Below, one piece after another: positions 1-64,000 of a stretch of 64,000 nucleotides of DNA (within the stretch, counting starts at the first letter, position 1; the number at the start of each line of letters is the position of its first letter). Under the pieces are notes generated by a model. It did no database searches. It was given only the letters and a program-made list of their open reading frames with translations, and was not told the origin of the DNA. The position numbers were made by a program, and so were the translations under genes. Source of the stretch: Muscardinus avellanarius (taxonomy: Eukaryota > Chordata > Mammalia > Rodentia > Gliridae); the NCBI GenBank assembly GCA_963383645.1, contig OY726565.1, positions 25,108,466-25,172,465 on the forward strand, written 5' to 3'.

Positions 1-215
1 GGGGGAGAGGGAAATTCCCTAATGTACATGATTTACATTCACAAGCATATCAAAGACAATCAGTAAGTTAAACATGAAAAGGAGGGAAGGGGTAGGAAAT
101 GGGGAGAGAATTGGGGAAGGGCTAAACAAGTGATGTGTTCATGTATGCCTCTACCCTCTTACACCCCATTAAGATATATGACTACAATTAATGAATAATT
201 TTTAAAAATAACTTT
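1..215 (+). mobile_element. L1 3' terminus (sense), left-truncated by window edge
   Basis: An L1-type 3' UTR ends in an A-rich tail near 205-215. Its order (aaggagggaagggg, a run through gatgtgttcatgtatg, then cacccattaagatatatg and acaat-aatgaat) parallels the 3' end of the composite element at 39.75-39.95 kb. Only the terminal part lies in the window, so the source copy's length is unknown. No coding remnant is visible. Confidence 0.7.
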
Positions 216-483
216 AGGTCTTTGTTTATTAACTATGTAAAATCAGAATTTATGCTTAACTAAATCTCTTATAGCAAATAATTCTTAAGTTCCAGTTTTA
301 AAGTGAAGTCATTTGATAAATTGTATGAATTTTCTTCTTCACTTGGAGAAAATGTGGGTATTGACACCATTGAAATACGCTGAATGGGTATGTAATTCAA
401 TTATTGCTGGAACTGGAAATAAAACTATTTATGGTTGCATATTTTGTGCTCATATAAAGTATCAAATAGATGTACAAGATAGT

Positions 484-699
484 ATTTTTTTTGTGTGTGT
501 GTGGTACTGGGGATGGAACCCAGGGACAGTCTATCTCCAAGCTACATCCCCAGCCCTATTTTTTATTCTTTATTTTGAAACAGGGTCTCACTGAGTTTCA
601 AAGGGCCTCACTAAGTAGCTGAGGCTGGCCGCGAACCGTGATCCTTCTGTCTTAGCCTCCCAAATGCTGGGATTACAAGCATATGCCACCATGCCCAGC
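484..699 (-). mobile_element. B1-dID type SINE, older subfamily
   Basis: Read on the minus strand it begins GCTGGGCATGG, carries TAATCCCAGCATTTGGGAGG and ends in the ID-like tail with GGTTCCATCCCCAGTACC followed by A/CA-rich sequence. It lies immediately left of a second SINE in the same orientation. Confidence 0.85.
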
Positions 700-712
700 A
701 AGGTAGTATTTT

Positions 713-931
713 TTTTTTTGTGTGTGTGGTACTGGGGGTGGAACCCAGGGGCTTTCTAGCTCCGGGCTACACCCCAGCCCTATTTTTTTTTTATAATTTA
801 TTTGGAAACAGGTCTTACTAAGTTCCTGAGAGCCTCACCAAGTAGCTGAGGCTGGCTTCGAACCTGTGCGATCTTCCTGTCTCAGCCTCCCAAGCACTGG
901 GATTACAAGCGTGAGCCACCATGCATGGCTT
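713..931 (-). mobile_element. B1-dID type SINE
   Basis: The full architecture is present on the minus strand. A direct repeat, aaggtagtatttt, flanks it (700-712 and 932-944), which is a target-site duplication. The left repeat abuts the previous SINE, so this copy inserted next to an existing one. Confidence 0.88.
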
Positions 932-940
932 AAGGTAGTA

Positions 941-1601
941 TTTTTAAAATCACTTGTTCACAGTGTGAATAGAACACTGCTGAACCAAAGAGGTTCTTGG
1001 GAGCTTAGTGTACCTGCATGAGCATGTGTAATGGGACCCATGCATTCTGCCATCACATTTTTCTTTTCAAACAAGGAATCACTTTGATACATTCTGTTGG
1101 ATTGTCATCTGACCTTTACCCAGTGGAAAGAGAGCAGGATACATAAACTGCACAGGAGTTTACTCAGTGATCAAGTGCTTCAAATGATTTGGATGACTCA
1201 ATATGCTCTTATCAATTTCGTATGATTTTCATGAACATAAATACAGAATAAAAAAGGGCTTAGGGAGGGCACAATTATTATGTTGCTTTACTAAACAATA
1301 TAATTGCAAAAGTGCTTCCAATCAATTTACTCCTAATATTATGACTATCAGTTTACATGAATAGTTATGCTTAAATATCATTTAGGCTTCTAAAATAACT
1401 ACTTACCTACTTCTTTATGTGTGATATACACATAATACTAGACAGTAGAAGAGAGTATCTAAAAAACAAGAGTTTTAACACTATGACTCACATAAAGCCA
1501 TTTGCATGAAGCCACGCATCTGTGGCTTCACATCAAGAGCTTGGAATCTGCAAGAGAGAAGCCTAAAATCTTTTAGGCTTCACCTTATAAAAGTATTTTG
1601 A
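941..1601. other. No recognised feature
   Basis: AT-rich unique-looking sequence. I see no open frame with family resemblance, no repeat consensus and no tandem structure. Confidence 0.5.
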
Positions 1602-1760
1602 GCTGGGCATGGTGGCACATACCTTTAATCTCAGTAATTGGGAAGCTAAAGCAGGAGGATGACAGGTTTAAGACTAGCCTCAGCAATTTAGTGAGAATGT
1701 TTCAAAATAAAAAATGAAAAGGGCTGGAGCTTAAAGGTAGAAATGCCCCTGTATTCAATT

Positions 1761-1768
<8 letters not shown>
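1602..1768 (+). mobile_element. Diverged B1-dID SINE
   Basis: The sense copy begins GAGCTGGGCATGGTGGCACA and contains the GCAGGAGGAT box and the GGGCTGGAGCTTAAAGGTAG ID-like segment. Its 3' tail has become the (CA)n tract that follows. Confidence 0.8.

Positions 1769-1811
<43 letters not shown>
1769..1811. repeat. (CA)n microsatellite
   Basis: Uninterrupted CA dinucleotides growing out of the 3' tail of the preceding SINE. Confidence 0.97.
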
Positions 1812-1813
<2 letters not shown>

Positions 1814-2946
1814 TTGATACCTTCTATACAACTATGATATTTTCAACAAAGTTTTGTGATTGACAGCTTGAATGTTATATTATTATAAATACTGATCTTT
1901 GTCTCGGTCAAATCTAGTCTCCAAGTGCCATGCCCTTTGAACCTGATGTAACCCTTTATTGAGGGAAGAGTAGAACACACTCATGGCCATGTTATGCCAT
2001 GTATGATCCTGGTTCTGTAGGCAGATAGTGAGCCCAGGGAAGAGGAAAACAGCCAGTCTGTAGGCTGGATGGTAGGCCATGAGGGAGGCAGCCCCCAGAG
2101 GTTTGCTCAACAACGAAAATGGGGATAAACTGTGTAAACTTGGGAAGTTTTGGATTCAGGAGAGTTGGTCAGTTAATAAACAGAGCAGAAGGAGAAATAC
2201 AGAAAGTAGGCAGTAGCTAACATCTGGCAATAGAAGTCTCAAGGCAGAAGTAGTGAGCAACTAAACACCAGGAACCAAGAGCAAGAAACACAAGCTATGC
2301 GTCAGCAAGAAGGAGGTAAGTGGAAAGTTAACCAGCAGTAGGAAATATGGGAAAGGATGAAAACACTATGCAGTACAGGAATTGATACAATGGATGGGAT
2401 TCCCAATGAATTCTACACTCTTGAAGTCCTTGAAACCCAACCCTACCAAAGAAGATTTCAGTTCTTCTTGTGGGGCCTGGTTTGGGGCCATTTCTTGGAT
2501 GCTCAGGAGGCCAAGATTAATGATCACAGTTTCAGTTTTACTTATTTCCACATGGAGCCCATAATAAATTCCACATGACTTAAAACATTCTCAGGGAATT
2601 CTGTCTGCATAACAACACAAAAGAAATAATTAATACAGCTTTTTAAAATAATGGTACAACACTTTGCATATTAGCATACACATTCACTATATTGTATTAA
2701 AATGGCCCATTATCAATTTCCTGCATTTGTACCTCTAGACATGGGGCTCATCTGTTATCTATAATCCTCAGGCTTGTCACTTAGGAAATTATCCATAGTT
2801 ATTGTCAGTTGACTGAAACCACTGTAGCCACTCGAAAAAGCTACAAACATGCACAATAATCTTTAATTGCCTATGTGTAAAGTGCTGTATTTGTGAAGAA
2901 TAGGCTACTTGATGTGGCAGACACATTAGTTAGGCATACATACATA
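1812..2946. other. Unassigned non-coding stretch
   Basis: The open frames here are short (76 codons or fewer), overlap on both strands and show no family resemblance. The GC-richer part around 1900-2300 may be an old repeat I cannot name. Confidence 0.4.
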
Positions 2947-3122
2947 TTTTTTATTTTTGTGGTACTGGGGATTGAACCCAGGGGAATTCTACTCTGAGCT
3001 ATACCCCAGCTGTATTTTATTTTTATTTTGAAACGGGGCCTTGCTAAGTTATTGTGCATGGGCCTAGAACATGTGATCCTCCAATCTCAGCCTCCCAAAT
3101 ACTGGGATTACAGGCATGCACC
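2947..3122 (-). mobile_element. B1-dID SINE, internally shortened
   Basis: The minus-strand copy has GGTTCAATCCCCAGTACC at the tail and TAATCCCAGTATTTGGGAGG in the head. The middle is shorter than in neighbouring copies. Confidence 0.82.
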
Positions 3123-5600
3123 ACCCCCACAAACATACACAAATGGATTTTAATTAGAGAAGTTACTTCCACTCCTGGTAAATTTAGAAAGGCAAGACAG
3201 AAAGTCCATCTCAAGCAAGTATTTTTTTCTAGGAAGAATCACTGAAGGCTTACCTCACCTATACAAGAGCAGGGAAAGCAGACCTCATTGGGTGAGGGCA
3301 CAGGTAAATGTGCAACAGAACCCTTTATCCTTGACCAGTGTTGCCCCTACCTACAGGTCCTGGTATGCAAAAGGTGGTTATTGAAGAGAAGAATCCAGGG
3401 CCTTCTCAGAGCAAAGTGAATGAATCTCTAAACCCTGTTCACTAAGATATGAAGTCAGGGAAACTCATCTTGGTCATTTCAATTAGGCCTCAGAGTTTCA
3501 GGAAGAGCAAAAAAGTTTGAAATAAAATTGTCTCAGGAAAAATTAGGTCCCTGAATCAACACGCCTAAGTGGGTCCTCAAGCCTCATGTGAGGATTTACT
3601 CTGACTTGGTCTGGAAAGTGAGTCCTCCTGACACTTCCATAGGCAGTAAGCTTTAGAGACAAGGGTCAAGCAAGGGAAAGTGAATTTAGAAGACAGGCCA
3701 TATTGCCATCCACAGTGGGGCAGCATTATGACTGTGCACAGCCCTGGGCCAGCAAGACCATCCTTGCTCAGTAGACGAGAATCTAGAAAGAACTACACCA
3801 CACCAGTATGTTAAATATCACTGAGCAACAGGAAAAAGCAATGGAGCTGTACACTCTGCATCTGCTCTCTGGGCCTGGCCCTCCATGGTGAGAAGCAATA
3901 GTGAATGAGTATGCCCTAGGAGTTACTGGATGATTGCTGTGGGGAGATGCCTTGAGGGTGATACTAAACTTCCTGACGAAGCACAATTAGCAATTTAACT
4001 AGTCCTTTTAATTCTAAAAGAGACACGACTATAGTGTATTCTGATTTTAAGGAGCAGATACTGAAATATTTTTGTTTATTTTGCCTTGTTATTAAAATAT
4101 TATATTAACATGTACTATATAATAAATTTCTTTTTTCTCTCCCTTACAGTCTCTTCTGCTTCACCCTTTTCTTTCTAAACCTATTTGTAAAAGGAAATGT
4201 TATCTCTCTCGCTGTGATATGCTATCCAGCTTGTTACTCCCACACATCCTGGGCCTGAGCCAGCCAGCAGCTCGCTGCCCATGTCCCAGTGCGCCCTCCT
4301 CCTACTGTCACACGCCCATCTGCTCGGTTTGCCTTTTCTGGGGGTACCCCAGCTGCCACTTTTTAAAAATTCTCTGAGCCATATGCTACGTTCTAGACAC
4401 ATTTGGCTGACCTCCCAGCCTTATCCAGTGGCCATAAAGAACAGGTTGGAAGTCTCCAAATTCCAAGGCATTTCAATCATTACTTTTTATTTGGAGCTAC
4501 GGCCATGTAGCCTATTCTACTCCAGAGCATGACACATACAATGTTCCATGATTATACTCTCCAAAGGCATCTACTGTCTCTGTTTTTCTTAGCAATACAT
4601 CATAGATGTTTCATCATAGGTATATTATTTCTGATGAATTATTATTATTTTGTAGTTCAATCCTGTAGACAGCTACTGTTTTTACTGTTGAGTATTGCGT
4701 ATTTTAACACATACTTCAAATACTATTTTATTCATCTCATAAAGCAATAGTTTTACATTACATTATCACTGTAGTTCAGATTGGCTGCATATTTTGTACT
4801 AATAGCAGGGGAAAGGACCACTAGCTGTACTAAAATATAAAGCATTTCTGTTTTTTCTATGTGTTTCCTCTGTTTATACACAGCTTCCATTTTCCCACTG
4901 GATTATACTTAAAGAAATTAAATTCAAAGTTAAAACAAACTGCAATTACTAAGAATGTCAAGATCGCAAGAGCAGAACATTAAACTAAGCTTGAGGCACT
5001 TCTGAAGGTGAGGTGCCCGTGACTACACAGATCACATTCCCATACACCGACCCAACTGTGCCCTTTAGTGACATCTTTTCTGTCCTTTCACATGTCTTGC
5101 AGAAATATTCATTTCCAAAACAGTTACAGGTGTTTCTACAGCAGAGTAAACTCACAGATAAAATACACTTTGTCATCTGGGAAGAACCAAACATGGAAAA
5201 ACCAAGTAAGTAGGTAGTGCCATAAATGGCTTCCCCGTGCCAGCACTTCTTGGGGATCATTCCATTATATGCCTCACCCTTGTTTCAAAATAGTGGCTCC
5301 AGTAATAAAGAACAAATACATAAAAGAGTTTGTTTCCTGTTAGAGGAGGAGCTGATTTCCCACTATTTTCTCAACTATTTGTTTAATGTCCATCTATAGA
5401 AGTAGCATAAACCCATATGATTGTACACACAAAAAAATTTTGTTTCAGGTCTCATTTTCCTGACTTTTCAGCTGAGAATTTTTTCTTTCATTGCTATATA
5501 ATATCTACAATACCGTGCACAAATTTAAGTTTTCATCGTCATGAATTTTTACTTAAGTATATATCTGGTGGAGTCTCCCTCCACCCTGATCAAGCTGTAG
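3123..5600. other. Unassigned stretch with one cysteine-rich open frame
   Basis: No repeat I can name. The minus-strand frame at 4985-5260 (91 codons) holds nine cysteines, including CC, CNC and CKTC groupings. I do not recognise the family, and there is no signal peptide, splice context or conserved neighbour. It may be a decayed exon or chance. Confidence 0.35.
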
Positions 5601-5617
5601 AATATTTGTGGCCTCAG

Positions 5618-5790
5618 AAATCTTCCTTAGCTTCAGCAACTTGCAGGACTCTCAGCCACCTAGGGAAACCCTGTTTCAAAACAAAACAAAACAAAACAAA
5701 ATTTAAAAGGGGCTGAGATGTAGCTTGGAGGTGAAGCATCCTTGGGTTCAATATCCAATACCCAACACATACACACACATGTGCATGCAC
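5618..5790 (+). mobile_element. 5'-truncated B1-dID SINE
   Basis: Only the second half remains: CTTAGCTTCAGCAACTT, CCCTGTTTCAAAACAAAAC, then an ID-like tail GGGCTGAGATGTAGCTTGG. A (CAAAA)n linker and a CA-rich end follow. Confidence 0.75.
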
Positions 5791-5793
5791 ATG

Positions 5794-5819
5794 CACACAC
5801 ACACACACACACACACACA
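5794..5819. repeat. (CA)n microsatellite
   Basis: CA dinucleotides at the tail of the truncated SINE, preceded by imperfect ACACAT/GCATGC units. Confidence 0.93.
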
Positions 5820-6032
5820 ATCTTACTTAGGGCCAATTGCCAATCTCATTACATAGTAATTAGTATTATGACCCCTGTCATCATAGATTAATTTTGAATA
5901 TTTTTATTTTAATATTACTATGTAACACACAGTTCATATGGCCAATAATGTATGAAAAGATGTCTAAATTCTAGTTATCAGGGAAATACAAACCAGAAAA
6001 TGATATGCTACTCACAACTTACCCAGTAGAAA

Positions 6033-6034
<2 letters not shown>

Positions 6035-6064
<30 letters not shown>
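6035..6064. repeat. (TG)n microsatellite
   Basis: TG run at the tail side of a minus-strand SINE, arising from its A/CA-rich 3' end. Confidence 0.95.
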
Positions 6065-6071
<7 letters not shown>

Positions 6072-6283
6072 TTATGTGTGGTGCTGGGGATTAAGCCCAG
6101 GGGCATTTTACTTCCAAGATGCAGCCCGGATCAATTTTTTTATTCTTCATTTTTAAATATGGGCTCACTAAGTTGCAGAGGGCCTCATTAAGTAGCTGAG
6201 ACTGAGGCCGGCTGAGAACCAGGATCCTCCAATCTCAGCCTCCAGAATGCTGGGATTACAAGTGTGTGCCACAACACCTGGCT
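6065..6283 (-). mobile_element. B1-dID SINE
   Basis: On the minus strand, AGCCAGGTGTTGTGG is followed by TAATCCCAGCATTCTGGAGG, the linker with CAACTTAGTGAGCCC, and the ID tail. The (TG)n tract is its degenerated A-tail. Confidence 0.85.
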
Positions 6284-6424
6284 CAAAAAAAGTTTTTTGA
6301 ACTATGAGAATACTTCAATTGTTGGAAGAATATGAAAGCAGTAAAAGCTTTCTAGAAGCATCATGGAAAAATATGGCATTGTTATGATATGAAATTGAAT
6401 GTAAACATATACCACACAAATACC

Positions 6425-6426
<2 letters not shown>

Positions 6427-6461
<35 letters not shown>
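6427..6461. repeat. (TG)n microsatellite
   Basis: Uninterrupted TG dinucleotides at the tail of the next SINE. Confidence 0.96.
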
Positions 6462-6463
<2 letters not shown>

Positions 6464-6661
6464 TACTGGGGATGGAATCCAGGGGCTTTTCTACGTCTGG
6501 ACTATACTCCCAGACCTATTTTATACTTTATTTGGGAACAGGGTCTCACTAAATTGCTGAGAGCCTCACAAAGTAGCTGAGGCTGGCTTCGAACCTGTGC
6601 GATCCTCCTGTCTCAGCCTCCCAAGCGCTGGGATTACAAGTGTGCGCCACCACGCCTGGCT
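6462..6661 (-). mobile_element. B1-dID SINE, younger-looking copy
   Basis: On the minus strand, AGCCAGGCGTGGTGGCGCAC and TAATCCCAGCGCTTGGGAGG keep CpG sites. The GAAGCCAGCCTCAGCTACTT linker is intact. Retained CpGs suggest a relatively recent insertion. Confidence 0.9.
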
Positions 6662-6663
6662 CT

Positions 6664-7610
6664 AGATTTATACCTGAAAGAAATTTCTGTCCCTGCTCAC
6701 CAAAGGCATGGGTGTCATTTTTTTTAGCAGCACTTTACAAAATAATAACAAAAATAATGGAAAGAACTCAAATGTTCACCAAATGCTTTTTTCCTCATAT
6801 AAAAAAATCAGAGAGCATTAATGCAATGAAATAATACAATAGTCATAAAATAAATGATCGTACACATCACTGAAAAGATTTTCAGAATTCATATTGCACA
6901 AAAAAGCAAGTTACCAAAGAATGCATATAGTATAATTCTATTAAAATAGTATTTAAAAGTGAGCAAAATTAGGCAACATATTGTTAGTGGATGCATATGT
7001 TTTAAAGTGTCCAAGAAAGCAAAGACATAATTTTAAAAATAGTGGTTTCTTTTGTTGTGGACAAATTAAGCTGATATGAACAATGGCACACAGGAATATT
7101 TGCAGATTTTTAAAGCTCAGTAAGGATTAGTGTTCATTTTGTTCTCATTCCTTAAAATATACTTATATGTTACATATACTTACCTATACTTGATATACTT
7201 TAATATTATAAAATCATTTTTAAAGTACAAAGTACCTACTGAAGCTATATAAAGACTGTGAACACACAAATAATTTCAGTTATATAGGGGGAGTTAAATA
7301 TCAGATTAATGTAACTAAAGTGTTACAAGATTTTAGCATTATTTGCAAAGAATAAAAATATTTATTGTTGGACTTTGAGAAGTAATGTATGTTATCATTT
7401 TTAGAGTAATCTCAAAAAACACACTATACAACTTTCAAATTAGTAGTAGAAAAAATGTTAAAAAATAATTCAAGTGGTCTAGAGAAAAGAAATATGGAAC
7501 AGATTAGATGATTTTAAAAAGCAGAAACTAAGATGGAAAGTTAACATATAACTCTACCAGTAACTACATTCCATGTACATAGGTCAACTGCTTCCATAAA
7601 AGGCAAATGT
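6664..7610. other. No recognised feature
   Basis: Strongly AT-rich sequence without long open frames or repeat consensus. Confidence 0.5.
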
Positions 7611-7611
7611 C

Positions 7612-7820
7612 GCCAGGCATGGTGTACATGCTCGTGACTCCAGTGCTTGGGAGGCTGAGACAGGAGAATCACGGGTTCAAGGAGGGCCTGAAAATGTAGA
7701 GAAACTCTCAGCAATCTAGGGAGACTATTTCAAAACAGTGAAAAGAATAAAAATAAGAAAATATGGGGGTGTATATCTTAGAGGTAAAATGCCCTTGGGT
7801 TCCATTCCCAGTGCCACACA
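7612..7820 (+). mobile_element. B1-dID SINE, diverged
   Basis: Sense copy: GCCAGGCATGGTGTACATGC, GTGCTTGGGAGGCTGAGACA, then the ID-like tail with GGTTCCATTCCCAGTGCCAC. Several indels mark it as older. Confidence 0.83.
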
Positions 7821-8589
7821 CAAAGAAAGGTCAAATTGAATTTTTAAAACTCTAATTATATGCATTGCAATATAGAAGCATAAAGATACAGATGATTTTA
7901 AAATGGAACATGAAGAAAAAACCTACAAGTAGACTCTAGCTGAAACAAAGTTATATTTTTAATATGTATGATTTTTGTTATATACTTATGTACAGTCTAT
8001 GCACTGCATAAAAATATTTTGTTTGAAAAACAGAAATAGACCATATGTACAATGCTAGTCCCACAAAACTATGTCAGTTAGTGACATTGTAGCCATTCCA
8101 GTTTGCATAAGTACACTCTAGGATGTTTGCACAATGATGACCAAGGGACACATTCCTTAGAATATATCCATCATAAAGTAATGCCACCTGTATAGACTTA
8201 ATATGATTGGTATGCTGTATTAACATAAAATAGAAGCTAACTCCAAAATATATACTAAGGATAAGTAATTTCATAATGCTAAATATTCATTTTAAACAAG
8301 ATATTAAATAACAAATTTGTATGCATTTAATAATAAAATTTTGAATGTATAAATAAAAAATTTGCAAAGCCACAGGAGATATAAACAATGATATAAACAA
8401 TGATATCTACAATGATAGAGTCTGTCTCAGAAATTGTTATAAAATGCAGGCCAAACAAGTCAAAAAAGATATAGAAGGTTAAAGAATGCAGTAAGTATGC
8501 TTGGCCTAGTGGATATATGCAGACTGTGACATCAACTGAGCATAGACACAGCTCTTTTCTAAGCACACACAGAACATTCACAAAATTAC
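7821..8589. other. No recognised feature
   Basis: AT-rich, with short overlapping open frames and no family signal. Confidence 0.45.
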
Positions 8590-9180
8590 ATCTGAGAACT
8601 TCTAGTTTCCCAATTCATCTCAAGAATGCTTAGCTTCACCTTAAGAAGGATGGTTGTAATTGTTACTGTAAAGTTTTGTCTGATAATTCTAACATCTGGA
8701 TCATCTTGGAGTTTCCACTTGTTGAATTTTTTTCTTGAAAATGCATTATATTTTTTTGCATGTTAAGTAATTCAGCATTAAACCCTGCACATTTTAAACT
8801 TTATGTTGTGAGATTCTGGCTCCTGTTAAAGTCCTCCACAGAATATAGACTGTTTTCACAGACCCAGTTCTGGCTCATCTTTGTGCACACTGTCAGTTTA
8901 GAAGCAGCATGTTTGCTATGCTCTTTGTGTCTAACCCTTGCCTGAGCCACACAGAGGTTAGTCTGAGATGTGGGTGGTGGCTTATTTTACAGTGTATTCT
9001 CAGAGCTTTTGCTGTGCTTCTTCTGCTGTGTTCTGTCCATGCAGTTTGTAAGTGAGCCTGAGGCTTATATCAGCTTAGCTTTAAAATTATCCCACATTTT
9101 CTGACTTTTAGAGACCCTTGGTACCCCTGACCAAAATGTCTGGATTTTCTCACTGTCAGAGTCTTCCACCCTGCCCTGTT
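8590..9180 (-). mobile_element. Possible ancient L1 fragment (antisense)
   Basis: The stretch around tctgataattctaacatctg with a following atcatcttggagttt resembles antisense sequence of old mammalian L1M 3' regions. The resemblance is by memory and short, and the rest is not assignable. Confidence 0.3.
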
Positions 9181-9189
9181 AGGCATATC

Positions 9190-11150
9190 TTTTTTTTTAA
9201 ATATATTTTTTATTGGTGCATAGTAGTCAAACATCTTAATGGAATAAAAAACTTGTGGAGATATACATGCACACATTACCCAATTAGCCCTTATCCAATC
9301 CTATCCTATTCCCTCCCGCTCCCTTGTTCCCTTGCTTAATTTCTGATTGACTTTGATATGTTTGTGTAAGTACATCATGTGCTTTAAAGAGTTTCCATCT
9401 TCCCCCTCCCGTCCCCTCAGATAGGTCACCTTAATTGCTCCTCTATAGGGCCCCTTCTTCAACTAGAGTTCCCCCTATTACCCATTTCTCCCTAGTTTTC
9501 ACATATTAGGGAAAGCATCTGATTTCTTTTTTGTGTGACATTTCCCTGTAGATGCCATGATTTTGCTCTCCTTTATGGCTGGGTAAAATTCCACTGTGAG
9601 CCGGGTGTGGTGGCGCACACTTGTAATCCCCGCGCTTGGGAGGCAGAGACAGGAGGATCGCACAGGTTTGAAACCAGCCTCAGCTACTTAGTGAGGCTTT
9701 CAGCAACTTAGTGAGACCCTGTTTCCAAATAAGTATTAAAAAGGTCTGTGAGTATAGCCCAGAGGCAGAAAGCCTCTGGGTTCCACCCCAATACCACAAA
9801 AATAAAAATAAAAATAAAAATAAATCAAATCAAATAAAATAAAATAAAATAAAATTCCACTGTGTACATATCCCATAGTTTTGTAACCCACTTATCTGTT
9901 GATGGACATCTTGGCTGGGTCCATAGTTTGGGAATGATGAATTGTGCATCTATGAACATAGGTACTCGTGCATTGGTTTAGCAGTTTGGTTTTCATTTTT
10001 TGGGTAGATACCCATAGTTGGTATTGCTGGGTCATATGGTAAGTTCATTTTCCTTCTTCCATATCATTTTTCAAAGTGGTTGCATTAATTTGCAATCCCA
10101 CCAACAATGCACTAGAATTTCCAACTCTCCACACCTGATCAATTACAGCTTATCTCTTTCTTGGAAGTCCTACTTTTATTTTCCACACTATTTCCCATTT
10201 GCTGAAATCATGATAGCCAGAAGCTGAGTGACTCTGATAAGATGATCCACTCATAGTCAATTTTTAAATAGAGGTCACTTGGATCCAGAGATCTGCTGAG
10301 AGATGGGGTGAGACAGCAGCATCTTCAAGTGCTTCCTGACCGTACAATTGCAGTGACCCAGTGGCCTTATGCTGTGCAGCAGGTTACAGTTCCAGCCTCG
10401 CCACTTGGCAGGCTCCAATCCCAGCCTTGCAGGCCCCGGCACTGGCCTTGCTGTGTAGTATTTTCTGGTCTGCCTCACTATGGGCAAGCCGTCTACAAAA
10501 GATCCATTTTTTTCTTCCATGTTTTTTTTTTTTTTAAGTAGGAGAAAACAGTATGTGTCTTTTTCAATAGCTGGGAGCCCAAACACCTAGTAGCAATGAA
10601 TTTTGTCTCCCCTCCAAAGGTAGAGGTCCAGCTTCAGCACGGAGAGCGGGTTCTGCTGCTCTGAGCACACCCTGGGCCCAGCGCTGTGCAGAGGAGCACA
10701 GCGGCCAGGAGTGCCCTTATCTTCCGGGAAGCACGGCGCTTTGGCCGACCCAGCTATGCGGGGCTCCTTCTAATGCACCCCTAACATTTTTCTTACATAG
10801 TATGTTGTCCAGAATTCCTGAGCATGTGGGGCAGGAACAGTCTATTTTCAGGATGATTTCTTCAACAGTTCAAGGTGGATTGGATTGGATCAGTCTGCCT
10901 CTCCCAAATACTGTCCGCTGCTGCTGCCTCCACCACCACTGCTACCACCACTGCTATCTTGGTCTGTCTCCCCTCTCTCTTATTTTAAACAGAAAGTCAT
11001 GACTGGAAATGTTTCTGTATGTTGTTCCAATCAGATATTAAACCAAAATCTGTTGTCCAGGGTTTCTCAGAGGAATACTTGTCCTATTCGGCTGCTGGCA
11101 ACCGTTACTGCTGAGGCCGCCGCCGCCGCTGCCATCTTCAACGCCCCCTC
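9190..11150 (-). mobile_element. Composite L1-derived element, copy 1 (single GC-rich block)
   Basis: Minus-strand order, 5' to 3': a leader with an AAGATGGC motif and GCGGCGGCGG run (about 11.15-10.97 kb); an L1 5'-UTR-like monomer ending GACAACATACTATGTAAG (10.97-10.79 kb); a GC-rich block with AGCAGCAGAACCCGC; an A-run; a single unit related to the VNTR of copies 3 and 4 (about 10.46-10.37 kb); a connector with TCTCTCAGCAGATCTCTGG; then the last part of L1 ORF2, the 3' UTR and the A-tail at 9190-9199. The L1 coding body is missing. The same junction occurs in the plus-strand copy at 37.5-39.96 kb. A SINE with target-site duplication splits the 3' part. No convincing target-site duplication was found for the composite itself. 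Confidence 0.8.
9599..9849 (+). mobile_element. B1-dID SINE nested in composite copy 1
   Basis: The sense copy GCCGGGTGTGGTGGCGCACA...CACCCCAATACCAC is followed by an (AAAAT)n tail. It is bounded by the direct repeat taaaattccactgtg (9584-9598 and 9850-9864). The repeat duplicates L1 ORF2-terminal sequence, so the host composite is older than this SINE. Confidence 0.95.
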
Positions 11151-11219
11151 TATGCAGTTCTATGTAATGTAACTGGGGTACCTTTGATATGAAGTTTCAA
11201 GAGAATCAAGAAGAAGAAG

Positions 11220-11227
<8 letters not shown>

Positions 11228-11268
<41 letters not shown>
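11228..11268. repeat. (GA)n microsatellite
   Basis: GA dinucleotides preceded by (GAA)n-like sequence. Confidence 0.95.
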
Positions 11269-11605
11269 TCAGAGAATTCCACTCCTTATTCTTTGACATG
11301 ATGGTTTTTCTTTTTTTCTATCCAAACATTAGTTACTGGCACCGTCACCACATGTATATAGAAAGCATATCTCTTTACTGTGATAGAAATTTCTTTGTTT
11401 TAGGTTTCAGACTGATTGCAGTTCACTTCTGCAACTGGAGCTGGTCTCAGAAGGGCTGAAGGGGGGAAAGAGAGTGAAAAAATAGGACTCCCCCACCCTA
11501 ATTTGTCAGCTCAAGATGCCCATTTTCCTGGCTTTCTGGTTAGAATGGTGAGTTCTTCCAGAGTTTTTAGTGTCTGCAGCCATTGGATTTAGCCTCTGGA
11601 TCAAA

Positions 11606-11694
11606 ACCAGGAGACAAAGAAGGAAGGAAAAAAGAAAGAAAGGAAAGAAGGAAGAAAGGGAGAGAGGAAAAGAAGAAAAAAAGAAGGAAGGGAG
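11606..11694. repeat. Purine-rich (GAAA/GGAA)n tract
   Basis: Imperfect AAGG/AAAG units directly 5' of a SINE. Open frames across this tract on either strand are low-complexity artefacts. Confidence 0.9.
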
Positions 11695-11880
11695 CTGGGC
11701 ATGGTGGCACACGCTTGTAATCCCCGTGCTTGGGAAGCAGAGACAGGAGGATCACACAGGTTCTAAGCCACCTGCGCTGGCTTAAGAGACCCTGTTTCCA
11801 AATAAAAAAGTATAAACAATAGGTCTGGGAATGTAGCCCGGAGGTAGAAGGACTTCCAGGAACCCCAATACCACCAAAAA
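11694..11880 (+). mobile_element. B1-dID SINE, GGAACCCC tail subfamily
   Basis: The sense copy begins GAGCTGGGCATGGTGGCACA. It lacks the CAGCTACTTAGTGAGG linker of other copies, instead reading CTGCGCTGGCTTAAGAGACC, and ends CCAGGAACCCCAATACCACC. Both features recur together and define a distinct subfamily. Confidence 0.92.
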
Positions 11881-11979
11881 GGAGGGAGAGAAAGGACAAA
11901 AGGAAAGGAGGGAAGAAGGAAGGAAAAAAGAAAGGAAGGGAGGGAGGGGGAATGAATGAATGAATGAATGAATGAACGA
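11881..11979. repeat. Purine-rich tract then (AATG)n
   Basis: Imperfect GGAA/AAGG units continue after the SINE tail and pass into (AATG)n at about 11951-11979. Confidence 0.93.
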
Positions 11980-12016
11980 ATGGTTACCAAAGGGAAATAA
12001 GAAACTCACTTGTGTT

Positions 12017-12314
12017 AGAAATAGACTTTCATGGTGTCAAAAAGGCACATGTTTAAAAATTGTTTGGCAAGGTGATTTTACATTTTTGTAATAAAGGGTG
12101 CTCTCAGGTATGCAAGAGCACAGCTGACAAAAAACCGGGTGGTCTTCTGCCCCATGCAGAGCTCCTGCATTGTACTCCTATTGGTGGGAGTTACAGTCCC
12201 ACATTCCTTCCAGTCACCCATAGGGTCAACACCTGCTATCTCTTAAAAGATGCTAATTTTGGGAAGGAATGTAAGTCCCTACCAGGTTACAAAATGGCAA
12301 TTTAAGTTAAAGCT

Positions 12315-12317
<3 letters not shown>
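12017..12317 (+). repeat. 300-bp direct repeat, left copy (LTR-like)
   Basis: Aligns along its length with 17541-17845 in the same orientation: gttagaaata, gcagagctcctgca, gggtcaacacctgc, aggttacaaaatgg in the same order. A pair of direct copies about 5.5 kb apart around a retroviral cluster suggests LTRs or another flanking repeat. I cannot name the family, and strand is arbitrary. Confidence 0.6.

Positions 12318-12318
<1 letters not shown>

Positions 12319-12346
<28 letters not shown>
12319..12346. repeat. (AT)n microsatellite
   Basis: TA dinucleotides followed by AT-rich degenerate sequence to about 12400. Confidence 0.93.
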
Positions 12347-12506
12347 ACAATAATAAATAATATATAACATATATAGCATATATAATATATATTATTACTC
12401 TTCAAATTTTATTAACATAAGATCACTCTTGCTCTGGAAGATGTTTGACAGGAGATTATTTTGGTAATCTAAGGAGGATTGTTTTGTATATATTTCATCC
12501 AATCTA

Positions 12507-12918
12507 TCTTTGTTGTATGCAGAGTTAGCAAGGAATGAGAGACTTGAGAGTTCAAGGGAATGTGCCAATTGAAGCCTTTATTAGCTGGTCAGCGGCGGAG
12601 CCCTCAATCTAGAAATCAGACTAGTGGGGCACCCTGACTGATGGGGTTAGGGGCTTATAAGGGATAAGCAAGCAGGTTACAGAAGCAGAACTAGTAAGTT
12701 AGCTTATCTAGGTGGTCAAGTGCTGGGTAAGGCCTAGACTCCACCCAAGGTCAGAGGGTAGAGGAATTGTGGGGGAGGGATACCACAAAACACAGGAATT
12801 TCAGGTAGCCATTTGCATAGAGCAGGGGAGTGGTCCCCCAGCTAGCTGTAGATTAGCAGTTTAAAACAGGAAGGGGAGGCTTAAGGAGATTTAGTTACAC
12901 AATAATGTCAGGGGAGAC
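12507..12918 (-). mobile_element. Retroviral LTR (class I type), minus strand
   Basis: On the minus strand it starts TGTCTCCCCTGAC, has a CTTATAAGCC TATA-like box, an AATAAAGGC polyadenylation signal about 85 bases later and a terminal CA, typical of gammaretrovirus-like LTRs of about 400 bp. An env remnant on the same strand lies directly upstream, so it is the 3' LTR of that provirus. A matching 5' LTR was not found in the cluster. Confidence 0.7.
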
Positions 12919-12924
12919 AAGATG

Positions 12925-13700
12925 GAGTTTCTTCTGTTTCCACATCTTTTTATTAATAGTGGACCACCAAAATAATATAATGGCATAAACAATGTAGCTA
13001 TTTGATTTTTATCCTTAAATTCATTTGGACAACCCCTTGGAGCCCTGATTAAGTCAACATATATGTAAGAGTTCAATGACCCACTAAAGGGTTGAGGGAT
13101 ATACCTATTGGTCCTATATTGGACCTTAAGGGCCTTACTTGGGGTTTGAAATTCCATGGTGAAAGAGATTGCCAAGTGTACTAGAGAGAAAGTTTCATTC
13201 CAATTGGTGGGAAAGGTCTCAGGTAATGGTTTTCCACAATACTACCAGACATTTGCTCAGGCCACCGCTAATGAGGACTGATTATCTAGCTCCTCAAAGG
13301 ATCATTTATTACAGCCTGCGATATTGCTCCTAAACATTGATTGTCCCTTCCATTTTGAGGGGCACGAGGCTGGACAGTTTTTTTTGGGGGGCTCTTGCTT
13401 TGGGTCCTGAGTCACTGGGAACAGACTCATTGCCCCATTGCTGGATTGTCCTGAAAGAGGGCTAGTATGCATTTAATACCCATTGGGTCTGAGATCCATC
13501 TGAATGGAAAAGGTACCACTTGAGCCTTCCTGCCACACATGTGTAACAGTCACTCTTGTTTAAGGTGCTGGCAGAATTTCCAATCCATTTTAACTAGGTA
13601 TTTGTTTCCCCATATCCTGTCTTCTATCATCTGTGTAAATCCTCTATTTTTACTATAGTGGCCTCAGTTAAGGGGATAACATTAGCAGCTAAGGTGAATT
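12925..13700 (-). pseudogene. Endogenous retrovirus env remnant (class I-like)
   Basis: The minus-strand translation shows a degraded envelope with several stops and frameshifts. The best-preserved part (13175-12950) holds a glycine/proline segment followed by a NEFKxxNQIA-type motif seen in transmembrane subunits of some class I endogenous retroviruses. It ends against the LTR to its left, as env should. Non-functional. Confidence 0.6.
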
Positions 13701-14560
13701 ATTAACTAGTCTAACAGCAATCTTCTCCATGGGATTAATTCCTGACCTATCCTCCTGGAGACCAGGCTAACATTTAATTGAAGGGCTGATTTCCTTAGCT
13801 TGTGAGTTAACAAAAGTGAATTATATTGTTAGTTAGCACAGGTAACAAAGCAAACACCTCAGGTCTGATCATTTTTCCTTTTGACCTCCTAGCAATTGGA
13901 GCAGCTCAGTATGGTGAAGCTGTCCACCCTGCACATTGAGAGATCCCCCGGGATTTGCCCTAACTCAAGCGAGAGATTTGCTTTGTATTATTTTGCGTTT
14001 TCACCCAGGTTGGTTTGGGGCAGAGATATGAGTTGGCACTTATTAGGTGGTGTTACAGTTTGGGGGAAACTGTCCCCAGGTACCTTTGTTAGACCCCTGG
14101 GAATAATTTCCCAAGAAAACAACATAAACCACAAAAACAGAAAAACTGCGGGTTCTTGTCCTGAGCTAAGGATAAATATGCAATAGCCCCGGACTCTTGC
14201 TGAAGATTTAAAGAAGTTTATTAAAAAGATAGAAATACAGAAGATAGTTATAGCCTCATTTACCCAGGGATAACCTGTCTTTAGAATGAGGATAAGGAAG
14301 TCCTAGTTCCCCTCTCTTAGAGACTTGCTAATTACCTTTAGCTAGGTTAATTTACCTTGGAATAGTTGCCTGTTTTTTTTTTTTTTTTTTGGCATAAACC
14401 AAGTCCTTTCACCAATTTTTGAACTATAATCCGAGCTTTCTCAAATCTTCCTAGGCCATTCCCAGTACTGGTACAGGTGGGGTTTGGGCTAACAATCCTT
14501 GTACCCTAAGAGAGGACAAGGAAGAGAAGAGACCCAACATAATTTTAAGAAGTTGATCTT
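13701..14560. other. Probable continuation of degraded provirus
   Basis: Between the env and protease remnants. No clear pol motifs are visible, so most of pol appears deleted or unrecognisable. Includes a T-run at about 14371-14390. Confidence 0.4.
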
Positions 14561-14757
14561 AGGCCGGGCGTGGTGGCACATGCTTGTAATCCCCGCGCTT
14601 GGGAGGCAGAGACAGGAGGATTGCGCAGGTTCGAAGCCAGCCTCGCGCGCTGGCTTAGGAGACCCTGTTTCCAAATAAAAATGTAAAAATAGGTCTGGGA
14701 GTGTAGCCCAGAGGTAGAAGGGCTTCCAGGAACCCCAGTACCACCAAAAAAAAAAAA
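14561..14757 (+). mobile_element. B1-dID SINE, GGAACCCC tail subfamily, nested in provirus
   Basis: GGCCGGGCGTGGTGGCACAT...CCAGGAACCCCAGTACCACC and an A-tail. The short direct repeat ttgatctt borders it on both sides. It interrupts the retroviral remnant and so post-dates it. Confidence 0.94.
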
Positions 14758-14787
14758 TTGATCTTTGATCTCCAGGGTTGTTATGAC

Positions 14788-15300
14788 TTAATCTGGACCC
14801 AAGTAAGGGAGTCCATAGAGGATTTCACATGGGTCAGGCCAGTATCTCACAGGGAGGAGTTCTAATCCTAAGGAGTCAATCGGGAGGCATTCTGTCCGGG
14901 GGAGTCTAGTTTTATACTTAGCCGGTGTTTCCTCAAAAATAGGTACATTAAATCTTCCCCCATCACCCTCCCTTCTCAACCACTAATGATCTATGAGATA
15001 GCCTAAGGAGGGAGGATAACAGGCAAGGGAGGACCTGGCTCCCCTGAATCAACCAGGAATGTGACTCCCTCCCTTTCAGGTCCCATCTGCAGATTTATCA
15101 AGTGCCCTTGGTAAGATTTTATGTAAATGTACATAAAAGATCCCCAGACTTCCCTAATCCTCCTGGAAGGTCCTGAGGGGTATAACACTTTCTTTGTTCC
15201 TTCCTGAGTTCTGGGTATTGCCTTTTTAAATGGTCCTCCTTTTAACCACTAACATTTATCTTTTCCCTTCCATTTAGATGGTCCCTGAATCTCTCCTCCC
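14788..15300 (-). pseudogene. Endogenous retrovirus protease-region remnant
   Basis: The minus-strand frame at 15188-15003 contains VTFLVDSG, matching the aspartyl protease active-site context (D-S/T-G) of gammaretrovirus-like elements. A further frame at 14979-14788 may be the rest of protease. Stops separate the parts. The order relative to gag (higher coordinates) and env (lower) fits a minus-strand provirus. Confidence 0.6.
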
Positions 15301-15811
15301 TTTGGGGGTTCCTGAGTTAAGGATCTTTATGTCCAGTTTATTAGGGGCCAGTTTTCCCCAGGGTTACTTATTCTATAGTAGAGACCATTATTTTAGCTTT
15401 TTGTTTTTGTGTCTCTTTATCCCTTCTTACATATACCTTTTGAAAAGCTTCCCCTAACACTTCCTCTAAGGTCTAGTTTTCCAGGTTTTCTAATATTTGT
15501 AGCTTCCTTGTTGGCGATGTCTGGCCAACTTTTAGCGACAAAATGTAACTTAAGTATTCCTGTCCTAAAGGTTCCTCTGGGTTTAACCTAGAATAATTTC
15601 CACATCTGGTCCTTCAGTCTGTTAAGAAAATCAGCTGCACATCCTCCTTTCCCTGCTGTATATCAAAAACCTTTGTCATGGTTTGGGACCCAGATACAGA
15701 CTCTATAATCCCCTTAATTATTAGTTTCCAAAGGTTCCTCATACAACTTCTGTGTTCTAGGCTGTTATTCTACAGGAGCTCCTGGCTGTAAAACTTAACC
15801 TCAGCAGATAG
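15301..15811 (-). pseudogene. Endogenous retrovirus gag remnant, 3' part
   Basis: The minus-strand translation includes a capsid C-terminal-like stretch (a QGKEDVQ...FLNRLKD pattern) followed by decayed nucleocapsid sequence. It is separated from its 5' continuation at 16250 by a solo LTR insertion. Disrupted by stops and frameshifts. Confidence 0.6.
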
Positions 15812-16250
15812 TGTCGGGAATCCAGCCCGACAGCTGGCGGGGCTTGACGCGATGATGAGTACCGACGACTCGAACACAAACCCACGAGCTGGGAGTCAAG
15901 TCAAGCGAGATCTCATTTATTTCTCTCCAAGCCATCCTTTATATAGTACCAAGCCACAAGGGGAATTTCCATGAGAAATAGCCTAGCCTATCCAGGATAA
16001 AGATCACTAGCACGTAGCCAATCCCAGGCCAGTACATGAGCCATTCATGTGTGTGGAAAGCTCCTTTAAAGGTAGAAAGGGAAAAACCGCTCAGTCTCCC
16101 CACCCATAATGAATGGGGAAACCACGCCTTCCTAGCTTCCTCCAGGCGCCATCTTGACCCTTTTTTGCTGAATCACTTTACTTAAAGTTTTGCCTTAGGC
16201 CGTAGGCCGCTCAGGCCGAATCTCCTTAGGCGCTGTATAGACACACCCCA
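15812..16250 (-). mobile_element. Solo LTR (class II-like) inserted into gag
   Basis: Minus-strand features: AAGATGGCGCC near the 5' side, a TATATAAAGG TATA box, AATAAATGAG polyadenylation signal and a terminal CCCGACA. Flanks carry a short repeat (CTATC(TG)). A related uninterrupted sequence at about 17004-17049, on the opposite strand, shows the empty site. About 440 bp with no internal region, consistent with LTR-LTR recombination. Confidence 0.75.
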
Positions 16251-16690
16251 TCAGATAGGACATCAGGGCCTGCTGGGTGCTCTCATTCCCATGTGGCCAG
16301 GTCTGCCCGTTTAATGGCTGCCCTCTCCTCCCCAGTAAACTGGATGCCCCGAAAGGACATTAGTTCAGTCCACATGTCAATCTAGGGCCTTAGAAATGGA
16401 TCTAGCTGGTCTATGACCCCATGGGGGCCCTCTATAAGAGGCTCGAGTTCCTTTCGTAGAGCTCTAACCTCAAAACTAGTTGGGGGGGCATTTAAAAAAT
16501 CAGTAGCCTCTCAGCCCAGAGGAACTTCCCTCAGTGGGTAAAGAGCCTGAGGCTGTTCCAATTTAGAAGGAAAATGTAATTTTGGACACCCTGTTTATAT
16601 TGTTGAACCTCTCTTCTCAGTTGGGAAAGAGAAATACATAATGAAGGGGGAGTCTGAAGTCCCTGCAGGCAACGCAGATTCTCTCCTTTT
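16251..16690 (-). pseudogene. Endogenous retrovirus gag remnant, 5' part
   Basis: The minus-strand continuation of the gag interrupted by the solo LTR. Many stops. Parts of 16250-16420 align as an inverted repeat with 16870-17050. Confidence 0.5.
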
Positions 16691-16699
16691 CCCTCCCTC

Positions 16700-17050
16700 C
16701 TCAGTGGCTTGAGCTGGGCCAGTCTGCTGATTCCCTGAATTGCAGAAGGAGATAAACAGTCAAGGGGGTCCAGTTGCCATTTTTGTCCTTGTTTTTGTTC
16801 ATTTCTGCCTTCGTAGGGAACAAGACTACTGGTCTTTTCCTCCAGCAGAGTTCATTGTCTATTTCTTCCTGGATAATAGGACCAGCCAGATCAATTTCTA
16901 GGGCCCTAGATTTATACATAGACTGATTAATGTCCATTTTAGACATCCTCACGAGTGTGAGGAGAGGACAGCCATTAGACGGGCAGCCATGGCCACATGG
17001 GAACAAGAACACCAGCAGGCCCTGACGTCCTATCTGCTGAGGTTAACTTT
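16700..17050 (+). pseudogene. Second gag-related remnant, opposite orientation
   Basis: The plus strand here matches the minus strand of 16420-16250 plus 15811-15790: gccctagat..., gactgattaatgtcc, gacagccattagacgggcag, ccagcaggccctgacgtcc, tatctgctgaggttaac in order. It lacks the solo LTR. This is an inverted copy of part of gag, from a second provirus or an internal inversion-duplication. Confidence 0.6.
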
Positions 17051-17540
17051 CCTATTCTATCATTCATGTATTCAATTAACCATTGACAAACTCAGTCCTC
17101 ACTGGAATCAAATTTTAACCAGAATACTGACAGTCTGAGGATGGGTTCTTGTGTCCAAGTACAACAGCAGTATTTTATCATTTGGTGTTTCTTTTTCTCT
17201 ACTTCCAATTTTTTTTCTGTCTTCCCAATATTGGAGCACATACCCCAGTTGTGCACACACACACAACTCCTGGGATGCCCCGACCACCCAGGTGTTACTT
17301 GCTTCTCTTGAAGTGTTGTACCTGGGTCCACACATGGAACTCCTGGTCACCACAGAATCCATTAAGGCCTGCTCTGCATTGCCTTATAATTTTGCCTGAA
17401 GGTTTGTCACCTGCTCCTGAGACTGTGGATCCCCTTCCCTCAAGACTACCATGATAAGGCAGTAGGACGCATCTCCCTTAGGAAGAAGGGGTCTTCACCA
17501 CCCCGAAGGGGCACTGTGCCCTCCTTCTGGTGCTAAATTA
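17051..17540. other. Unassigned retroviral-cluster sequence
   Basis: Overlapping open frames of about 80-100 codons occur on both strands around 17100-17450. None shows a motif I can trust. The location between gag and the right 300-bp repeat suggests provirus-derived DNA. Confidence 0.35.
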
Positions 17541-17845
17541 GTTAGAAATATATTTTTGTGTCTTCAAAAAGGCATGTGTTAGAAAATTGTTTGACAAGGA
17601 ATTTTTTTTTTTCAAAAAAGGGTGCTCCCAGGTGTGTAAAAGCACTCCTGACAAAGAACCAGGTGGGCCTTGTATCCCAGATGCAGAGCTCCTGCACTGA
17701 ACTCCTGAGGGTGGGAGTGAAAGCCTCTCATTCTTCCCAGTCAGCTATAGGGGAAGACGGGGTGGGGTCAACACCTGCAATCTCCTCTAATTTTGCAAAG
17801 GACTGTACCCTAACAGGTTACAAAATGGTGGTTTAAGTTAAACTA
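17541..17845 (+). repeat. 300-bp direct repeat, right copy (LTR-like)
   Basis: Partner of 12017-12317, same orientation and internal order, with scattered substitutions and small indels. With its partner it brackets the retroviral cluster. Confidence 0.6.
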
Positions 17846-18270
17846 CTCCTTTGACAGAAAAGATACAATTATATTCTCACACTTCCACTATACTGGTCAT
17901 TCCTCAAACTTTGATTTTCTTCCCAAATCTGCTTGTTACTATATACTTTTTAGAGTCCTTGGAAAATTTAATATTTTGTACAAAGTTTCTGGTATTAATC
18001 AGGGAGAAAAATAGGCTACTCTATCTGTGCTGGCACTTCTGCCTGCTATGGGGTCTGCTTCCCTTCCAGACATGCTGCAGACCTGCCTCGCCTCCAAGAA
18101 CAATGTGGAAAACATTCCTAAGAGCCAAGAGGACTGACCAATGAGACACAAATTGGTGTTGGTCCTAGATGCTTATTTCCCCCCTCAGTGGCTCCTCAGA
18201 GAGTTGGGTTTGCTTGCCAATGTCAGTGCAAAGAAGAGTTGGCAAGTAACAGACTGGGTTTCAAAAATTA
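17846..18270. other. No recognised feature
   Basis: Two short plus-strand open frames (97 and 74 codons) without family resemblance. The second runs into a SINE. Confidence 0.4.
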
Positions 18271-18294
18271 CCTTTTGCTTTCTTTTGTTTTGTT

Positions 18295-18515
18295 TTGTTT
18301 TGTTGGTACTAGAGATTGAAGCCAGGGGCATTCTACCTCTGAGTTACATCCCAAGACCTTATTAACTTATTTTTATTTTTGGAAACAAAGTCTCCCTAAG
18401 TTGCTGAGGCTGGCCCCAACCCTCTGATCCTCCTGTCTCAGCATTCCACATAAAGGGATCTTTCTATCTCAGCCTCCCAAGTACTGTAGTAGACATACAT
18501 CACCACACCCAGCCC
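18295..18515 (-). mobile_element. B1-dID SINE
   Basis: The minus-strand copy has a GGTGTGGTGATG head and a GGCTTCAATCTCTAGTACC tail, followed on the plus strand's left by (TTTTG)n, its A-rich end. Carries a small internal duplication. Confidence 0.8.
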
Positions 18516-19600
18516 ATCAGCTGCCCCTTTCTGACAAGGCCAGCTCAAGTAGGACTCTTCTCTGTTACATGATGATACAGACATTCATTGACTTTCTCTA
18601 TAAATCTGCAGAGTGTTGAAGGAGAGGGTTGAGGCTGCTCTGTCAGGATTGGAACATGTAAACTATTTCTGCCTGATCTAAGTAATAAGAGCTCAAAGGT
18701 TTGTGTGGTCTCTACTTCTTTTTGTAAGTTTTCACCTGAAAAGTTCCATTTTATAGCTGTTCATATGGCATAACTTATATATGCTTATGACCCACTTGCA
18801 TAATTCAGACTGAAATTAGACCTTTTTATCTTCTATGAAGAGCTGATATATTTCTTTCTTCCAATATTTTTTCTGTAACTTTATTGATTTCATGGTGGTA
18901 TAAAGTTTCTTCTGATATCTAACCATCATTCCTCCTGCTATAGATTATTTCTCTCTTGAATAATCTAGTGAAAATCTTAACTCACTCAGAGAATATATCT
19001 GCATATCTTTAGAATGAGTCAAATCCCTTGACAATTTGTTCTTATTGCAAGCTAAATTTCAGATACATTTCTTAAAATACTTAAATATAAAGCATAATCT
19101 TTTGCATTCTTGTACTTCAGAATTCAGTATAATTTATTTATATGTGTTGATTTCTTTCAAATAGAGCTTTTTTGCATAACATTACATTACAGTTGATCAA
19201 GCATGCATATTAAGAAACCACTGGTATCAAAAGCACACTGAATTATCAAGATGCTTCTGAAGGGAAATTGAATATGTCACTTCTAATGGAATTGTGACAT
19301 CTCTATCTCACACATCACATTTTAATGTTCATATAAAAATTAATGTAATTAACACTGTAGTATTTAATAAATACTAAATCAATTTTTTTAGAAGGAATTC
19401 CAAATTCATTCTCAACATAAATCAAGTGCGCCTAAATTTTATGGTCAAAGCAGAAAAATGTAGGGTGCAAAAACATATGCGAACTTCAAATATCTACTTC
19501 CTTTAAATAAATCCAACAGTTATCTACTAACTGTCACTTATGTAGCAGGCATGTTTCAAAGCACTTCAGGGAACTTATAGAAACAGAGTAGTTTGTATTC
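18516..19600. other. No recognised feature
   Basis: AT-rich. No open frame or repeat consensus recognised. Confidence 0.45.
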
Positions 19601-19602
19601 TT

Positions 19603-19800
19603 TTTTGCTAGGGATACTGGAAATAGAACCCAGAGGCATTGTACCTCTGAGCTATGTCCCCAGCCCTATTTTATTTTTATTTTGAAACAGGGTCTCACTA
19701 AGTTTCACAGATCCTAGCTAAATTGCTGAGGATAGCTGCAAACCTGCGATTCTCTTGTCTCAGTCTCCCAAGTACTGTGATTACAGGAGTTCACCACTAT
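19603..19800 (-). mobile_element. B1-dID SINE, diverged
   Basis: The tail GGTTCTATTTCCAGTATCC and the head region with TAATCACAGTACTTGGGAGA are recognisable on the minus strand. The 5' end is lost. Confidence 0.78.
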
Positions 19801-21330
19801 GTTTTTAATTGAAGGAGTAAGATTTTTTCCTTCTTATTCTGAGAATTAAGAGTACAGAAATCGAGATTAATTTTTGGAAATGCTCTATCAAGTGGCACAA
19901 GTAGTTCAAACTGTAAAGTTGGAGGTTAGGAAGGAGAGCTGGACTAGAGATGGAAGCTTGGAGGAACTCTCATAGAGATAGTAGCAGGAGACATGAGATT
20001 AGTTAGGATCACCAAATCAGAGAGTTAGTTGGTTGGTAGAAAAATACCAAACAGGTTAAATGCCAGTTCCTTGGAGAAAGCTCACCCTTTATTTAGGTTA
20101 GCAAACAAAAGTAACAATTGAATAATAGACAAATGTCATATTGGAAAAATAGAAAAATGGAAGCCTAAGAGGAGAGCTTCACTTTTGAAGTTATGTCCAC
20201 CTTAAGAACCTGGGATTACAAAAACCATAGATCAATGTGTCCAACAAAGACTTGTGGAACTTAATGGCCTAAGAATGTCTACCAGCAGACATAAACCTAG
20301 AACCAAACCTAAAACAAGCTAAATCCGTACTGTAACGCAATACCTTCTCCAACTTCATTCTCTTTTAGGTTCCCGTCTCACATTTCCTGTTGCGTAACAG
20401 GTGGACTCTTATCAGAAAGGCAAGTGGGGAACTTTTTGGAGTTCCACTCAATATTTATGACTTTTGTTTGTCTGCACAAACTATCATTAGCCTGGTAAGA
20501 GCTTCAGACTCTTCCAGGCACCAAAGACTGCATTCCAAGTGTACTACGTGGGATGAATGCCCATATATCAAAGTACAAGGGGGAAACAGGATCACAAAAA
20601 CCATTCACATAAAGAGAAATTGTCATCAAACTTCAATCATTTTGGGACCTGTAAAAAGAGAAAGCAGAATGTCCTCCAGATGGTCCTATTTTTCAGAGGA
20701 GAAATTTCAAAATGTTAAATTTCAAGTTGGGTAACATCACAATGTTATCCATTATAATATACCTAACAAAGGGAACACAAGAGTTCCGTAAAATGCCGCC
20801 TGAGGCAAGATGAAACACAGCTCAATTCCATCTGATTTTTCCTCATAAAAGCCTACTGGATAGTAATTGTGATGAAATGTGAAAATTATAAAGAAATAGG
20901 AAATGTGAAGTTATTTGATGATTATATATATTTTCAAATTAACTGTAGTAACTCCATCTTACACCAAGTGGTCCAAATTATATTTCTATACAAATCTAAA
21001 TAATTAATGTCTTTAATATTTGGGTACATTATAGATTAAGAAAAAAGTTTCAACTACAAATCCAATGTGTAATATCTTTCCACTGCTAATATATACACTA
21101 TTATTTAAATAATGTTTCACATTCTTTTCCAAGAGACTATTGAGAAGAGTTGGAATCGAATGCTTTGCTAGATTAAAGATAAGTCAGGCATGTGTTTATT
21201 AATTTATCTACCATTAGTATGCGACACTTATTTTGTAAAAATGAAATAGTGCTGACATCTAAGTAAATCATTAGTTCATTGCTACACTATTTTTTGAAAG
21301 TTCAGAATTCTCTATTAACTAATTCAAACA
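19801..21330. other. Unassigned; open frame at 20390-20734
   Basis: The 114-codon plus-strand frame is the longest here but resembles no family I know and has no Kozak-like or splice context. The GC-richer interval 20100-20750 might be an old LTR. Confidence 0.35.
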
Positions 21331-21334
21331 GGAT

Positions 21335-21378
21335 CCTTCCTTCCTTCCTTCCTTCCTTCCTTCCTTCCTTCCTTCCTT
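21335..21378. repeat. (TTCC)n microsatellite
   Basis: About eleven TTCC units, adjoining the tail side of a minus-strand SINE. Confidence 0.96.
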
Positions 21379-21384
21379 TCTTTT

Positions 21385-21560
21385 CTTACAATTCCAGAGG
21401 CTTTGTACCACTGAGCTATATCTCCAGGCTTTTTTATTTATTTTAAAGACAGGGTCTCACTAAGTTGCCCAGCCTGGCCTCAAACTTGGGACCCCCTTGT
21501 CTCAGCCTCCTGAGCTATTAGGATTAAGGATGTATGCCACTACTCCCAGATCTATTTTTC
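21385..21560 (-). mobile_element. B1-dID SINE, diverged
   Basis: Minus strand: GGGAGTAGTGGCATACATCC head, CAACTTAGTGAGACCCTGTC linker, ID-like tail partly decayed. The (TTCC)n tract is at its 3' end. Confidence 0.78.
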
Positions 21561-21762
21561 ATTTTTGAAAATGGAGGCTATATTCACTCATCTCCAGTTT
21601 TCTGCAACAGTAAGATTATGTGACTTTGAAAACATGACCACAAAATCATTAAGATGACCTCTGAAGTGATGTTCGACCCTTGCCTTGTTTTGCTTTCTCC
21701 CCTCCATCACTATGTAGCCATACAAATGGATGTAATGGTTTCTTAAGAACTGATATCAATTT

Positions 21763-21985
21763 AGCCAGCCATGGTGGTGCGCACCTCTAGTCCCAGTACT
21801 TGGGAGGCTGAGATAGGAGGATCACAGGCTTTAGGATAGCCTCAACAAGTAGTGGGACTCTCAGCAACCTAGCAAGATCCTGTTTCAAAACAACAACAAC
21901 AACAAAAAGATGGCTGGGGGTGTGACTCAGAGGTAGAATGCACCTGGGTTCAATCTCCAGTACCCCCTCCAAAAAAATTATATTA
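21763..21985 (+). mobile_element. B1-dID SINE
   Basis: Sense copy: AGCCAGCCATGGTGGTGCGC, GTACTTGGGAGGCTGAGATA, an (AAC)n linker expansion, then GGCTGGGGGTGTGACTCAGA and GGTTCAATCTCCAGTACCCC. The tail matches the squirrel-type consensus closely. Confidence 0.88.
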
Positions 21986-22586
21986 ATTTAGTTTCTCAGA
22001 GATCCATTTTAAAATTGGGGCAGGGGACTTTTATCATGAGGGACTTTGGAAATAGCCTTGTTTCCTGTATCAAGAATCAGTTTGTACTGTATAACTCCTA
22101 AAGTGCCTCATGCCTCCTGGACTACTAATCAGGTACCTATGGTAATGCTACAACTTGGATTCCACTGAGTTCCCACTTTCATATATATATAAATTAGTTC
22201 TTCATCATTTTAGTTTTCTTGTTATCTTAACTAATATAGTCTCCTGAAACATTAACTTGAATCCAAGACAGTAGTCAAGGCTCAGTGATTTAGCTAGTAA
22301 CTAAATCCGTTTTCCCTAGAAAACATCAAAGGTTAGAGACAACTTATTATGCCTAAATTATTCCACTAACAAAATTCCATTGCTGCTGAACTCTGCACTT
22401 GAGATTACATTGTTTGGTGTCAGTGCTTGCTTGAGTTGTGTTTCAGCATCCTTTGTTCAGCTGCTTCTCTCATTGGAATTAATCTTTGCAGGTTAGCTTT
22501 CTCTATTCTTCAAATCCTATTCACTTACATTTATTTCTGTTTCACTCTAACTCTACTTCACTGCATTTTCAAGGACTTAAACATTT
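21986..22586. other. No recognised feature
   Basis: Unique-looking sequence. No coding or repeat signal seen. Confidence 0.45.
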
Positions 22587-22591
22587 CTCTC

Positions 22592-22806
22592 TTTTTTTTT
22601 TTCAGAAATGAGGATTAAACCCAAGGGCATTCTACCTCTGAGCTAGAGCTACAGCTCCAGTCCTATTTTATTATTATTATTATTGTTCAGTTTGAAACAA
22701 GCTCTTGTTAAATTGTGGAGGGCCTCACTGAGTAGCTGAGGCTGGCCATAAACTTGTGATCCTCCTGTCTCAGCCTTCCAGGTTTTGTGATTACAAGTGC
22801 CCAGCT
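22592..22806 (-). mobile_element. B1-dID SINE
   Basis: The minus-strand copy starts near GCTGGGCACTTG. The linker has CCTCAGCTACTCAGTGAGG and an (AAT)n expansion. The tail reads GGGTTTAATCCTCA. Confidence 0.82.
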
Positions 22807-23845
22807 TAAACATTTCTTATAGTAAAACTTAAAAAACTAATGGCAAAATTCACCTGGGAATTTGAATAAATTTAAGGGTTGGAAGTGTTCTCTCAATTTT
22901 TCACCTGTCTTAGATTTAATTATCACTAAGTGCTGTCTGTTTGAATCTTTCCAATACAGGGGGAAATGAAGCAAAATTCAAGTTTAACATCTTGTGAAAG
23001 GAATGGCTTTAATCAATATTAGTGCTCTATCAAGTTATCCATTTCACTGTGAGTTTTCTGGAGCCAAATATAAGAGCAGAGAACATAGGTAAATGTGTAA
23101 ACTTGCTACATACATGTAGAACAGAGAGATCCTTGACCTACCCTTTTGACATTGTCATTCTCTTTATGCATAACAATATGCTGTTAAAAATAACTATCCC
23201 TTGCCAAGAACTAAGTCTTCTGTCCTTTAATTCTGCAAGCTCTAAAAACTGTTCCAGTGGATTGGCTACTTCACTCCTCAAAGACGTGTTGTGTTCAATG
23301 GGTATTTTATCTCAGGTGGTACAGTAAATAATTTGGCGTTGTGAGTTCTGAAGTTCCATCAATTAATACACACTGTATTTTTATTGTTCTCAATTTCAGC
23401 TGGATCAGACATTAGAGCTTATCTTTCCTCCTTTCCCAGGATAGACTGTGGTCTGCAACCTCTTCACTTGCTCTGTTATTGAGCAGATAAAACTAATTCT
23501 CCTGGATTTAAGCAGAAAATGGGTCTGCTAAACAAATACTGGATAAAATGGACAACTTCTTTAAGGCTATATAGTAAGGAACAATGTCTAAATCATACCA
23601 TAAAAGTAACCTTGTGAGAAAACTACTGCCATTCATACACTTAGCTGAGAAAGAGAGCATCTCATATTTTCACATTTTATATTTTCACATTTCATATCTC
23701 CATCTGTGGGGCATAGCATCTCACAGGAGAGGTGAGGTGACATCTCTTACCCTGTTGTGCCAGCTTCACACATTCTGTCAGATTTGACACTGCTCAGGTT
23801 GGCCTCTGTGCCTCTTAGAATTCGGTACCTAAGCAGATTCCTCCT
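22807..23845. other. No recognised feature
   Basis: A 101-codon plus-strand frame at 23022-23327 has no family resemblance. No repeat identified. Confidence 0.4.
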
Positions 23846-23853
23846 TCCTGTTT

Positions 23854-24052
23854 TTTTTTTTTTTTTTTTTTTTGGTGGTGGTGGTGCTGGGGTTCCTGGA
23901 AGCCCTTCTACCTCAGGGCTGCACTCCCAGACCTATTTTATTTTTTGGAAACAGGGTCTCCTAAGCCAGTGAAGCTGGCTTCGAACCTGCGCGATCCTCC
24001 TGTCTCCGCCTCCCAAGCGCGGGGATTACAAGCGTGCGCCACCACGCCCGGC
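23854..24052 (-). mobile_element. B1-dID SINE, GGAACCCC tail subfamily
   Basis: Minus strand: GGCCGGGCGTGGTGGCGCAC, TAATCCCCGCGCTTGGGAGG, the short CTTCACTGGCTTAGGAGACC linker, GGTAGAAGGGCTTCCAGGAA tail and a long A-tail. The repeat cctccttcctgtttttt lies at both ends. CpG retention marks a recent insertion. Confidence 0.95.
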
Positions 24053-24434
24053 CTCCTTCCTGTTTTTTAGCTCTTCCTCTAATCACTCTCTGGTTACCTC
24101 CTGATAGTAAATCAGTGATGATAACAAGATTCCATTTAATTCAAGACTTGAGTGGTTATATCAATATGAAATGCATGAATTCATTTTGGAATACCATTCT
24201 TTCTAGATGCCCTTGGAAACTAATTAATGCTTATAGTAACAGAAAGTTGATGTTCCAAGAGAAATTTAGGTTTAGAGAAAAACTTCTAGCAGTAACCAGA
24301 GATGAGGTCCAACTTAAAAGACGTGAACAAATGGAGACATTTCCAAAATACAATACTTGTTCTAGTATTTTCTGATTATATATTATAAGCATATTTATCA
24401 TGTTTCCAGGAGAAACAAATTTTGATAGTTGATC

Positions 24435-24437
<3 letters not shown>
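24053..24437. other. No recognised feature
   Basis: The plus-strand open frame that crosses from the SINE into this stretch is composite and not a gene. Confidence 0.4.

Positions 24438-24477
<40 letters not shown>
24438..24477. repeat. (GT)n microsatellite
   Basis: Twenty GT units. No SINE adjoins this one. Confidence 0.96.
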
Positions 24478-24483
<6 letters not shown>

Positions 24484-25782
24484 GTATATTAATACAGCTT
24501 AACTGGCTTCTTTGCCAATTGCCAAAGTTGTTTCATAGGATTAGAAAGCTTTTCCAGATTCTTTACTAGAGGACATTTCTCCTGAACTTTTGTATTTTAT
24601 AATTCTCCTGATTTCCAAGAAATATGATTTAGGGGGCATACATTGCATAGGAATACTATAGCATAATTCACGTATTACTTTGAATTTTCTTTTTGGATGA
24701 ATTACAATTAAAAATAATAAATTCTAGTCACTTCATATATTAAAAGTCAGTTCCAGAATTGCCAAAAGATAAGAGCAATTGTAAGATGAGAGAAAAGTAT
24801 TCACAACTTAATTATATTTTCAAAACAATATACTGGGTAATTCTTTGCAAAGTATAATATATGTTCATATGTTTGTAAATTGCTTAGCAAATAATTTTAT
24901 CCCTTGTCATTTAAAATATTTACTTGGATACCAAACACTAGTTTGAAAATAAATGTATAATTATTTCTGCCAGTTTTAAGCAAATGTCCCAAATGCCCTG
25001 ATTTAATTTGAAAGAATTTATCATTCCACATTTTGTGGAATCTAGAAAGTCAGTGATTTGACCATTTTCCTCTTAGCTGCCTCCTGAATTTCCTTCCTGA
25101 TTGTCTGATAGATGTATATCTCTCTCCAAACTGACTCAATAGGATTAGAGCCATAAGCACTATTTTGGAGAAGATTGGAAATAGGGTTTCTATGGAAACT
25201 AACAGTAGGAACAATCCTGAGGGTTGAAACTGGAATAAAGGTGATTACTTAAGCATAACTGGCAAATGTGTTGACTCTTCTTCAGAGCGGCACATGGTTG
25301 GGTTAGGTGGAATGGAACCTATTCATAAGGGCCTTGGAGAAGTGACTGTCTTGAAGGGCAGGTCCATTTTACCTTTCATCAGGTTCAGTTTTACCGTAAT
25401 TATACTTCAGTTCATGGATTCAAAGTCAGTGTTGCTGAATACAAAGACGTCACTTCTCCCAATATCCATGGGACCCAGGCATCACCAGGTAAAGATTTTC
25501 CTAAAGAATCAAGTATGCTTTGAACTACAATGAAAAAAAAATTAGCAGTTAACTAATTTTAACCAGAACAACTGAAGAATAAAAAAGATAATGGTTAAAG
25601 TAGTTAAAATAATTTGTTACTTAAGATTTGTCAGAGAAATTATCCTTCCTCTTTTACTAAGTGATTTATTAAATAGTGTTTTGAAATACTATAATGCAAT
25701 AAAAATTCATTGTTATGATTTCGAAGCATCGAGGACTTGTCATATTTTTACAATGTTAACTTTTTAAAAGATGCTCATCAGA
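24478..25782. other. No recognised feature
   Basis: AT-rich with an isolated 79-codon frame at 25294-25533 that I do not recognise. Confidence 0.4.
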
Positions 25783-25995
25783 AGCTGGGCGTGGTGGCAT
25801 ACGTTTGTAATTCCAGCAATTAGGAGGCTGAGACAGGAGGATCGCACAGGTTCGAAGCCAGCCTCAGCTACTTAGTGAGGTCTCAGCAACTTAGTGAGAC
25901 CCTGTTTCCAAATAAAGTATAAAATAGGTCTGAGAGTATAGCCTGGAGGTAGAAAAGCCCCTGGGATCCACCCCCAGTACCACATAAAAATAAAT
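25783..25995 (+). mobile_element. B1-dID SINE, CCACCCCCAGTACC tail subfamily
   Basis: Sense: GAAGCTGGGCGTGGTGGCAT, full CAGCTACTTAGTGAGGTCTC linker, GGGATCCACCCCCAGTACCAC tail, then (AAAT)n. Confidence 0.93.
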
Positions 25996-26322
25996 AAATA
26001 AAATAAAACATGTTTATCAGACTACAGGCTATAATCCTTGTTGTAGCCAATGAATATTTTAAAAGCTTATGGAGAAATATGAGTATTATAGTGAGCTGCC
26101 AACCATGAAAGAACATCAAGTTAATTAAATCAATCTACATTCCTATTCTTTTAAAAAATATTTCTTGTAAAAAAAATCCCCTTCCTTTTAATTCTTTCTC
26201 AATAGTTCCATATGCACAGTAAGCTTAACTGCAATATTACTTATATGAACCAAAAGGGTAGTTGAAATGTATAGTGTAATTTCCAAGTCAAGAAAAAATA
26301 AAGATGACAGAAACATTTTCTG

Positions 26323-26575
26323 GTTTTATTTATTTATTTGTTGTTGGTTTTGTTTTGTTTTGTTTTGTTTGCGGGACAGGGGAAGGAACCCAGAGGCATT
26401 CTACCTCCGAGCTACACTCCCAGCCCTATTTTTTAGTCTTTTTATATTTTGGAAGCAGGGTCTCACTGAGTTGCAAAGGGCCTCGCTAAGTGGCTGAGAC
26501 AGTCCGCGAACTGGGATCCTCCAGTCTCTTCCTCCCAATTGCTGGGATTACAAGCATGTACTACCAGGCTCGGCC
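26323..26575 (-). mobile_element. B1-dID SINE
   Basis: The minus-strand head GGCCGAGCCTGGTAGTACAT and the GAGGTAGAATGCCTCTGGGT tail are clear. The A-tail has become (AAAAC)n and (AAAT)n. Confidence 0.87.
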
Positions 26576-26576
26576 T

Positions 26577-27660
26577 ATTTTCTGTGTTAAGATATTTTCA
26601 AGGAACTACAACTAAATATTTAATTCAAGATTAAAAGACACTTAAAATTAAAACTGCTGGGTTAACTGAAACTTTGCTCTTTAAAAAAATACTACTTTTA
26701 TTACAAATAAGATTGTGTCTAAAATACACTTGAGTTTATACAAGATGAAACATACTTTAAATTTATGCAATTGATTTATAAGCTCTGGAAGAAAGCTGAA
26801 GAAAAACACAAACATCCTCTTAAATATAAATAAGCTTTTGATACTATTATCCATTTTAGATATCACATTTACTTATGGAACATTTATTTTTCATGAGAAA
26901 CTATTTTGTCCAATGAACAGAAGCTGTTGCAAGGCATACTTATTTTTCTGAAGAAACAGGAATCAACAACTGTAATTTAGAGCTTTAATAATTAAAGGAC
27001 CCAAAACACAGAAAAGTAAGTTCCCCACCCATGAGATTTACTTTATATACCTTAGGGAATCAGAAAATTAAGGTGCAGTTCCAGTGGCTAAAACTAGATG
27101 GTGCTCTACAGTTGTCAGTGCTTCCCGTCAAATTTCCAGACCAAGCAGTTGGATTTTATTAAGCTGGTTTTATTAAGGATGCATTTCATGGGTGTCAGAT
27201 TTGACCCCTCTCCCTTTCTTGTCCCATAAACTTTTTAAAGGGGATATGAAGCATGTTCCCCACTGTTTATTGTTCTAGTTATTCTTTGCACCCCTTCTCA
27301 ACACTTACCACCTGTAATATTATTAGAATTACTAGTGTTAAAACCTAAGTCCTAGAGTACTAGTTAAGTAAAATAGTGTTAGACAGTCAGTAAAATTCTT
27401 GGCAAAACTGAGCATTCAGGCCCTTGACCTATAAAGACTATGGACCTTACATAACAGGTGAGGATGTGCAGGCAGTCAGACTAAGTCTATTATGGGATAA
27501 AGAAGAACTGGAATGTAACCTGGTTGCTGTGGCTTCTTTCATCATCATAGTAGCTTTTATTCCCTTTCATGAATTTCCTAATTATCCCCTGCCTATCCCT
27601 CTGAGGATTTGTTGATAGAATACAAAAGGAAAAACAGAGGAGACAAATTTAAAAAGCTCA
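26577..27660. other. No recognised feature
   Basis: AT-rich. Frames at 26681-26866 and 27424-27615 lack family resemblance. Confidence 0.4.
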
Positions 27661-27664
27661 CAGG

Positions 27665-27833
27665 TTAAGCATATTTCATGTGCCATGCAAAGTACTTAAC
27701 TACTTTACATACATTTTTTATATCTGTTGAAGCAATCAAAGATACTGTGAATGACCTCCCTTTTATAGATGAAGAATCTGACACTCAGATGACTAACTTC
27801 TTAAAAATCACTAAGTGGATGACAGATTAAGAA
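27665..27833 (+). mobile_element. MIR (ancient SINE)
   Basis: The order atgtgccatgcaaagtactt, acttaactactttacata, ccttttatagatgaagaatct matches the MIR core and 3' region in sense orientation. Heavily diverged. Confidence 0.65.
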
Positions 27834-27838
27834 TTTGT

Positions 27839-28033
27839 CGCCGGGCGTGGTGGTGCACGCTTGTAATCCCCGCGCTTGGGAGGCAGAGACAGGAGGATCG
27901 CGCAGGTTCGAAGCCAGCCGTGCTGGCGTAAGAGACCCTGTTTCAAAAATATAAAATAGGTCTGGGAGTGTAGCCCGGAGGTAGAAGGGCTTCCAGGAAC
28001 CCCAGTACCACCAAAAATAAAAAAAAAAAAAAG
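27839..28033 (+). mobile_element. B1-dID SINE, GGAACCCC tail subfamily
   Basis: GCCGGGCGTGGTGGTGCACG, TAATCCCCGCGCTTGGGAGG, CCGTGCTGGCGTAAGAGACC short linker, CCAGGAACCCCAGTACCACC, A-tail. The repeat aagaatttg lies on both sides. It landed inside the end of a MIR. Confidence 0.95.
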
Positions 28034-28114
28034 AATTTGCCCACAACATGCTTAATTGTAGAACCAATGGGTTCTGTTTCCTAGTGTTTGTCTGTAGTAA
28101 CTCTGCTATTATAC

Positions 28115-28265
28115 TAGGGTTATACTGTATAATGCACTAGGATATATATTATCTCATTTAATCTACTAGTCACCTTTGTTGCACTATGAATAGAAAGTGA
28201 AATTTCCAAGTTCAAATAGTCAGTCAGTGGCAGAGCCCAAATAGAAGCCTATGTCTCTTGATAAT
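28115..28265 (+). mobile_element. MIR fragment
   Basis: attatctcatttaatc followed by cagtcagtggcagagccc and a tgtctcttgataat end resembles the MIR 3' half, sense. Confidence 0.55.
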
Positions 28266-28390
28266 AAATTTGTTTTAAGGTAGAAATTAAGCACAAGAAA
28301 ATTTTCAGCTCGTAAATCTTTGTTGCTTGATTTATCTGTTATACTTGATGTAAACTATCTTGATTTACAACTTGCCTAGTTACCATATAA

Positions 28391-29926
28391 TCAACAATAT
28401 TTTCTTTTTTTATTAATTTATTTTTTAAATTGGTACATTGTATTCATATATCAATCACATTGGAGTACAAGACTTGAGAGGATATACAAGCACACATCAT
28501 CCAATTAGCCCTCATCCAGACCCCATCCCATTCCCTCCCCCTCCCTCCATCCCACGCTTCTTTGGTGATTTACTTTGATACATTTGTTTATGTACCTCCT
28601 GCGTTTTAAAGAGGCTCCGTCCTCCAGTATTACATACTCTCTGATTGGTTACATTAGTTGCTTCACTATAGGGCCCTTTCTAGAGCTCAACCTCTTCCTG
28701 TTGCCCTTTTCCTCCTAGTTATTGCTGATTAAGAGAAGTGTCTGATTGATATTTTCTGCGATATTTCTCTGTGCATGCTGCGTTGCAAGTACCGATCCCA
28801 CGCTTGATGGTCCCAGTAGTGGCCTGGCTACTCAGTGGACTGATCCAGACCTCGCTGGCTCAAGCAGCGGCCTTGCCTCATGGGAGGCCCCAGTTCTGGT
28901 CTCGCTGGCCCCTGTACCGGTCTAACCCCTAAGCTGTCTTTGGTCCCGGCCTTGTCGGCCGCAGGAGTGAACTTGCCTCACGCCAGGCTCCGATGCTGGC
29001 CATTAGCCCCTGCACCGGCCTAACCCCTTGGCAGGATTCCAATCCCGGCCTCAGAGGCCCCAGCACCGGCCTAGCCTCAAGGCAGGCTCCGATGCTGGCC
29101 TCACTGGCCCCAGCACCTGCCTAACCCCTCAGCAGGCTCTTATCCCGGCCTCGGAGGTCCCAGTACCGGCCTTGCCTCACGGCAGGCTCCGATGCCAGCC
29201 TCGCTGGCCCCAGCACCGGCCTAACCCCTCAGCAGGCTCTTATCCTGGCCTCGGAGGCCCCAGTACCAGCCTTGCCTCAAGGCAGGCTCCAATCCTGGCC
29301 TCGGAGGCCTCAGCACCGGCCTTGCCTCACGGCAGGCTCCAATGCCGGCCTCGCTGGCCCCAGCATCGGCCTCACCCCTCGGCAGGCTCCAATCCCGGCT
29401 TCGGAGGCCCCAATACTGGCCTTGCCTCACGGCAGGCTCCGGTGCCGGCCTCGCTGGCCCCAGCACCGGTCTAACCCCTCGGCAGGCTCTTATCCTGGCC
29501 TCGGAGGTCCCAGTACCGGCCTTGCCTCACAGCAGGCTCCGATGCCAGCCTCGCTGGCCCCAGCACCGGCCTAACCCCTCGGCAGGCTCTTATCCTGGCC
29601 TCGGAGGCCCCAGTACCGGCCTTGCCTCAAGGCAGGCTCCAATCCCGGCCTCGGAGGCCTCAGCACCGGCCTTGCCTCACGGCAGGCTCCAATGCCAGCC
29701 TCGCTGGCCCCAGCACCGGTCTAACCCCTCGGCAGGCTCCAATCCCGGCCTCAGAGGCCCCAGTACCGGCCTTGACTCACGGCAGGTTCCGGTGCCGGCC
29801 TCGCTGGCCCCAGCACCGGCCTAACCCCTCAGCAGGCTCTGATCCTGGCCTCAGAGGCCCCAGCATTGGCCATGCCTCACTGCAGGCTCCGATGCCGGCC
29901 TCGCTGGCCCCTCAACAATATTTTCT
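28391..29926 (-). mobile_element. Composite VNTR-L1 retrotransposon, copy 3 (SVA/LAVA-like)
   Basis: A perfect 15-bp direct repeat, tcaacaatattttct, bounds the element (28391-28405 and 29912-29926). Between them, in minus-strand order, are a 50-bp-period GC-rich VNTR (29911 to about 28830), a short degenerate GC-rich connector, and an L1 3'-UTR-like segment (about 28790-28425) ending in an A-rich tail at 28406-28430. The L1 part aligns with the 3' UTR in copy 1 and, with the same junction to the VNTR (around ttctgcgatattt...gcgttgcaagta), with copy 4 at 56.67 kb. No L1 coding sequence is present, so it would depend on L1 proteins in trans. The 5' monomers found in copies 1, 2 and 4 are absent, consistent with 5' truncation inside the VNTR. 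Confidence 0.9.
28830..29911. repeat. 50-bp GC-rich VNTR of copy 3 (about 21 units)
   Basis: The marker ggcaggctcc recurs every 50 bases (for example 29281, 29331, 29381). Two unit types are mixed. One carries tcgctggccccagcaccggc and taacccctc; the other tcggaggccccagtaccggc and ttgcctcac. They often alternate, giving a 100-bp higher-order period. CpG-rich and strand-asymmetric (pyrimidine/C-rich on plus). Long open frames across it result from lack of stops in the unit. Confidence 0.95.
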
Positions 29927-30002
29927 ATGATTATAAAATAATTTCTAAAAAATATAAACATTTCAATTAAATTTCACCTATTATCTACATTTAAATTTAT
30001 TA

Positions 30003-30214
30003 GAGCTGGACATGGTGGTGCACGCTTGCAATCCCAGTATTCGGGAGGCTGAGACAGGAGGATCGGGGTTTGGGAACAGCCTCAGCTACTTAGTGAGGCT
30101 CTCCGCAACTCAGTGAGACCCTGTTTCAAAATAAAGAATAAAAAATCGGGCCGGGGGTGTAGTTCGGAGGTCAAATGCCTCTGGGTTCCATCCCCTAAAC
30201 CTGCAAAAAAAAAT
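30003..30214 (+). mobile_element. B1-dID SINE
   Basis: GAGCTGGACATGGTGGTGCA head, CTCCGCAACTCAGTGAGACC linker, GGGTTCCATCCCCTAAACC tail and A-tail. The repeat taaatttattag occurs on both sides. Confidence 0.92.
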
Positions 30215-30619
30215 TGTAAATTTATTAGATCATATACACCATAAAGGATATAAAGAAATAGAAAGCATGATTTCTTTCTGTAAGTTACTAATAAATTATT
30301 GGTAATGTATAAAGATTCATTATTAAACATTTACTTGCTGACAACTCCTTACAAACCTGTTCTAGGAAATGCAGGAGATGGAAGGATGCCTGAGAGCCCC
30401 AGGCCAAAAGGACTGTGGAACAAGAACCTGCCAGTTGCTGCACAATCATAAATACCTTTGTCCAAACACCAACCTGGAGAAACCATTTGCCATTTGGGAG
30501 AAATGTCACTGGCTCTAGGAAAAGACCTGTATTTCCCACCAGATATAAATATATCCATACACATATACCTGTACATCTCTCAATATCTCCGTCTGCACAG
30601 GGATCTTTATGTTCTTAGC
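30215..30619. other. No recognised feature
   Basis: Open frames on both strands overlap the same interval and none resembles a family. Confidence 0.4.
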
Positions 30620-30752
30620 TTTTTTTTTTTTTTTTTTTGAAGGTGGTCTTTTTTTTCTTTTTCTTTTTTTGTCTTTTTGGACTGGGGGTCGAGAACCCAG
30701 GGCAGTGGACTTGCCAGGCAAGAGCTTTGCCACTGAGCTCCATCCCAGCCCC
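30620..30752 (-). mobile_element. Stand-alone ID-type SINE (tRNA-derived)
   Basis: Minus strand: GGGGCTGGGATGGAGCTCAG, TGGCAAAGCTCTTGCCTGGC, CCCTGGGTTCTCGACCCCCA. The GCTCAGTGG A-box-like and GGTTCTCGACCC B-box-like segments fit a tRNA-derived ID element. It lacks the B1 head present in all other SINEs here. A long A/AAAG-rich tail follows. A near-repeat of cagggatcttta lies to the left (about 30598-30609) and right. Confidence 0.85.
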
Positions 30753-31544
30753 TGCATAGGGATCTTTAAAAGGACGCCTCTGCCAGGTGTGGCACTGTGG
30801 CTCCCCTTCTCCACCTTGCACTTAACTTCTGCCTAGGTAGTCCCAACTGACATGCATTTGGAAACTTGATGAAAGTTTATCTTTAAAGTATAATTCATTC
30901 TGGACTATATTTCATGGTTTGTGGGCTTCAGTTTCCTTGCTGACTTCTGAATATTATTCACTTTCTGGTTCATGATAATTCAGAACCTTAGCAACTACCC
31001 TCTCTAATATCATGGTATGCTCAAGGAGATATTTTCTGGTGTCTAATTATTAGGACAGTCTTACTTTCTAATTTTCTACTTTTTAAATTTGCTCCACTAA
31101 AATTAATTTTACTCTTGACATTTTATGGTATTTCATTAGATTTCTCAACATTTGATTGTAGTATTATCACATAACTGGGAATGATGCTCCTATTGAAATG
31201 AAAAGCTACTGTCAACCTGTAACTTTGTCAGAAGTATAATTTTTTAATATTGTCATTTTTCATGGTATGTGCCTGTTAACTTGATGAATGAGGACTAATT
31301 TTACTTTCCCTTATTACCAGACCAATCTTGAATGTACTCCTGGAGTCATAAAGTCAGCGAACTTTTGTGTCTAGATAGATTAGCATCTCACATGTGCACT
31401 TAATATCTGACATCAAAAGTTCTTAGCCACCATGGTCAACTTTTATTCTCTACAGACTACAAAGATTCATGATGTATTTTATCCCATGGAATATTTTTAA
31501 CACATCCATAAGATTTAAAAAAAAATTATCCCCAAATTATCTAA
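30753..31544. other. No recognised feature
   Basis: Unique-looking AT-rich sequence. Confidence 0.45.
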
Positions 31545-31632
31545 GAGGAAAGATCAAATAATTGAAGGGCTTTTCCAAAGGCACACAGCTAGTAAGTCTA
31601 ATAGACATGGGATTTAAAATTAGATATACCTC
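31545..31632 (+). mobile_element. MIR 3' fragment
   Basis: cttttccaaaggcacacagc followed by tagtaagtctaatagacatgg matches the MIR segment around the conserved cacacagctagtaag. Confidence 0.6.
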
Positions 31633-31639
31633 TGAAGTG

Positions 31640-31895
31640 AATACTAACAGCTCCTATGTATGTAACTGTTCCAGGCCCACTTGTAAAGTGTAGGCCCTTT
31701 ACAAGTACTAACAAACTCAAACATCACAGTAGCAGTTGAGATAGGTACAATTTTTGTCCCTGTTGTACATATCCATAAACGGAGGCACCAAGCATTTAAG
31801 TGACTTTCTCAAATTCCCACAGCTAGCAAGTGATGGAAATTGATTTTAAATCCAGGCTGAAATCTGTTCTGCTGACTATGTAGTATACTATATGG
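31640..31895 (+). mobile_element. MIR, nearly complete
   Basis: Sense order: ctgttccaggcccact, ctttacaagtactaacaaac, gagataggtac, cataaacggaggcaccaagc, cccacagctagcaagtgatg, tttaaatccaggctgaaatc. This covers most of the MIR consensus. It lies next to a second MIR fragment. Confidence 0.82.
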
Positions 31896-32154
31896 CAGGT
31901 TTGCTGATCATTTTGATATCTGGTAGATGTGCTGCTAGTATTTAATGGTATAAAGTGTGTTGTAGTTCTTTGAAATATGTAAGGAATAATTGTAATAATG
32001 TTTACCTGAATATTTGAAAAGGAATTTGGGGGTCAGAAATGAAGTACAAATACATTACGTTGGCAAGGCACATTCCAGCCAAGTAAAGAATATAAAACTA
32101 TAATCAGCAGGCAGAACCATAGAATATGTGTTGTAAACAGTTTTCCCTCCATTT
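31896..32154. other. No recognised feature
   Basis: AT-rich, nothing identified. Confidence 0.45.
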
Positions 32155-32156
32155 CC

Positions 32157-32345
32157 CATTTATTTATTTATTTATTTATTTAGTAGTACTGGGAATTGAA
32201 CCCAAGGGCATTCTACCTCTGAGAAACAGCCCTAACCATTTTAATTTTTAGTTTTGAAATAGGGTTTCACTAAGGCTGAGGCTGACCTTGAACCTGTCAT
32301 CCTTCTGTCTCAGCCTCCCAAGTATTGGGATTATAGACATGCACC
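32157..32345 (-). mobile_element. B1-dID SINE, shortened
   Basis: The minus-strand tail GGTTCAATTCCCAGTACT and the TAATCCCAATACTTGGGAGG head are recognisable. Its A-tail is (AAAT)n. The linker has lost the CTTAGTGAGG segment. Confidence 0.82.
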
Positions 32346-32426
32346 CCCATTTCCTTTTTAGAATCTCCTTTAGAGAAGATTAAGGGCCAAAAATACAAAT
32401 AACTAAAGATCACAAGTCTATCCATA

Positions 32427-32428
<2 letters not shown>

Positions 32429-32462
<34 letters not shown>
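32429..32462. repeat. (GT)n microsatellite
   Basis: GT run at the tail of the next minus-strand SINE. Confidence 0.95.
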
Positions 32463-32464
<2 letters not shown>

Positions 32465-32652
32465 TTGGTGGTACTGGGGTTCCTGGAAGCCCTTCTCCCT
32501 CCGGGCTACACTCCCAGACCTATTTTTACATTTTTATTTGGAAACAGGGTCTCCTAAGCCAGCATGCGCAACTGGCTTGAACCTGTGCGATCCTCCTGTC
32601 TCTGCCTCCCAAGGGGGGGGGGATTACAAGCGTGCGCCACCATGCCCGGCTA
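32465..32652 (-). mobile_element. B1-dID SINE, GGAACCCC tail subfamily
   Basis: Minus strand: GCCGGGCATGGTGGCGCACG head, short TGCGCATGCTGGCTTAGGAG linker, CCAGGAACCCCAGTACCACC tail. The usual CGCGCTTGGG is altered to a C-run (G-run on plus at 32614-32622). Confidence 0.92.
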
Positions 32653-32753
32653 TTTATATGCATATTTAAAAAAAATCTTTTTCACTTGGATTCTACAAAC
32701 CTTGAAATTTCACCAAGAGATTAATTTTCCCCTCGTTTAAAATGCTTTTCAGA

Positions 32754-32948
32754 GCCGGGCTTGGTGGTGCATGCTTGTAATGCCTGCACTTGGGAGGCTG
32801 AGATAGGAGGATCTTACAGGTTCGAAGCCAGCTTCAGCTACTTAGTGAGGCTCTCAGCAATTTAGTGAGACCCTGTTTCCAAATAAAATATAAAATGCCT
32901 CTGGGAGGATAGCCCGGAGGTAGAAAGCCTCTGGGTTCCACCCCCAGT

Positions 32949-32950
<2 letters not shown>
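32754..32950 (+). mobile_element. B1-dID SINE, CCACCCCCAGTA tail subfamily
   Basis: GAGCCGGGCTTGGTGGTGCA head, full CAGCTACTTAGTGAGG linker, GGGTTCCACCCCCAGTAGCAC tail grading into (CA)n. Confidence 0.93.

Positions 32951-32991
<41 letters not shown>
32951..32991. repeat. (CA)n microsatellite
   Basis: CA tract between two tandem SINEs, derived from the tail of the left one. Confidence 0.96.
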
Positions 32992-32994
<3 letters not shown>

Positions 32995-32998
32995 TTTT

Positions 32999-33197
32999 AG
33001 CCGGGTGTGGTGGCGCAGTTTGTAATCCCCGCGCTTGGGAGGCGGAGACAGGAGGATCCCGCAGGTTCGAAGCCAGCCGCACGCTGGCTTAAGAGACCCT
33101 GTTTCCAAATAAAAAATATAAAATAGGTCTGGGAGTGTAGCCCGGAGGTAGAAGGGTTTCCAGGAACCCCAGTATCACAAAAAAAAAAAAAAAAAAA
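32999..33197 (+). mobile_element. B1-dID SINE, GGAACCCC tail subfamily
   Basis: AGCCGGGTGTGGTGGCGCAG, TAATCCCCGCGCTTGGGAGG, GCACGCTGGCTTAAGAGACC, CCAGGAACCCCAGTATCAC, then an A-tail. The repeat gcttttta borders it. It sits right after an older-subfamily SINE, giving a clear order of insertion. Confidence 0.95.
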
Positions 33198-33803
33198 GCT
33201 TTTTATATCATCTTCAGTTGCACGTCACTACAACTCTGACAATATTTTTACATCAAGCTTTTTAGGACATTTAGTTCTGATCAGCTCCCATTCTGAATTC
33301 CCACATCTGTCCCGCAGTGGAAAACTCATTTATTTTTGCTTTGAGTAAACAGTTTGTGTCCATTTATAACCCAAAGCTGCCCGGGGAGTTGGGTGATTAT
33401 CTGGTGAATCTGATCAATACAAACAACCAAGGTGGATAATAAAGGCTGAAATAACTTCTAAAAATTAAACCTTTATTGCCTAATCTATCTAGATCATTGT
33501 CTTTCCTTAGCACTTTATTTTCTTTATGGATAGAACTGAAGGGCCCTTGATAAATGACCTTAAGGGAAGCATTCTTTTTTCTCATTGTATTCGTATAATA
33601 CCGCAGTGCTATGGCTTGTCAATATATAACCTGCCTCTGCAGACGTACTTGGCTATTGTGTTAAGAACATGGTGCCTCTCAGTAGAGTCCCCCAGATCTT
33701 ATTTGGCTGATGGGACATCTCACGCCCCATTCAAGACTGGTTGCATTTTCTTCAACTTCTTTTTATAGTTAGGATTTGGACTCAAAATTTACTCATAAGA
33801 AGC
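33198..33803. other. No recognised feature
   Basis: Short frames on both strands at 33397-33768 without family resemblance. Confidence 0.4.
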
Positions 33804-33812
33804 TGTAATTTT

Positions 33813-34018
33813 TATTATTTATTTATTTATTTTGGTGGTACTGGGGATGGAATCCTTCTACGTCCGGGCTACACTCCCATACCTACTTTTTTTTAAATAT
33901 TTTTTTATTTGGAAACAGGGTCTCTTAAGCCAGCACGGCTGGCTTCGAACCTGTGCGATCCTCCTGTCTCCGCCTCCCAAGCTTGGGGATTACAAGTGTG
34001 CGCCACCACATCCGGCCT
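33813..34018 (-). mobile_element. B1-dID SINE, GGAACCCC-type with short linker
   Basis: Minus strand: GGCCGGATGTGGTGGCGCAC, TAATCCCCAAGCTTGGGAGG, AGCCGTGCTGGCTTAAGAGA, then a shortened tail. The repeat ataagaagctgta occurs immediately outside both ends. Confidence 0.94.
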
Positions 34019-34394
34019 GATAAGAAGCTGTATTTTAATAATAGTTGTTACTGAGACACAACATAGATCATGCTCATATAGTACATTTGAATTATAAAAT
34101 ATATTCTTTAAATTCCATAGGTTGGCAAAGCTGGAAAAAGGAACAAAAAAAGGGAAAAAAAAACATAAAAATCTCAGAACTCTCAAAAGTATAAATCATA
34201 AATAGATTTATTCCCTAAACTCAGCAGAATATTCTAGAGGGCAGAGTTTTATAGTCCTTTTAATTTTATCTTAGGGACTGTCACTGATATTTCTTGGCTA
34301 TATGCATGCATTATTGTCTTTTCACTTTTACAGAACTATTCGCTCTGGTATCTTTTAGACAGTGACTTCCACTTGTGTTTTCAAATCTAAAAGT
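34019..34394. other. No recognised feature
   Basis: AT-rich flank between two SINEs. Confidence 0.45.
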
Positions 34395-34619
34395 CAGCTG
34401 GGCGTGGTGGCACATGCTTGTAATCCCAGCATTTGGGAGGCTGAGACCAGAGGATCGTGGTTCACGGATAGCCTCAGCGACTTAGTGAGACCTTCCGCAA
34501 TTTAGTGAGACCCTGTTTCAAAATAATGAATAAAAAAATGGGGAAGGGGATGTAACTTGGAGGTCAAATGCTCCTGGGTTCCATCCTCAGACCTGCAAAA
34601 AAAATAAATAAATAAAATT
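34395..34619 (+). mobile_element. B1-dID SINE
   Basis: GTCAGCTGGGCGTGGTGGCA head, CAGCGACTTAGTGAGACC linker, GGGTTCCATCCTCAGACCTG tail with (AAAT)n. The repeat aaatctaaaagtc lies on both sides. Confidence 0.94.
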
Positions 34620-34689
34620 AAAATCTAAAAGTCTATTGCTTTTGCTGGCTTTAGGCTTTTTAAAAACATCATGATCACTTAATATTCAC

Positions 34690-35915
34690 TTTTGTTTCTT
34701 ATTTCTTATTTAAAATTTTTTGTGTGTATTTGAGGCATATGACATGCTTTGATATTCACATACACAGTGAAATGATCAAATGATTTACATATCCATCACT
34801 TTCCACCATTAACTCTTGTGTGTTGTATACAGGTCAATTGCACCCTTAGAGAATTTTGCTCCGCGATGTTGTAGGCCACAGTTCCACACTGTACATCTCT
34901 GGAATAGTTCTTCTCCCTCACTTCAAACGTGTACTCCTTGGCCTACTGCTCCCTGTGTCCTCTCCTTTGCTCCTGGCAATCACTGTTCTACTCTCTTCTA
35001 TTTATTCAACTTTTCCTTTTTTTGAGTTTCAGCATATAAGTGAAGTCATGCAATGTTTTTCTCTTCTGTCTTGTATTTCACTTAGCATGTCTTCCAGCTT
35101 CATCTATGTTGTCACAAATTACAATCTCTCCCTTTTAAAGACCAAATAATATTAAATTATATTATCTAAACCTCAATTTTTTTGTCCATTCACCTGCTGA
35201 TGGATATTAACATTATTTCTGTATCTTCATGATGGAAAATAATGCTGCAACAAACATAAGGGTGCAAATGCTCTAAGAAGTGCTGATTTTATTTCCTTTT
35301 CAGTAAATAGCTGAGAGAGAGATTGTGTGGTTTTATGAGACTTCTATTCTTAATTTTTTGAGGAATCTCTATACATGTTTCCATAAAGGCTGTTCCAATT
35401 TACTTCCTGTCAAGAATGTATAAAGGTTACTTTTTCTTCACACATTTACCAACACTTGTTATTCTTGACTTTTTGATAATAGGCATCCTAATGGGTATGA
35501 AGGGATCTTTTACTGTAGCTTTGATTTTTTTTTCTCCTGATGATCAGAAATGTTACTGTATTTGTTGGCCATTGGCATGTCGTCTTTGGAAAAATATTCA
35601 GGCCCAATTTTAATCCATTTATTTGTAGTAGGTTTTTGGTTTTTTTTTTATTTTGTTGTTTTGTTGCTCTTGATTTGTGTAAATTCCCTGTATATTTTAG
35701 ATATTAACCCTTATCAAATATATGAATCTGTAGGTTGCCTTTTTAATTCCATTGTTTTTTTCTTTAGCTACAAAGAAGCCTCTTGGTTTGATGCAGTGCT
35801 GCTTCTTTGTTTTTGCTCTTATTGTCAAAGCTTTTGATGTGGTATTTAAAAAAATCAAGACCCAAATCAAGAAGCTTTCCTCCTATGTTTTTTTCTAGTA
35901 ATAGTATAAATTGTC
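34690..35915 (-). mobile_element. Ancient L1 fragment (L1M-type), antisense
   Basis: The plus strand reads as antisense L1: cacttagcatgtcttccagcttc, ttgtccattcacctgctgatgg, aataatgctgcaacaaacat, ccaacacttgttattcttg, ttttggatattaaccc-like, and the gaagctttcc motif, in the order of an old mammalian L1 3' ORF2/3' UTR. Many indels; no frame survives. Confidence 0.85.
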
Positions 35916-36210
35916 TCTTAAGGTTTATTTATTAATTTTTTTCTTATTCTCAGTACAAATGCATGTTCTCTTGGGCACTAAAATGAACTTAGCTAGGAAC
36001 TTTTAAAATGTGCATGATCAAAAGCATATTCATATTTGAAAAATTGTCCTGTCTCATGGTAAAGATGATATGTAAATGTATTTTACATAACTGGCATGGT
36101 ATCTCTTCATGTAACATGAGACTACAGATAGATTCCTTACAATACAGGGTGAAGCCTTAACTCTAATGCAATGCTCTTTTTAACATAAGGATTAGAATCA
36201 TCCAAAGGAC

Positions 36211-36211
<1 letters not shown>
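35916..36211. other. No recognised feature
   Basis: Short unique-looking interval left of a CA tract. Confidence 0.4.

Positions 36212-36253
<42 letters not shown>
36212..36253. repeat. (CA)n microsatellite
   Basis: Uninterrupted CA dinucleotides. Confidence 0.96.
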
Positions 36254-36256
<3 letters not shown>

Positions 36257-36289
36257 TAATTTTTTTTCTTTTTTCTTTTTCTTTCTTTC

Positions 36290-36703
36290 TTTTTTTTAGT
36301 ATTGGCGATTAAACTCAAGGCATTCTACCTCTGAGCTACATCCCAGCTATTTCTTTTGGGTGTGGTACTGAGGGTGGAACCCAGGGGCTTTTCTACTCCC
36401 AGACCTTTTTTATTTTTAACTTTATTTGGAAACAGGGTCTCACTAAGTAGCTGAGAGCCTCACCAAGTAGCTGAGGCTGGCTTTGAACCTGTGCAATCCT
36501 CCTGTCTCAGCCTCCCAAGCACTGGGATTGTAAGCATGAGCCATCACGCCCAGCCCTATTTTTTATTCTTTATTTTTCAAACAGGATCTCACTGAATTGC
36601 AGAGGGCCTCACAAGAAGCTGAGGCTGGCTAAGAACCCAGAGCCTTCCTGTCTCAGCCTCCCAATTACTGGGATTATTAGAGTGTGCCACCACACCCAGA
36701 TCT
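36290..36703 (-). mobile_element. B1-dID SINE split by a second SINE
   Basis: The tail half (36290-36352, GAGTTTAATCGCCAATACT on minus) and the head half (36556-36703, with TAATCCCAGTAATTGGGAGG) belong to one minus-strand copy. The insert at about 36353-36555 is a complete second copy in the same orientation. A SINE inserted inside a SINE. Confidence 0.85.
36353..36555 (-). mobile_element. B1-dID SINE nested in another SINE
   Basis: The complete minus-strand copy has a GCTGGGCGTGATGGCTCATG head and a CTGGGTTCCACCCTCAGTACC tail. It separates the halves of the older copy. Confidence 0.88.
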
Positions 36704-36877
36704 TTTCTTTTCTTGATGAGAACAGTATTTTTTTATTAAATGAAATTTTATTTATTTATTTTTTTTGTGGTACTGAGGGTGGGAGTCTCCCAATTACTGG
36801 GATTATTAGAGTGTGCCACCACACCCAGATCTTTTTTTTTTCTTGATGAGAATGGTATTTTTTTATTAAATGAAATT

Positions 36878-36900
<23 letters not shown>
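36660..36900. repeat. Local tandem duplication, unit about 120 bp
   Basis: cccaattactgggattatta through tattaaatgaaattttattt occurs at about 36661-36765 and again at about 36788-36890, with only a few differences (aacagt versus aatggt; one added T). The unit spans the SINE head and its flank, so it arose after the SINE inserted. Confidence 0.9.
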
Positions 36901-36920
<20 letters not shown>

Positions 36921-36922
36921 TT
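36877..36922. repeat. (TTTA)n microsatellite
   Basis: About eleven TTTA units at the A-tail of the following minus-strand SINE. Confidence 0.95.
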
Positions 36923-37131
36923 TTTTGTGGTACTGGGAGTGGGAACCCAGGGGCTTTTCTACTTCCAGGCTATACTCCTAGACCTATTTTTTATACTTTA
37001 TTTGGAAATAGGGTCTCACTAAGTTGCTGAGAACCTCACTAAGTAGCTGAGGCTGTCTTTGAACCTGTGCGATCCTCCTGTCTCAGCCTCCCAAGCATGG
37101 GGATTACAAACATGTGCCACCACACCTGGCT
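36923..37131 (-). mobile_element. B1-dID SINE, CCACCCCCAGTACC-type
   Basis: Minus strand: AGCCAGGTGTGGTGGCACAT head, CTCAGCTACTTAGTGAGGTT linker, CCTGGGTTCCCACTCCCAGTA tail. Confidence 0.92.
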
Positions 37132-37289
37132 TAAATGAAATTTTAAACCCCTAGGAAGCAATGAATATATTTGTAGTTGCATGTAACCTTTCTTCTCATT
37201 TTCCTTTTCCTCCCCGTTCTCTTTCTCAACTTCCTCCTCCCCCTTTATCTTTTTCCTCTTCGATCAATGCTTATTGCTTTTCTTTCATA

Positions 37290-37450
37290 CAGCCTACCTT
37301 TACTAAAGTATAGCTATATGCCATGCATATGTTTTATAGATGAAGATACTGAGACACAGAAAACTTCAATAGCATGCCCCAAGGAAGGACAGACATGGAT
37401 TTGAGCCAAGTCAGATGATTCCAGAGTTTGTTCTTAAACAGTGTGCCTTA
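37290..37450 (+). mobile_element. MIR fragment
   Basis: ttttatagatgaagatactg, agacacagaaaacttcaata, gagtttgttcttaaacagtg follow the MIR 3' order in sense. Diverged. Confidence 0.6.
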
Positions 37451-37486
37451 TTAGCTTTCAATTTTCAAATGGCATAGCAAATACTT

Positions 37487-39971
37487 AAATAGAATTTGAG
37501 ACTGGGGGTCAAGGTGGTGGCTGTGGCCGCAGTGGCCACTGTGGCCCCAGCAAGGATAGCTGGCAGCGGCCAATAGGACATGTATTCCTCTGAGAAACCC
37601 CAGACATCAGATTTTGGTTTAATATCTGATTGGGGCAATATATGGAAACATAACCATGACTTCCTACCTAAAATATAAGAAAGAAGAGACAGACCAAGAT
37701 GGCAGAGATGGTGGTGGTGGTGGTGGCAGCGGCAGCCGCAGCGGCAGCCAATATTCGGGAGAGGTAGATAAATCCAATCCAACCTGCCTGGAACTGTTGG
37801 AGAAATCTCCCCCAAATGCTCCTGCCCAGGAACTCTGGACAACATTCTATGTAAGAAAAATGCTTGGGAGGAGGGCCAAGATGGCACTGGAGGCAATGGC
37901 CAGCATCAGGGAGAGGCAGGTAGATTTATTCTAATCCACCCTGAACTTTTGAGGAAATCTCCCTGAAAGTAGACTGCACCTGCCCCACAGGTTAAGGAAC
38001 TCTCGACAACATACTATGTAAGAAAAATGTTCGGGGCATGTTAGGTGTAGCCCCGCATAGTCGGTTCGGCCAGCATCACGTGTTCGCTCGAAGCAGCAGA
38101 ACCCGCTCTCCATGGTGAAGCTGTGGGCCTCTGCTCTTGGCAGGGAGATAAAACACATTGCTACTAAGTACTTGGGCCCCCAACTTCTGCAAAAGACTGT
38201 TTTTTTTAATTAAAAAATATTGAAGAGGGAGGAAGATGGTGACAGCTGTGGCTGCAGCGGCGACCACAGCCAGAGTGGTGTAGGTTGGCAGCAGCTGAAT
38301 AGGACATGCATCCCTCTGAGAAACCCTGAACAAGAGATTTTGATTTAATAGCTGATTGGGACAACACACAGAAACATTTCCAATAATGACTTCCTATCTG
38401 AACTATAGGAGAGAGAGTGGAAAATGGTGGAATTAGAGGCAAGACTACAGCGCAGCACCCGGCACTGCAAGAAAAGTGATTTTTGGAGGGATATCTCGGA
38501 AGAGATCTGAAAGCAGACTGCTCCTGCCACCCATGCACAGGAATACTTAACAACAACATATTCTAGGAGAGACCAAGAAAGCAGCAGCAGTGGCCAGTAT
38601 TCAGGAGAGGCAGACAGATCCAACCAAATCCACCTTGCATTTTTGAAGTAATCTCCCCCAAAGTAGACTGTTATTGCTCCACATGCTCAGGACCTCTGGA
38701 CAACATACTATGTAAGAAAAAGTTTTGTGGAGATGGACCAAGATAGCAGTAGTGGCGGTGACCAATATTCAGGAAAGTCAGACAGATCCAATCCAATCCA
38801 CCTTGAATTTTTGAAGAAATCTCTCCAAAAGTAGACTGCTCCTGCTGCACATGTGCAGGAATTATGGACAACATACTATGTAAGAAAAATGTCTGTGGCA
38901 AGTGGGAGGGAGCCCCACCCATATTGCTGAGCCACCATATATGGAGGGAAAAATGGGAACCTCTGTAAATGTCCTGCCCACAGAGACAGGGACCAGAGTC
39001 TGCCACATGGCGAGGCCAGGTCTGGAGCCAGCGAGGCCGGGCCCAGAGCCTGTTGCACAGCAGGCCTGGAACTGGGGCCTGCTCCACAGCAAAGTGCCAG
39101 TGGGTTTCTTCAGCTGTGTGGCCAGGAAGCACTAGAAGTTGCTGCTGCCTCACCTAATCTCTCAGCAGATTTCCAGATCCAAGTGACCTCTATTAAAAAT
39201 AATTGGTTGTGAGTGGATCATCTTGTCAAAGTTACTCACCTTCTGGCTTTCAGATTTTCAGTAAGTGGGAATAAGGGTGGAAAAATAGAAGCTCTAATAC
39301 ATTGTTGGTGGGATTGCAAGTTGGTGCAACACTTTGGAAAACAGTATAGAAGATCGTTAGAAGAAGGAAAACAAACTTACCATATGATCCAACAATACTC
39401 CAGGTATCTACCAAAAAGAATAAAAACCAAAATACCAAACTAATGCATGAACAACCATGTTCATAGCTGCACAGTTCACCATTGCCAAACTGTGGAACCA
39501 GCCAAGATGTCCTTCAACGGATGAGTAGATTTCAAAACTATGGGATATGTACACAATGGAATTTTGCCCAGCCATAATGGAGAACAAAATTATGGTATTT
39601 ACAGTGAAATGTCACAAAAAAGAAATCAGATGCTTTTCTTAATATGCAAAATATTATGGAGAAATGCATAACAGGAGGAACTCTAGATGAAGAAGGGACC
39701 CTATAAAGGAGCAATTAAGGTGACATATCTGAGTGGATAAGAGGGAGGATAAGGGAAACTCTTTAAAGCACATGATGTACTTAAACATATCAAGGTCAAT
39801 CAGGCAACCAAGCATGGGTAGGTGGGAAAGCGAGGGAAGTGGTTAGAGATTGGGTAGGGGCTGATTGGGTGATGTGTGTATGTATATCTCTACAAGTTTT
39901 TTTTTTTTTTATCCCATTGAGATGTATGTCTACAATGCACCAATAAAAATTTATTAAAAAATAGAATTTGA
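37487..39971 (+). mobile_element. Composite L1-derived element, copy 2 (plus strand, with target-site duplications)
   Basis: The direct repeat aaatagaatttga (37487-37499 and 39959-39971) bounds a 2459-bp body. Order: leader with GGCCGCAGTGGCC (37500-37680); two monomers with CCAAGATGGC and ending ACATACTATGTAAG (37687-38040); GC-rich block with GCAGCAGAACCCGC (38040-38215); a second leader copy (38220-38400) and three more monomers (to about 38900); GC-rich block homologous to a VNTR unit (about 38990-39100); connector with TCTCTCAGCAGATTTCCAG (39160-39240); L1 ORF2 3' end, including a CWWDCKLVQ-type stretch (39280-39600); 3' UTR; AATAAAAATTTATTAAAAA tail. The L1 coding body is missing, and the connector junction equals that of copy 1, so this is a family and not a one-off rearrangement. 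Confidence 0.9.
37500..38900 (+). promoter_or_regulatory. L1 5'-UTR-like monomer array within copy 2
   Basis: Five monomers of roughly 170-185 bp, each with an AAGATGG/AAGATAG start-proximal motif and a gacaacatactatgtaagaa end, in two blocks each preceded by a leader. Tandem 5' monomers are the promoter of several rodent L1 families, and AAGATGG matches the YY1 site that positions L1 transcription. Promoter function here is inferred from that analogy only. Confidence 0.6.
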
Positions 39972-40189
39972 AATAGCCAGAAATGTAATTTCAGCTTTTG
40001 AAACAATCAATCTTGAAAAATACTTCTGAAATTAATGGTTACATAAATTACACATGTTGCAAAACGTTCTGTAGTTGCAGTTGGTTGCCAAAAGAATAAA
40101 ACAGACACATTTTAATAATTGTTCAGATGTACCTGCACCTTCACTTCTTTTTGGTTAACATCAGTTTACTCAGGAGCTCCTGAAATAAC
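39972..40189. other. No recognised feature
   Basis: AT-rich flank of composite copy 2. Confidence 0.4.
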
Positions 40190-40570
40190 TATGCATGTTG
40201 TTCTTTCAGAGCCTTTGCTTATGCTGTATTTTTAATCCAATCTAAAACATTTCTGTTCTTCACTAGGGGAGAATTGTTAATTATTCCACACCTGGCATAC
40301 TATCTTACTACTCTCATCTCTCTACCTAACCAGGAAGCAGTTGCCCCAGTTTGTCTTTGCCTTCATAGTTTGAGCCCCCTGAGGGCAAATCCAACTTGCT
40401 CCTCACTGTGTCCTCTTTCACACCCCTTTCTCTCCAGAGCTGAATACCCAAAACATGATATGTCTATTACTGAATGATCTCGATAGTATCTTGCTCAGAG
40501 TCACTCAGCTATTTGATTTGGAGCTGGGGGTATTAAAACTAGGTTTTCTAAATTCCTATCAGACCCAGGA
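40190..40570 (+). mobile_element. Ancient L2 and MIR fragments
   Basis: gagcctttgcttatgctgt, tgagccccctgagggcaaat resemble the L2 3' region (sense). From about 40485 ttgctcagagtcactcagct is MIR-like. Both are heavily diverged. Confidence 0.5.
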
Positions 40571-41310
40571 AAATATGATTTTGTTAACACATGTACTTTC
40601 CAACTCTTTATTGCTGCCCATCTTATTAAGACGAATTATTTCCCATTTCTTCTCTGTATTTGTATCTGTTTCTATATTACAAACAGGCAGCCACATCAAG
40701 CCTGTTGTTAGATGTAGTGTTTCTTCTTTCTATTTATCATTTATCTAATATTTATCTCTCTCTCTCTCTCATTCTGGCTTTGACTTCTTTAGTACCAGTT
40801 AGTCTCTAAAATGTAAGGTGTTCACATTTCAGTTTGCTAATAACATAACTACCTCCTCTCCAAATGCAGTTTTAGAACATGAAAGCATTATCAGCTTTCC
40901 AAAACCTTGGTTTTTATGAGGTTTGTATTTCTCCATTTGTCCCGAAAGATCAAATTTTTCTGTCTGATTTCCTCTTTCTTAATGGCTCCATAGTAAGGCA
41001 CCCTAATGTTTCTTCCATTCAACTATGATCTAGTGCTTAGCAGTATTATAAAATACCTCATTGTCTACTAGTAAGTTGAAAACGTTTTCACTTCCTTTAT
41101 TGTGTGCCTATGGTACATGAAAAGAAATATAGGAAAAATATTTGTGACTAAGGTATCTATGTACAATAAAAATATTTGCCTAGGGTTGTAGACTTAGATC
41201 TGGGAAATATTTCATATTCTTTCTCAGAGTGCATTTTTCTGTATTTTTTAGTTTTACTTTTATGTGGATCATATTAAAAATAGCATACATTCGAGTCTCT
41301 CTACTGTGTA
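40571..41310. other. No recognised feature
   Basis: Contains a short (TC)n at about 40755-40771. Otherwise unassigned. Confidence 0.45.
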
Positions 41311-41320
41311 GGAACTAATG

Positions 41321-41495
41321 ATGAATACGCAGAAAGACATTCAAGCCCCAAGCAGCAGCCAGTGATAGATATCTGTGGAGACTGTCACACTGAAAATGAA
41401 ATAAAATCCAGGGATCCAACCAGATGCAGAGAATGTGGATACAGAATAATGCATAAGAAAAGGACTAAGAGATTGGTGGTTTTGATGCTCAATGA
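41321..41495 (+). pseudogene. POLR2K: POLR2K (RPABC4) processed pseudogene
   Basis: The parent is the 58-residue zinc-ribbon subunit shared by RNA polymerases I, II and III. The ATG at 41321 opens MNTQKDIQ, then a one-base deletion in the poly-A/AGC stretch shifts the frame. From 41362 the sequence follows the parent closely: [15 protein letters not shown], then [20 protein letters not shown], keeping all four zinc-binding cysteines (CxxC and CxxC). A second one-base deletion near 41482 displaces the last residues; the parental stop (TGA, 41493-41495) is present but out of frame. There are no introns across the coding region, as expected of a retrocopy. 3' UTR-like sequence probably continues to about 41700. 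Confidence 0.93.
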
Positions 41496-41834
41496 AATGT
41501 GGGAATTCAGAGGAATGTCTTCAGTTCTACTTGGATTTGCCACATTGATGTTTCTCATTGTATAGCTTGTGATTGAGCATTCTTATGAATACAACTATAT
41601 GTATATGATTTCATTTTTCCAAATCAGATTTTATTTAGGTATCTATTAATACTCTATATAAAGAAATGTTGTTCACAGTACTTTTAATTTAACTTTTTTG
41701 TATTATGTACACATTCAGACACAATGTTTAAATTGTTTCTACAAACCAAACTTTTAATCAAAGACTTGTTAAAATGCAGGTTTCTAGAGCCCGCTAAAAG
41801 TCTGTTTAAATAAATTCCTTGGACCCACTAAAAA
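41496..41834 (+). other. Probable POLR2K 3' UTR, then DNA-transposon-like remnant
   Basis: AT-rich sequence directly downstream (to about 41700) is likely retrocopied 3' UTR. About 41760-41800, aaaatgcaggtttctagagc, resembles the end of hAT-Charlie/MER5-type elements; weak. Confidence 0.35.
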
Positions 41835-42286
41835 AATTGCCCTCTCTCCCACCCGCTTCCCCTATCCCCCCCCCAACAATGAGTGTCCAGGTTAACTATG
41901 CTACATTCATACTTTTAAACAGATTCGAATGTAGCTCCTCCATTAATCAACCTCAGCCTTCTTTTTCTCCTACCCTTCCATTCTAGCTTTACTGAGGTTT
42001 CCCCTCCATTATCTGGAGTCCCTCTGGTATCCATAATACTCCCTAATTTGGGAATATTAGAGAAAATATATGTCTCTTCCCTTTCTGTGCTTGGCTGATC
42101 TCACTTAATGTTCTCCAGATCTTTCCATCTTCTTGTGAATGACATAATTTTCTTCTTTATTGCTGAGTAAACTTCCATTGTGTGTATTTCCCATAATTTT
42201 GCAATCCATTCATCTGTTGATGGAGACCTAGGTTGGTTCCATATTTTGGCTATTACAAATTGTGTTGCCATGAACATAGGTATGCA
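41835..42286 (-). mobile_element. L1 3' region, antisense arm of a rearranged copy
   Basis: Antisense L1 3' UTR and ORF2 end (ttattgctgagtaaacttcc, gcaatccattcatctgttga, tggctattacaaattgtgtt). It ends exactly where an inverted copy of its last 60 bases resumes at 42421. Confidence 0.85.
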
Positions 42287-42480
42287 AACTAGTTCAGCTA
42301 CTATGGAGATCAGTGTGAAAATTCCTTAGAAAATTGGGAATGGACCCACCATATAATCCAGCTATCCCACTCCTGGGTATCTTTCCAAAGGGGTGGAAAT
42401 CAGAAAACTACAGTAACTTATGCATACCTATGTTCATGGCAACACAATTTGTAATAGCCAAAATATGGAACCAACCTAGG
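42227..42480. repeat. Perfect 60-bp inverted repeat in L1 (foldback)
   Basis: 42227-42286 is the exact reverse complement of 42421-42480, separated by 134 bases of sense L1 ORF2 C-terminal sequence. The arms contain L1 ORF2 sequence encoding the conserved IAKxWNQP region. Confidence 0.95.
42300..42480 (+). mobile_element. L1 ORF2 C-terminal fragment, sense arm
   Basis: The plus-strand translation shows NPAIPLLGIFPKGWKSE and IAKIWNQPR, diagnostic of the L1 ORF2 C-terminal region. Orientation is opposite to both flanks. Confidence 0.9.
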
Positions 42481-42670
42481 TTGAAAAGGAGTGGTGTTAG
42501 TGGGCATCCTTGTCTTGTTCCTGATTTTAAAGGAAATTCTTGCAGTTGTTCCCCAACCAATATGATGTTGACTTTGGGTTTATTGTATACTGCCTTAATG
42601 ATGTTGAAAAACATTCCTTCAATTCCAATTTTCTGTAGTGCTTTTAACATGAATGGGTGTAATTCTGTGG
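42481..42670 (-). mobile_element. L1 ORF2 reverse-transcriptase fragment, antisense
   Basis: The minus-strand translation includes [18 protein letters not shown] and [14 protein letters not shown], which are palm-domain motifs upstream of the FADD motif of L1 reverse transcriptase. It abuts the foldback directly, so the intervening ORF2 sequence is missing. Confidence 0.9.
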
Positions 42671-43370
42671 GTAATCTGTCCGATCCAGTCTTAGCAGTAG
42701 GAATTTAGGGGTGTCAGGAGATTTGCGTATGGGTAAGCAGTGCTTTTTTCAATGGTAAGGGTTGGTTAAGGGGGGAAGAGCTGAGGTGATCGGTACAGGA
42801 ATCAGGTAAAGTAGAGGATATGATTTAGTTGAGTAAAAATTTAAGTATAATAAGGTAGTATCTGGTTGAGAATGATAGAAGGTTAGATAGTAGGATTCTT
42901 GTAGTTACTAGAATATTTAGGTATGGAAAGATGAAATAACTTGAATATAAACAACAAGATACAGTAAGAGGAAAAATTTTGAGAGAAGAGAGTAGATAGG
43001 CGAGAGTGAGGAAGTTTTTAACAGGAATGGAGAAAGGAGCAAACAAACATGCATAAGTAACAAAACATGTTACAAAAACTAACAATTATAAATCAAAGAC
43101 AAAAAATAAAATAAAAAAGGAATAAGAAAAAAAGAAAGAACAAAATTTTTAAAAAGAAAAGAATAAAAAAATCTACTAATGGTGTGAGAAAAAACAACAA
43201 AAAGTAGCAGTCCTGCTAATTTACATATATAAGGCCTGAGCCCATATAATATTTGTATGTCTGTTCACTGTGGTAGATTCTGGAGTATATTTTAATGTCT
43301 CTCATTTGCTCAGTAACCTATTGTCAGATTCTGGACTCACTTTATGAGTGTTTGTGCTCTTCTCTCACCT
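42671..43370 (-). mobile_element. Probable L1 leader or A-rich internal region, antisense
   Basis: AG/A-rich sequence between L1 RT and a GC-rich segment. It contains long A-rich runs with AAAAG units (about 43095-43180). Assignment to L1 rests on position between recognised L1 pieces. Confidence 0.35.
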
Positions 43371-43830
43371 CTGACAGCTTTGTGTTTAGGTGTCAGGGTG
43401 TCAGGTGTCACTGTTAATGAGTTCAGCGTAAGCTCAGAGTTCTGCATTTTCCCACTCTGGGCTCTGCACTTTCCAGCCCTGTGCTCCACACCCTCTGACT
43501 CTGGGCTCTGCACCCTCTGGCTCTGGGCTCCATGCTCTCTGTCTCTATCTCTGTGCTCTCTGCCCTGGGCTCTGCGCTCTCCGTGCTTTGTACCTTCCTG
43601 CCCTGGGCTTGTGCATCCCTACTGGCAGAGGGTGTCCAGTGTAGTCTTGGAGCAACCCCCTGTGACCCTATGTGGGCACCATGCCTTGAGCATTATGGGC
43701 CTTTCCTGTGTCTCTGGAGGTTCTAACTGGACTACCTCTGGTATGGGCCACCAGGTGTTAGCCCACTGGGGACTTGCTGCTGCTCTGGGCTTCTCTGGAT
43801 CTTAGCCCACCGGGGTCTTTCACTGAGTAA
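43371..43830. repeat. Degenerate minisatellite (ctctgggctctgca units)
   Basis: Repeated ctctg(g/a)(c/g)tct(g)(c/g) units of about 13-25 bases from about 43470 to 43600, flanked by GC-richer single-copy-like sequence. Open frames of 153 and 64 codons over it are repeat-derived. Position suggests it belongs to an L1 5' region. Confidence 0.6.
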
Positions 43831-44160
43831 GGAGTAATGCAATGCGGTTACCTAGCTGACCTGCAGGCTGGGTGTCTGGAAGGCATAGTGCATTGCTGTG
43901 GTGCTGCCTCTGGTGAGCGCATGGGCTTTTGGATCTTTTCTGTGTCCATGAAGCTGGTTTCTTAAGATATTGTAGCTCTGCCTCCTCTTCCTGCACTTCA
44001 TGTTCTTGGATTATTTGTTGGGATTTCTTGGGGCAGCAGTGGAGGAACCAGCAATTGCGGTTTGGGCCGGCAGCCCGAGATGGTGCTGGCTGCCACACCA
44101 GGTCAGTCGTGCACTTGGGCTCTTTGCAGTGGATCTCATGTTCATAGTACTGGCTTTCCT
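43831..44160 (-). mobile_element. Putative L1 5' region, antisense
   Basis: GC-rich sequence with a minus-strand 92-codon open frame. L1-like ORF1 sequence lies further along, split from it by a SINE. Assignment is inferred. Confidence 0.35.
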
Positions 44161-44164
44161 TCCA

Positions 44165-44465
44165 CCATGGTTCCTGTTTGTGGGTTTTTGTTTTTGTTTT
44201 TTTCAGTACTGGGGTTGGAATTTAGTGTTCCTGTTTGTGGGTTTTTGCTTTTGTTTTTGTTTTTTTTCAGTACTGGGGTTGGAACCCAGTGGCATTCTAC
44301 CTTTAAGCTACACCCCCAGGCCTATTTTTTATTCTTTATTTTGAAACGGTGTCTCACTGAGTTACAAAGGGCCTCACTAAATAGTTGCTGAGACTGTGAA
44401 CCTTGATTGTCTTGTCTCAGCCTCCCAAATGCTGATATTACAAGTGTGCGCCACCACGTCCGGCT
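44165..44465 (-). mobile_element. B1-dID SINE with duplicated tail
   Basis: Minus strand: GCCGGACGTGGTGGCGCACA head through GGGTTCCAACCCCAGTACTG tail. The tail and flank (ttcctgtttgtgggtttttg ... cagtactggggttggaa) occur twice in tandem, at about 44168-44222 and 44226-44284. The flank ttcctgtttgtg also recurs after the head at 44465, marking the target-site duplication. Confidence 0.9.
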
Positions 44466-44800
44466 TCCTGTTTGTGTTTTGGTTCATGAGTATCTTCCAC
44501 TGCTTTATTTGTTAGTCAAGATGCTGCCTTCTCTTTAGTTGAACTTTATTTGTTCCAGCTACTGAGATATGGTACATCCCACAGTTTGAATCCCCAATGA
44601 TTCCTAGTTTTTTTTTTTTTTTTTTTTTACTAAGTTCAAGTCTTTTATGCCTTTCAATATTAAGAGAAATTGCTAATGTATCTATTCTCTTCCTTGAATC
44701 CTTTCTCACATTGGTTTTTCTTGATTTCTGTATTCTTATTTTTAATCAGTTTCTCTATTTCAATCTGTGAGTAGCAGATGTGTGTAGGCTCAGTTATGCT
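44466..44800 (-). mobile_element. L1 ORF1-like coiled-coil fragment, antisense
   Basis: The minus-strand translation across 44760-44640 reads as a charged, Lys/Glu-rich helix (QIEIEKLIKNKNTEIKK...), compatible with the ORF1 coiled coil. Interrupted by a T-run at 44610-44628. Confidence 0.45.
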
Positions 44801-45640
44801 AAAGCAAAAATTAGGTCTCAAATGTAATTATTTATCTCTTGGTGGTAAACTTGATTTAGAAGAAGACATAAATGATTATTCATAAGGCTCACAAGTCAAT
44901 AATCATTCACATTTACATTTTTAAAATTTTATACAACAAAAAGAGATAAAGATTCAACACATAAGACCTTAGCATATTTAGAATTGGCAATATCAATTTA
45001 AAAAGAAAATGGGGAGACACTTTTTAAAAATAGGTAAGAAAATGCCTAAACAACAGGATTCTTTAGACACTTGCTCAGTAAACAGAACTCAAAATTATAC
45101 TAAACTTATTTATTAATGGAATCACATAGATGTGGAAAAAAAGTTATTCTAGAGCATATTAATAGATATACATAAAAGCAAAGAGATATGACTTTCAGGA
45201 CATTTTACTGTCATAGGTTATGAAACTATCAGGTAAGGTATATAGTTTAGGAGTGTTCACTTAAAGGTGTATGATTGTTTGACTGTATCCTTGTCAGGAA
45301 TTCATGGAACTTTAAGACTGGAAATGCTCGGATATTATCTAGTCCAACTCTATCACTTTGCACTTTAGAGAACAAACTCAGAGAGCTTAGGCTAAAAGTA
45401 TAAACTGGGCTTTTCTTTTTTTTCACTTTTTCTCTACCTATTCATTCCTTTTAACAAGTATTTGAATAGACCTTGGAATACAAAATATTTAGCATACAAA
45501 ATAACTTATTTGCTCTAAAAGTGGTTCTTGTAAAATTTTAAACTGAATGTGTTAACCTAATAAAGAATTGAATGTGAATGGCTAGGAGAGACATAGGAAA
45601 GGAGAAATCATGTTTATTTTTGTGTGGGATTGATCAATGC
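44801..45640. other. Unassigned, with one ancient-repeat-like patch
   Basis: About 45300-45400 (gatattatctagtccaac ... ttagagaacaaactcagaga) resembles a widespread mammalian ancient repeat of MIR-like character. The rest is AT-rich and unassigned. Confidence 0.4.
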
Positions 45641-45649
45641 TCTTCATCT

Positions 45650-45852
45650 TTATTTATTCACTTCTCGTGGTACTTTCCCTACTTCCAAGCTACACTCCCA
45701 GTCCAATTTTATTTTTCATTTGGTAACTAACAGGGTCTCACTAAGTTGCTGAGGGCCTCACTAAGTTGCCAAGTCTGACCTCGAATCTGTCATTCTCCTG
45801 TTTCAGCCTCATGAGTACTAACTTTACAGATGTGTGTCAGCATTCCCAGCTG
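45650..45852 (-). mobile_element. B1-dID SINE, old
   Basis: The minus-strand head AGCTGGGAATGCTGACACAC and the linker CAACTTAGTGAGGCCCTCAG are visible. The ID-like tail is truncated. Confidence 0.78.
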
Positions 45853-46530
45853 TTAATGTGCCTTATGCACTACCAGATCACTATCCTGAATTGATGAGGA
45901 GTCTTAGATCACATCACAGTAAATGTAATAGATTTTTTTAAAGTACTATCAACAACATTTTAGGTAAGCACATAAAGATTTTTATTTTATACTGTTATGC
46001 CAAAAGTAAAGGTGAATAAATAAGTTTTACTTGAAATATTTTGTCTTGGATAAAAAAGAGTTGGGTGGATTTATTTTTATTAAAAGTTTGAGGAGAGCAT
46101 TTCATATGTAAATTGTTACATTTTATTATAGTATCTGTTTTTTAAAAGAAATTTAAAATTTGAAGTAGTGCTAATTTTGCTGCTTCACTGGAGTGTAATT
46201 TCTAAGTGTCATGATGAAGGCTTACGTGTTGCTTTTATCTATTACTCATGAAAACAAAGTTCCAACTCTGAAAGTAAAATTTATAAAAGAAGATATGAGG
46301 TTTTATATGTAATATATTGCCAACTGAATTACATGGAATGAAAAAAAGCAGTATGTAGCTTTATTAATGAATTCAGGTTTTCAATGTTGACTATATAAAT
46401 CAACCTGTAGGTAATATAACCCTTGAAATTACAAAGGCTGAATTTCAAGCTTGGTTTATTTTTATAATGTTAGTATTTTCATATTAAAATTTTGAAGAGA
46501 ACATACTGCGTCCTTATTTTATTTAAAAAA
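45853..46530. other. No recognised feature
   Basis: AT-rich; nothing identified. Confidence 0.45.
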
Positions 46531-46532
46531 TT

Positions 46533-46722
46533 TTGAGCCAGTCATGGTGGCGCATGTTTGTAATTCCAGCATTCCAGAGGCTGAGAGAAGAGGACCACGG
46601 TTCTCAGACAGTGTCAGCTACTTAGTGAGGTCCTTTTCAAAATAAAGAATAAAATATAGGGCTGGCGGTGTAGCTCAGAGGTAGAATACCCTTGAGTTCC
46701 ATCTCTAGTACCACAAAAAATT
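46533..46722 (+). mobile_element. B1-dID SINE, squirrel-type tail
   Basis: GAGCCAGTCATGGTGGCGCA head, GTCAGCTACTTAGTGAGGTC linker, GGGCTGGCGGTGTAGCTCAG and GAGTTCCATCTCTAGTACCAC tail. Confidence 0.88.
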
Positions 46723-47210
46723 TGCTTTTTTATCTTTCAAAAATATAGATAGCAATAAGCAACCATGAAAACATTCGTTTTGTTCCTAACAAGACTTCAA
46801 AGAATTGTTATGTATAAAGTGACTTAGAAATAAGTCCAGCATATTTAATTTTCAAGTCAGGATGTACATGGTTTGGTGCATTATGTGCCTGCAAAAATTA
46901 TATGATAAATGTGTTTGTCAAAAAAATTTGGTAATGAGATCTAACTAAACTATCCCCCATTTCCCTCAGCACTCCAAGTTATTTTTAAGATAAATATTAT
47001 TTCTAAGATACTCCAGAACCCTAAAATTTTATTAGCAGTTATGCTTGTGAACTAGATGTATTACATGTTTTAAGGGTTGAGTTATCACAAGTGGAAATAT
47101 TTACTTTTACAAAATTAATAGACACCCTAAAGGCAACTTTTGTAATAGTTACAGGCTATTGCTGTTTTTAAAATATACTAAATTGGCCCATAGTCTTATT
47201 TAGAGATATG
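46723..47210. other. No recognised feature
   Basis: AT-rich; nothing identified. Confidence 0.45.
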
Positions 47211-47235
47211 CAAACATGTTTTAAGATTAAAGTCT

Positions 47236-47426
47236 TTTTTTTTTTTTTTCTGGTGGTACTAGGGATGGAACCCTCCTACCTCCAGGCTACAATCCCAGAC
47301 CCATTTTTTATATTTTATTTGGAAACAGGGCCTCTTAAGCCAGAGAGGCTGGCTTCAAACCTGCGTGAACCTCCTGTCTCCACCTCCCAAGCGTGGGGAT
47401 TACAAGCATGTGCCACAATGCCTGGC
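47236..47426 (-). mobile_element. B1-dID SINE, short-linker subfamily
   Basis: Minus strand: GCCAGGCATTGTGGCACATG, TAATCCCCACGCTTGGGAGG, AGCCTCTCTGGCTTAAGAGG. The repeat aagattaaagtcttt lies at 47223-47237 and again at 47427-47441. Confidence 0.94.
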
Positions 47427-47500
47427 AAGATTAAAGTCTTTAAATAATTTGTAAGAAAACACTACTAAAAGCTTTGAAGTCATCTAACAATCTACCATCA

Positions 47501-47527
47501 TAGTGTGTATGTGTGTGTGCGTGCGTG

Positions 47528-47572
<45 letters not shown>
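47501..47572. repeat. (GT)n microsatellite, imperfect start
   Basis: GT units with GC interruptions at the left, pure GT from about 47531. Confidence 0.95.
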
Positions 47573-47573
<1 letters not shown>

Positions 47574-47650
47574 TGGATATGTATGTGTATACTACTGGAG
47601 ACCAAATCTAGGGGTGTTTTACCAATGAGCTATACCCCAGCTTTAGTTTA
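47573..47650 (-). mobile_element. ID-like tail fragment of a SINE
   Basis: Minus strand: AGCTGGGGTATAGCTCATTGG and AGATTTGGTCTCCAGTAGT. The B1 head is absent, so it is either 5' truncated or a stand-alone ID-type copy. Confidence 0.65.
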
Positions 47651-47884
47651 TTTTTGTGCCAGTGCCCAGTTTACCATCATATATTTAAAATGTAACTTAT
47701 ATTTGGTCATCATATTTAAATATTATAGTTGATTTTTATTTGCTGCTGATAATATTTCTATCAGTAGATTTGCCTTTATGTTCGAAGTAGCAAAAGTCTG
47801 TTGCCTTTTGGCACTTAAAATGAGATGGCTGGCACAATTTAATGCACAATTTCTAGTCAAGTGTTGCTACTTAGTTTTTTTTTT

Positions 47885-48570
47885 TTACTTGAAATATATT
47901 TTAACACTTTTATTGGTGCATAATAATCTTATATCATAATGTAGTTCATAGTGATGGTGACATCCATGCACTTGGTTAGCTTTCCCCGGCTCCCTTCCCA
48001 CTACTCCCTTCCCTACCCAGGATATTGAGATTGGCATTGTTTCCTTCATTAACTATTCCTTTTCTTGACCCCTCCCCCTCCCCCTAGACCAACTTTCTTG
48101 CTTCACTGTGCAAGGAATGACTCCATTATCTGAAGTCCCACAGTATTTCAATTACTCCCTAGCTTCTGCATACAAGAAAAAACACATGACCCTTCACTTT
48201 CTGTGATTGGCTAATTTCACTTAAAACAATGTTCTCCACGTCCCTCTAGTCTCCTGCAAATGACATCACTTTGCTGTTCTTTATTGCTGACTAGAATTCC
48301 ATTGTGTGGCTAGCCCATAATTTTGTATTCATCTGTTGGTGGGTACCTTGGTTGGTTCCATTATTGGATTTTTGTGAACTGTGCTCCTATAAACATGGAT
48401 ATGCATACATCACTTTAATATTCTGATTTCTGTCTCTTTGGAAAGATACCTAGGTGTGGTATTGCTGGATTATAATGTGGATCCATCCCTAGTTTTCTGA
48501 AGAATCTTCACACTGATCTCCGTAGAGGCTACACTAATTTGCAATCTCACTAATAGTGTACAAGAGTATC
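47885..48570 (-). mobile_element. L1 3' end, antisense, 5'-truncated
   Basis: The T-rich start is followed by cttttattggtgcataataa, the C-rich ccctccccctccccct 3' UTR segment, aactattccttt, ttattgctgactagaattcc, attcatctgttggtgggta and caatctcactaatagtg. This is the standard L1 3' UTR/ORF2 end in reverse. About 690 bp, a typical truncated insertion. Confidence 0.9.
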
Positions 48571-49040
48571 TATATGCACAATATTCAGGACACTATTTAT
48601 GACCCAATTATGATAATACCTCCTCAGAGATAATAAACAGAAACTCTACCCAATTACAATAACACTTCTTCAGAGATAATAAGCAGAAACTCTACTTCTG
48701 TTTCATAAGTGAATAAAATACAAAATACCCCTCATTGATCTAAACTTAATCCTATAGAAAGACTAATAAACCAGAAGAGAGATGGATAAATTCTTGGTAA
48801 CTGAGTGGTATCCAACAGAAACATTACAGTTCATATTACTTAGCAGACTTTTTATTAACAAATTTGTTTGTTTTCATGCTTAAAGGGAAGCCATTTAACA
48901 TTTTTTGTTTTATTATACCTAATGATAAAAAATACAAAATTATGGCAGAATGGTAGGGGTACCAGGCACTATTTTTCTGCTTTCCAAACACTAACAGTGT
49001 AGTCAGAATATGTTTTTTAAGTAATTAAAATGTTTAATTA
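48571..49040. other. Short direct duplication, otherwise unassigned
   Basis: cctcctcagagataataaacagaaactctac (about 48619-48649) is followed by a near copy (about 48667-48697), giving a tandem unit of about 48 bp. No other feature seen. Confidence 0.6.
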
Positions 49041-49217
49041 TTTATTTTTTTTCTGCAGGTCTGGGGATGGAACCCAGGGGGATTCTACCTCCAAGCTACA
49101 CCCCCTGCCCTATTTTTTTATTCTTTATTTTGAAACAGGGTCTCACTAAGTTGCAGAGGGCCTCACTAAGTAGCTGAGGTTGTCTGAGAACCACAATCCT
49201 CTGGTTTCAGCCTCCCA
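49041..49217 (-). mobile_element. B1-dID SINE, 5'-truncated
   Basis: The minus-strand copy starts inside the head (GGGAGGCTGAAACCAGAGGA) and keeps the linker and the CTGGGTTCCATCCCCAGACC tail. The repeat aattaaaatgttta borders it, so it is a primary 5'-truncated insertion. Confidence 0.9.
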
Positions 49218-49880
49218 AACAATTAAAATGTTTAAATAAAGAAAAGAACAGCATCTGGGTGTGAAGAACCCTGGTCTCTGTGTGTGCCATGACATTAACC
49301 AGGTTAGTGACTGTGAGGACCGAATTGAACATCTTTGGACCCTAGTTTCCTTCACTACAGATATTCTGCAATGCAATCTCTTCATTCAGATCGTTCAGAT
49401 TCTAAAACTTTTGTGATCTACAGCTTATAAATAATGAGCAGAGGCAGTGATTCAGTTTTGGATTTCTTTCAAAATATTGTCTCTAAGAATCTATGGAAAA
49501 GGAGTATTACCATCTGGTAGGAGAGCTTATAAACAAGGACATAAATACTACATCTTTAAATGTTTGTCACATGCAAAAATATTTCACAAATTGTAGAAAA
49601 GTTATAAAAAGAAAAGGTTATTGAGCAAAAGCAAACGATTACTCAACATTCAACAAGGTTTTTAAAAACACATATTTTGTAAACTCACTATAGTAATAAA
49701 AATAGCAAATTTAATTAGAAAGATAACATTTAAAATGAAAAGCTACATTAAATACAAAAAAAGTCTATTCATTTTATTTTTGTGGGTTTTGTTTAAAAAT
49801 CTTTGCTTGTCACCACAGAAGAATTATATTTTGTTGCATTACCTTCTAAAAACTGCAGGTTTTATTTTTTCTCCTAATAC
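49218..49880. other. Mostly unassigned; possible antisense MIR at about 49260-49380
   Basis: ctagtttccttcactacaga and catgacattaaccaggttag faintly resemble the antisense MIR core. The rest is AT-rich. Confidence 0.35.
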
Positions 49881-49881
49881 G

Positions 49882-50068
49882 AGATATGGAACCCAGGGAT
49901 ACTGTACCTCTCAGCTATACTCCTAGCCCTTTTTATATTTTACTTAGAAAATATAGAATATATTTTACAGAGTCTTGCTAAGTTAATGTGCACTTGTCAT
50001 GAACCTGCATTCCTCGTGTCTCAGCATCTCAAGTACTGGGATTACAGGCGTGAACCCCTCCTGGCTAA
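49882..50068 (-). mobile_element. B1-dID SINE, diverged, beside ERV fragment
   Basis: Minus strand: AGCCAGGAGGGGTTCACGCC head, TAATCCCAGTACTTGAGATG, and CCTGGGTTCCATATC tail. It directly precedes a retroviral pol fragment. Confidence 0.8.
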
Positions 50069-50074
50069 AAAGAT

Positions 50075-50450
50075 GAGGATTTGCTGGGTGCTTCAGCAAT
50101 TAACTAAGTATGCCCTTCAGATAGCACCTGATAAAGTTCAACAACATAGGCCTATAAATTACTTAGGATAAATAATATATGATGAGTGCATAATGTTTCA
50201 AAAGATGCACATTAGATTGGATAAAATAAAAACATTAAATCATTTGCAGAAACTGTTACGAAATATAAATTGGGTTAGACCTTACTTAAAAATTACCACA
50301 GGTGATTTGCATGTTTTATATAAAGCTTTTAATGGAGACCCAAATCCTAAATCAAAAAGGGAATTAACTCCAGAAATGTTACAGGCATTGGCCTTGGTAA
50401 AAGAGAGAATTAGGGTAATCAGAAAAGAAAAGAAAGTTGCAGAAGGTTAG
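50075..50450 (+). pseudogene. Endogenous retrovirus pol fragment (class II, betaretrovirus-like)
   Basis: The plus-strand translation matches the C-terminal reverse transcriptase and connection region of class II endogenous retroviruses: an INYLG segment, then a KLLRNINWVRPYLKI-type block and a stretch with LTPEMLQALALVKERI. A stop follows INYLG and the catalytic RT core is missing, so it is non-functional. The 85-codon open frame from 50193 to 50450 is only a surviving piece. Confidence 0.85.
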
Positions 50451-50860
50451 TGATAGGAATATGGATTATTAAAAGAAGGAAAATGCTCAGCTGCTAGAGA
50501 AATATATCTGACAACTAAATCTAAAGACTTCATGTTATTTCTTGGTGTTTACCTGCTAAACTGTGTCATGAGTTTGTTTAAGTTTTCAGACAGCGGATAG
50601 TATTGCAGACAAAATCCAGCAGACATTCATCGAAATTCCCTAGATCATCATGAAGGAACACGGATTTTCCTTACGATAACTATATGAAAGCTGGAATCTC
50701 AGACTTTGTCCCCCATTATATATAAAGGAGGACATTGGACTAAGCCCTAGGAATGAGAGCTCCAAAACGGTTAAAGAAAACTCTTAAAAACTGGATTCTT
50801 TGAGTGATCTTAAAAACTAAATACTTCAATGGATTTTGGGTGTGACTTTTAGCCAAATAG
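50451..50860 (+). other. Probable provirus-derived sequence between pol and LTR
   Basis: No clear RNase H, integrase or env motif. If part of the provirus, it carries a large internal deletion. Confidence 0.35.
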
Positions 50861-50869
50861 AAGCCTCTG

Positions 50870-51230
50870 CAGCTGCAAGGTCAGAAGGGGCTGGGCTCGG
50901 GAGCACAAGGCCCACCTGAGATAATGGGACTGATTTCAAACACAAAGACCTGGAATATCCCAGGCTTTACTTTTGTCTTGTTCAGGGTTGGTAATTTGCA
51001 TGTGTATCTCTCTTTTGTACCTTGGGTGTTTTGCACTTCTTTTTACTAGAAATTCACTGGGAGAGGGGAATATATAAAAAATCTTGTGTCCAAAATAAAG
51101 TGTTCGATTGCACAAGAAGCATTGATCCATGTCAGGTTCTTTTTAAAGCGCCAATCATAGGATTATTTTCCTAGGAAAGAACCGCTACAGATAAGAATCT
51201 GTAGAAAATCACTCTGTCCTTCCCCACCTT
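50870..51230 (+). mobile_element. Putative 3' LTR of the class II ERV
   Basis: gggaatatataaaaaatctt supplies a TATA box and tccaaaataaagtgttcg a polyadenylation signal about 25-30 bases later, a spacing seen in LTRs with short R regions. Boundaries are uncertain; no terminal inverted repeat was pinned down. Confidence 0.5.
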
Positions 51231-51307
51231 TACTGAGACCCTCGACCGCGAGCAAACTCGCGCCCCATTGGACTAGTCGCGCCCCATTGGACTAGCTGGC
51301 TTTCGGC

Positions 51308-51528
51308 AGCTGGGCATGGTGGTGCACACTGGTAATCCCAGCATTCACATTCAGGAGGCTGAGACTGGGGGATTGAGGTTCACGGACAGCTTCAGCTACT
51401 TAGTGAGGCCCTCCACAGCTTAATGAGACCCTGTTTCAAAATGGAGAATAAAAAAAATAAGGAAGATGGTGTAGCTTGGAGGTCAATGCTCCTGGACCCC
51501 CAAAATGCATCCCCAAACACACAAAAAA
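51308..51528 (+). mobile_element. B1-dID SINE
   Basis: CAGCTGGGCATGGTGGTGCA head with a small insertion in the TAATCCCAGCATTCACATTC region, CAGCTACTTAGTGAGGCCCT linker, decayed tail CCCCAAACACAC. Confidence 0.88.
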
Positions 51529-51644
51529 AGTTGAGGATTTATGATTTATATTTAGATCTATAATCCAAGAGGAATTGATTTTGTTTGAATATAGGGTCAT
51601 GTAGAAGTCACCTTCTCACTGTCTATTAAAAACATGTTTTGGAG

Positions 51645-51874
51645 CCAGGAGTGGTGGCTCACGCTTGTAATCCCTGTGCTTGGGAGGCTGAGACAGGAGG
51701 TTCACACAGGTTCGAAGCCATCCTCAGCTACTTAGTGAGGCTCTCAGAAGCTTAATGAGACCCTGTTTCCAAATAAAACATAAATAGGTCTGGGAGTATA
51801 GCCTGGAGGTAGAAAGCCTCTGGGTTTTACCCTCAGTACCACCAAAAATACCAAACCAAACCAAACCAAACCAA
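51645..51874 (+). mobile_element. B1-dID SINE, CCAC/TACCCTCAGTACC-type
   Basis: GAGCCAGGAGTGGTGGCTCA, CTCAGCTACTTAGTGAGGCT, GGGTTTTACCCTCAGTACCAC and a (CCAAA)n tail. The repeat aaaacatgttttgg borders it. Confidence 0.94.
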
Positions 51875-51880
51875 AACATG

Positions 51881-52420
51881 TTTTGGTAGGCTCTCATCTT
51901 TCCACCTTCGTGCTTGACACTTGGGACATTATTCATGTATATGTGAATTTATGTCTAGATTCTCTGCTCTGGTTGATTTGAAAATATTTGCACTTTCTAG
52001 TGATATGTAAGTAGAGGCCCTTTATTCACAGTTTCACTTTCTATGGTTTCAATTGCCCATACTCAATAATTGTCTAAAACTATTTTTTCTATGTCAAAAT
52101 TTTACTACAAAATTATAAAATAGAGCTCTGTAACAAAAAATACACATTCAGGTTTGCTTAACACCCAAGTCAGTCTGAGAATCGTAATATAAGCCATTTG
52201 AAGTAACACATTCACATACAAGAGATTTCAATAAATTTATATAATACATATTGAGCACTAATTTCTATACAGCAAATTCTTATTAGTTTGAATCCAACTA
52301 TTACAACTTGTTATGAACCAGTCAACTCTCTAAGTCTTCTAAAACACATCTCAACTGAAATCTCAGCAATCACAGCAAAAGCCACTGAATAATTGGAAGA
52401 ATTAGAAGTTTCCATGATAA
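51881..52420. other. No recognised feature
   Basis: AT-rich; nothing identified. Confidence 0.45.
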
Positions 52421-53560
52421 TTAAGACCAAGGATCCATGAGGAACAATAGGAAAGATTCAGATGAAACAACTCGTTTCCTACCTGGGTTAAATATTAACT
52501 GGGATGAGATCTTGGAACTCCCAACTTTTATTTGGTATAATAACAAATATGATACAAAAGAAACCGACCTTGTTTGACACCTTCTTTCCCAAGTAGAAAC
52601 CTTCACCAAGAGATTTAAAGACAAGTTCTTCTTTCAAAGTGAGTAGATGCCATCAATTCTGATTCTTAGCAGGTTATTAACCAGGGTTCAATTCCTGTCC
52701 AGAAGGAAGGTGGGAGGTAAGGGAGGTAAGGCCTCAGCAGGAAAAGCGAGTCGTAAAGAGGGAGAGAGCCAACTTCTGCCTTGAAGTTATTGCTAGATCT
52801 TCACTGAGTTGTGTTTACACAGACACATCTCCCAGTGGAATGAAGGCACAGCTCTCTCAACAACCCTTGCTAAATTGATAGGCATTGTAAACTACAGTAC
52901 TTACTGTTCAGGTGGAAGGTGGAGTCTGAAGGAAACTCTCTGGATTCTCCAACTCTTACAAAGGCTGTAACCTAGAATCAGATCATCTGGACTTGGTATA
53001 ATGTTGAGGTAAGTGGTCCAGGGTTCAAGTGACAACTACTTTATGGAAGTATGTGATTCCCCTGAAGGTGTTTAATGGTTAGAATGGAGAGGAAGCATAA
53101 GTATGTATGCACCAATCTAAATAGGTCTACTTAGAGCAGATTCCCAAACGGCAATACCACGCTTGGAGGAAGGGGGACACCAGTCTGATCCAGAGGAGCA
53201 GTAGTAGGTTCAGGTTCAATTGGGGACACTGAATAAAAATAAGGGGGCAGTGGAAGCACCCATGGGGGTGATGAGTAATTTTCTCTGAAAAGGGGGTTTC
53301 TGCCACCTTCCAAAATCGTGATTGTTTCTTCTAGCCTCAGATCTCAGCTGCACAGTGTGAATGTGCAGGAGGGCTGTCAAGACCCTCAGGTGTTTAAGAT
53401 TTGCACATTCTGTCCATTGGTAACCGGCCACACAGCCTTTCTGATAGCACATGTATTTTGTTCTTTGTTGAGCTTCTCCAGTGAACTTAAACCTTCAGCT
53501 CCTTCAGTGCTGTTAAGATCCTAAAAAGGCTCAAAAACATTACCTACTCACTACGTGGGC
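52421..53560 (-). pseudogene. Possible decayed class I ERV (gag/nucleocapsid and LTR-like)
   Basis: The minus-strand translation at 53452-53320 has spaced cysteines (MCYQKGCVAGYQWTEC) that could be a decayed retroviral zinc knuckle, followed by proline-rich sequence. Lower on the same strand (about 52540) an accaaataaaagttgg polyadenylation-like signal could mark an LTR. Order fits a minus-strand provirus, but the evidence is thin. Confidence 0.3.
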
Positions 53561-53849
53561 CCTTGTAAAGGACCTAGAAAATGCCGCTTCCTGACCTGCC
53601 CCCAAAATCAATAGGGAAAAAGAAGTGGAAGTAGCAACTTCCAGCTGTCTGCTCACAGGCAGAACCCAGCCTCATCCAGTATCTCTCCCAGGCCCTCTTA
53701 GTGTTCTTACACATGTTCTCCAGGAACTTTATGAGAAATTCTGGCTAGAACAAGCAAGGTTCTTTCCCTGTCTGTCTTAGGTGAGACCAAATTTTAAAAC
53801 CTCAGTGGGAGTGTGGAAAATTCTACCACTGAACCATCAATGCCTCTCA

Positions 53850-54035
53850 ATGGTGCCTACCTGTAACCCTAGGACTGGGGAGGCTGAGACAGAAGGCTTG
53901 TAGGTTCAAGACTAGCCTCAGCAATATAGTGGACCCTGTTCCAAAACAAAACATAAAAAACTGGGTGTAGGCTAGAGGTAGAACACCTCTGGTTCAGTCC
54001 CTAGCACCCCTCTCCCCTCCCCTAGAAAAACCCTC
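53850..54035 (+). mobile_element. B1-dID SINE, diverged
   Basis: The GGTGCCTACCTGTAACCCTA head and GACTGGGGAGGCTGAGACAG box are followed by an ID-like tail GGTTCAGTCCCTAGCACCCC. Confidence 0.82.
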
Positions 54036-54911
54036 AAAGGGAACAAGAGATTTCCTGCCTGTTGGAAAAGGATCAGAAGCCAAGCTTGGCAGAAAGCTAC
54101 TGCCTCCACCTAGGGCTTTGGCTTTCCTTGTAATCTGGAGGATGGTGCAAAGTTGAGCCCCAGAAGCAGCAGCAAAGGCCCTGTGCTCCATCCGGTGCAG
54201 AGACCGGAGCCTTGCAGTAGCTTGGGAGCCAGATGCTTGGTTTGGTCAGGAGACACAGCTTCAAATCCCAACACTTAAAAGATGTGACTCTTAACAACCT
54301 TGAAGTTTTTGCTGTAGCATTTGTGTTTCATTTCTAACTTACAGAGCAACGTGTACCTACCCAAATTCTGCCCTAAAGAAAACTATTGGTCTGAGAAACA
54401 TATTTATATGGTCAGAAAAAATGAATGAATTTTAGGCAGTGTAACAAGAGACTTTAAAGGTATTGTTCAAGCACAGAAAGCCTAAGAGACCAGAAGTTTA
54501 AATTCAAATGTGCTAGGGAGGAAGGGAACCATTTCTAGTAGGACTTCTGACTCATGAAACAGGAGCAACATATCCAGGGGATGAGCAAAGAACAAGAGAA
54601 AGGATGAAAATGTGTCTAGGTTCTCAGAGAAGGGCAGATATGGTCCAAGTTCTAGAAAGTCCTCTGTTCACAGATTACCATCCACTCCAAGATCATGGAA
54701 ACAAGCACTCACCCCTGTGATTTATGCCAGGTCCCGCTGGTCTCAGGGGCTCTGCCAAACAAGAGGCACGCCCCTGAGGCAAGACAGGCATGGCCAGAGA
54801 TGACACGGGAGCTTTGCCCTATCAGCCTGCCCTTCGGCAAGCTGACTAACCCTGAGCCCAGACACCCTGGGTTATGTCCCCATAAGGCACTGAAGAAGCT
54901 GGTACAAGCCC
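54036..54911. other. Unassigned; may include 3' UTR of the RFFL retrocopy
   Basis: Sequence just left of 54912 is GC-rich for about 200 bases and could be retrocopied 3' UTR on the minus strand. I cannot verify it and no poly-T run marks the end. Confidence 0.35.
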
Positions 54912-55912
54912 TCAGGACCTGAAGATATGCACAGCTTGGATCACATACTGCCGGCAGATGGGACAGTCATTCGTGCGCTTGCCACACTTGGTACAGGTCA
55001 CCAGGTGGCCACACTCCAGTAGAGCAGTCAGGGGGTGAGTCCATGCAGAGCTTACACAGGTTCTTCTCTGGGCCATATGGCACTGCTCCCCTGTTTGGTC
55101 TTCAGCACCACACACCAGGTGTGTCACCCTCTCTTCAGCTCCCCCTTCTCACAGCAGCCATTGTGGTTGATGAAATTGCAGCCAGAATCTCTTCCAGCTA
55201 CCACTGTTGGGCCTTCAGTGTCTCCAGATGGGCCAGGTCAGACAAAGAGGCCCTCCGCTGGGCCAGGCTGTCCTCTGAGTCAATGGACTGGGTTGTCCTT
55301 GGTGGTGGGCATCCTGGCTGCGCTCTCCAGGTGGACAGGCTACTCTTGCTCCAGAGACACATGCCATTGGCCTGCTGACTTTCCTGAGCCTGGGCTGGAG
55401 GGCCTGGGTGGCTGTGCAGGTGAAGCAGGGAGGCTGGCTGAGGTGGGAGGTGCTGTGCTGGTGTGAGGCTGGGTCAGGAAGGCCTGCAGCTGCTCTGGGG
55501 AAGTCAGAGACAAGGTGGGGGCCACAGTCCTGTACTCTGCAGAGATTATAGGCTGATGGCCAAGCACCAAACACCAGCTCTTCTTTCTCTTGGCACATTT
55601 CTTTAGAGATGTCATGGAGGCTGAGGCAGCCCCTTAGATTTTTACCCTCATCTTCATGAGCTCTTCCTGCTGAAAGGCAGTGGCTTGGAACCTTTGGCAG
55701 AGAAGGCAGAAGTGGAGCCCATTCCCCTCTTGGCTCGAACAGGTCATGCAGAAATTTTTCTTACAGTCCAAGCAGGTCTGCTTCCTGGCTGTGTTTGCGA
55801 ACACAGCAGCTTGGTTCCAAGCCTGTTGGAGAAAGAAAGGAGCCGTACCCAGGGTTGGCATAGGCTTGTGTCCTGGCCCCCTGGGCTGGTGGGACTTCCT
55901 CAGGCTGTCCAT
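54912..55912 (-). pseudogene. RFFL: RFFL (rififylin) processed pseudogene
   Basis: The parent is a FYVE-like/RING E3 ubiquitin ligase of about 360 residues, close to RNF34. Minus strand, 5' to 3': FYVE-like part with [20 protein letters not shown] and FCLLCQRF (about 55820-55690); EELMKMRVK ending at a stop (55634); a shifted frame with QAFLTQPHTSTAPPTS (about 55480); more stops; GCCEKGELK; then RING sequence. The first RING cysteines (CKLCMDSPPDC) sit in one frame and LLECGHLVTCTKCGKR, CPICRQYVIQAVHIFRS in another, because of a net two-base loss near 55025. It ends with the family C-terminus and stop at 54912. No introns appear between domains that lie in separate exons of the parent. The N-terminus before about 55830 is unrecognisable. 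Confidence 0.95.
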
Positions 55913-56658
55913 CCTAGCAGAACCAGTTACAGCAGGTTGACTGGGCCCTCACCTGAGAGGGCAGGGAGACTGGAGGAGCATAGGCCGGATCCAGGCAGGG
56001 GCACTGCGAAGCTCCCAACTGAGTCTTGGGGCTGAGGGGCACAGGGGTAGGGAGGGGCGACATCCTCACGGCAGCACCTCACCCATCCCTGGGCAGCCTG
56101 GTGCCATAGTCTGAAAATATTAAATGGGCAATCCCCAAATAAATAAGCTGTAAGTTTTAAATGACTTGCCATTCTGTGTAGTATGATGAGACCTTCTGCA
56201 TCCTCCATCTGAAATGAAACAGATGATATATTATCAGAGGTCAGTAGCCTAACACTATGTCACATTCCTAGGCCATTAATCTCATTTTATCTCTTCACGT
56301 AGGCATCACATATTCTCACTTTATTACTAGGAGAAGTCTGAGTACAGAGAGCCCATATTCACATAACTCTTATTTCAGTCAATGCTACACTTATTCTTTT
56401 TTATTTTATTATTGTTAATCTCTTGCTGTGGCTAACTTATAAACTAAACTTTATAGGTATAATGTATAGGGGGAGTAGTAGATATAGAGTTTGATACTAT
56501 CTTGATTTCAAGCATTCACTGGGAATCTTAGAATGTAGCCCTTGTGGATAAGGAGAAACTACTGTATCTAAAAATTCTTTTTAATTTTCTACCATTCAAC
56601 TATGTTTTATCTATGAAAAAATGAAATTTTATTTATTATGCTTAATCCTTATATTCAT
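55913..56658. other. No recognised feature
   Basis: A GC-richer stretch to about 56200 borders the retrocopy, then AT-rich DNA. No family match. Confidence 0.4.
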
Positions 56659-57059
56659 TATTCATTAATTATTTTTTAAATTTACTTTTATTGGTGCACT
56701 GTAATCATACATCACATTGGAATACAAGACTTGAAATGATATACAAGCACACATCATCCAATTAGCCCTCATCCAGTCCCCATCCCATTCCCTCCCCCTC
56801 CCTCAATCCTATGCTTGTTTGGTGATTAACTTTGATACATATGTTTATGTACCTCCTGCTTTTTAAAGAGGCTCCATCCTCCCCTATTCCATACCCTCTG
56901 ATTGGTCACCTTAATTGATTCACTATAGGGCCCTTTCTATAGCTCGGCCTCTTCCTGTTGCCCCTTTCCTCCTAGTTATTGCTGATTAGGGGAAGCATCT
57001 GGTTTTAATTTTCTGCGATATTTCACTGTGCATGCGGCGTTGCAAATATCGATCCCACT

Positions 57060-59440
57060 TTTGACGGCCCCAGTTGTGGCCTGGCTACCCGGTGGACTGA
57101 TCCAGACCTCGCTGGCTCAAGCAGCGGCCTTGCCTCATGGGAGGCCCCGATTCTGGTCTCGCTGGCCCTGACACTGGCCTAAACCTTCAGCTGGCTCCGA
57201 TCCCAGCCTCGCAGGCCCCAGCACCGGCTTTCCTCATGGCAGGCTCCAATGCTGGCCGATGGCCCCAGCATCGGCCTAACCCCTTGGCAGGCTCCAATCT
57301 AGGCCTCGGAGGCCTCAGTAGCGGCCTTGCTTCACGGAAGGCTCCGATGCTGGCCGCTGGCTCCGGCACTGGCCTAACCCCTAGGCAGGCTCCGATCCCG
57401 GCCTCCAAGACCCCGGCACCGGACTTGCCTTGCGGCAGGCTCCAATGCAGGCCGCTGGCCCCAGCATTGGCCTAACCCCTTGGCAGGCTCTGATCCCAGC
57501 CTCGGAGGCCTCAATAGCAACCTTGTCACACAGAAGGCTCTGATGCCAGCTGATGGCCCTGGCACCGGCCTAACCCCTCGGCAGACTCCAATTCCGACCT
57601 CAGAGGCCCTGGCTCTGGCCTTGTCTTACAGCAGGCTCCAATGCAGGCCGCTGGTCCCGGCATCAGCCTAACCCCTCGGCAGGCTCCGATCCCGGCCTCA
57701 GAGGCCCCAGCACCAGCCTTGCCTCATGGCTGGATCCAATGTCGGCCTCGTTAGCCCCAGCACCGGCCTAACCCCTCGGCAGGCTCCAATCCCGGCCTCG
57801 GAGGCCTCAATAGCAAGCAGCCTTGCCTCACGGAAGGCTCCGATGCCACCCGGTGGTCCCGGCACTGGCCTAACCCCTCAGCAGGCTCTGATCCCGGCCT
57901 CGGAGGCCCCAGCACCGGCCTTGCCTCACAGCAGGCTCCGATCCCGGCCATGCTGGCCCTGGCACCAGCCTGACCCCACGGTAGGCTGCGATCCCGGCCT
58001 CGGAGGCCCCAGCACCAGCCTTGCCTCACGGCAGGCTCCGATCCTGACCTCGCTGGCCCCAGCACCGGCCTAACCCCTCAGCAGGCTCTGATCCCGGCCT
58101 CGGAGGCCTCAATAGCGGCCTTGCCTCACAGAAGGCTCCGATGCCAGCCGTTGGCCCTGGCACCGGCCTAACCCCTTAGCAGGCTCCGATCCCGACCTTG
58201 GAGGCCCCAGCACTGGCCTTGCTTCATGGCTGGCTCCAATGCCGTCCTCGCTAGCCCCAGCACTGGCCTAACCCCTCGGCAGGCTCCAATCCCCGCCTCA
58301 GAGGCCTCAATAGCGGCCTTGCCTCATGGAAGGCTCCGATGCCACCCGGTGGTCCCGGCACCGGCCTAACCCCTCAGCAGGCTCTGATCCCGGCCTCGGA
58401 GGCCCCAGCACCGGCCTTGCCTCACAACAGGCTCCGATCCCGGCCACACTGGCCCTGGCACCAGCCTGACCCCTTGGTAGGCTCTGATCCCGGCCTCGGA
58501 GGCCCCAGCACTGGCCTTGCCTCACGGCAGGCTCCGATCCTGACCTCGCTGGCCCCAGCACTGGCCTAACCCCTCAGCAGGCTCCCATCCCAGCCTCAGA
58601 GGCCTCAATAACGGCCTTGCCTCATGGAAGGCTCTGATGCCGGTCGTTGGCCCCGGCACCGGCTTAACCCCTTGGCAGTCTCCGATCCTGGCCTCGGAAG
58701 CCCCAGCACTGGCCTTGCCTCACGGCTGGCTCCGATGCCAGCCTTTGGCCCCGGCACCGGCCTAACCCCTTAGCAGGCTCCGATCCCGGCCTTGGAGGCC
58801 CCAGCACCGGCCTTACCTCATGGCAGGCTCCGATCCCGGCCTCGCTGGCCACGTCACCAGCCTAACCCCTCGACAGGCTCCAATCCCGGCCTTGGAGGCC
58901 CCAGCTCCGGCCTTGCCTCACAGTAAGCTCTGATCCCGGCCTTGCTGGCCCTGGCACCAGCCTAACCCCTTGGCAGGCTCCAATCCCAACCTCTAAGGCC
59001 AGAGCACCGGCCTTGCCTCACAGAAGGCTCCAATTCCGGCCTCGCTGGCCCCAGCACCGGCCTAACCCCTCAGCAGGCTCTGATCCCAGCTTCGGAGGCC
59101 CCAGTAGCGGCTTTGCCTCACAGCAGGCCCCGATGTCGGCCATTGGCCCTGGCACCGGCCTAACCCCTCAGCAGGCTCTGATCCTGGCCTCAGAGGCCCC
59201 AGTACCGGCCTTGCCTCATGGAAGGCTCCAATCCTGGCCTTGTTGGCCGGCCCAGGCACTGGCCAAACCCCTCGGCATGATCCGATCCCGGCTTCACTGG
59301 CCCCAGCACCAGCCTAACTACTAGGGTGGCTCCGATCCTGGCCTTGGAGGCTCCAACACCGGCCTTGCCTCACGACAGGCTCCAATACCAGCTTTGCTGT
59401 GTCCGTCGCCGGCCTCACCCCTCGGCAGGCTCTAATCCGA
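57060..59440. repeat. 50-bp-type GC-rich VNTR of copy 4 (about 48 units)
   Basis: The same unit types as in copy 3 (taacccctcggcaggctcc and ttgcctcacggcaggctccg) recur about every 48-50 bases. Additional unit variants have an atgccggccgttggccc-like 3-way variant and a ttgcctcatggaaggctc variant. Larger blocks repeat: the 57780-58100 and 58270-58590 intervals are near copies, indicating segmental expansion. Confidence 0.93.
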
Positions 59441-59995
59441 GCACCCTCTTTGCCCAACCATTTGTCCCACATTCTCGAGGGTGTGTGGTAGTAGCATTCT
59501 GCCTCTGGGGTCATTACTTCAAAGGTTCAAGGTGTAATGCATCAGATCTCTGCCTCCCCTGAGTACTGGCCACTGCCATTGCCACTGCCTCCACAATTTC
59601 AAATCTTTCCCAAGCTCTTTTTCCATTCTGAATGTTGTCCAGTGTTCCTAAGCATGTGTGATGGTAGCATTTGACCTTTGGTGTAATTTCTTAAAAAAAA
59701 AAAAATAAGGTTTGTAGGCTCTGATTTCTGCTTCTCCTGAATACAAGTCTCCACCGCCAACGTGGAGACCGCTTTCAGCACCGTCTTTCTCCTTGGTCTC
59801 CACTAAACTCTCTCCTTACAGGTGATGTCCAAGATTCTTAACAATGTGGAGAAGAAGCAGTCCTCCTTAGCGGGGAATTTTTCCAATAATTCCAGTTCAT
59901 TTGGATAAGTTTGTCTGCATCTCCAGTATCCTGGCATCCGCCACGGCCTCCTTGACCCCTCTCCGATATTTTCATTTTTTTCTTTTTCTTTTCCT
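59441..59995 (-). promoter_or_regulatory. L1 5'-UTR-like monomers in copy 4
   Basis: Three diverged units share the aatgttgtccagtgttcctaagcatgtg and gtaatttcttaa...ggtttg order with the monomers at 10.79-10.97 kb and 37.69-38.9 kb. By analogy with L1 5' monomers they might have promoter activity; no direct evidence. Confidence 0.6.
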
Positions 59996-60000
59996 TTTTT

Positions 60001-60388
60001 ACAGGGTCCTTCCGGGTGAAAAGGGGGTTGCCTAGGGGTGCCCCACCATTGCCTGCCCACCTGCCCAAGGTCGGGGCCAGAGGCCTGGACCACAGGGTCC
60101 TTCCAGGTGGGGAGGGGTGTCACCTAGGGATGCCCCGCCAGCGCCTGCCCCGCCAGCGCCTGCCCACCCCCCCAGGGTCGGGGCCAGAGGTCCGGACCAC
60201 AGGGTCCTTCTGGGTGGAGAGGGGGTCGCCGAAGGGTGCCCCGCCAGTGCCTGCCCACTGCCCACCCGCCCAGGGTCGGGGCCAGAGGCCTGGACCACAG
60301 GTTCCTTCCAGGTGGAAAGGGGGTCACCTAGGGGTGCCCCGCCAGCGCCTGCCCACCTGCCTAGAGTTGGGGCCAGAGGCCCGGACCC
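60001..60388. repeat. Second GC-rich tandem array at 5' end of copy 4
   Basis: Four units starting acagg(g/t)tcctt at 60001, 60092, 60199 and 60297, of 91, 107, 98 and about 92 bp. Shared segments are ggtcggggccagaggcc and gccccgccagcgcctgccca. The 107-bp unit has an internal gccagcgcctgcccc duplication. CpG-dense. Confidence 0.95.
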
Positions 60389-60400
60389 TATTCATTAATT

Positions 60401-60554
60401 CTTTATTCAAGTATTTTAGATATTATTTTCTCCTTTGTTATTTCATTACATTTCAATTATTTTTTTACTTCTAGAATTTCCACTTGATTTTTGTTCATAT
60501 AATTCCATTTCTTCTAAATGTTCTTATCTTTTCATCTAATTTTTTTGATATCTT
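60401..60554. other. No recognised feature
   Basis: AT-rich flank of copy 4. Confidence 0.4.
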
Positions 60555-60559
60555 ACTCA

Positions 60560-60775
60560 TTGTTTTTGGTTTTATTTTTGTTTTTGTTCTGTGTGTGGGA
60601 CTAGGGATTGAACCCAGGGGCATTCTACTTCTGAACTATACCTCCTGCCTTGAAATTGGGTCTTGCTATGTTGCTGAGGGTCTCACTACTTGCTGAGGCT
60701 ATTCTTGAACCTGTGATCCTCCTGTCTCAGCCACTCAAGTAGTGAGATTACAGGCATGTGCCACCACACCTCACT
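60560..60775 (-). mobile_element. B1-dID SINE
   Basis: Minus strand: GTGAGGTGTGGTGGCACATG head, CAAGTAGTGAGACCC linker, CCTGGGTTCAATCCCTAGTCC tail. A/AAAAC-rich end. Confidence 0.87.
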
Positions 60776-61374
60776 TACTTATAATTATTTTAAAGTTCAC
60801 ATTTGTCAACACCAATATCTTCTAGTACTATCTCCTACCATAATTATCTCTCTAGCAATGGACAGTAGAAACGCTATTGTTTCTCATCTACCAAATAAAG
60901 TGGCTTGTTAGGATTAATGAACTACTTTGTTCTGGCTACATGAAGCGTCACCTTATAATATTGAGCCTTGCTTAGCCACAAACTTTGATTAAAATCAAGG
61001 AGTTTTTACAAGGTTATGTCTAGGTTCTTTTCTCATTCTATAAGACTAAATTGATAGCTATTTTGAATTATCCTCAATGTTTGGTATGTGCTAGATACTT
61101 TGAAGACATTGTATCTAACCTCAGTTTTCATGGCAGTGCAATTTAAGTGACAAGCATAATGGCACCACTCTGTCTTTTTTACTGCTCTCTTTGTGTTCAA
61201 TAAGTACTAGTTGAATGAATAAATGAGTGACTTAATTAATTGTATTGAAACTAGAGATAAAGTAATAGAACTCATACCCTTTCTGGTGAAGAACTAATAG
61301 GAAATGATGATTGACTGAACTTAGGAACTAAAAAACAGAAAGAAGGTAAGGAAAAGATAATCATTGTGATCTAT
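60776..61374. other. No recognised feature
   Basis: AT-rich; gttgaatgaataaatgagtg at about 61210 hints at the end of an L2 or MIR element but is too short to call. Confidence 0.4.
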
Positions 61375-61560
61375 TGAACATTTATTATAAATTAGCTATG
61401 GTTCATAAAACTCCATATACAGTATATGTTGAAATCCTTACAAATTCTCTATAAGGTAGGCATTTAGAGTGAGACTAAGTTACTTGCCTGAAAGTGGCAA
61501 AAGTCCAATTTAAATTCAGTCTCTCTGATCCTAAAGCTTTTAACCATGACTCTGTGATGT
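61375..61560 (+). mobile_element. MIR
   Basis: Order gaacatttattataaattag, ccttacaaattctctataagg, taagttacttgcctgaaagt, aatttaaattcagtctctctg matches MIR in sense. Confidence 0.75.
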
Positions 61561-62214
61561 CTAAAGTTTTAAGCATAAGAACAGAAAGATGAATTTAAAT
61601 TCATTTTTCAATTTATGTCTGCATCTATAGGTTGATAGATGCAGATATAGGTTGATATACAGAAAGAAATATTGCTTGTGGAAGTTTAATTTCTCTTCTT
61701 TGATGTGTTTCTCTACCCTGTAAGAAAATATCTACTTTCTTCCTCACCAATCCATAACTTAACTGCTATTATAGAATTTTAAAATATTTATGCAACTTGA
61801 GACAGAGTTAGTTTCTCCATATACTAGGAATAGATTTTTAAATTCAAATATATAGTTATACACATGTATAAAAGAGAAATAATGTTTTCCTTCACATAGC
61901 AGACCAGTAAGAAAATCTTTCACTTGTCTATCAACTAAAGATATCTTGGTTTCCAGAACTAGAATAAATGTTCTTGCTTCTCCTTTGAATGACACTTCAG
62001 TGAGGGATGTTGTATCTTTTGCCAAAAAGTAAAAATTTAAAAATATCAGAAAAACAAAGTGAAGAAATCTTATTTTACACATATAGCCTGAAGATAGCAC
62101 ATTTAATCACAAGGATTGGAAATTTTTAAAAACCTAGAAAGGATTTAACAGGATAAACAGACTAAAATGAGTATTTCTTTCTATAGCCAGCTTAGCTTCT
62201 TCAGTAGAGCACCA
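61561..62214. other. No recognised feature
   Basis: A 113-codon minus-strand frame at 61759-62100 is AT-rich, hydrophobic and lacks family resemblance. Confidence 0.4.
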
Positions 62215-62728
62215 TGAAGCATCTGGAGGCCACTCTGCCCCCGAGCCTCCCTCCCTCTTGCTGTCTTCTCCTTGTTTGTTCTATCTCAGCATCACTGTGC
62301 TTCTCAAGTACGCTAGCATATTTCTAACTCAGGACTTCTGCACTACCATATCTCCTTCTGCCTGCAATACTCTCCTCTTCTATCCCAGGTGTCCGCATGC
62401 TTGACTACCTTTCCTCCTTCAGGTTTCTGTCCATGCATCACCTCTTCATCGAAACCTCCCCAAATACTCTTTCATAAGAGAAGCCGTGCCCTGGCCCACC
62501 CTCAGCAGCACTATCTCCTTCCCGCTTTATTTTCCTCTACTGCATGTGTCACTGTCTGGTGTACTATGTTGTATTCACTTGTTCTCTGCAGGCACCATTC
62601 ATTACTTCCCTTCCTTGGGATGTAAGTTCGATGAAGGAAGAAAATTTCTTTTGTTTGGTTTTGTATTTCAGGGATCACAACAGTGCCTGGCACATGGTAG
62701 CATTCTATAAATACTTGTGGAATAAATG
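62215..62728 (+). mobile_element. L2 (ancient LINE2) 3' end
   Basis: Sense order ttctgcctgcaatactctcc, catcacctcttcatcgaaac, gggatgtaagttcgatgaag, cacaacagtgcctggcacat, ttgtggaataaatgaatg is the typical L2 3' terminal sequence. About 500 bp, well preserved for its age. Confidence 0.9.
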
Positions 62729-63444
62729 AATGTTGAATATATAATAAGAAAGCATTTCAGGAGGTTTTTCAACCCTTCTAAGCCATTAGGCGATAATTAT
62801 TCACAAAGCTAAGTCGAAGCTTCTAATTACAACATGGCATCAAAACATGGAAAAACTGCTATGCATTCACTTGATCCAAAAGTATCGTTGCCCATATCTG
62901 TAGATGGTTAAACCAGAAGTATCGATGGAAAATTTTGAAGTCATTTTTATTTCCAAGAACTTTTTTATTACAATACATGTAAGGAGTATGGAATCCCATC
63001 TGTCTTATTGGTGTCTGTTTCCAAAGAAGTCAAAACACTGCAAGGACCTCAACAAATATTTGTTGAATTAGAATATGCATATTAATGTACATGTGTCATG
63101 TATGTATTTTACTGTGTAGAGTTCTATGACATCAGAACCTTTAACTTGATTATTTGATGAAGGTTCTATTTTCTCTTATACCTCTAAGAAGGCCAAATGC
63201 TTCAACCTTGTAAATTGCCAAGGTATTAACCAAAGCCAGCTGCAACTTATAAATGCCTCCCTTTTTATAAGAAGTCAACTTGGGCATGTGTTCTTGGTAT
63301 GACATAGCACTTGATCTCTCTTGTTCATGCCTCTCAGCTTTGTTTATAGTAGGCAGCCTATTTTTATGAGGATTCCTTAAGCCCAACAATGAGTTCAACG
63401 GTCTCTGAAGAAAACACACACATGCATTCATTCTAAAAGTCAAT
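62729..63444. other. No recognised feature
   Basis: Includes a minus-strand 97-codon frame (63150-63443) without family resemblance. Confidence 0.4.
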
Positions 63445-63458
63445 TATTATTATTATTA

Positions 63459-63667
63459 TTTTTTTTGGTGGTACTGGGGGTGGAACCCAGGGGCTTTTCT
63501 ACCTCCAAGATATACTCCCAGACCTATTTTATACTTTATTTGGAAACAGGGTCTCACTAAGTTGCTGAGAGCTTCACTAAGTAACTAAGACTGGCTTCGA
63601 ACCTGTGTGATCCTCCTGTCTCAGCCTCCCAAGCTCGGGATTACAAGCTTGCGCCACCACGCCCGAC
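63459..63667 (-). mobile_element. B1-dID SINE, CCACCCCCAGTACC tail subfamily
   Basis: Minus strand: AGTCGGGCGTGGTGGCGCAA, CTTAGTTACTTAGTGAAGCT, CCTGGGTTCCACCCCCAGTACC. The repeat ctaaaagtcaattatt lies on both sides (about 63434 and 63666). Confidence 0.95.
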
Positions 63668-64000
63668 TAAAAGTCAATTATTTTTACACAGCATGCCATA
63701 ACTTAATATAGGATTTAGGTTTTTGTGTTTTACATAAAAAGTACCCCCAACACTAATTAAGTCATTTATATTGGTGACAATATAAAACCACAAAGAAATT
63801 GGATAATAGTATTAAGAACTATAATATTACCTAATATGCAACAAGCAGATGTTAGGAGACTAAATTTTGCTTAGAGCACAAGTCACACTTTGGTAGAAGG
63901 TGCTTAGAGAAGCACTTAGCTCTTGCAAGCATCCAGGGAGTTATTTTAGAACTGTAAGATACACAGTTCAGTAGCACAGGCATGAGGGAGTGCTATGCCC
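63668..64000. other. No recognised feature
   Basis: AT-rich sequence to the window edge. Confidence 0.45.

Follow-up and report, generated by a model that had tools for sequence, protein, structure and literature searches.

The VNTR composites SVA, LAVA, PVA and FVA are built around a central VNTR of GC-rich units of 30 to 50 bp. SVA is non-autonomous, is flanked by target-site duplications (TSDs) and joins a 5′ CT-hexamer repeat, an Alu-like region, the VNTR and a retroviral piece (SINE-R), while the gibbon element LAVA has L1 sequence in its 3′ part, the U1-AluSz-U2-L1ME module, behind a CT/Alu-like 5′ end. Non-autonomous elements can also be simplified LINEs: the RIME/NARTc-type deletion derivatives of trypanosomatids keep the LINE ends without the ORFs, although they have no VNTR and belong to a different LINE clade. 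HAL1s are non-autonomous L1 derivatives that encode ORF1p. One source has them arising independently several times (PMC5753468). Another describes the VNTR composites as hominoid specific, has SVA mobilized by L1 in trans, places the conserved units of LAVA VNTRs only at both ends of the array and leaves open the role of the VNTR in retrotransposition (PMC4432496).

Here we analyze an element in a 64-kb window of rodent DNA (the whole stretch examined) that would work like SVA and LAVA but is most probably not a member of their group, no CT hexamer having been found and an L1 3′ UTR standing in place of the known 3′ modules. It probably belongs to a non-autonomous family of L1 descent, whose founder would have shed ORF1 and almost the whole of ORF2 while retaining its 5′ UTR monomers, the GC-rich stretch that follows them and the 3′ UTR.

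Results

Four related copies were found in the window, whose SINEs have features suggestive of sciurid rodents. Copy 4, the VNTR-bearing element under study, occupies positions 56659-60400 on the minus strand within exact 12-bp direct repeats, a duplication equalled in 1 of 400 random windows. From its 5′ to its 3′ end, it consists of the following parts.

60389..60400, minus strand: 5′ TSD AATTAATGAATA, exact 12-bp match to 56659-56670
60001..60388, minus strand: 5′ GC-rich array of ~98-bp units, ~4 copies by length (TRF)
59966..60000, minus strand: A-rich stretch joining the GC array to the monomers (sequence)
59441..59965, minus strand: three decayed L1-5′-UTR-like type-B monomers (blastn hits to their counterparts in copies 1 and 3); matched parts at ~59823-59961, ~59632-59755 and ~59462-59578
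57066..59440, minus strand: VNTR parsed into 48 units, in which A and B alternate as a dimer; 10 units make up a higher-order period of ~496 bp
57056..57153, minus strand: 3′-terminal 98-bp VNTR stretch, conserved in copies 2 and 4, leading into their common VNTR/L1 junction
56671..57065, minus strand: L1 3′ UTR and short A-rich tail (alignment)
56778..56802, minus strand: polypurine tract, rich in G and bearing a G-quadruplex motif; present in three of the four copies and absent from copy 3
56687..56692, minus strand: AATAAA polyadenylation signal
56659..56670, minus strand: 3′ TSD AATTAATGAATA, exact 12-bp match to 60389-60400

The structural parts that an earlier note on this DNA had read from the letters were all recovered: the 12-bp TSD, a GC-rich tandem array (TRF core at 60052-60361, ~98-bp period, 3.1 copies; 72% GC over 60001-60388), L1 5′-like monomers (59441-59970 matches those of copies 3 and 1), a 2.4-kb VNTR (2,375 bp, 67% GC versus 41% for the window), an L1 3′ UTR matched in alignment by all three other copies at their 3′ ends, and an A-rich tail, which is short (~12 nt). 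G-rich polypurine tracts are known from L1 3′ UTRs. The VNTR units are ~50 bp long, and types A and B alternate except for two same-type neighbors. As the note had also stated, copy 4 appears to be noncoding: its longest sense-strand ATG ORF has 66 aa, and Pfam scans at an E value of 0.1 of a 119-aa stop-to-stop frame and of five of its seven ATG ORFs that reach 50 aa gave no match.

The other copies, together with an L1-like 3′ end that serves as a yardstick of the local L1 lineage, are as follows.

28406..29911, minus strand: copy 2, 5′ truncated inside the VNTR, 15-bp exact TSD at 29912-29926 and 28391-28405
37500..39958, plus strand: copy 3, older type, 13-bp exact TSD
38970..39085, plus strand: VNTR precursor units in copy 3, local score of 39 against the copy 4 VNTR, reached by 0 of 300 shuffles
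9195..11150, minus strand: copy 1, older type, 5′ boundary uncertain, nested SINE at ~9599-9850
10356..10470, minus strand: VNTR precursor units in copy 1, local score of 41 against the copy 4 VNTR, reached by 0 of 300 shuffles
47850..48566, minus strand: L1-like 3′ end that lacks VNTR and monomers and runs collinearly with copy 3 over the latter's 3′ part

Exact TSDs of 12 to 15 bp bound three of the four copies (those of copies 2 and 3 were equalled in 0 and 1 of 400 random windows, respectively), and all four have A-rich ends and AATAAA, as in L1-type target-primed insertion. A TSD of copy 1 is at most putative: the best exact flanking repeat has 9 bp and was matched in 88 of 400 random windows, and there is also a 12-bp candidate repeat with one mismatch. 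Duplication of a single locus as the source of the copies was rejected, their TSDs being different. The L1 target-site consensus is TTTT/AA, and by eye, at most one copy has a good fit to it. A 28-base 3′-UTR pattern found the four source copies and no fifth in the window; exact scans of viral and prokaryote collections with this pattern gave no matches, as expected for collections not meant for mammals.

The copies fall into two states. In the older one, represented by copies 1 and 3, the 5′ monomers are followed by one and a half to two VNTR-like units and a C-terminal remnant of ORF2; copy 3 reads as L1 5′ monomers, about two VNTR-like units, ORF2 remnant and L1 3′ UTR, and copies 1 and 3 are collinear across precursor, remnant and 3′ UTR save for the nested SINE and short indels. 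In the younger state, represented by copies 2 and 4, the VNTR is large (1.1 kb in the truncated copy 2, 2.4 kb in copy 4), the ORF2 remnant is gone, and both copies have one common VNTR/L1 junction. Their alignment is continuous from the last VNTR unit through the junction into the 3′ UTR, with 53 differences over 483 positions and 9 gap columns.

The ORF2 remnants, for which there was no Pfam match, were recognized through PDB sequences, with E values against human LINE-1 ORF2p of 1e−6 for copy 3 and 5.9e−9 for copy 1. Remnant and 3′ UTR together make up the L1 3′ end of a deletion derivative; the 3′ UTR is common to copies 1, 3 and 4, and copy 4 keeps nothing else of that end. The earlier proposal of an L1-derived 3′ end is supported. 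The VNTR runs straight into a 3′ UTR found also in the local L1-type copies. The 3′ part of copy 3 aligns with 47850-48600 over 742 columns with a score of 144, where the best of 200 mononucleotide shuffles scored 48.5, and the copy 4 3′ end (56671-57065) aligns, more distantly, with the same region (~47850-48600). It is on the alignment with copy 3 that we base the L1-like identity of the element at 47850-48566; a 30-aa piece at 48418-48507 matched LINE-1 ORF2p weakly (E of 0.047), behind two unrelated chains at 0.004. The sequence downstream of another L1 ORF2 piece, at 42319-42705, showed no similarity to the composite 3′ UTR.

Blastn detected the monomers in three of the copies (1, 3 and 4) and no others across the window. 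The motif CAAGATGGC, which we take to be a marker of L1 5′ UTRs, has three sites in the whole window, two at the copy 3 monomers and one at 16148, outside the copies. On the strength of this motif and of their position, we read the monomers as L1-5′-UTR-like and as a putative promoter.

A recognizable ORF1 was not found in copies 4, 3 and 1, and in copy 3, only 400 bp separate the monomers from the ORF2 remnant. From 32 segments of at least 45 aa in copies 1 and 3 and the copy 4 monomers, 10 from copies 1 and 3 were scanned against Pfam; none had an L1 domain, and three gave weak, unrelated matches far below the cutoffs. These data bear on the alternative in which an autonomous L1 subfamily carries the VNTR in its 5′ UTR, the copies being L1s that each lost their ORFs. 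Both ends of the element are indeed L1-like, and the VNTR-like units of copies 1 and 3 do lie behind 5′ monomers; however, the ORFs are missing from all four copies, and one junction is common to copies 2 and 4 and another to copies 1 and 3, which would not be expected of independent deletions. We consider this alternative improbable and favor descent from an L1 deletion derivative.

Similarity between precursor and VNTR was not reached by any of 300 shuffles in each of four tests. Rather than a fusion of unrelated modules, copy 4 is thus better described as an L1 deletion derivative whose VNTR expanded from sequence already present in older relatives. When the units of copies 2 and 4 were compared, the nearest same-type unit was in the same copy for 44 of 70 and in the other copy for 12 of 70, the rest being tied, and so the arrays have been partly reshaped within lineages or in place. 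Taken further, this observation, and the difference in best unit lag (10 in copy 4 versus 7 in copy 2), could point to satellite growth outside any mobile RNA, the VNTR having enlarged where it lay once a small L1 derivative had inserted long ago. Against this, copy 2 is 5′ truncated within the VNTR and its TSD abuts a VNTR unit, therefore that VNTR was in the RNA before insertion; moreover, the A/B dimer and the same terminal VNTR stretch are common to copies 2 and 4. Purely local expansion is thus very hard to credit, and in-place remodeling on top of a mobile VNTR is the likely course of events.

Neither VNTR contains a G3-type quadruplex motif, which would have been a possible tie to function. 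A protein search with the VNTR reading frame of copy 2 yielded 878 candidates, none at an E value of 0.001.

The 5′ GC-rich array has no match elsewhere in the window and was found in one of the four copies, copy 4; copy 2, being truncated at its 5′ end, is uninformative on its presence. Its final 100 bp, 60001-60100, were the stretch compared with the VNTR; a relationship was rejected for them, their score of 11 being reached by 212 of 300 and by 148 of 300 shuffles. The array is part of the inserted cDNA because it lies inside the TSD, and it would most likely represent a 5′ transduction or a template switch onto another RNA. It could instead belong to the younger subfamily as a fixed 5′ module, much as CT repeats do in SVA, and not be a one-off transduction or chimera. 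Its place at the exact 5′ end within the TSD and the silence of copy 2 leave room for such a module, and, as a point against a template switch, such switching was found mostly with U6 and U6atac RNA (PMC4476161). The array is, however, missing from the two older copies, and an A-rich stretch parts it from the monomer boundary, as expected if a polyadenylated RNA had been joined 5′. A constant module is therefore conceivable but rather doubtful, and transduction or template switching is preferred.

Discussion

The earlier note had taken copy 4 for an independent element of the SVA/LAVA design. That stands as regards its non-autonomous nature, central GC-rich VNTR, L1-derived 3′ end, TSD and three relatives in the window, but as regards its composition, an L1 deletion derivative is a better description than the module fusion seen in SVA. 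Like SVA, copy 4 has a VNTR of ~30- to 50-bp units and no recognized ORF. Unlike SVA, it opens with the 98-bp array, no array with a 6-bp period being detected in 56659-60400 by TRF at a score of 50. Where the Alu-like region would sit beside the 5′ repeat, it has putative L1-like monomers that recur in copies 1 and 3, and the VNTR leads directly into an L1 3′ UTR instead of SINE-R, U1-AluSz-U2-L1ME, PTGR2 or FRAM, modules that were considered by description. An Rfam scan of the whole window at gathering scores, which is not a test for Alu, gave no matches. The likeness to LAVA lies in a VNTR combined with L1 sequence in the 3′ part, although here the two adjoin directly, and in the VNTRs of copies 2 and 4 sharing their 3′ edge and differing inside; their 5′ edges are not comparable given the truncation of copy 2. 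HAL1 is likewise a non-autonomous L1 derivative, but one with ORF1 and without a VNTR in the middle.

Descent from a common SVA/LAVA ancestor would account for the like order of a tandem 5′ region, a GC-rich VNTR of ~50-bp units, a 3′ module with an A-rich end and a TSD. It is at odds with the lack of a hexamer array, with monomers in place of the Alu-like region, with a VNTR precursor in older local elements and with the hominoid-specific distribution reported in PMC4432496. By this comparison of described parts, true membership is exceedingly unlikely. Among the matches listed in our literature search, no title or abstract opening mentioned a VNTR composite in a rodent, and in the only paper with both “VNTR composite” and “rodent” the phrase sits in the reference list; most subscription papers lie outside this search.

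The preferred reading, an ORF-less L1 derivative, suggests an order of events in which ORF loss would have been followed by expansion of the internal repeat and then by loss of the last ORF2 piece. RNA polymerase II would transcribe the element from the L1-type monomers; in copy 4, the start would lie in or before the 5′ array, unless the array joined later. The RNA would be polyadenylated at AATAAA. The proteins of an intact L1, acting in trans, would recognize its poly(A), possibly along with the G-rich L1 3′ UTR, and insert it by target-primed reverse transcription. The window showed no intact L1 sharing these ends, so mobilization in trans is an inference. Unequal exchange or replication slippage at the DNA level would make the VNTR grow and shrink, both in source copies and after insertion.

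Whether L1 simplification alone, without Alu or retroviral capture, can give rise to an SVA-like element in a rodent lineage, independently of apes, is a question on which we judge the chances to be even. A second case of separate origin, in which the likely precursors survive, would tell the recurring features of the design, namely a GC-rich VNTR in the center whose 3′ edge is conserved and L1-type insertion, from the accidental ones, namely the Alu-like and retroviral parts. By such comparison, the role of the VNTR in L1-mediated copying becomes testable.

The four copies look old: non-CpG divergence is ~5% per copy, a level that, judged from sequence, speaks against recent activity.

Structure and copies of the composite element

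Copy 4, the element under study, has the layout that the earlier note had described for it on the minus strand, all its parts being enclosed by an exact target-site duplication (TSD), AATTAATGAATA, of 12 bp:

60389-60400 and 56659-56670, minus strand: TSD
60001-60388, minus strand: GC-rich array of ~98-bp units, the 5'-most part inside the TSD
59966-60000, minus strand: A-rich junction between the GC-rich array and the monomers
59441-59965, minus strand: three monomers (L1-5'-UTR-like repeats) with matched parts of 117 to 139 bp
57066-59440, minus strand: VNTR (GC-rich array of ~50-bp units), between the monomers and the 3' end
56671-57065, minus strand: 3' end with a G-rich polypurine tract, AATAAA, and an A-rich tail of ~12 nt

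The statement that it lacks coding sequence was also borne out. The longest ATG ORF on the sense strand is of 66 aa, and at an E value of 0.1 no Pfam match was obtained for the five scanned of its seven ATG ORFs of at least 50 aa (both strands), nor for a 119-aa stop-to-stop frame.

Comparison of copy 4 with the window by blastn identified three more copies:

about 9195-11150, minus strand: copy 1
28406-29911, minus strand: copy 2
37500-39958, plus strand: copy 3

A window scan with a 28-base pattern from the four 3' UTRs, allowing up to three mismatches, recovered the same four places and no fifth. Over 342 to 354 aligned positions, the 3' ends were 89.3% identical between copies 2 and 4 and 83.3% between copies 1 and 3, versus 70.2 to 76.1% in the four comparisons across these two groups. 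Exact flanking repeats of 12, 15, and 13 bp were found for copies 4, 2, and 3, respectively; of 400 random windows tested per copy against the actual 3' flank, 1, 0, and 1 matched equally well. The best exact repeat flanking copy 1 (9 bp) was equalled in 88 of the 400 random windows, and its 5' boundary and TSD are putative; with one mismatch its best repeat was 12 bp, a figure that carries no random-window control.

An older state with an ORF2 remnant

Between the end of the monomers and the 3' end, copies 1 and 3 are collinear except for a SINE within copy 1, which is a later insertion, and short indels, the largest of about 50 to 60 bp. Both keep a remnant of the LINE-1 ORF2 C terminus: a 50-residue stretch in copy 1 (E 5.9e-9) and a 25-residue stretch in copy 3 (E 1e-6) match LINE-1 ORF2p chains in the PDB. 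Upstream of the remnant, judged by alignment length, copy 1 has about one and a half VNTR-like units and copy 3 about two. Aligned locally with the VNTRs of copies 4 and 2, these units scored 37 to 43, with shuffle maxima of 17 to 22; the observed score was reached by 0 of 300 shuffles in all four tests. In copies 2 and 4 the VNTR is large and the ORF2 remnant is missing. Because the remnant is L1 sequence, it is ancestral, and this, together with the greater divergence of copies 1 and 3 (K2P 0.19 versus 0.12 for copies 2 and 4), polarises the series, with the state of copies 1 and 3 coming first. In this order the VNTR expanded inside the lineage, from which the last ORF2 piece dropped out. 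We file copy 4 as an L1 deletion derivative turned VNTR composite.

Source of the 3' end

The window contains a further element against which the 3' ends could be aligned:

47850-48566, minus strand: L1-like 3' end with decayed ORF2-like peptides in its frames

This element has neither monomers nor VNTR, and a 30-aa piece of it matched LINE-1 ORF2p weakly (E 0.047), ranking below two unrelated chains (0.004). Its alignment with the 3' part of copy 3 (742 columns, 444 identical) scored 144 against a maximum of 48.5 from 200 mononucleotide shuffles; scores and shuffle maxima for the other copies were 80 and 44 (copy 1), 45 and 35 (copy 4), and 40 and 37.5 (copy 2). GCACCAATAAAA forms the terminal bases of this element and of copies 1, 3, and 4, copy 2 differing there. 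Given these alignments and the common end, the local L1 lineage is the most likely source of the 3' end of the copies, but no L1 in the window combines the composite's 3' UTR with intact ORFs. In a cruder test, whose random windows could overlap the four copies, the 600 bp downstream of the three L1 pieces exceeded the 95th-percentile score of the random windows in 2/3 comparisons at 48254, 3/3 at 42134, and 0/3 at 42479.

Two ORF2-like L1 pieces adjoin on opposite strands (42134-42286, minus; 42283-42705, plus), possibly through an L1 5' inversion or two insertions; the fragment at 42319-42705 matches LINE-1 ORF2p with an E value of 2.7e-13.

Mobility and remodelling of the VNTR

The copy 4 VNTR (2375 bp, 67% GC) was parsed, with allowed unit lengths of 48 to 51 and 54 bp, into 48 units of types A and B that alternate except for two same-type neighbours. 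Unit identity peaks at lag 10 (mean 0.81, versus 0.76 to 0.78 at other even lags and 0.67 to 0.68 at odd lags), corresponding to the 496-bp TRF period. Copy 2 starts within the VNTR, its TSD abutting a VNTR unit, as expected from 5' truncation during reverse transcription; the VNTR was mobile. The comparison of copies 2 and 4 covers the 3' edge, copy 2 being 5' truncated; one continuous alignment spans the last VNTR stretch, the VNTR/L1 junction, and the 3' UTR, the two copies differing at 53 of 483 positions, with 9 gap columns. Conservation is lower among the internal units. For 44 of 70 parsed units the nearest same-type unit lay in the same copy and for 12 in the other, the rest being ties, and the best lag was 10 in copy 4 versus 7 in copy 2 (TRF periods of 100, 150, and 250 bp in the latter). 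The VNTR thus has a common 3' edge and a remodelled interior. For LAVA VNTRs, PMC4432496 describes conserved units at the ends only and remodelling at the DNA level. No G3-type quadruplex motif was found in the VNTRs.

A short GC-rich minisatellite (22/44-bp, TRF) at 43441-43546 had no match in the blastn comparison of copy 4 with the window.

The 5' end

Copies 1 and 3 contain both type A and type B monomers, copy 4 contains type B alone, and the rest of the window has neither. CAAGATGGC and GAATAGGA are motifs that we take to mark mammalian L1 5' UTRs. Of the three window sites of the former, two are at copy 3 monomers and one is at 16148 (minus strand), outside the four copies. The latter, found in type A monomers, has six window sites and is a weak marker. 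The 5' region of copy 3 (37500-38890) is partly doubled, A and B monomers being followed by a unique stretch ending A/T-rich and by A and B monomers again.

The GC-rich array of copy 4 lies inside the TSD and so belonged to the cDNA that was inserted. It may be a constant module of the family; it has no relative in the window, and a 100-bp stretch of it showed no relation to the VNTR above shuffles. The A-rich stretch that separates the array from a monomer boundary is consistent with a switch of template onto polyadenylated RNA, or with 5' transduction. According to PMC4476161, LINE template switching occurs mostly with U6 and U6atac RNA, a preference that counts somewhat against a template-switch origin of the array.

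Relation to known composites, and age

Copy 4 resembles SVA and LAVA in being protein-less, VNTR-centred, and inserted in the L1 manner, and to this extent the SVA/LAVA-like design put forward in the earlier note stands. It is not a member of these families: a search of copy 4 for the hexamer array found none, the VNTR leads directly into an L1 3' UTR in place of a known 3' module, and L1-like monomers occupy the position expected for the Alu-like part. Nor is it HAL1, an element that encodes ORF1p (PMC5753468). A literature search of titles and abstract starts, with subscription papers thinly covered, gave no such rodent element among the matches listed; the element may already be catalogued.

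With CpG sites left out, copies 2 and 4 differ by a K2P of 0.104, about 5% per copy since their common source, which mammalian neutral rates place at the order of 10 to 25 million years. These copies therefore give no support for recent activity. The window's SINEs presumably resemble the B1/ID type known from squirrels. A review (PMC5857283) reports that LINEs and SINEs are quiescent in the ground squirrel, which would agree with the copy ages if the host belonged to that group.

TRF also detected tandem duplications of ~130 to 146 bp involving SINE-like sequence (36430-36895) and a perfect 19-bp tandem duplication, TCGCGCCCCATTGGACTAG, at 51258-51295. An open frame at 12891-13241 (minus strand), with no Pfam match at an E value of 1, encodes a peptide that we take, by eye, to resemble a retroviral envelope remnant.
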